From a virus: 27,189 bases of DNA. Positions 1-27,189 of this stretch are shown in pieces. Made by a program: the position numbers and the translations under genes. Where the stretch lies: positions 1 through 27,189 of IMG/VR virus record IMGVR_UViG_3300021389_000125. One strand, 5' to 3'. Numbering within the stretch: the first letter of the stretch is position 1; every line of letters begins with the position of its first letter. The notes beneath the pieces are model-generated. The model was not told where the DNA came from. It was given only the letters and a program-made list of their open reading frames with translations, and searched no databases.

Positions 1-1
1 T

Positions 2-352
2 ATGAAGATATTTCTAAGAATAGATGGCTTAGGATTAGCTAAAGCAGGGTTCGTATGTCAACTTACTGCAGGATTAGTAGGTTGTATGGATGTTCATAAT
101 ATAAAAACTTATAACATCAAACCTAACTCACTGATACTAAACAAGAAGTTAACTAGTGAGAAAGGTATATTAAATAACAACAATAAAATAAAGCAGTACA
201 TTACGATCTGTCAAGATTATGGTACAGAAAATCTGTGGAACTCATGGTGTTCAATGATAGCAGCCTCATATCCTAAAGATTTTATTGACGGTAATCATGT
301 ATCAGAAGTTCACTATACTTACTTAACTGGAGAGTTTACTAATGACCTTTGA
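2..352 (+). CDS. Conserved phage protein of unknown function, possibly 5'-truncated by the window edge
   Basis: The frame is open from the second base, so the ATG there may be the true start or an internal Met. It encodes 116 residues. An N-terminal block with AKAGFVCQLTAGLVGCMD (about residues 13-30) and a later block with LWNSWC and VSEVHYTYLTG look like a soluble protein with conserved Gly, Cys and Trp. I recall similar proteins in marine phages, always without a function, and I see no catalytic motif I can name. It ends 16 bases before the preferred start of the DUF932 gene, so the two are probably co-transcribed. Reality of the gene is fairly sure; its function is unknown. Confidence 0.7.
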   Translation: MKIFLRIDGLGLAKAGFVCQLTAGLVGCMDVHNIKTYNIKPNSLILNKKLTSEKGILNNNNKIKQYITICQDYGTENLWNSWCSMIAASYPKDFIDGNHVSEVHYTYLTGEFTNDL

Positions 353-368
353 AACTAGGAGCAATACT

Positions 369-1274
369 ATGGAAAATGTAACACAACAATTCGCTAATAA
401 TATGAATGATTTACATTATGGAAATGCTGATTTTGAAATAGAAATGAAGCCTTTAATGTTTACATCTGATACTTCATTCGGTGTTAAATTAAATGAAGTT
501 AAGAAGAGAGCAGTAGTGAGGGTAGATACTCAAGAGTGTATTGGAGTTGTTGGGCCTCATTACAATGCAGTAACTCATAAAGAAATGATAGATAATCAAC
601 GCGCTATTATTGATCGGAGTTCGCTTGACACTCTTTTTATTGAAGAAAATATTATTACTAATCATAGTGGTTCAAGATGTATTGTTAAACATACTTTACC
701 TCGACAGATGATTAAAACTCCAGACGGAGATACAGCTGCTCTGAGTTTTCTAGCTACTAATAGTTTTGATGGTTCGTTTAGTTTTTTCTTATCAGTAGGT
801 GCTAGGCAGTCTGCTTGTATGAATGGTCAAATCTTTACTAATGATTCTGCAACACTGTATAAATCTAGACATACTAGAAGTTTAGACATTGAGAAGGGTG
901 CTAAAATTATTACTTCAGGAATGGAAGTGATGACTCAACAACAAGAATTGTGGGATGTTTGGTATAATACTCCAGTTAAACAACCTGATGTTTGTAAAAT
1001 ATTTGCAGACACTTTAGGCTTAGATGTTTTTGATAATAAAATAAATAACAATAGAAATTATGTATTCCTTTGGGATATATATCGTGAAAGATACGCTCCT
1101 TCTATGAAGAACAATCTTTGGTCAGTTTATAATACGCTGACTCACTGGGCTACTCATGCTCCTTCTCAAAGAAAGACATCTAGTATGATGAATGTTACTA
1201 AGCTTAGAACAGCGCAAGTAGCTAAAGTTATATCAGATCCTGAAGTATTCTATCGTCAAAAATTGGTGGCATAA
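369..1274 (+). CDS. DUF932-family phage/plasmid protein
   Basis: The protein is 301 residues from the ATG at 369. I prefer this to the in-frame ATG at 342 because AGGAG at 357-361 lies 7 bases upstream of 369, and the earlier start would overlap the preceding gene. The sequence fits the DUF932 (phage/plasmid-like) family: an early ECIGVVGPHYNAVTH block, then DGSFSFFLSVGARQSACMNG, then a helical C-terminal half with conserved Trp and Tyr. The family occurs in many phages and plasmids, its biochemical role is not settled, and some members sit beside recombination genes. Here it heads the early cluster ahead of the small ORFs and the replication genes, which suggests an early DNA-metabolism or host-takeover role. 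That role is inference. Confidence 0.8.
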   Translation: MENVTQQFANNMNDLHYGNADFEIEMKPLMFTSDTSFGVKLNEVKKRAVVRVDTQECIGVVGPHYNAVTHKEMIDNQRAIIDRSSLDTLFIEENIITNHSGSRCIVKHTLPRQMIKTPDGDTAALSFLATNSFDGSFSFFLSVGARQSACMNGQIFTNDSATLYKSRHTRSLDIEKGAKIITSGMEVMTQQQELWDVWYNTPVKQPDVCKIFADTLGLDVFDNKINNNRNYVFLWDIYRERYAPSMKNNLWSVYNTLTHWATHAPSQRKTSSMMNVTKLRTAQVAKVISDPEVFYRQKLVA

Positions 1275-1276
1275 CT

Positions 1277-1387
1277 ATGGATAATAATGTTTGGTTTTAT
1301 ACTTACAAAGTATTCGGAGCTATAGTAATCACTATAGCTTCGTTAATCCTACTAGGGTTAGTAGGTTTATTATTTAGTTTAATATAG
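1277..1387 (+). CDS. 36-residue single-span membrane peptide
   Basis: This small ORF starts 2 bases after the DUF932 stop and ends 8 bases before the next ATG, so it fills the gap exactly. Translation gives a short polar N-terminus (MDNNVWFYTYKVFG) followed by about 20 hydrophobic residues (AIVITIASLILLGLVGLLF), a clear single transmembrane helix. No strong ribosome-binding site precedes it, which fits re-initiation after the upstream gene. Function is unknown; small inner-membrane peptides in early phage regions often modify host membrane processes, but nothing here shows that directly. A chance ORF is possible, but the tight packing and clean helix favour a real gene. Confidence 0.55.
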   Translation: MDNNVWFYTYKVFGAIVITIASLILLGLVGLLFSLI

Positions 1388-1395
1388 GAGGACAT

Positions 1396-1566
1396 ATGAG
1401 AAAACAATTTATTGTTAAAGTTATAGAAACGCATAAGCTATATATAGAAGCTCAAAGCATAGCAGAAGCAAAGCTAATTGCTTGTGATGATTATATTTGG
1501 GATGGTAATTTAAATGCACCTGACAAGTACACTGTAGACTTAGATGTCAAGGAGGTAGATTTCTGA
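1396..1566 (+). CDS. 56-residue protein, DpnD/PcfM-like beta-alpha-beta pattern
   Basis: TAGGAGG at 1385-1391 precedes the ATG, and the stop overlaps the next start (TGATG), so translation is coupled to the following gene. The protein begins RKQFIVKVIETHKLYIEAQS, a predicted strand pair, then IAEAKLIACDDYIW, a helix, then TVDLDVKEVD, a final strand. This strand-strand-helix-strand layout with an 'EA' motif at the helix start resembles small DpnD/PcfM-type phage proteins. The next gene shows the same pattern, suggesting a tandem related pair. Function is unknown. Confidence 0.7.
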   Translation: MRKQFIVKVIETHKLYIEAQSIAEAKLIACDDYIWDGNLNAPDKYTVDLDVKEVDF

Positions 1567-1862
1567 TGACTAAACAACAAAAACTCCGACGCTATCAAAT
1601 ATCCGTGGTTCTTGACAGATTTGTCGATGTTGTAGCTGACAACGAGGAAGAAGCCAAGAGGATTGCACAAGCAAGAATTGATCAGCTTGTTAAAGACCTG
1701 TTGGTCACAAAAGTAAGTGCTTGGGACATGGCAATTGGCGATATGTTTTACCAACCCTTGGGGTCTGTCGAAGAAACGGAGACTGACGATGAAGAGGAGG
1801 CGTGGGGTTGGGCTTTGACATCCAAAGATTATCCAAAGGAAAATGATGAGGAAGACATATGA
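1566..1862 (+). CDS. 98-residue acidic-tailed protein related in pattern to its upstream neighbour
   Basis: The N-terminal half (RRYQISVVLDRFVDVVADN, then EEEAKRIAQARIDQLV) repeats the strand-strand-helix layout of the preceding 56-residue protein. The C-terminal third is very acidic (ETETDDEEEAWGW and NDEEDI at the end). Start and stop overlap both neighbours (TGATG at 1564-1568 and ATGA at 1859-1862), so it belongs to the same operon. Its composition is odd: by hand count 131 of 300 bases in 1561-1860 are G or C (about 44%), against 16 of 60 in 1381-1440 and 17 of 60 in 1921-1980. That suggests a more recent origin from a different genome. Function is unknown; the acidic tail could be a DNA mimic or an interaction tail, which is speculation. 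Confidence 0.75.
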   Translation: MTKQQKLRRYQISVVLDRFVDVVADNEEEAKRIAQARIDQLVKDLLVTKVSAWDMAIGDMFYQPLGSVEETETDDEEEAWGWALTSKDYPKENDEEDI

Positions 1863-2104
1863 GATTTCAAACTCATGGTAAAGGAACCAGTGCTTTTATA
1901 ACTGATGCTTACTACTGGGATTGTGAATGTGAATTTAATTACATCCACCATATTAGTGACTTTGAAAATTGCATTGAATGTGGTGCTGATCCTAACGATC
2001 AACCTAATTCAAGAGTACTTGAAATTGTCAAAGCTTTTGATCCATTTGAAAGAGCGGAACATGAATCTTTACTTCAGAAGGAAGAAGAATATGAATCGAG
2101 ATAA
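1859..2104 (+). CDS. Small Cys-containing protein, possible zinc ribbon
   Basis: The gene encodes 81 residues and starts in an ATGA overlap with the preceding gene, with GAGGAAG just upstream. It carries DCECEF (about 22-27) and, 13 residues after the second Cys, CIECGAD. Together these give a C-x-C...C-x-x-C arrangement that could bind zinc, with two His between. The rest is helical and acidic. I do not recognise the family. It belongs to the small-gene array before the replication block. Confidence 0.65.
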   Translation: MRFQTHGKGTSAFITDAYYWDCECEFNYIHHISDFENCIECGADPNDQPNSRVLEIVKAFDPFERAEHESLLQKEEEYESR

Positions 2105-2237
2105 AGATCCAGTAATGATAGACCTTAATCGTTACCTTATGACTCAAGAGGATGACTATGTATCACCTTTAGAAGCAGAGATAAGGTATCAAGAACACTT
2201 AGCTGATATACATGAAGGAGAACGAGATGACAATTAA
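2091..2237 (+). CDS. 48-residue acidic small protein
   Basis: The frame is open further upstream (from 1905), but that would bury most of the ORF in the preceding gene. The ATG at 2091 has AGAAGGAAGAAG just upstream and a 14-base overlap with the previous stop, which fits the packing of this array. The protein is short, acidic and probably helical (LNRYLMTQEDDYV, PLEAEIRYQEHLADIHEG). No family is recognised. It ends 11 bases inside the next gene. Confidence 0.5.
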   Translation: MNRDKDPVMIDLNRYLMTQEDDYVSPLEAEIRYQEHLADIHEGERDDN

Positions 2238-2403
2238 CAGAGCCTTGCATACTATACTAGATGAAGTTGAAATAGATGAGAACTATTCCGATAATAATAT
2301 AGAATTTACTAGATCATGGAATTATATTCTTGATAGACTAGGTGTATGTTTTGATTCAGAAACTGGAAACTTTATAACTCAAGATACTGGAGATGTAATA
2401 TGA
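2227..2403 (+). CDS. 58-residue acidic small protein of unknown function
   Basis: I place the start at the ATG at 2227 because AAGGAG at 2216-2221 sits 5 bases upstream of it; the in-frame ATG at 2212 overlaps that site. The product is acidic, with a helical N-terminal half (NRALHTILDEVEIDE) and a central FTRSWNYILDRLGVCFD segment. The stop overlaps the next start (ATGA at 2400-2403). No family is recognised, and its role is unknown beyond membership of the early small-gene array. Confidence 0.55.
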   Translation: MTINRALHTILDEVEIDENYSDNNIEFTRSWNYILDRLGVCFDSETGNFITQDTGDVI

Positions 2404-2579
2404 AGACTCAAAGGAACGTCCAATCTATTGAAGATAAAGATCAACAAAGGTCAGAGATTAGACAACATACAATAGATTATTTAAACTCTGGCGGTAAGAT
2501 AACTGAGTGTCCACCATGTGATTACTCTTTTGTTTGGACAAATAAATTTAACAAAAGCAATTCAAGGAAACCAAAATGA
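2400..2579 (+). CDS. 59-residue small protein with CPPC motif
   Basis: The ATG at 2400 overlaps the preceding stop, and the TGA at 2577 overlaps the following ATG at 2576, so it is coupled on both sides. The protein has a charged, helical N-terminus and a CPPC pair (residues 37-40) in a TECPPCDYSF context, followed by a basic tail (NKSNSRKPK). CPPC can be a redox or half zinc-binding site; only two Cys are present, so a full zinc site would need a dimer. The family is unknown. Confidence 0.5.
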   Translation: MKTQRNVQSIEDKDQQRSEIRQHTIDYLNSGGKITECPPCDYSFVWTNKFNKSNSRKPK

Positions 2580-2710
2580 CTATTTCATGGGCAGTATTTT
2601 TTGTTTTAATCGCTATAAACATAGCAGTATGGTTGCTAATAAGCATACATTTAGATGAGAGATGGGTTGAGATAAAGAAGCTAACTGATTATAAGAAAAG
2701 GAATTTATAA
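2576..2710 (+). CDS. 44-residue single-span membrane peptide
   Basis: It overlaps the preceding stop (ATGA). It encodes about 22 hydrophobic residues from the start (ISWAVFFVLIAINIAVWLLI), then a charged, mostly basic cytoplasmic-type tail (DERWVEIKKLTDYKKRN). This predicts one transmembrane helix with the C-terminal side rich in Lys and Arg, hence probably cytoplasmic. It is the second one-helix peptide in the early array. Function is unknown. Confidence 0.5.
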   Translation: MTISWAVFFVLIAINIAVWLLISIHLDERWVEIKKLTDYKKRNL

Positions 2711-2712
2711 TA

Positions 2713-2874
2713 ATGCGTAGAAAATCGCCACATGAGTTACGAAATAAAAATAACTTTGTAGCTAAACACGCTTGTAAATTCAACAAATCTATGGTACAAT
2801 CTAATAAATATAAAGAAACTAAAAACGGATATGAGAAACACAAAAAGAATAAATATAATAAAGATAATGTTTAA
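2713..2874 (+). CDS. 53-residue Lys/Asn-rich basic protein
   Basis: The ATG follows the previous stop by 2 bases. The protein is strongly basic, with many Lys, Asn and Tyr, opening RRKSPHELRNKNNFVAKHA and ending KHKKNKYNKDNV. Such composition suggests nucleic-acid binding, but no fold is recognised. It is the last gene of the small-gene array, 39 bases before the SSB gene, and a sigma70-like promoter sequence lies inside its 3' half. Confidence 0.5.
   Translation: MRRKSPHELRNKNNFVAKHACKFNKSMVQSNKYKETKNGYEKHKKNKYNKDNV
2772..2800 (+). promoter_or_regulatory. Possible sigma70-type promoter ahead of the SSB gene
   Basis: TTGTAA (2772-2777; 4 of 6 to TTGACA) and TACAAT (2795-2800; 5 of 6 to TATAAT) are separated by exactly 17 bases. 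It would start transcription near 2807, about 107 bases before the SSB start. Such matches arise by chance in AT-rich DNA, so this is a candidate only. Confidence 0.3.
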
Positions 2875-2913
2875 CAACGGTTTAACAACAACATACCTAT
2901 GGAGGTATACACA

Positions 2914-3345
2914 ATGGCAGTACTTAAAAATCGTCCACTAGTTTGGGCTTCAATCACTGTACCTAACACTACTTATGAGCCAGTATATTCGGTGAATGTT
3001 ATAGTAGATGACGCTACAGCAAAAGACTTTGAATCCAGAGGCTTTAAGATAAAGCAGATGGAAGAGGGTCCGGCAGTTGTAGTTAAGCGTAAGGTCAATG
3101 GTCCTAATGGATTGATCAGACCTGCACCAAAACTATTTGATAAGTCTAAGCAAGAGATAGATGTATCAGTTGGTAATGGTTCGGTTGGTAATGTTCAATA
3201 CAAGGAGTGGGAAGTTACACGACAGGGCCAGACTTACAAGGGTCTTGATTTACAGGCTGTTCAGATACTTGATCTAGTCACATACAATCAAGCAGGAGAT
3301 GAGTTTAACGTAGAAGAATCACTTGAGGAGGAAGATGAACTATGA
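2914..3345 (+). CDS. Single-stranded DNA-binding protein, T7 gp2.5-like
   Basis: The start is the ATG at 2914, because GGAGG at 2901-2905 lies 8 bases before it; the in-frame ATG at 2899 overlaps that site. The product is 143 residues. It has a compact beta-rich body (SVNVIVDDATAKDFESRGFKI, then AVVVKRKVNG, then GLDLQAVQILDLVTY) and a very acidic C-terminal tail (EFNVEESLEEEDEL), the hallmark of phage SSBs such as gp2.5. That tail contacts the polymerase and helicase. By family knowledge it coats single strands during replication and recombination. Its place directly upstream of primase and polymerase supports the call. The body is too diverged for full certainty. Confidence 0.75.
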   Translation: MAVLKNRPLVWASITVPNTTYEPVYSVNVIVDDATAKDFESRGFKIKQMEEGPAVVVKRKVNGPNGLIRPAPKLFDKSKQEIDVSVGNGSVGNVQYKEWEVTRQGQTYKGLDLQAVQILDLVTYNQAGDEFNVEESLEEEDEL

Positions 3346-3647
3346 GTAAATATCCTGATGGAATATTCAGGAGTGACGAGGGAGACTTTGATGTCTCCCT
3401 TTTTACTTCCGAAGGTAAACTAAAATTTAGGTTAGCGCAGAAAGCTTTGAGAGAACTGGGCGATCTTAGTGATAGGGTAATGATTCAGAGAGAAGCTTTA
3501 CAAGCTTTGAGAACTGACATCATGGACTTAGAATGTAATCTAGATACTAAGATTATAGCTGAGAGAGCAAGGACTGAGGATGGTAAGTTTATTGCTGATG
3601 ATCCTGATACACCAGATGTAAACGAAGCCTATGTTAAAATTGAATAA
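3342..3647 (+). CDS. 101-residue helical protein of unknown function
   Basis: The ATG overlaps the SSB stop (ATGA), with GAGGAGGAAG just upstream. The N-terminus is acidic (YPDGIFRSDEGDFDV). Residues about 27-78 form one long helix with heptad-like spacing (ALRELGDLSDRVMIQREALQ and onward), so a coiled coil is likely. The coding sequence contains a strong terminator-like hairpin within its first 21 codons, which may keep its level, and that of primase and polymerase, below that of SSB. No family is recognised. It lies between SSB and primase and is probably part of the replication operon. Confidence 0.7.
   Translation: MSKYPDGIFRSDEGDFDVSLFTSEGKLKFRLAQKALRELGDLSDRVMIQREALQALRTDIMDLECNLDTKIIAERARTEDGKFIADDPDTPDVNEAYVKIE
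3379..3404 (+). terminator. Intrinsic terminator/attenuator-like hairpin inside the gene after SSB
   Basis: A perfect 8-base-pair stem (AGGGAGAC at 3379-3386 and GTCTCCCT at 3393-3400) with a 6-base loop TTTGAT is followed directly by a T-run (3400-3404). It is GC-rich in an AT-rich region and has the classic rho-independent layout. It lies 34 bases after the SSB stop, inside the next reading frame, so it would act as a partial terminator. Confidence 0.6.
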
Positions 3648-3659
3648 GAGGAATAGCCA

Positions 3660-5321
3660 ATGGCATTTGCCAAATTTCATTTGCCCTGTCCTGAGTGTGG
3701 AGGCAGTGATCCTGTCTCCATTAATGAAGATGGATCGGGGCATTGCTTTAGTTGTAACAAACATTTCAGAGACTATGAAGGGGCTTGTAATGGTGGAACA
3801 TCAACAGCCCCACCCCCTGTAGATATAAAACAATATAGGAACAATGCTATGAACCATGCAGAAGGAGAGTTTATAGCCCTAACAGATCGTGGTATATCTT
3901 TAGAGTCTGCCAAAGCCTTTGGGGTTAAGGCAGTAAAAGATTATAAAGGTAATATAATAAAGCATCTCTATCCTTACTATGTAGCCAATGAAATTGTAGG
4001 TTACAAAGTAAGAGAACAAAACAAGATGTTCACATGGAAAGGTAGTGGACAGGACAGCGGTTTATTTGGCGAGCAACTCTGGCCTTCTGGTGGTAAGTTT
4101 ATCACTCTTGTTGAAGGGGAGTGTGATGCAATGGCAGCTTATGAATTGCTTGGTTCCAAATGGCCTGTAGTTTCTATTAAGAATGGGGCTTCCGCTGCAG
4201 TCAAAGATGCTAGACAATCGCTAGAGTTTCTAGAGCAATACGATAATGTAGTTATAAACTTTGATAATGATAAGGCAGGTAAAGAAGCTGCCAAGAAAGT
4301 AGCTACATTATTAACTCCCGGAAAAGCTAAGATAGTTAACTTACCTGATGAGTTCAAAGATGCTAATGATATGTTACGCAAAGGGCAGAGGTCTGCTCAT
4401 GCTTATACATCAGCTTGGTGGAACGCAAAGATATATACTCCAAGTGGTGTACTCAATGCTAAAGATCTTAAAGATAAATACTTTAACAGAGAGACTAAAG
4501 AATCTGTACCTTATCCGTGGGAAGGATTAAACAAAAAGCTGTATGGTCTTAGAGCAGGAGAGCTTGTTACTTTAACAGGTGGTACTGGTCTAGGTAAATC
4601 TAGTATCACTAGAGAGCTAGAGCATTGGCTAATCACAAACACTGAGGACAACGTAGGTATTGTAGCTTTAGAAGAGCATGACATGAGGACACTTGACTGT
4701 CTGATGTCTATAGAAGCTAATGATAGGCTATATGTAGACCATGTTAGAGAAGCCCATGACCCACAATATCTTAAGGATATATACAATAGGATATATGATA
4801 ACGGCAGGGTCTGGATTCATGCTCACTTCGGGGCCAATGATATAGATGCTATCTTCAGTAAGATTAGATTTATGATCATAGGCTGTGGCTGTAAGTGGGT
4901 AGTGGTTGATCATTTACATATGCTTGTATCCTCATCAACTGAGGGGGATGAGCGCAGAACTATTGATAGTATTATGACTAGGCTTCGATCCATTGTGGAA
5001 GAAACAGGGGCAGGGATGATACTAGTTTCTCATTTGCGTAGAGTAGAAGGCAACAGAGGGCATGAGAATGGGGTTACTGTAGGGCTTAATCACTTGCGAG
5101 GCTCTCAGTCTATTGCTCAGTTGTCTGATTGTGTTATAGCTTTAGAACGTAACCAACAATCCGATGATCCTATAGAAGCTCAGACAACTCATCTGCGTGT
5201 ACTTAAATCTAGATATACTGGTGATGTAGGAATGGCTACCCATTTGCTATACAATCAGGATACTGGTAGGCTATCAGAAGTAGATTCTCAAGATTATATA
5301 GATGATGGAGAAGAGCTATGA
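3660..5321 (+). CDS. DNA primase/helicase, T7 gp4-like
   Basis: This 553-residue protein makes RNA primers and unwinds DNA at the phage fork. An N-terminal zinc site uses C10, C13, C29 and C32 with the same spacing as T7 gp4. The TOPRIM primase core shows LVEGECDAM (E152/E154) and FDNDKAG (D202, D204). The RecA-like SF4 helicase has Walker A GGTGLGKSS (307-315), Walker B WVVVDHLH with D417, and HLRGSQSIAQLSD (478-490) with the probable arginine finger R480. The tail is acidic (DYIDDGEEL), as in gp4, where it binds the polymerase. Length is close to gp4 (566). AGAGG at 3646-3650 precedes the ATG. The stop overlaps the polymerase start by 4 bases. Confidence 0.96.
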   Translation: MAFAKFHLPCPECGGSDPVSINEDGSGHCFSCNKHFRDYEGACNGGTSTAPPPVDIKQYRNNAMNHAEGEFIALTDRGISLESAKAFGVKAVKDYKGNIIKHLYPYYVANEIVGYKVREQNKMFTWKGSGQDSGLFGEQLWPSGGKFITLVEGECDAMAAYELLGSKWPVVSIKNGASAAVKDARQSLEFLEQYDNVVINFDNDKAGKEAAKKVATLLTPGKAKIVNLPDEFKDANDMLRKGQRSAHAYTSAWWNAKIYTPSGVLNAKDLKDKYFNRETKESVPYPWEGLNKKLYGLRAGELVTLTGGTGLGKSSITRELEHWLITNTEDNVGIVALEEHDMRTLDCLMSIEANDRLYVDHVREAHDPQYLKDIYNRIYDNGRVWIHAHFGANDIDAIFSKIRFMIIGCGCKWVVVDHLHMLVSSSTEGDERRTIDSIMTRLRSIVEETGAGMILVSHLRRVEGNRGHENGVTVGLNHLRGSQSIAQLSDCVIALERNQQSDDPIEAQTTHLRVLKSRYTGDVGMATHLLYNQDTGRLSEVDSQDYIDDGEEL

Positions 5322-7066
5322 GTTCCTTAGTATTCGACGTAGAAACTGACGGTCTAGATGCTACAAAGATATGGTGTCTAAGTACTTGTGATACTAGCAC
5401 AGAGGAGTTGAACTCTTACTATGGCAACACATTACAAGAAGGACTTAGTAAGTTACAGGAGGCTGACAAACTTATTGGTCACAACATTATAGGCTTTGAC
5501 ATTCCTGTCATTCATAAGCTTACTGGCATTGATCTATCTGCTAAACCATTAGTAGATACCTTAGTGTTGTCTCGTTTATTCAACCCAGTTCGGGAAGGCA
5601 ATCATGGTCTAGAATCATGGGGCTTTAGACTAAAGTTTCCTAAGATTGAGTTTGATGATTATGGACACTTTTCTCAGGAGATGGTGACATACTGTGAGAG
5701 GGATGTACTACTAAACAAAAGAGTGTACGATGCTCTTAGCAAAGAGAAGCAGGGGTTCTCTAGAGATTCTATAAACTTAGAACAGAACATTGCCGGTATC
5801 TTAAACAAGCAAAGAGAGAAGGGCTTTCTACTTGATGTTAAACATGCCTGTCTATTACTTGCTACATTAAAAGATAAGCTCGATGCTACTGTTGCAGAAG
5901 TACATAAGGAATTTAAACCTGAAGAACATACTCTGATATTATATCCTGTTAAAACTGGTGCAGGTAAACTATCTAAGATGGCTGTTAATTCCGAAGGGGT
6001 TAAGTATAGATTAAATTCTGATGAGTACGATGCCCTGAATGAGCAGGATGAAATAAAAAGAATAAGCCGTACAGAGTTTAACTTAGGCTCACGTAAACAG
6101 ATTGGCGAATACTTAAAGAAGTTTGGTTGGAAGCCAACTAAGTTTACGCCTACTGGTCAACCTATTGTAGATGAGGGTACTCTTAAAAGAATAAAAGATA
6201 TACCTCAAGCTACGCTTATCGCTGACTATCTTATGTATCAGAAAAGAATAGCACAGATAAAATCTTGGATAGATAATATAGATAGTATAGATAGGGTACA
6301 TGGTTTTGTGAATCCCAATGGTACAATCACAGGAAGGATGACTCATAGAGAACCTAACCTTGCTCAAGTACCTAACTCTAATGCTCCTTATGGGACAGAG
6401 TGTCGTGCTTGTTGGACAGTACCCAAAGATTATAATCTAGTAGGCATTGATGCCTCTGGATTAGAACTAAGAATGCTTGCTCACTATATGGATAATGAGG
6501 ACTTTACTAATGAAATTTTACATGGGGATATACACACCGCTAATCAAAACCTTGCAGGACTTGAATCAAGAAATCAGGCGAAGACATTCATCTATGCCTT
6601 TATATACGGAGCAGGAAATGAAAAGTTGGGAACAGTGGTTGGAGGAGGCAAACAAGATGGTCAAAGACTTAAACAACGTTTCCTCGATAATCTCCCATCA
6701 CTTAAACATCTCAAAGATAGAGTTACAAGAGCATCAGCTAAAGGCTTCATTAAAGGATTAGATGGTAGGAAGATATACATTAGGTCAGCACACTCAGCCC
6801 TCAATGCTTTATTGCAGGGCGGTGGCAGTATCGTAATGAAGAAAGCATTAGAGCTACTTAACAGTTACATTATAGACAATGATTTAGATGCCCACTTTGT
6901 AGCTAACATACATGATGAATGGCAGATAGAAGTTATAAAGAAAGATGCTAAACTTGTAGGTGAACTAGGTATAAAGGCAATACAAAACGCAGGACTTGCT
7001 TTCAATATGAAGTGTCCTTTAGATGGTGAATATCATGTAGGAAATAACTGGAGTGAAACACATTAA
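5318..7066 (+). CDS. DNA polymerase, Pol I family (T7 gp5-like) with 3'-5' exonuclease
   Basis: This 582-residue replicative polymerase has an intact N-terminal proofreading domain: Exo I FDVETDG (D7, E9), Exo II HNIIGFD (D61) and Exo III YCERD (Y125, D129). The polymerase domain has GRMTHREPNLAQVP (339-352), motif A GIDASGLELRMLAH (D378), motif B RNQAKTFIYAFIYGAG (R418, K422, Y426) and motif C HDEWQIE (H532, D533). It is shorter than T7 gp5 (704), mainly because the exonuclease domain and thumb insertions are smaller. The residue equivalent to E. coli Pol I 762 is Tyr, as in T7. It is translationally coupled to primase (ATGA). It probably works with SSB and a processivity factor; T7 uses host thioredoxin. 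Confidence 0.96.
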   Translation: MSSLVFDVETDGLDATKIWCLSTCDTSTEELNSYYGNTLQEGLSKLQEADKLIGHNIIGFDIPVIHKLTGIDLSAKPLVDTLVLSRLFNPVREGNHGLESWGFRLKFPKIEFDDYGHFSQEMVTYCERDVLLNKRVYDALSKEKQGFSRDSINLEQNIAGILNKQREKGFLLDVKHACLLLATLKDKLDATVAEVHKEFKPEEHTLILYPVKTGAGKLSKMAVNSEGVKYRLNSDEYDALNEQDEIKRISRTEFNLGSRKQIGEYLKKFGWKPTKFTPTGQPIVDEGTLKRIKDIPQATLIADYLMYQKRIAQIKSWIDNIDSIDRVHGFVNPNGTITGRMTHREPNLAQVPNSNAPYGTECRACWTVPKDYNLVGIDASGLELRMLAHYMDNEDFTNEILHGDIHTANQNLAGLESRNQAKTFIYAFIYGAGNEKLGTVVGGGKQDGQRLKQRFLDNLPSLKHLKDRVTRASAKGFIKGLDGRKIYIRSAHSALNALLQGGGSIVMKKALELLNSYIIDNDLDAHFVANIHDEWQIEVIKKDAKLVGELGIKAIQNAGLAFNMKCPLDGEYHVGNNWSETH

Positions 7067-7080
7067 TAAGGAGAAAAGTT

Positions 7081-7374
7081 ATGGGTTATAATACAGAAGG
7101 AATAGGTTCTCAAAATACAGACACTAGTTTTAAAGCAGCACAAGATAGTATTGAAAACAAATTAACATTACGGCAACAAGTTTTAAATATTTTGTTAGCA
7201 TCTTCTTTACCTCTAGGTGCAGATGAGATAGCAGATAAACTTAACAAACCTTTTATTAGTATAAGACCGAGGGTTACTGAGCTTGCTAATAATTTATTAA
7301 TAAAAGACAGCGGTAAAAGAGGTAAAACTAAATACAATAAAAGTTGTATTCTTTGGGAGGCTTGTGCTAAATGA
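7081..7374 (+). CDS. Winged-helix DNA-binding protein, small
   Basis: The product is 97 residues. ATAAGGAG lies 8 bases before the ATG. After a polar N-terminus, residues about 28-85 read as a helix (LTLRQQVLNILLASS), a helix-turn-helix (LGADEIADKLNKPFISIRPRVTEL) and a wing (LIKDSGKRGKTKYNKSCILW). This is the pattern of winged-helix proteins that judge 'one domain copy per promoter', such as MarR/ArsR-like or phage replication/excision factors. It is placed between the polymerase and the nuclease block and overlaps the next gene by 4 bases. It could be a transcription regulator or a DNA-structuring partner; the sequence does not decide. Confidence 0.7.
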   Translation: MGYNTEGIGSQNTDTSFKAAQDSIENKLTLRQQVLNILLASSLPLGADEIADKLNKPFISIRPRVTELANNLLIKDSGKRGKTKYNKSCILWEACAK

Positions 7375-7655
7375 AGATTAAACACGATCCAAATAGAGTA
7401 GGAGATTTAGGAGAACATTATGCTATTACATGGCTATGGGATAATGGGTATCATGTCTTTAAAAACTGTGGCTGTACTGGTCCAGTGGATATTGTAGCTA
7501 TGTGTCCTAAAGGAGAAATAAAATTGATTGATGTTAAGTCATATAAAGATGGTAGGCTTGCAGCAAAGACTCCCTTACAAAAAGAGTTGGACGTACAGTA
7601 CTTACATTACAATTCAGAGAGTCGCAAATGTAGATTTGTGAAGCATAGAAAATGA
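7371..7655 (+). CDS. PD-(D/E)XK nuclease, Holliday-junction-resolvase-like
   Basis: The product is 94 residues with the compact PD-(D/E)XK core: DLGEHYAITWLWDNGY (E15), TGPVDIVAM (D40) and KLIDVKS (D54, K56). The order glutamate, aspartate, D-x-K matches small Hjc/YraN-like and PF11645-type endonucleases. The expected activity is metal-dependent cleavage of branched or double-stranded DNA. It overlaps the winged-helix gene and the exonuclease gene by 4 bases each, giving three coupled genes. A CGC within NCGCTG is unusual for this fold. The exact substrate cannot be read from the sequence, and a second resolvase-type enzyme (endonuclease I) is encoded 1.1 kb downstream. Confidence 0.8.
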   Translation: MKIKHDPNRVGDLGEHYAITWLWDNGYHVFKNCGCTGPVDIVAMCPKGEIKLIDVKSYKDGRLAAKTPLQKELDVQYLHYNSESRKCRFVKHRK

Positions 7656-8545
7656 ATACTTTAGTTGAAGATATATATAAAACCTTAGAACCTTTATCAG
7701 ATGGCAAGCCTCTGGATATATCTGAACAACAGATAGAAAACTTTGGTGAAGCTATGAAAGATGTAATGCGCTCTTGGGCTAACCCAACTAAAAGAGATTC
7801 TAATTTTTCTATACGGATGTCTAATGTAGGCAAACCTGCTAGACGTTTGTGGTTTGATAGCCAAGCCACAGACAAAGAATCTTTTAAAACTAATTCTCCT
7901 ACTCAGATTAAGTTTCTCTATGGTCATATGCTAGAAGAACTAGTTAAACTTTTTGTTGTTCTATCTGGACATGATGTAACAGGAGAACAAAAACAAGTTG
8001 TGGTTGACAGTATAACTGGACACATAGACTGCATCATAGATGATGAAGTTGTTGATATAAAAACTGCGTCTGGTTTTGCATTCAATAAATTTAAAAACGG
8101 AACACTAAGAGATGATGATCCCTTTGGATACTTAGGACAGCTTGCAGGGTACGAAGAATCAGAAGGTACTAGTAATGGAGGACTACTAGTTATCAATAAA
8201 GAAAATGGTGAGTTATGTTTTTATCAGCCCGAAGATTTAGACAAGCCTAATATAAAAAACAAAATAAAAAATTTAAAGATTGCTCTTGAAAACAAGACAC
8301 CGCCTGTAGACTACTGTTATGATACTGTACCTGATGGAGTAAAGGGTAATGAAAAAATACATAAGAACTGTGCTTGGTGTCCTCATAAATTTAAATGCTA
8401 TAAGGATTCTAATAATGGAAAAGGCTTGCGAGTATTTCAATATTCAAAAGGTTTTTCTTTCTTAACAAAAGTTGTAGTCGATCCTAAAGTACAGGAGGTA
8501 GACCATGAATTTAAAAACTTGCAAGCAGATACGGAAACAATCTAA
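7652..8545 (+). CDS. RecB/Cas4-like PD-(D/E)XK exonuclease with four-Cys motif
   Basis: The protein is 297 residues. The nuclease core shows GHMLEELV (E95), GHIDCII (D126), VDIKTAS (D135, K137) and a GYLGQLAGYE block (159-168), matching the motif order of RecB/Cas4-type nucleases. Cys residues at 222, 240, 243 and 249 (CAWCPHKFKC) follow the core and could hold an iron-sulfur cluster, as in Cas4 and AddB, where one Cys precedes the core; here all four are C-terminal, so zinc is also possible. In T7-like phages the exonuclease gp6 removes primers and degrades host DNA to supply nucleotides, and this enzyme probably fills that role. It is coupled to its neighbours by overlap. Confidence 0.82.
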   Translation: MNTLVEDIYKTLEPLSDGKPLDISEQQIENFGEAMKDVMRSWANPTKRDSNFSIRMSNVGKPARRLWFDSQATDKESFKTNSPTQIKFLYGHMLEELVKLFVVLSGHDVTGEQKQVVVDSITGHIDCIIDDEVVDIKTASGFAFNKFKNGTLRDDDPFGYLGQLAGYEESEGTSNGGLLVINKENGELCFYQPEDLDKPNIKNKIKNLKIALENKTPPVDYCYDTVPDGVKGNEKIHKNCAWCPHKFKCYKDSNNGKGLRVFQYSKGFSFLTKVVVDPKVQEVDHEFKNLQADTETI

Positions 8546-8783
8546 AGTTATTTTAGTTGAATGGTTTAAGTCGTTGGTGTCCGAAGAAGAATCTAAGAAT
8601 GTCAACGAAAAAAATATACTTTCTTATCTTTCAAAACAAACACATCTTTTTGCTAACAATCAATTAAGATTAAGTGCTTACTCTTTTAAGTGGACAGTTA
8701 AAAAAGTAAAAGCTCTAGTGCGAAGAACCCATGTAGATGTAGCCACAGTGAGGTTAAAAGACATTGAAAAAAACAATTCGTAA
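8505..8783 (+). CDS. Conserved 92-residue basic helical protein, unknown function
   Basis: A strong AGGAGGT at 8492-8498 precedes the ATG, which lies 41 bases inside the exonuclease gene in another frame. The product is rich in Lys and helical, opening KTCKQIRKQSKVILVEWFKS and carrying a SAYSFKWTVKKVKAL segment. I recall the 'KQIRKxS..ILVEWxKSLxxEEE' type of opening from other marine podoviruses, where it has no function. Its position among nuclease genes suggests DNA metabolism; this is inference. Confidence 0.7.
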   Translation: MNLKTCKQIRKQSKVILVEWFKSLVSEEESKNVNEKNILSYLSKQTHLFANNQLRLSAYSFKWTVKKVKALVRRTHVDVATVRLKDIEKNNS

Positions 8784-9252
8784 GGGCTTTAGAAAACCTA
8801 GAGTTAAACGGCCTAAAGAAAAGAATGTCCCTCCTAGCTATGATTCTAATTGGGAACATGATCTACACAAGGGATTGCTAAAAGAATGGAAGCATCATAC
8901 TAAAGAAGTAGCTTATATAATAGAGCATGTGTACGAGCCTGACTTCGTTAGGATAATGGGTAATCAAATAATTCTTTTAGAAGCTAAAGGTAGGTTCTGG
9001 GATTTTGCTGAGTACAGTAAATACATCTGGATTAACAAAGCATTACCTCCTAACACGGAGCTAGTCTTTTTGTTTGCCAACCCATCTTCTCCAATGCCAC
9101 AAGCTAAACGCAGAAAGGATGGTACTAAAAGAAGTCATGGTGAGTGGGCTTCTGCTAACAACTTTAAATGGTACAGTGAAGATTCTTTACCTAGTGAGTG
9201 GGTTGATATAAATTATCGTAAAGATAATACTTTAAATATTGAAAGTGAATAG
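8764..9252 (+). CDS. Endonuclease I, T7 gp3-like Holliday-junction resolvase
   Basis: The product is 162 residues with the motif set of T7 endonuclease I: an N-terminal acid (NWEHDL, E31), YEPDFV (D60) and ILLEAKGRF (E73, K75), matching E20, D55, E65 and K67 of gp3. The enzyme resolves branched DNA and helps degrade host DNA; it works as a swapped dimer. The start appears to be TTG at 8764, with GAGGT 9 bases upstream and a 20-base overlap with the previous gene; no in-frame ATG lies before the catalytic core. The basic N-terminus (RKGFRKPRVKRPKEK) and the PQAKRRKDGTKRS patch fit DNA binding. Confidence 0.9.
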   Translation: MKKTIRKGFRKPRVKRPKEKNVPPSYDSNWEHDLHKGLLKEWKHHTKEVAYIIEHVYEPDFVRIMGNQIILLEAKGRFWDFAEYSKYIWINKALPPNTELVFLFANPSSPMPQAKRRKDGTKRSHGEWASANNFKWYSEDSLPSEWVDINYRKDNTLNIESE

Positions 9253-9260
9253 GAGATACT

Positions 9261-9584
9261 ATGAGCATTGATGATGCAACACCTGAAGAATGGAGTAGTG
9301 TAGCTAATAATTATAGGCTAGGCAAAGGGTTTGATGAAAATAAACCTTTAAGTTTAAAAAAAGATGATGTTAATCATCCAGTACATTATAATAATGGCAA
9401 GGTAGAATGCATTGAAGCTATAGAAGCAGCTTCAACTGAAGAAGAGTACGTAGGTTACTTGCGTGGTAATGTAATAAAATATGTATGGCGATACAGATAC
9501 AAAGATAAAATAAAAGATTTAAAGAAAGCCCAGTGGTATCTTCAGAAACTTATACAAGAAATAGGAAAGAATATTAATGACTGA
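9261..9584 (+). CDS. DUF3310 protein (SaV-like nucleotide kinase-annotated family)
   Basis: The product is 107 residues. The C-terminal 70 residues carry the DUF3310 signature: VNHPVHYNNGKVECIEAIEA, then YLRGNVIKYVWRYRYKDKI, then DLKKAQWYLQKLI. This small helical family is widespread in phages. It is sometimes annotated as a nucleotide kinase, but I know of no firm proof of activity. TAGGAG precedes the ATG by 7 bases, and the gene overlaps nrdA by 8 bases, so its place in a nucleotide-metabolism operon is consistent with a dNTP-related task. The N-terminal 30 residues (DDATPEEWSSVANNYRLGKG) are variable and look like a flexible extension. Confidence 0.88.
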   Translation: MSIDDATPEEWSSVANNYRLGKGFDENKPLSLKKDDVNHPVHYNNGKVECIEAIEAASTEEEYVGYLRGNVIKYVWRYRYKDKIKDLKKAQWYLQKLIQEIGKNIND

Positions 9585-11406
9585 TAAAATTGGAGTGCAG
9601 CCATACTTAGGTATTCATATTGATTACGATAAGGATGTGACATTAAATAATTTTAGTAAGCAAACTATTATAGACAGATACTTGTGGGAAGGAGAAACCC
9701 ATGCTCAACAAGCTTTTGCAAGGGCCAGTATTTTTGGTTCTACTTATAAGGGACATATTGATTTCGATCTTGGACAGAGACTTTACAACTACGCTAGTCA
9801 GCACTGGTTTAGCTTCAGTACTCCTATACTTTCTAACGGGGGAACCTCTCGCGGTTTACCTATCAGCTGCTTTCTCAATTACGTACCTGATTCTAGGGAT
9901 GGTTTATCTAGCCATTATGATGAGAACATATGGCTTGCAAGTGGAGGTGGAGGCATTGGTGGATATTGGGGTAGTGTTCGTAGCAATGGGGTGGATACTT
10001 CTAACGGCAGTAGGTCTACTGGATCTATCCCTTTCATGCACGTAGTAGATTCCCAGATGTTAGCTTTTAATCAAGGCATTACTAGGCGCGGTAGCTATGC
10101 AGCATACTTAGATATATCTCATCCAGAAGTAGAAGAATTTATAAACATGCGTAAGACTACAGGAGGAGACTTAAATAGAAAATGTTTAAACCTCCACAAC
10201 GGAATCAATATAACTAATGAGTTCTTAAATTCTGTAGAAGAAAATTTAGAATGGAGACTTATAGATCCTAAGACCAACACCGCAGTAAAGATAGTACAGG
10301 CTAGAGATTTATGGTTCCAAATAATACAAACTAGAATGGAAACTGGAGAGCCTTACATAGTAAACATTGATACTTGTAATGATGCTCTGCCCCCTGAACA
10401 AAAGAAATTAGGTTTAGAAATAAAGCAGAGTAACCTTTGCTCTGAAATAACCTTACCTACTAATGAAGATAGGACAGCCGTTTGCTGCTTATCTAGTGTA
10501 AACTTAGAGTACTATGATGATTGGTCGCAAGATGAAAACTTTATTAGTGATCTTGTAACGATGCTAGATAATGTATTAGAAAACTTTATTGATTCAGTAG
10601 CAGGTCAAGAAGGTTATAAAAGAGCAGCCTACTCAGCCATGAGAGAACGGTCTATAGGCTTAGGAGCTATGGGTTTTCATAGTTATCTGCAGAAAAATAA
10701 CATTGCTTTTGAAAGTATGTATGCTTCTTCTTTTAATAATAAATCTTTTTCTTTAATTAAAGATAGAGCAGAGTTAGCATCTAAGCGACTAGCAGAAGAA
10801 AGAGGTGAAGCCCCAGACATGAAGGGTAGTAATAAACGTAACGCTCACTTACTTGCTGTGGCTCCTAACGCTTCTAGTTCTATTATATGTGGGGGTACAA
10901 GCCCTTCTATAGAGCCTATCAGGGCTAATGTATACACACACAAAACACTGACCGGAAGTTTTAAAGTTAAAAATAAATATCTAGATGATTTATTATTTGA
11001 GCTTCTGCCTACTCAAAAGAAACGTGATGAGGTATGGAAGGACATCGCAGCACATGAAGGCTCAGTGCAGCACTTAGATATATTGACTGATGATCAAAAA
11101 GAAATATTTAAAACTGCACCAGAGATAAATCAGATATGGATTATAGAACATGCTTCTATGCGTCAGAAATATATTTGTCAGAGTCAAAGTGTAAATTTAT
11201 TTTTCAAACCTCCTCCCATAGAATCAGATCAAGATACACATAATGATTTCTTACAGTACTTAAATGATGTACACTGGGCAGGTATGCACAAACTAAAGTC
11301 TCTTTATTATTTAAGATCTGATGCAGCACGTAACACTGAGAATGTTAATATAAAGATACCTAAGATCAACTTAGAAGATGAAGGATGTATAAGTTGTGAG
11401 GGATAA
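9577..11406 (+). CDS. nrdA: Class Ia ribonucleoside-diphosphate reductase, alpha subunit
   Basis: This enzyme reduces ribonucleotides to deoxyribonucleotides with NrdB. The full catalytic set is visible: redox pair C98 (ISCFL) and C303 (AVCCLSS), N286-C288-E290 (NLCSE) with the thiyl Cys, the radical-transfer pair Y577-Y578 (SLYYLR) and the C-terminal relay C604/C607 in CISCEG. At 609 residues it is shorter than E. coli NrdA (761) because the N-terminal ATP-cone is missing, so dATP feedback through that domain is probably lost. Such trimming is common in phages. It precedes an 88-residue gene and nrdB in one operon. The start at 9577 overlaps the DUF3310 stop. Confidence 0.96.
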   Translation: MTDKIGVQPYLGIHIDYDKDVTLNNFSKQTIIDRYLWEGETHAQQAFARASIFGSTYKGHIDFDLGQRLYNYASQHWFSFSTPILSNGGTSRGLPISCFLNYVPDSRDGLSSHYDENIWLASGGGGIGGYWGSVRSNGVDTSNGSRSTGSIPFMHVVDSQMLAFNQGITRRGSYAAYLDISHPEVEEFINMRKTTGGDLNRKCLNLHNGINITNEFLNSVEENLEWRLIDPKTNTAVKIVQARDLWFQIIQTRMETGEPYIVNIDTCNDALPPEQKKLGLEIKQSNLCSEITLPTNEDRTAVCCLSSVNLEYYDDWSQDENFISDLVTMLDNVLENFIDSVAGQEGYKRAAYSAMRERSIGLGAMGFHSYLQKNNIAFESMYASSFNNKSFSLIKDRAELASKRLAEERGEAPDMKGSNKRNAHLLAVAPNASSSIICGGTSPSIEPIRANVYTHKTLTGSFKVKNKYLDDLLFELLPTQKKRDEVWKDIAAHEGSVQHLDILTDDQKEIFKTAPEINQIWIIEHASMRQKYICQSQSVNLFFKPPPIESDQDTHNDFLQYLNDVHWAGMHKLKSLYYLRSDAARNTENVNIKIPKINLEDEGCISCEG

Positions 11407-11662
11407 AGTTGTAGAAGTAAAATGGGGAGATGCTTGGGTGGACACTGAAGATATACTTATCAGTGAAGCCAAGAAGTCTAAACCTATTATGCGTTCTACA
11501 GTGGGCTACCTAGTAGCAGATAATGAGAATGAAGTTATTCTTTCAACAGATATATTTCATAGTGAGAAATATAAAGAGTATGTAAATTCTATTATGGTCG
11601 TACCAAAGGGGATGATCGTAGAGTACTGGGAATACGAAATAACCAAGGAGCAAGAACAATGA
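11396..11662 (+). CDS. 88-residue protein between nrdA and nrdB, unknown function
   Basis: A GTG start at 11396 overlaps the nrdA end by 11 bases, and the stop overlaps the nrdB start (ATGA). The protein looks beta-rich and compact (VEVKWGDAWVDTEDIL, MRSTVGYLVADNENEVILST, IMVVPKGMIVEYWEYEI). Small proteins of this style sit among phage nucleotide-metabolism genes but I know no function. Strict coupling on both sides suggests it is made in step with the reductase subunits and might act on, or deliver thiols to, the complex. No CXXC motif is present, so it is not a glutaredoxin. Confidence 0.72.
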   Translation: MRDKVVEVKWGDAWVDTEDILISEAKKSKPIMRSTVGYLVADNENEVILSTDIFHSEKYKEYVNSIMVVPKGMIVEYWEYEITKEQEQ

Positions 11663-12639
11663 GTTTGTTAGGAACTAGAGATTATTATAAGCCTTTTGAT
11701 TATCCGTGGATGTTTGATTACTATGTGCAACAGAATCAAATGATATGGCTACCGGAAGATGTACCTTTACATAATGATGTAAAAGATTGGCAAGAAATGA
11801 GCGACTCAGAAAAGAATATGCTGACTCAGATTTTTAGATTGTTTACTCAGTCGGATGTTGATGTAGCTTCCGGTTACATAGACAAGTACATGCGTGTATT
11901 TAAAAAGCCAGAGTCTAGGATGATGATGTCTTCATTCGCTAACATGGAGTCTATCCATCAACACGCTTATAGTTTGTTGCTTGATACAGTAGGGATGCCT
12001 GACGTAGAATACAAAGCTTTCTCTGAGTACGAAGCTATGGCAGAGAAGCATGAGTACATAACTAATGTCCCTCTTAAACTTAGTGACAAAGAATCTATTG
12101 CTAAGAATCTAGCTGTATACTCTGCCTTTACTGAGGGGTTACAACTCTTCAGTAGCTTTGTAATTCTTTTAAACTTCCCTCGCTTTGGTAAGATGAAAGG
12201 CATGGGACAGATAGTTACTTATAGTATACGTGATGAGTCTATGCACGTTGAGGCAATGACAAAGCTGTTTAGAGAATTTATAAAAGAAAACTTACACCTA
12301 TGGACAGATGAGTTTAAGAAAGAAATCTATCAAGTCTGTAGAGAGATGGTAAAACTAGAGGATAAGTTTTTAGATTTAGTATTTGAGATGGGTGATATAC
12401 AAGGCTTATCTAAACATGAGATGAAACAATATATAAGATATATAGCTGACAGGCGTTTACTACAGCTAGGTTTAAAACCTAACTTTGGAGTAAAAGATAA
12501 TCCTCTTAATTGGTTAGACGATGTACTGGGAGTAGAGCATCAAAACTTCTTTGAAGGCAGGGCTACTACTTATATGAAGGGAGGTATAAAGGGCAACCTA
12601 GATAGTGTCCAATTTAAAAGTCTGGGAGTTGAGGACTGA
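11659..12639 (+). CDS. nrdB: Class Ia ribonucleoside-diphosphate reductase, beta subunit
   Basis: The product is 326 residues with the diiron and radical site intact: D66, E97, H100 (ESIHQHAY), E159 (FTEGLQ), and E193 with H196 (RDESMHVEA). Y104 stands where E. coli has the radical Tyr122, so this is a tyrosyl-radical class Ia/Ib protein rather than a radical-less Ic type. Adjacent nrdA with a matching C-terminal CXXC supports class Ia. AAGGAG at 11645-11650 precedes the ATG, and the start overlaps the 88-residue gene. With NrdA it supplies dNTPs for phage DNA synthesis and lets the phage exploit host ribonucleotides. Confidence 0.96.
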   Translation: MSLLGTRDYYKPFDYPWMFDYYVQQNQMIWLPEDVPLHNDVKDWQEMSDSEKNMLTQIFRLFTQSDVDVASGYIDKYMRVFKKPESRMMMSSFANMESIHQHAYSLLLDTVGMPDVEYKAFSEYEAMAEKHEYITNVPLKLSDKESIAKNLAVYSAFTEGLQLFSSFVILLNFPRFGKMKGMGQIVTYSIRDESMHVEAMTKLFREFIKENLHLWTDEFKKEIYQVCREMVKLEDKFLDLVFEMGDIQGLSKHEMKQYIRYIADRRLLQLGLKPNFGVKDNPLNWLDDVLGVEHQNFFEGRATTYMKGGIKGNLDSVQFKSLGVED

Positions 12640-12648
12640 GGAGGCAGT

Positions 12649-12870
12649 ATGGACAACAGACAAGAAGGTAACTTAATTTCATTCAGGGTGTTCTTAGCAA
12701 GGGATGGTAATATTATATCTGAGTATTCACACTTACCGTTTGAAGATATAGAAAGAATATTTCCAACAGATGAGATACCAATTATAAAAAAGGTTGTTAA
12801 GGAAGGCTCTCTAAAACTAGAGGGTCTACACAACTTATTAGAAAAAGAAGTGCAGAGTACTATTTACTAG
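12649..12870 (+). CDS. 73-residue protein at the end of the early operon, unknown function
   Basis: GAGGAGG lies 5 bases before the ATG and the gene follows nrdB by 9 bases, so it ends the + strand operon. The product begins with a probable strand pair (LISFRVFLARDGNIISEY) and is then helical and charged (IPIIKKVVKEGSLKLEGLHN). No family is recognised. Its last 11 bases overlap the end of the convergent EF-hand gene on the other strand. I see no intrinsic terminator after it, so read-through into the antisense of the late operon is possible. Confidence 0.65.
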   Translation: MDNRQEGNLISFRVFLARDGNIISEYSHLPFEDIERIFPTDEIPIIKKVVKEGSLKLEGLHNLLEKEVQSTIY

Positions 12871-13186
12871 GCTTATGCATGAAAGCTGTCGCGCCCATGT
12901 AAGTACCAACAATACCACATAATGAAAAATAAAATAGACCTAATAAATCAGATAGTGCATTAACTCTACTGTCTGGTATTAACGGAGTAAAGAGTACAAT
13001 AGTTGTTACTGTCATTACAATTATAGCTAACCACGCCATTAACTTTTGAGCCTCTGATTTTTCTTCTCTTAACTCTAGGTCAATCATTTCTTTAGCGCGA
13101 TCTATCTCATCATCAGTTACAGTCCCATCTCTATTAAGATCAAACTGTTCATACTTAGATTGTAGTTCTAATTTCTTAGCGTTCAT
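12860..13186 (-). CDS. EF-hand protein with two membrane helices
   Basis: The product is 108 residues. Residues 16-27 form a canonical calcium-binding EF-hand loop (D16, N18, D20, G21, T22, V23, E27) in a helix-loop-helix context. Two hydrophobic segments follow (MAWLAIIVMTVTTIVLFTPLI and LLGLFYFSLCGIVGTYMGATAF), giving a helical hairpin in the membrane with the EF-hand at its N-terminus. It is the last gene of the late operon. Its size and two helices fit a small holin or antiholin, and the EF-hand could tie its state to calcium. The holin idea is inference from location and topology; a 3-TM holin-like protein is also encoded at the right end. The end overlaps the convergent early gene. Confidence 0.75.
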   Translation of the reverse strand: MNAKKLELQSKYEQFDLNRDGTVTDDEIDRAKEMIDLELREEKSEAQKLMAWLAIIVMTVTTIVLFTPLIPDSRVNALSDLLGLFYFSLCGIVGTYMGATAFMHKPSK

Positions 13187-13188
13187 TG

Positions 13189-13368
13189 TTAATGCGTAGT
13201 CCCTTCTCCGTTAAATAATTCATCTGTTTTAGCCATTGCCATAAACTGATGTTCAAATATGTCTCTGAAGGTTTCGTAGTCTACTGCGTCCATTTCGTGA
13301 GAAGCATGTACACGAACGTATATTTGAAATGCTGCTGATAATTGATCTTCAGTGTAAAGGGCTATCAT
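13189..13368 (-). CDS. 59-residue acidic helical protein, small late gene
   Basis: This ORF fills the gap between two late genes, ending 2 bases before the EF-hand gene and starting 18 bases after the 154-residue gene. GAGGT lies 7 bases before the ATG. Translation opens MIALYTEDQLSAAFQIYVRVH, continues VDYETFRDIFEHQF and ends NGEGTTH. Small proteins with an 'ALYTEDQL' opening are familiar to me from marine phages, without a function. It is soluble, with no signal or membrane segment. Good packing and a good ribosome-binding site support it. Confidence 0.7.
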   Translation of the reverse strand: MIALYTEDQLSAAFQIYVRVHASHEMDAVDYETFRDIFEHQFMAMAKTDELFNGEGTTH

Positions 13369-13386
13369 AAGTTGTACCTCTAGTTA

Positions 13387-13851
13387 TTAAAATATGTAAT
13401 ATAATAAAGCAGCTATTATACTCACGCCTGTTGCAATAATAGTAACTATTAAACATGTATCAAATATAAATTTTTTTCTTGCTGCTAACGCTTTCGCTAT
13501 TTCTAATCTACGTTGACGTTCTGCTTGTCTAGCCCTCATCATTGTTTTGTATACATCTCCCTGCCCTGAGTAAACAAAGAGTTCTCTTAATTGTTTTTCT
13601 AAATCTTTAGCTTTATGTTCTGCTAGTGCTACTTCTAATGCATATGCTTCTACGGATTGTGCAGCAAATACTTTTTTACCTAACGGAGCGTTCTCCGATT
13701 CTGTCTTTGCAGTATCAATCTTGTCTTTAGCATCAAAGAATTGTGCGAATTGAGTGCTTAGTTCTGAGGTATCCTTACCTACTTGTATACCTTTTTTGAT
13801 AAGCGACACAGCACGACTAGCAGCAGCTATGGCTACTGTCACTTCAATCAT
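13387..13851 (-). CDS. 154-residue C-terminally membrane-anchored protein
   Basis: The protein starts with a mildly hydrophobic stretch (MIEVTVAIAAASRAVSLIKKG). It then forms a long, Ala- and charge-rich helix (about residues 45-120, including EVALAEHKAKDLEKQLREL and RARQAERQRRLEIAKALAAR). It ends in one hydrophobic segment (FDTCLIVTIIATGVSIIAALLYYIF), a clear C-terminal anchor. This tail-anchored coiled-coil layout recurs in late regions of marine phages. A lysis or envelope role (for example contact with the lipoprotein encoded next) is plausible, but classic inner-membrane spanins carry the anchor at the N-terminus. The start is preceded by GGGGAC. Confidence 0.75.
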   Translation of the reverse strand: MIEVTVAIAAASRAVSLIKKGIQVGKDTSELSTQFAQFFDAKDKIDTAKTESENAPLGKKVFAAQSVEAYALEVALAEHKAKDLEKQLRELFVYSGQGDVYKTMMRARQAERQRRLEIAKALAARKKFIFDTCLIVTIIATGVSIIAALLYYIF

Positions 13852-13864
13852 TACTGTCCCCTAG

Positions 13865-14044
13865 TTATCTGATAAACAATTGCTCTGCAGCACAAGTATC
13901 TGCATACCTACACATCCTTACATTCTGTGTGAACACTGCTTGATCTGTCCAATTCCATTCAGGATGTTGTTGTAAACTTAAAGATAGTCGAGTACCGCCA
14001 CAACTTGTAATTAATAACATTGACATTAATCCTAGATATTTCAT
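13865..14044 (-). CDS. Small lipoprotein, outer-membrane spanin candidate
   Basis: The product is 59 residues, too short to be noticed by length alone. It begins MKYLGLMSMLLITSCGG: a lysine, a hydrophobic core and a lipobox ITSC at residues 12-15, so lipid attachment at C15 and a mature peptide of 45 residues. Two further Cys (residues 45 and 51) may form a disulfide in the periplasm. It starts in a 4-base overlap with the end of the cytochrome/monooxygenase gene and lies 13 bases before the 154-residue gene. Small lipoproteins at the lysis end of a phage operon are usually o-spanins that help break the outer membrane; an accessory role for the exported metalloprotein next door is the alternative. 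Confidence 0.75.
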   Translation of the reverse strand: MKYLGLMSMLLITSCGGTRLSLSLQQHPEWNWTDQAVFTQNVRMCRYADTCAAEQLFIR

Positions 14045-15327
14045 TCTTTGGCTATCATCCTTCTATTGTTTCGTTCGTTTAAAAGTTCTTGATATTTATT
14101 ATCATCAAGATGTGTCACAGCAATCCAAGCGTGGGTCATCTCATCGCCTGTTCTACTACCACCAACAACCCACATGTCAGAGTCGGGGTTGTTTGGATTT
14201 TCTTTTGTGTTGTCATACCATTGCTTCAATACTAAGACTGCCCCTGTTGGAAGAAGCGGTGCAAAGTCTGGCTCATATATATGACTGTGATGCCACGTTG
14301 CGCTCCAGTTAGATACCTGACTGACTTGTTCTGTGCGTCCAGTTTCAGGATAGAATATTTCAAAGGAAGCTGCATTCATTCTAAGATGACCGTGAGGTTG
14401 CCAAGAATCTATCCGTACAGGATGATCAAAAGAATGAAAGCCTTGTGTCATTAAGTACCCATTAGGGGGAATAACTATATCGTCTTGGTCGCTTATTCTA
14501 TACAGCTTTAAGTCTTGTTTGTATTTAAGTTCTTCAGATTCCTCTGGAGAATATAACCACATGCCTATATCTACGATGTTATTCTCAATAACAGATTCTG
14601 GAGCCATTGCTCCAAGACCTCCGGGGAACATATGAATGTCCCATGCTATCTCTGCATTTGCAGGTATAGTACGACACACGCCCTCCGGTACTACCTCACC
14701 CCACTTACCCATAGCATACTCTGTGAGCATACCAAATCTTTCACCATTTAAAATAACACTACTATTAGCATGGTGTACCACACTCTTAGCCTCGCCTCTT
14801 GGCTTAACTTGAATAGCTTTAATGCATCTGTCCTCTGCTAAACCACTTGGCACATTATGTTTATGCCACAAATCATTTCCACTAGCAGGTATATCTATAG
14901 GCGTAGAGGGGATAACCACTGTAGGCTCTCCTAAGTCTTCATAGAAGTTCCACTGACTAGGATCTGGTAGTACCAAAGGTGCTAGAGCTACATCTCTATT
15001 GCCGTACTCTGAGCCAGTATTAACCCATTCTACTATTGTATCTATCTCTTCTTGTTCTAATCTCCAATCGCCATGCAGTTCCTGTATACCTATTTCTTTA
15101 TCATAAGCATAGGGAGGCATCTCACGATTGGCTACTTTAATCTGTATTAAAGGACTCCACGGACGTACCTGCTCATATGTTTCAAACTGCATTGGACCTA
15201 TGCCACCCTGACGATGACACACAACACAGTTATTATTTATAATATCTGCTACGTCATCTACATAAGTAACATCAGCTTGAGATACTGATGCGATTGATAT
15301 ACAAATAGCTAATAAAGTCTTTTTCAT
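14041..15327 (-). CDS. Exported cytochrome c fused to a copper type II (PHM/DBH-like) monooxygenase domain
   Basis: The product is 428 residues. A signal peptide (MKKTLLAICISIASVSQA) sends it to the periplasm. A c-type haem domain follows, with CVVCH at 34-38 and a likely axial Met in REMPPYA (M70). Residues about 145-410 resemble copper type II ascorbate-dependent monooxygenases: H185-H186 (VVHHANSS), H232 (WDIHMFPGG), H312-x-H314 (QPHGHLRM) and M397 (GDEMTHAW), matching the ligands of both copper sites in PHM. The expected reaction is O2-dependent hydroxylation with electrons through the haem; the substrate is unknown. Haem attachment would need the host Ccm system. GC (32 of 60 at 14641-14700) is well above the virion genes (11 of 60 at 16681-16740). 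It is a probable acquired host-metabolism gene in the late operon. Confidence 0.85.
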   Translation of the reverse strand: MKKTLLAICISIASVSQADVTYVDDVADIINNNCVVCHRQGGIGPMQFETYEQVRPWSPLIQIKVANREMPPYAYDKEIGIQELHGDWRLEQEEIDTIVEWVNTGSEYGNRDVALAPLVLPDPSQWNFYEDLGEPTVVIPSTPIDIPASGNDLWHKHNVPSGLAEDRCIKAIQVKPRGEAKSVVHHANSSVILNGERFGMLTEYAMGKWGEVVPEGVCRTIPANAEIAWDIHMFPGGLGAMAPESVIENNIVDIGMWLYSPEESEELKYKQDLKLYRISDQDDIVIPPNGYLMTQGFHSFDHPVRIDSWQPHGHLRMNAASFEIFYPETGRTEQVSQVSNWSATWHHSHIYEPDFAPLLPTGAVLVLKQWYDNTKENPNNPDSDMWVVGGSRTGDEMTHAWIAVTHLDDNKYQELLNERNNRRMIAKE

Positions 15328-15405
15328 TGTATTATCCTATGAGTAAACTATTTAATTTTTTACTTAGTTATTATTATGATGAGTAAATTATTATATTAAT
15401 TACTC
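15328..15405 (-). promoter_or_regulatory. AT-rich spacer with 40-base direct repeats ahead of the cytochrome gene
   Basis: This is the largest clear gap in the late operon (78 bases). On the - strand it contains TATAAT and ends with AGGATAATACAATG, giving the ribosome-binding site AGGA. On the + strand ATGAGTAAA occurs at 15339-15347 and 15379-15387, exactly 40 bases apart, and GAGTAA at 15381-15386 has an inverted partner TTACTC at 15400-15405. No good -35 box is visible. It could hold a promoter or operator that sets the cytochrome gene apart. Confidence 0.35.
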
Positions 15406-15774
15406 TTAATAACTCCATATAAAAGGGCGTGGTCTTTCGGGGGAATCTTCTATGTCATCTAAATGTATAAACCTACTACTCCCTTTTTGATTTATACCTA
15501 TGCCTTTAAACTCTCCAGACTTTACAGCAGCTTCTATAAGAGCGTATGCGCGTTCTCCAGAGACTCCTATATCTATCGCATGTCCTGTAGAATGTGACCC
15601 TGCTGCTTTCTTACGAGCTTCTATGGGGTGTTCTGGGCAACGGTAAGCACTATTTACAGGGAAAGGAAACCCTAACTCTTCACGAAGTATTTCTATCTTA
15701 TTCATAAAAGAATTGTCTATGCCTTCAGTACCACAGTGGGTACATTTAAGCTCATCTTTAGTAAAGTATTTCAT
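15406..15774 (-). CDS. M15-family zinc peptidase (Peptidase_M15_3), endolysin candidate
   Basis: The product is 122 residues and cuts peptide cross-links of peptidoglycan by family knowledge. SAYRCPEH (42-49), SHSTGHAIDI (60-69) and RFIHLDD (101-107) give the zinc ligands H61, D68 and H104, with D106 beside them. A KCTHCG pair (C11, C14) at the N-terminus is common in phage members and may be structural. There is no signal peptide, so it needs a holin to reach the wall, unless it is carried in the virion. It follows the 1615-residue gene with a one-base stop/start overlap (TAATG), with AAGGAA upstream. GC is high (30 of 60 at 15541-15600) compared with the virion genes. Confidence 0.9.
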   Translation of the reverse strand: MKYFTKDELKCTHCGTEGIDNSFMNKIEILREELGFPFPVNSAYRCPEHPIEARKKAAGSHSTGHAIDIGVSGERAYALIEAAVKSGEFKGIGINQKGSSRFIHLDDIEDSPERPRPFIWSY

Positions 15775-18700
15775 TAATAATTCCTTTGTAAACTTCTTAG
15801 TATCCTACCGCCTTGATTACGTTCTACTCTATCTTGTTTAAGTTCTGGTTTAGTTATGTAATCCATTGCTTTAGATATAAAGTCTGGAGGCACATCATTT
15901 ATATTTGTAACAAGATCATATCCTCTTTCTATAGGGATCTTATTTTTAAATCTTAAATTAGTTCCTTCTGGTCCTAACCTGTTTTCAATCCTACTTTTAA
16001 ATTGATCTCTAGATAAACCTTCTCTATTAGCTGTTATGCCCATGCGATTATTAAATCTATCTGTATGTTCTGAGTTAGGATCTCTGCCTCCTACTATTTG
16101 ATTTTTTGCTGAAAAAATTTCTCTGCCTTGAATAAGAGGAGTTCTAAAATAAGCATTATCATAACCTAACAATGCATGTTGAATTGCATTAAAGGCTTCT
16201 TCATCTCCAGAGATACCTAGTGATATATCATTCCTGTCAAATTTTCTAACTTCTTCTTCAGTTAAAAATCTTTTAGGTACACTTCGTCCTTGCTCATTCT
16301 TTTTAGGTACAAAGCTTCCTTCATCATTTTTTTCTAATTCCCACTCAGCAAATTTAAGTTGTTTATTTTCTCCCAGTACACCTTTATCTACTAGTTCATT
16401 ATTAAAATTTACTGCTTCTATAAATGTTTCTAATTGTTGCTTAGTGCCACGACCTATTAAAGTCGCCAATGCACTTTTTACTTTACTTTTTAAACCACCT
16501 CCTGCAAAGGGGTATCTAAAAACTCTATCTTCTTGATCTGTAAAAGCGTCCCCTGCCTGTTGATCATATGGTAGCCCTGTCATTTTATCTATACGTTCAT
16601 CAGGTTCTACTGGGGCTTGAGGTACGTTGTATACTTCTCCTCCTTTAGCTAGTTTTAAATCTATAGGCTCATCTTCTTTTGGTGTGTTTTCTTTTTCTTC
16701 TTTATTAAAATATAAATTAGTATTTAACATTTTTGTGTATTCATTCATTAAAGCTGTAGATAACTTACCTACACTATTTAATTTAGAATCTTTATCAAAA
16801 GGAGTTTTCTTAAATAAATTAACTATATTAATATCTGTTAAAGGCTGTTGAGGATTATAATATTTTCCTGAAACTAAAGAAGACATTACGTCTTTACTAA
16901 CTCCTCTTTCTTCTAATACCATTAATGTTTTACCTAATCCAATTAATTCTTTAGTAGCTAGAAATTGACGGTAAAAATCTTGTGCGTTTCTATACCTTGC
17001 TTTTTCTATATTAATATAATCTTCTACAATTTCTTCAGGTGTATTTTGATAATTAAAAGAAAGTCTTTTAACATCATTATTTTTACCATTAAATTCAGAA
17101 ACCCTATATCCAAAACTTACTTCTGGATCAAGTTCTGTAGCACGAATACCCATAAAGGTAGCGATAAGTTCTAAATTAGTAGGCTTTACTTTACCTGTAT
17201 TACGATTAGGAACTTCAAGCATTGCATCTGATTCTAAAAGGTTTTGTATATTTATTCCTGTAGGAACAAAAGATTCAAATACATGATATATACCTTGTTG
17301 AAGTTTATCTTCAAAAGGAGTACCTTGATTAAATAGTTCTTTACCTCTTGGAGTTCTACCATCGGAGGACATTAATGCATATCCTACATCACTAAGAGCC
17401 TGTGTAAAAATAGGTTGATCTACATAAGGACTAATAAGATCTCCTAAAGCAGTAAAAGTAGCCTTTACTATTGCTTTATCTAAGTCATCTCCTCTTAACT
17501 TTGCATTTTGTACTTCTTCATATAATAATTCAAAAGGAGCGTTTACAGTTTCGTAAGAATTTAAAAACTGAGTATCTATAGTGTATATTTTATCGTCCAT
17601 TATAAATGGTAATCTAGGAGATACAGTTGACCACGGTGTTTCATCTGCTGTTTGTATAGCGTCTAATTGTTCAGTAGTAAAGCCATACAATTTTGATAGT
17701 GCTTCTTGCGCCCCATACCACATTCCTGCTGTAGCTGTTCTTCCTGCAAATCGTTTGGCTCCTCTTTTTTGTAATTGACTATTTCCAGATGCCATTTCTT
17801 TAAATGCTTCTCTATAAATATTAGCACTTGTCCTTACTATTTCAGCAGGGAAAGATACAAAACTACCAAAAGGCATGTATCGTAAAGCTTTAATTCCCGG
17901 AGGAACAAAATCATAATTAGGTAAAGTAGCTCTAATTTTTCTAGCTGCTTCAATTTTTAATGTTTCTAAATCTGTATCAGGAAAAGCTTTTTGTAAAGTA
18001 GATAACTCTGAGTTATAATTTACTACTTTAAAATAATCATCTACTCCTAAATAAAATGCTTCTGCAGGTTTTGCAACCCAATCATCTGTAACATCTGTTA
18101 CTGCTTTAACTTTATCTTTAGGTAATCCATAACCTCTTAATTTATCATTAACTGTTACTAATATATTTTGATCCGCATCCATTCCTGAATCTAACAAAGC
18201 TCTAAATTCATTGATGGTAGCGTTTGTATTAATTATTCCTAATCTTTGATATTCTTGATATACTTCATTTAAAGCTTCATCACTTTGAGAAGTTTGATTT
18301 TTTAAACTTTTAAATGTTTGAACAGCCCCCTTACCAAAAGGATTGATACCATTGGCAGGACCAAATTGTAAACCTCCAAGAATATTTCTTGATTGTGTGG
18401 GGAGACTATAGACAGTTTTAGCTTTTTGAGAAAATCCTTTAAAAGATAAAAAATTCCTAGCTGTACCATCTACAAAATTACCAAGCATACTACCTTTAAC
18501 ATTAAATGAAATAGTACCTTGTTCTTGTTTTAGTGACGCAGCTATTTCTGGTGTTGTGTAATATTCATATTGATTATTCTTAGCAAAATCTAATTGAGAA
18601 CCTGTGCCAGATATAGGTGTATTGTATACATCTGTATCAAATATTACTTCATTACTATCTTTTGTTATTGTTACTTTAGATTCTACAGAAGGAACAACTT

Positions 18701-20621
18701 GCGTGTCGGGTAGGTTGTCTGATGCAGGAGATTTAGCAACTCTAAATATATATTTATTTTCTCCAAGCCTTAAAAGATTATCATAGAATCTAGAGTCTTC
18801 AGAAAACTTAGACATTTTTTGTGCAGAAATTAAAAAAGATTCATCTGCATTTTCTATTTCACCCATTAATTTTCTTATAGCTACAGGTATATCTTCTTTA
18901 CCTTTAAAAATATTATTATTTAATTTTTGAACATTAGCTATATAATCTAGTCCTACATTATCTCCTTTATCTAATATAGCGTTGACATCTAATTTAGCTT
19001 TTTGTCTTGCAAGATCAGGTAGCTCTCCTTCGTTCATGTATCTTTTAGCTATAAAATCTATAGCCTCATCTTTAACTTCATCAGAAGGTTTATAAATTGG
19101 ATCTTCAAAAAGTCTAAATGATCTTCTAATATAAGATCCCATATTATCTTCTATTATAGTTTTTAAATCGCCATCTACCATAGATGATTTAGCTAATCTA
19201 TCTGATAACTGATCTAAAAAATTTCTACCTTCTAAAACTTGAGAAGCTAATTCCTCTGGAAGATCATAATTTTTAGCAATGTTTTCTATTTGATTTAAAA
19301 AACTATTAGAGGGGCTGTCTAGTTTTTCTGTAAAAGCTTTACTTACTCTTTTTAAAACATCAGGATCTTGATCGCTTAAATTATTTATTAGTTTATTTAA
19401 ATTTCTAGAAATAACTTCTGCTTCATTAACTGTAGCTCTTTGTGCATATTTAGAATCATTAAATGCATCAAAAGCTCTGGGTGTCCAGTAACCTCTAGAA
19501 GTAAATAAAGTATTAAATATTCTATTAAGACCACTGCCCTGTTGCATTTTTATTTGTGCTTCGCCTTCAGGAGTTTCACTATATCTTAAATTTGAATCTT
19601 CTTTTAAGTTCCTAATAGAAGAGGCTTCTTCTAATATATTATCACTTCTATCAGAATAGTTTTCTTTCCACCCCTCATTACCTTTAACTACTTCCTTTTT
19701 TTCTTTAAAGAAAGTAACAAGTGCTGTGCCTTTATCTTCTTTTGTAAGTCTGTCTGGAGTTTTATTAAATTTATTTTTTATAAACTTTCTAAAACTATTA
19801 GCACCACCTATTACATCTACTAATGCACCAATTGTTGCGCCTTCGCCCATAAGCTTTAATCTTTTTAAAGATTCAGTATCATCTTGATCTGTTGCTAAGA
19901 ATAAAAAGTTTTCCCATTCTTTAGCTGCTTCTTCACCTAATGCAGTTTCTACTACGTTACTTATACTTTGATCTGGATCGGTTAATCCTTGATCTACTAT
20001 TATACCTGTAGCTGTACTTTTTAAAAAATTGTTACGCCACGTTTTAGAACTAGCTAATAAATCAGGTAGGTTTTTAAAGACTTTAACGCCTCCAACTAAG
20101 TAAGTCCCAAACTCTGCTGCCATGCCTATACCAGTATCCATTGTATGAATGTTACCAGTTTCAGGATCGTACAAAGATCTAACATCTTCGTTTATAACTC
20201 TAGCGATTGGCTCGGCTGCTTTCTTTTTAACAAAAGAAGACATTTCAGGACTTTGCAATATTTCTTTTTGTTCACTACTTATAGCACCTACAGCTTCTCC
20301 AAGTTGAGTAACTCCATATTTTGTTAAATTAGCAAGGTCAGCTTTAGTGTCAGCAAATATTCTGCCTACATCTATTTTAACATTTCTTAAATAGTCAGGA
20401 TCTTTTTCATAAGTCGGTCCTTTTAAACTAAGTGGTACTTCATCTACTTCTGTTTTAGAAACAACTACTGGAGCAGAACCGCTTTGATATTCATCTTTAT
20501 TTTCATTAAGAGTATCAGGATACTTTTCTTGATATTTTTCCCATGCTTGAGCATCTGACACATCTTCAGGAACACCAGTATATGTTTTACCGTTAGGTAA
20601 TTTTACTTCTCTAGTTGCCAT
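15774..20621 (-). CDS. Giant internal-virion-type protein (1615 residues), T7 gp16 analogue
   Basis: This is the largest gene of the window and probably a protein ejected into the host with the DNA. It starts REVKLPNGKTYTGVPED, then AWEKYQEKYPD, an opening I know from marine podovirus internal proteins. Long helical stretches follow (AKDLKDK-like charged helices, a SLPTQSRNILGGLQFGPANG block). A Gly/Pro linker LAKGGEVYNVPQAPVEPDER with RIDKMTGLPYDQQAG then leads to a separate C-terminal region (about residues 1420-1615). That region contains FNAIQHALLGY and SEHTDRFNNRMG (1477-1528), like the DUF6973 type found in polymorphic-toxin C-termini. No lytic transglycosylase motif is evident. AAGGAAA precedes the ATG. 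The gene is very AT-rich (11 of 60 at 16681-16740). Confidence 0.8.
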   Translation of the reverse strand: MATREVKLPNGKTYTGVPEDVSDAQAWEKYQEKYPDTLNENKDEYQSGSAPVVVSKTEVDEVPLSLKGPTYEKDPDYLRNVKIDVGRIFADTKADLANLTKYGVTQLGEAVGAISSEQKEILQSPEMSSFVKKKAAEPIARVINEDVRSLYDPETGNIHTMDTGIGMAAEFGTYLVGGVKVFKNLPDLLASSKTWRNNFLKSTATGIIVDQGLTDPDQSISNVVETALGEEAAKEWENFLFLATDQDDTESLKRLKLMGEGATIGALVDVIGGANSFRKFIKNKFNKTPDRLTKEDKGTALVTFFKEKKEVVKGNEGWKENYSDRSDNILEEASSIRNLKEDSNLRYSETPEGEAQIKMQQGSGLNRIFNTLFTSRGYWTPRAFDAFNDSKYAQRATVNEAEVISRNLNKLINNLSDQDPDVLKRVSKAFTEKLDSPSNSFLNQIENIAKNYDLPEELASQVLEGRNFLDQLSDRLAKSSMVDGDLKTIIEDNMGSYIRRSFRLFEDPIYKPSDEVKDEAIDFIAKRYMNEGELPDLARQKAKLDVNAILDKGDNVGLDYIANVQKLNNNIFKGKEDIPVAIRKLMGEIENADESFLISAQKMSKFSEDSRFYDNLLRLGENKYIFRVAKSPASDNLPDTQVVPSVESKVTITKDSNEVIFDTDVYNTPISGTGSQLDFAKNNQYEYYTTPEIAASLKQEQGTISFNVKGSMLGNFVDGTARNFLSFKGFSQKAKTVYSLPTQSRNILGGLQFGPANGINPFGKGAVQTFKSLKNQTSQSDEALNEVYQEYQRLGIINTNATINEFRALLDSGMDADQNILVTVNDKLRGYGLPKDKVKAVTDVTDDWVAKPAEAFYLGVDDYFKVVNYNSELSTLQKAFPDTDLETLKIEAARKIRATLPNYDFVPPGIKALRYMPFGSFVSFPAEIVRTSANIYREAFKEMASGNSQLQKRGAKRFAGRTATAGMWYGAQEALSKLYGFTTEQLDAIQTADETPWSTVSPRLPFIMDDKIYTIDTQFLNSYETVNAPFELLYEEVQNAKLRGDDLDKAIVKATFTALGDLISPYVDQPIFTQALSDVGYALMSSDGRTPRGKELFNQGTPFEDKLQQGIYHVFESFVPTGINIQNLLESDAMLEVPNRNTGKVKPTNLELIATFMGIRATELDPEVSFGYRVSEFNGKNNDVKRLSFNYQNTPEEIVEDYINIEKARYRNAQDFYRQFLATKELIGLGKTLMVLEERGVSKDVMSSLVSGKYYNPQQPLTDINIVNLFKKTPFDKDSKLNSVGKLSTALMNEYTKMLNTNLYFNKEEKENTPKEDEPIDLKLAKGGEVYNVPQAPVEPDERIDKMTGLPYDQQAGDAFTDQEDRVFRYPFAGGGLKSKVKSALATLIGRGTKQQLETFIEAVNFNNELVDKGVLGENKQLKFAEWELEKNDEGSFVPKKNEQGRSVPKRFLTEEEVRKFDRNDISLGISGDEEAFNAIQHALLGYDNAYFRTPLIQGREIFSAKNQIVGGRDPNSEHTDRFNNRMGITANREGLSRDQFKSRIENRLGPEGTNLRFKNKIPIERGYDLVTNINDVPPDFISKAMDYITKPELKQDRVERNQGGRILRSLQRNY

Positions 20622-20630
20622 TAGTTTTCC

Positions 20631-22019
20631 TTAATCATCCCAACCTACTGTATCAGAATTACTCATAAAAGATCTGACTGATCCTGAAAAAGCATTTTGC
20701 AATTTAAACATTTCTGCAAGATTTTCATTTAGTCTTGTTACTGCTTCCGTTTTTTCATTTGGATCATCACTCATAGTAGCTATTATAGCGTCAATTTCTA
20801 CAAAGGTAGTACTTGCTCTAGCCCAGAAAGCGTTTATTGCAGCTTCTTTTGCAGGATCTCTTAGGTTTTTATTTTCAACCATTTTATTTTTTAGCAATTC
20901 TCCAAAAGCATTATACTCTGCTACACTTCTAAAATTTGTAAATTTAATGTTATCTTCACCTGCTTCTTTCATTAATGCACCATAAGCATCACGATTTAAT
21001 TGTTGATTTGCCATGTCTAATAAATCTGGAAGTGCTTTAATTGTTGCTGCTACTCTCATTTCTGGAGTCTCGTTTGGATCTTCAAAAGTTGTAACTTCTT
21101 TTGCACCAAATGTTACTTCTACTTCACCTGTGTTTCTATGTGTTTTAGTAGTCTTCTTTTGAAGAACTAATAGACCGTCTGTTCCTATATATTTAGTCAT
21201 CTCTTGTTCTGTAATAAACATTCTATCATCGTCTGTCTTAAAATCCTCGCCTCCTAAATCTTCTTCAGTAAGCCCTGACATATCATAAGCAGAAATTAAA
21301 TTTCTTTCTTTATTAAATACATCTGCAAGAGTATTAAATTTATTATTGTTTTTATATAGAGGACTGTTCATTAAATCTTGCATAGCTTTGTCTTCTAATT
21401 CTTCTCTGCTTCTACCACCAAATGCGCTTCTTGCTTTTTGAAATACAAGATCACCAAATCTTTTAGGGTTTACAGTGTTAGAAAGTTCTGAAAGCCTAGC
21501 TGCTCGTTCTTCTGCTGTGCCTGTTCCTTGTAAAGCATTATAAGCCTCATCAAATCTTGCGCCCCATAAAGAAGATAACTCTTGTAATTCTTTTTGTACT
21601 GAAGCTTTAAATGGACCTACTTCTCCTATAAGTTTATAAGAACCATCATTTCTTGATTGTAATTCTGCTTCTGCTCTAGCTAAAAAAGAAGGATACTGTT
21701 GATTATAAATATACTCACTGGCAGTACCTCCTGTAGCGTCAATGGCTTTTTTAATTCGTAATACTTCTTCAGCATTTTTATTTGCTAATTCAAAAGTAGA
21801 AGAAGCAGCCATAGCATTAGGATCAGTAGCAAACATTTCTCTGTCTTTACTTAATGCACTTTCAGCTATAGCTCTTGTACCTGCATCTATAACAGGCGGT
21901 AAAAGCAACTCAGTCCAAGCTCTTCTTTTCTGAAAAGATTCTTGTCGGTTTCTAAACCTGTCATCTCTTGCTCGTTTTTGAGAAAGTAAACTTGATCCTA
22001 ATTCTGTTGCTTTGCTCAT
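20631..22019 (-). CDS. 462-residue helical virion-module protein
   Basis: The protein is helical and charged throughout, with a basic start (LSQKRARDDRFRNRQESFQKR followed by RAWTELLLPPVIDAG) and long helices with Ala, Glu and Lys. No enzyme motif is visible. Marine podoviruses commonly carry a protein with a 'KRARDDR' opening before the giant internal protein; I take it as an internal core or ejection protein, comparable in place to T7 gp15. AAGGAA precedes the ATG, and 9 bases separate it from the 1615-residue gene. Function is inferred from position only. Confidence 0.75.
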   Translation of the reverse strand: MSKATELGSSLLSQKRARDDRFRNRQESFQKRRAWTELLLPPVIDAGTRAIAESALSKDREMFATDPNAMAASSTFELANKNAEEVLRIKKAIDATGGTASEYIYNQQYPSFLARAEAELQSRNDGSYKLIGEVGPFKASVQKELQELSSLWGARFDEAYNALQGTGTAEERAARLSELSNTVNPKRFGDLVFQKARSAFGGRSREELEDKAMQDLMNSPLYKNNNKFNTLADVFNKERNLISAYDMSGLTEEDLGGEDFKTDDDRMFITEQEMTKYIGTDGLLVLQKKTTKTHRNTGEVEVTFGAKEVTTFEDPNETPEMRVAATIKALPDLLDMANQQLNRDAYGALMKEAGEDNIKFTNFRSVAEYNAFGELLKNKMVENKNLRDPAKEAAINAFWARASTTFVEIDAIIATMSDDPNEKTEAVTRLNENLAEMFKLQNAFSGSVRSFMSNSDTVGWDD

Positions 22020-22020
22020 T

Positions 22021-22605
22021 TTAATTCCTTCCTAATAAACTATTATTATCAACATCAACATCTTGTTCAGGCTGTGCTAATAAACTAGACACTTCTATAT
22101 CTTCTATTTTTTCTTGTATATCAACAGGCAGTACTCCTGATGGAATACTATTTTTCTTAGCAGCATTACTTAATTTTTCAAATTTATCTTTTTGCATTTC
22201 TACATTAAACATTTCAGGATTTTGATCTTCGTTTTCACCATCATAAATTACAGCATCTATATCTGCTCTTTCAGCAAGTGCTAATAGCATATAGCATAAT
22301 GGCTCTGCTAAGATCATCATTAAATCAGGATTCCATTTACCTTCTGTAAACCCTTGAAATAATAATACTTGAGTTATTTCCATTAAAGGCACACCATCAT
22401 CCATCATACTTATTAGAGATGCATATGCTTCTTTTTGAGTTATTATCTCTAATAAATATTTAAGACTCTTATCTAAGTCTACAAACTCTGGAGCTTTTTC
22501 CCACGGATAAGGGCTGTCAGGATCGTTAGTCAACCCTTGTCCGGGAATAGGTCTATTTAAAGAAACTGTAGACTTAATAGGAGTGTCTGTTGGTTGCATC
22601 GCCAT
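22021..22605 (-). CDS. 194-residue conserved virion-module protein
   Basis: The N-terminus is extended and Pro-rich (LNRPIPGQGLTNDPDSPYPWEK), then a helical core follows (LKYLLEIITQKEAYASLISMM, VLLFQGFTEGKWNPDLMMIL, CYMLLALAERADIDAV). The C-terminus is acidic and disordered. Proteins with 'IPGQxLTNDPDxPYPWE' occur in several marine phages, including non-podoviruses, in structural blocks. I have no function for it. It lies between the 371- and 462-residue genes with 1-12 base gaps, so it is co-expressed with them. Confidence 0.75.
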   Translation of the reverse strand: MAMQPTDTPIKSTVSLNRPIPGQGLTNDPDSPYPWEKAPEFVDLDKSLKYLLEIITQKEAYASLISMMDDGVPLMEITQVLLFQGFTEGKWNPDLMMILAEPLCYMLLALAERADIDAVIYDGENEDQNPEMFNVEMQKDKFEKLSNAAKKNSIPSGVLPVDIQEKIEDIEVSSLLAQPEQDVDVDNNSLLGRN

Positions 22606-22617
22606 TATATAATTCCT

Positions 22618-23733
22618 TTATAAATTATAGTATGCTTTTAAATTAGCAGCATAAGTATTAGAACCATCATATAGTCCTGTAGCTTGTTGTGGTCGCATAG
22701 CAGCTGTTAACATTTGGCTACCGCCTATGCCGTAATCTACTGCGCCTCCTGCTCCAGTAACTTGTACAGTTCCTGCATTTACAGCATAGCCATAATTAGG
22801 AGCTTCAGGAGGATCACCTGCTACGGCACTCATTAAACTTTGTGTAGCTATATTTGTTGCCCCACCAATAGCTACATCTTTTGCAAACCCACCTACTTTT
22901 GTATCTAAGAAACTACTTGTTTCTGTTAGTGGAGAAGGTACTTGAGAGTTATAAACTTCCATAAAATCAGCAGCAGATTCTTTAGTCATTGAACCAACAA
23001 CAGGATCATTTTTATATTGACGTAATAAACTTCCTGTAGTATTTTCTGGTACAGTAGCTTTTAAATCTCCAATAAAATCAGTACCTGTATATTGTGCTAT
23101 ATTATCCATATCTAAATTTATAACTTGACCATCAATACTATTCCAATCTTTTATTGTTGGATTCATTCTTTGAATGTCTTCTATAGAATTATAAGAAGTT
23201 TCTGACAAACTCTTCAGTGTTGTATTTGAACTTGCAGTTACACTAGATTTAAAAGGATCTAGAATTTGACTTGCATTATTAGTTATATCAGTAGTTACTT
23301 TACCCCAAGCTTCGCTAAAACTTTTAGAGCCTACCTCTGCAAATCCAAATTTAGTAGGATCTAAACCTAATTTATTTAAACCTGTTTTAGTAAATTCTTT
23401 TACAAAACTTCCTATACCTTCTGTAATAGTTCCAAAAGCATTCTTACCTGTTGTAATAAATTTACCTGCTTTTCCTACTACAAACTGTGCGCCTTTAAGT
23501 ATTGAAGAACCTATCGGCCCCATAGCAGTTAAAGCTTTAGCAGCTACACCGCCTATTCCTTTAAATAGAGAACCGACCATTGGCCCTAAAGGAGTAAACA
23601 TTAAAGCTATCTGACCGACAATGCCAATTTTATCCATAAATTTGCCAACGCCTGTTACAACTTTCTTTATTCCCTTGCCAATTTTTTTAAAGACTTTTTT
23701 AACGCCTCTAAATACTTTACTAAAAAACCCCAT
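22618..23733 (-). CDS. 371-residue protein with basic amphipathic start and hydrophobic segment, ejection-protein candidate
   Basis: The first 30 residues are strongly basic and amphipathic (FFSKVFRGVKKVFKKIGKG, then IKKVVTGVGKFMDKIG). They are followed by a Gly-rich hydrophobic stretch (about 38-95, including VGQIALMFTPLGPMVGSLF and AAKALTAMGPIGSSILKGA) that could insert in a membrane. The middle is Ser/Thr/Asn-rich, and the end has GVTATNIATQS-like and Gly/Ala-rich segments (VQVTGAGGAVDYGIGGSQML). Phage proteins with this 'KKVFKKIGKGIKK' start sit in tail/internal-protein blocks; membrane insertion during DNA ejection, as for T7 gp14, is a fair inference. AGGAG precedes the ATG. Confidence 0.75.
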   Translation of the reverse strand: MGFFSKVFRGVKKVFKKIGKGIKKVVTGVGKFMDKIGIVGQIALMFTPLGPMVGSLFKGIGGVAAKALTAMGPIGSSILKGAQFVVGKAGKFITTGKNAFGTITEGIGSFVKEFTKTGLNKLGLDPTKFGFAEVGSKSFSEAWGKVTTDITNNASQILDPFKSSVTASSNTTLKSLSETSYNSIEDIQRMNPTIKDWNSIDGQVINLDMDNIAQYTGTDFIGDLKATVPENTTGSLLRQYKNDPVVGSMTKESAADFMEVYNSQVPSPLTETSSFLDTKVGGFAKDVAIGGATNIATQSLMSAVAGDPPEAPNYGYAVNAGTVQVTGAGGAVDYGIGGSQMLTAAMRPQQATGLYDGSNTYAANLKAYYNL

Positions 23734-23742
23734 TATCTGCTC

Positions 23743-26700
23743 CTAAATTATTACTTTATTATTAATAAGATCAAGAATTGGACTTATGCCATCTACACCT
23801 TTACCGCCTACATCATTAGAAATTGCTGTAGCATAAAGAGTAGTTGTTCTTTGTTCATCATTTTCGTATGCTTGTCTTAGATAGGCTGCTTCATCTCTAA
23901 GTTCTTGCCATATAAAATTCTGATCGGCTGCTGAGATTTGAAAAGCTTTAGCTGCATTTTCTTGATTCGTAGCATTAGTAGCTGCAGTATCAATAGTATT
24001 AGCTTGTCTACGCCATTGGATATTAGACTGCTCTATTGCTTGTGCATTAGCAGCATTCCATTGCTCACGTTGTAAATCATATTGCTCATTAAAAGTATCG
24101 ACCTGTACTTTAATTTGATTATTAAATTTAGAAGCATCTATAGCATTACCTGCGTTTACTGCTGATGCTCTATTTGTTTCACTAGTATTAAATTGAGCCA
24201 TAGCATTTGCTTGTGTAGAATTAAATTGTTCAATTTGTGAAGCTAGACTAGCATTAAATTGATTTACTTGATTATCAGATGTTGCATTAAATTGTCTAGC
24301 TGCATTAGTAGACGCTTGATTAGATAACAAACGTTGTTGTTCTACTTGTGTATCAAGTATTAATGCTTGTTGTTCATTACTTAAATTAGCCATATCTCTG
24401 CTTAAAAAATTCTGCGCTTGAGTAATAGCTAGTTTAGTATTTTGATCTGCTGTTGCTAAATCTAGACTAGCAAGAGCAGTTGCGTCTTGCATTACAGATT
24501 GTTGTCTAGCATTAAAATCTGTAAGAGTAGCAGTTTGCATAAACTTACTATTAGCTAACTCTACTTGTTGAGCATCATTAAACTTTGTTAAGTCCATTCT
24601 AGCTACTGTTGAAGCATTTTCAACAGCACGTTGTTGATCAGCATTTAACAAAGCTACATTCATTTGCTGTGCAATATTAGCAGATGTAATATTAGTCTGC
24701 ATTCTAGCATTTAAATTTGCTAGTTCTGTTTGCTGTGCTGCAGATAGATTTTCACTACCTGTTTGATTCTGTGCAGTAAGATTAGCTAACCGTGTTTGTT
24801 GATCGTTAGAAAGATTAGCAAGTTCCATTTGTTGCGCGAACCCTGCATTCTTAGATAAGAAATCAGCAGCTACTTGCATTTCTACAAGACGCTCTTGATT
24901 CTCAGCAGTCATGTTCTGTTGCTCAGTCTGATTCTTTATTTCTAAATTAGCTAATTCTATTTGCTGTGCATTACCTAAGTTTTGAGATTTAGATGCTGCT
25001 TCATTCTGAGCATTTAGTTCTGCAGTTCTTTGTTGGTTTTGTAGATTTTGAACTCTAATTTGTTGTTGCTGTGTAGCAGACAACGTATCTCTTTCTTGAT
25101 TAAATTGACTTTGAAGAGTATTTAAATTCTGTGCAAACTGTGCTGACTGAGATGCTGCTGTCTGTTGGTTTGCTAAATTATTTATTTTTCTAGTAGCGTC
25201 TAATTGTGATCTTTGTAAATTAGCTTGTTGTTCATTAGAAAGATTTTGTGCTGCTCTAGTCTGTAAAGCTTGTGCATTGCTTTGCGCTATAGGTATAGCA
25301 CTTTGAATAATAGCATTAAACAAAGCATCTCTACCTACTGTAGAAGCGTCTATTCCTCTTTGTGCCATGTTTTGATTAACAGCATCGTAAGCAGGTTTAG
25401 CCCATGTAGGTATAGCTCCAGACTCCATACCTGCTAAAAGTGTTTCCATCTGTGAAGATACTAAAGCTTCTGGAGGCAGTGCTGCTACTGCTGCTATTAC
25501 TTCAGGAGCTTCTTTATCTATTTGTGCTTCTACTTTAGCAGGATCTTCTACTAGCGTCCTAGCTAGATTAGTAGGTATGTTAGCTACCTGTGCTGTAAAT
25601 TGAACAGCTGCATCTTTAGCTGCAACACCTGTTACTTCTCTACGCTTGTAAGCAGTATAGTCTATAGTGTCTGTAATCTTAGCTGCATCACTACTAGCAG
25701 CTGTACCTGTGATAGCTTCTCTAGTTTGTTTCTCAGCTTCTTTACTTGGCGAAAGACTTACTTTATCTCTTGGGTCTACTTTTTGTATAAAAGAAGTATC
25801 AGATAAACCTACGTCTGTTGTTCTTTGACCTAACCCAGTTTTAAGCTGATCTGCACTAAACTGCGCTGCCTGTGTTCTTTCACTTAAATTAACTTCATCA
25901 ACTGTAATAGGGGGTCTATTTCTATTTTGAGCATACTGAGGAGTATTTAAAAGATTAACTAATGATGCAGTAAAGTTTTCAGGAGTTACAGTTCCTGCTT
26001 CAGCTGCTTTAGTAACTTGAGCTTTTGCTGCTATAAATTCTGCATCACCTACTCCTGTAGGAGGTTTTAAATCTTTAAACTCATCTAATTTTTGAATGGC
26101 TGTATTAGCAGTTATACCTGAATCCGTATTTAAAGTAGATGTTACTCTATCATCAAATAATAAATTAGGATCAACTCTTTCATAGTTAGATATAAATGAT
26201 CCTGCTGCTCTTGTTCCATCTGCTTTAGTTGCAACATCAACACCACCCATTTGTTTTTGTTGCGCTCTATTTAATAACGTAGGTCTAGTAGCAGCTTGAA
26301 CTCCTTGTGGAAAAGGATTAGGACCAGTAGGTGTAATACCTTGCGCTCTTTGATTCATTTGCGCTAACTCTGCTTCTACTTGAGCAGCTGTAGCTCCGAA
26401 TTGTTCAGCAGCTTGTGCTGAAGTCATTGCTCCACTATTTATAGCATCTGCTACTTGTTGAGTTTCTTGAGGTGTATATCTACCATCAGCAGGAATAGCT
26501 GCTATAGCTGCAGGTATGGCAGGAGCATTTTGAGCATTAATAGCTGCTAAATTTTGAGTAACATAATCCGGAGATACACCATACTCTTGTGCAAGATCAG
26601 CAGCTGTACGTGTTCCTGCATTAAGATCGGCTACAGCTTGATCTACATCTGCTTGAGTAAATTCTTTAGTAGGTACATTTGCAGTTGCATTTATACCGCC

Positions 26701-26769
26701 TAGCTGATAAGTAACCCTACCACCCTTACGATAGTCTGCTCTTTTTTTGTATGCTCTTTTCCTAGCCAT
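23743..26769 (-). CDS. 1008-residue Gln/Asn/Ala-rich helical repeat protein (virion fibre or internal protein)
   Basis: A basic N-terminus with a Gly-Gly motif (KKRADYRKGGRVTYQLGG) precedes two related helix-turn-helix-like repeats: residues 37-78 (QAVADLN, TAADLAQEYGVSPDYV) and 98-139 (QQVADAIN, TSAQAAEQFGATAAQV). A mixed central part follows. Residues about 505-940 form one long array of imperfect repeats around AQQxELANLxxxxQT and NAxQFNASxxxQ, very rich in Gln, Asn and Ala, predicting a continuous coiled coil or fibre of some 430 residues. The C-terminus (LRQAYENDEQRTTTLYATA) looks like a small cap. No enzyme motif is visible. Gene order suggests a virion protein made before the ejection-type proteins. 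Confidence 0.75.
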   Translation of the reverse strand: MARKRAYKKRADYRKGGRVTYQLGGINATANVPTKEFTQADVDQAVADLNAGTRTAADLAQEYGVSPDYVTQNLAAINAQNAPAIPAAIAAIPADGRYTPQETQQVADAINSGAMTSAQAAEQFGATAAQVEAELAQMNQRAQGITPTGPNPFPQGVQAATRPTLLNRAQQKQMGGVDVATKADGTRAAGSFISNYERVDPNLLFDDRVTSTLNTDSGITANTAIQKLDEFKDLKPPTGVGDAEFIAAKAQVTKAAEAGTVTPENFTASLVNLLNTPQYAQNRNRPPITVDEVNLSERTQAAQFSADQLKTGLGQRTTDVGLSDTSFIQKVDPRDKVSLSPSKEAEKQTREAITGTAASSDAAKITDTIDYTAYKRREVTGVAAKDAAVQFTAQVANIPTNLARTLVEDPAKVEAQIDKEAPEVIAAVAALPPEALVSSQMETLLAGMESGAIPTWAKPAYDAVNQNMAQRGIDASTVGRDALFNAIIQSAIPIAQSNAQALQTRAAQNLSNEQQANLQRSQLDATRKINNLANQQTAASQSAQFAQNLNTLQSQFNQERDTLSATQQQQIRVQNLQNQQRTAELNAQNEAASKSQNLGNAQQIELANLEIKNQTEQQNMTAENQERLVEMQVAADFLSKNAGFAQQMELANLSNDQQTRLANLTAQNQTGSENLSAAQQTELANLNARMQTNITSANIAQQMNVALLNADQQRAVENASTVARMDLTKFNDAQQVELANSKFMQTATLTDFNARQQSVMQDATALASLDLATADQNTKLAITQAQNFLSRDMANLSNEQQALILDTQVEQQRLLSNQASTNAARQFNATSDNQVNQFNASLASQIEQFNSTQANAMAQFNTSETNRASAVNAGNAIDASKFNNQIKVQVDTFNEQYDLQREQWNAANAQAIEQSNIQWRRQANTIDTAATNATNQENAAKAFQISAADQNFIWQELRDEAAYLRQAYENDEQRTTTLYATAISNDVGGKGVDGISPILDLINNKVII
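23930..25260 (-). repeat. Degenerate tandem repeats coding for the Gln/Asn-rich helix
   Basis: Within the 1008-residue gene, short units of roughly 12-21 codons recur many times, with cores encoding ANLxxxQQ, NLSNEQQ and FNAS. On the + strand the matching texts are AGATTAGCTAA, TTGTTGATC and TTAAATTG variants. The units are diverged in sequence and length, so this is an old, protein-level repeat rather than a fresh DNA amplification. Limits are approximate. Confidence 0.6.
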
Positions 26770-26771
26770 AA

Positions 26772-27179
26772 TTATTTCTCTCTTTGAACACCTTTAAGTT
26801 TTTCTACAGTTCGCATACCGCCTAACCCAAGCATACCTAAAAGCACTGGCATCATAGTTTGTAAATCAATTAAGGGTACAACTATATCTTTTTCAGCTAA
26901 TGCTAATCCAAAGTTAGCAAAAGGAATAATAAGAAAATTACCTACCATTCCTAAACAACAAGCCCATCCAATACTGGGTCTCCATCCTGCTACAAATAAA
27001 CTAGAATGGGCAGCTTCAGTTTTATTAATTTCTAGTTGGGCTGTTATAGTTTCTTGAGCATGACGTTCACTCATAGTCGCTATCTCATGTGCCAACATAG
27101 CGCGTTGATCTTTATCTTCTACAAACTTGTCTAAGATAGTTGACACAGGGCCAATTAATTTATCTACTAGTCCCATCAT
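26772..27179 (-). CDS. Holin-like 3-TM protein (GTA/phage holin_3TM type)
   Basis: The product is 135 residues. An amphipathic, charged N-terminus (LVDKLIGPVSTILDKFVEDK) is followed by a long helix (EIATMSERHAQETITAQLEINK). Then comes a conserved SSLFVAGWRPSIGWACCLG motif and two or three hydrophobic segments (WACCLGMVGNFLIIPFANFGL and MPVLLGMLGLGGMRTVEKLKG). 'GWRPxxGWxCxxG' is the signature I associate with the 3-TM holin family of phages and gene transfer agents. It would make inner-membrane holes for the endolysin. It lies far from the M15 peptidase, in front of the virion genes. Tandem ATGs stand at 27179 and 27176; no ribosome-binding site is visible in the few bases left at the edge. 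Confidence 0.8.
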   Translation of the reverse strand: MMGLVDKLIGPVSTILDKFVEDKDQRAMLAHEIATMSERHAQETITAQLEINKTEAAHSSLFVAGWRPSIGWACCLGMVGNFLIIPFANFGLALAEKDIVVPLIDLQTMMPVLLGMLGLGGMRTVEKLKGVQREK

Positions 27180-27189
27180 AATTTATATT

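What the first reader, a model, noticed from the sequence alone, without database searches (positions are those of the whole stretch)
16038..16193. Toxin-like motif block near the C-terminus of the giant internal protein
FNAIQHALLGY followed about 30 residues later by SEHTDRFNNRMG matches, from memory, the 'NAxRHA ... D.xNNxxG' pattern of DUF6973-type domains found at the C-termini of polymorphic toxins. A Gly/Pro-rich linker (KGGEV...RIDKMTGLPYDQQAG) separates it from the rest, as if it were a module. A protein that enters the host with the DNA and carries an effector domain would be a first-minute takeover weapon.
Basis: inference. Interest (0 to 1): 0.55.

Follow-up and report, generated by a model that had tools for sequence, protein, structure and literature searches.

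The report
Swappable lipid-enzyme-like cargo on phage protein
The end of this marine phage's giant protein carries a small helical domain that looks like a divergent lipid-head-group enzyme of the kind bacteria use as toxins, plugged in behind a short conserved connector that related phages join to quite different domains.

Summary
The family guess holds indirectly. The window domain has no Pfam hit. Its relatives keep an invariant H, E, DxxNN and near-invariant G. Cousins in the same place behind the same linker hit Pfam DUF6973 weakly (best 9.5e-6, under cut-off where scored alone). A profile made only from window-type sequences finds 23 of 24 cousins and nothing else in 3314 ORFs. The pattern matches the active site published for the Lipocone superfamily (SAA, Wnt, VanZ, lipid-II toxin TelC): His, Glu, Asp on successive helices, Asn at Asp+4, a capping Gly. 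An AlphaFold model has this helix order, and the cousin's best structural match is serum amyloid A (Z 6.3). Profile comparison with one Lipocone family (YfiM) was not significant. The linker is a near-invariant protein block joining unrelated cores to many C-terminal modules (muramidase, LysM, DUF6973-like). In two phages the gene is split exactly there. Best reading: exchangeable cargo of an ejection-type protein, predicted to act on envelope lipid head groups. Delivery, catalysis and toxicity are inferred. "Takeover weapon" is unproven.

The parts
15774..20621 (-). giant protein, 1615 aa; large ejection-type virion protein (gp16-like by position and size only)
   Evidence: core relatives in Cellulophaga phi18:3 gp123 (annotated from MS/MS as virion protein), HTVC027P gp85, 023Pt_psg01, vB_Pun_Y3
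16692..20621 (-). core, about aa 1-1310
   Evidence: alignment A1: most relatives end near or before the position of the linker; BLAST to linker loci
16521..16649 (-). conserved linker ('cargo tag'), about aa 1325-1367
   Evidence: 210 relatives in viral contigs, best 80 kept; 19-aa block 87.5% identical between proteins with unrelated cores, third bases near codon-usage background
15777..16433 (-). DUF6973-like, Lipocone-like cargo domain, aa 1397-1615 (last 21 residues low confidence)
   Evidence: A2, A5; AlphaFold2 model pLDDT 83.2, pTM 0.76; hhalign and hmmsearch to DUF6973-hitting cousins
16176..16178 (-). His1482, invariant, in the helix of model residues 79-92
16119..16121 (-). Glu1501, invariant, in the helix of model residues 98-114
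16047..16061 (-). Asp1521, Asn1524, Asn1525 (DxxNN), invariant, in the helix of model residues 120-137
16038..16040 (-). Gly1528, near-invariant, Asp+7
15406..15774 (-). M15 peptidase (endolysin-type), next gene, shares one base with the end of the giant gene
   Evidence: PF08291 9.2e-13; a similar ORF follows the cargo in L039 and L077 and in L103, L104, by eye
20631..22019 (-). 462-aa protein, gp15-like by position and size only
   Evidence: no family hit
22021..22605 (-). 194-aa protein, gp14-like by position and size only
   Evidence: no useful family hit

Best explanation
The block is the active-site part of a divergent DUF6973-like, Lipocone-type domain that rides as exchangeable cargo at the C-terminus of a large phage ejection-type protein. 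A conserved peptide marks the junction between core and cargo; related phages join the same peptide to other modules or encode it at the start of a separate cargo gene. Most likely mechanism: the protein is packed in the virion and leaves with the genome, and the domain uses His1482, Glu1501, Asp1521 and Asn1525 to cleave or swap phosphate-linked head groups of envelope lipids (lipid II-like carriers or phospholipids) in the periplasm or at the inner membrane, helping entry and/or stopping host wall synthesis. Shown by computation: the module, linker, swaps, invariant residues and helix order. Inferred: packaging, ejection, enzyme activity, substrate.
For: Homology chain: 25 domains share invariant H, E, D, N, N. 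Pfam DUF6973 is hit by 3 of 3 cousins scanned alone (1.1e-5, 1.3e-4, 6.4e-4) and by 9 of 56 post-linker regions. A2 against A3: hhalign prob 82.8, E 9.3e-6. The A2 profile, which holds no cousin, finds 23 of 24 cousins and no ORF without the domain among 3314. Fold: window model helices 79-92 (H86), 98-114 (E105), 120-137 (D125, N128, N129), pLDDT 83.2; cousin model has the same helix order, pLDDT 82.5. Best structural match of the cousin model: serum amyloid A3, Z 6.3, 81-82 residues, next row 4.1. The published Lipocone site (PMC12419801, sections read) is H in H2, E in H3, D in H4, a further polar position in H4 and a Gly near its end, with Asn at Asp+4 after a small residue in one clade; our invariants were computed before that text was read. 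E. coli YfiM and 7 relatives show DxxxH, KE, DxxxDxxG at the same spacing. Cargo slot. Envelope theme: Pesticin-type muramidase 7e-12, LysM 1.3e-13. Virion link: phi18:3 gp123.
Against: The window domain has no hit of its own in Pfam, PHROGs or NCBIfam. hhalign with the YfiM alignment was not significant (prob 0.5% or less). The window model has no PDB match (Foldseek none at E 0.001; VIA best Z 3.2), and Z 6.3 for a small helical cousin is within what the tool calls a common arrangement. The pocket was not measured. The link to a virion protein rests on about 26% identity over part of the core. No isolate in the phage collection carries the domain or the linker at the sensitivity used, so nothing ties it to a known host or infection stage. 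The domain is not always last (L053, L075) and in L055 lies before the linker.
Confidence: 0.52

Rival explanations
1. A toxin or takeover effector that acts in the host cytoplasm on a target other than lipids, delivered with the DNA.
For: DUF6973-like cousins; the core family carries an ART-PolyVal domain in phage Y3 (2.3e-6, under cut-off); polyvalent proteins are proposed to be injected with DNA (PMC5512222, abstract).
Against: The residue set is that of a lipid-head-group site; the clearest other modules of the slot act on or bind peptidoglycan.
Confidence: 0.2
2. A non-catalytic module: a membrane- or virion-docking domain whose conserved residues hold the fold or bind a lipid head group without cutting it.
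For: Some Lipocone families are inactive (Met-Wnt, PMC12419801); large ejection proteins must dock on membranes (PMC8954989, passages).
Against: Five polar positions including His, Glu and Asp are invariant in 25 sequences, some only 16% identical to the window, which is more than a pure fold usually needs.
Confidence: 0.18
3. A superinfection- or defence-related protein: expressed late and kept in the cell rather than ejected.
For: PMC12419801 notes intracellular Min-Wnt domains in some tailed phages and suggests superinfection limits.
Against: The domain is fused to, or encoded directly after, a large protein whose relative is a virion protein, beside the putative ejection genes.
Confidence: 0.07

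Closest known systems
Pfam PF22322 (DUF6973)
   Same: same motif order H, E, DxxNN, G; cousins in the same slot hit it
   Different: the window domain itself does not reach it; it reads N-A-x-x-H instead of G-D-A-x-x-H and has a long strand-rich stretch between its first helix and the His helix
Lipocone superfamily (Burroughs, Nicastro, Aravind 2025, PMC12419801): SAA, Min-Wnt, YfiM, TelC, CapCone
   Same: His, Glu, Asp on successive helices, Asn at Asp+4, Gly at Asp+7; cousin model best matches SAA
   Different: no significant profile match to YfiM; lacks the Arg of sNxxGR; DUF6973 is not named in the passages and sections I read, and a full-text search for the word found no paper
TelC, lipid II phosphatase toxin (described in PMC12419801; PMC5555719 and PMC6193138 seen in a search listing only)
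   Same: predicted kind of reaction and site
   Different: delivered by type VII secretion with an immunity protein; here carried by a phage protein, no immunity gene found
Polyvalent proteins (Iyer 2017, PMC5512222)
   Same: giant phage protein with domains of unrelated activity; the core is linked to ART-PolyVal in Y3
   Different: the window protein shows no known LPD or enzyme domain; a conserved linker before the cargo was not found in the passages I read
MuF polymorphic toxins of temperate phages (PMC5576092, abstract)
   Same: phage structural protein with variable C-terminal toxin
   Different: no MuF domain; those are tied to temperate phages, while I saw no integrase here (by eye)
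T7 gp16 (PMC8954989, passages)
   Same: order of three proteins and their size range; large ejection protein
   Different: no sequence match of the core profile to solved T7 proteins; T7's enzyme domain is N-terminal

Membership tests
Pfam PF22322 (DUF6973) | profile score over the curated 27-bit cut-off | tested here: not met
   no hit for the window; cousins 19.8-25.5 bits. Filed as a divergent relative, not a member.
Pfam PF22322 (DUF6973) | common ancestry shown through intermediate sequences | tested here: met
Lipocone superfamily | His (H2), Glu (H3), Asp (H4) conserved | tested here: met
   invariant in 25 of 25 aligned domains, in three successive helices
Lipocone superfamily | polar residue after the Asp (Asn at +4 in one clade) and Gly near the end of H4 | tested here: met
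   N129 = D125+4 invariant, G132 = D125+7 in 90% or more
Lipocone superfamily | four-helix cone fold | tested here: inconclusive
   helix order fits; SAA3 best match of the cousin at Z 6.3; window model has no clear match
Lipocone superfamily | significant profile-profile link to a known family | tested here: inconclusive
   only YfiM could be tried (8 sequences): not significant; the other families were not available
Lipocone superfamily | conserved residues line one pocket; lipid head-group activity | not testable with these tools
   no model coordinates are given out; needs biochemistry
Polymorphic toxin (MuF type) | MuF domain | tested here: not met
   no Pfam MuF hit at E 10
Polymorphic toxin (general) | constant part followed by variable C-terminal domains | tested here: met
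Polymorphic toxin (general) | cognate immunity gene | tested here: inconclusive
   the next gene is an M15 peptidase; no immunity search was made
Polyvalent protein | several domains of disparate activity in one polypeptide | tested here: inconclusive
   suggested in relatives, not visible in the window protein

The most novel reading that the evidence does not exclude
Uncultured marine phages share a plug-in system for virion-delivered enzymes: a conserved peptide of about 40 residues acts as a cargo tag (for packaging, docking or release) in front of interchangeable modules, and its commonest cargo so far is a Lipocone-type lipid-head-group enzyme, so that a relative of the Wnt/SAA/TelC fold is used to breach or disarm the host envelope at the moment of infection.
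Probability: 0.33. Interest if true: 0.82.

Novelty: new variant of a known kind. Interest (0 to 1): 0.6.

Why it matters
If right, it gives a testable enzymatic role to DUF6973-like domains and extends the Lipocone superfamily to ejection-type phage proteins. The linker would be a ready-made marker for finding and ranking many unknown phage-delivered modules in marine viromes: what follows the tag is cargo. A peptide that keeps its sequence while both neighbours change is also a direct test case for how phages sort proteins into the virion.

Tried and rejected
Direct family searches of the window domain: Pfam, PHROGs and NCBIfam gave nothing. Window-type domain against phage isolates: no match; a cousin and a second window-type domain: no match. 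Plasmids: one weak chance-like hit. Bacterial genomes: two scans found no relative, so no bacterial DUF6973 protein could be compared directly. Solved structures by sequence: only chance-level hits for A2, A3, A5 and A6. Structure libraries for the window model: none at E 0.001 (two BFVD phage proteins at Foldseek probability 0.96 and 0.90, E 0.21 and 0.28, left as leads). YfiM profile comparison: not significant. T7-like structures for the core: none. A DNA-level explanation of the linker (recombination site) was considered: third bases at fourfold sites agree in 0.438 of cases against 0.355 expected from codon usage, so conservation is mainly at the protein level. Caution on that number: loci were fetched by exact 8-mers of this linker and only the best 80 of 210 were kept, which raises the identity. 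The PHROG label 'endolysin' (phrog_7348, 7 of 56) was not used, as that profile is 2564 positions long and matched different parts in different proteins.

Full report
WHAT WAS CLAIMED AND WHAT IS THERE. The window is a 27,189-base virus record. The ORF 15774-20621 (-) encodes 1615 aa. FNAIQHALLGY begins at aa 1477 and SEHTDRFNNRMG ends at base 16038, exactly as reported. No library profile hits the domain: Pfam, PHROGs and NCBIfam are silent, and PF22322 (which is DUF6973, 124 positions, 27-bit cut-off) finds nothing in the record.

RELATIVES. A scan of viral contigs with the 198-aa C-terminus gave one near-identical contig. A scan with the 67-aa linker gave 224 pattern matches, 210 relatives, of which the best 80 were kept (L008-L087). 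Behind the linker lie very different C-termini; a motif search and then an HMM show the domain in 45 of these 80 loci: 21 of the window type (N-A-x-x-H) and 24 of a cousin type (G-D-A-A-R-H). This count uses the A5 profile, which was trained on some of them, and includes near-identical contigs. Fifteen window-type domains share invariant H, E, D, N, N (A2); adding cousins, 25 sequences still share them, with L89 and G132 near-invariant (A5).

LINK TO DUF6973. Three of three cousins scanned alone hit PF22322 (E 1.1e-5, 1.3e-4, 6.4e-4, all under the curated cut-off) and none of seven window-type domains did; in a wider scan 9 of 56 post-linker regions hit it. hhalign of window-type against cousin profiles gives probability 82.8 and E 9.3e-6. 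A profile made of window-type sequences only, run over 3314 ORFs, finds 23 of 24 cousins (E 6.3e-6 to 5.3e-3) at the motif region and no ORF without the domain.

FOLD AND ACTIVE SITE. AlphaFold2 on A5 gives pLDDT 83.2 and pTM 0.76: helix 79-92 holds H86, helix 98-114 holds E105, helix 120-137 holds D125, N128 and N129. The cousin (L026, A6) folds with pLDDT 82.5 and the same helix order. The window model has no PDB match. The cousin's two best rows under VIA-align are mouse serum amyloid A3, Z 6.3, rmsd 3.3-3.4, 81-82 residues, with the next row at 4.1; the tool warns that such Z values can mean only a common helical arrangement. Serum amyloid A led to the Lipocone paper (PMC12419801; abstract, sections 5, 7, 9, 11, 12, 29 and passages read). 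It defines a site of His, Glu and Asp on helices H2-H4, with a further polar position and a Gly near the end of H4, and in one clade an Asn four after the Asp preceded by a small residue. All five positions are invariant or near-invariant here, in that order and spacing, and were listed before that text was read. In an alignment of E. coli YfiM, a published Lipocone, with 7 relatives, the invariants DxxxH, KE and DxxxDxxG have the same spacing. Against this, hhalign to YfiM is not significant. The pattern [DN]xxxH..[KR]E..Dxxx[ND]xxG is in 46 of 48 domain ORFs, 4 of 3266 others, and 52 of 20000 shuffles of the window domain; it was loosened to fit both families, so it is a description more than an independent test.

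THE LINKER AND THE SWAPS. Among 71 cores, 23 pairs share at least 45% core identity with no BLAST similarity after the linker, and 104 pairs share the C-terminus with no core similarity. Some of the 23 may still carry distant forms of the same domain (L027 and L047 both do). For the window: L009 is 60% identical in the domain but about 35% over the whole aligned protein; L011, L021 and L077 match only from the linker on; L026 and L047 match the core but carry the cousin domain. In L039 and L077 the gene is split exactly at this place: a core gene (1131 and 1294 aa) is followed by a separate gene that starts with the linker and ends with the domain. The 19-aa block that starts EPDERIDKMTG is 87.5% identical on average between 1522 pairs with unrelated cores and falls to about 5% forty residues before and sixty after it; third-base agreement is 0.438 against 0.355 expected, so the constraint is on the protein. 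Selection by the search raises this identity. Two scans that started from the domain, not the linker, found 5 and 1 loci, two of these being the query contigs again; in the two new ones that are long enough to tell, L103 and L104, the same linker is present.

WHAT SITS IN THE SLOT. Other post-linker modules include a Pesticin-type muramidase (7e-12) and LysM (1.3e-13). In phage vB_Pun_Y3 the core has an ART-PolyVal domain in front (2.3e-6, under cut-off). The core is related, at about 26% over part of its length, to Cellulophaga phi18:3 gp123, annotated as a virion protein from MS/MS. Upstream lie proteins of 462 and 194 aa; with the 1615-aa protein they match T7 gp15, gp14 and gp16 in order and rough size only. 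No T7 structure matches the core profile.

HOW IT MOST LIKELY WORKS. Established families behind the inference: Lipocone enzymes remove or swap phosphate-linked lipid head groups, and TelC does so on lipid II outside the cytoplasm (PMC12419801, sections 7 and 29). T7 gp16 spans periplasm, inner membrane and cytoplasm after ejection (PMC8954989, passages). Put together: the cargo domain is carried with an ejection-type protein and acts on envelope lipids during entry. Steps shown: domain, residues, helix order, linker, swaps. Steps inferred: presence in the virion of this phage, ejection, catalysis, substrate, effect on the host.

NOVELTY. Phage proteins with polymorphic or polyvalent effector parts are known (PMC5576092, PMC5512222), and Lipocone toxins are known. 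What I did not find in print is the linker-marked cargo slot and a Lipocone-like domain on an ejection-type protein; searches: in the held library only, none of which used the linker itself as a term. The linker was also absent from the phage isolate collection at E 0.01.

Noticed in passing
window 14041-15327 (-): 428-aa secreted-looking protein with a CVVCH haem-type motif and a weak cytochrome hit (0.0039, under cut-off); it resembles, from memory, copper ascorbate-dependent monooxygenases. Also in L002 and L077; no match in phage isolates. A possible host-derived metabolic gene in this phage group.
   Followed up: partly
L039:5897-9617 and L077:5902-9856: stand-alone cargo genes that begin with the linker, each directly after a core gene.
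   Followed up: partly
L010, L019, L022, L024, L030, L067, L085, L088, L090, L091: a second recurring module after the linker, ending in a stretch like VGFNPxRHSxFYDRxTGxPVxxAExVIQVGPLVLAK (by eye); L030 hits phrog_586 of unknown function.
   Followed up: no
window 15777-16649 (-) and linker loci: short GG-K/R-h-L..L motifs (KGGEV, GGGLKSKV, GGRILRSL) recur between modules and at the protein's end; they might be processing or sorting sites.
   Followed up: no
window 12860-13186 (-): 108-aa protein with an EF-hand-like stretch (DLNRDGTVTDDE; 0.0033, under cut-off) and hydrophobic segments by eye.
   Followed up: no
window 5318-7066 (+): DNA polymerase closest to Pelagibacter phage HTVC115P, 49% identity, which suggests a pelagiphage-like relative.
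   Followed up: partly
L055:3-786: the domain lies before the linker here, and the protein ends soon after the linker, the reverse of the usual order.
   Followed up: no
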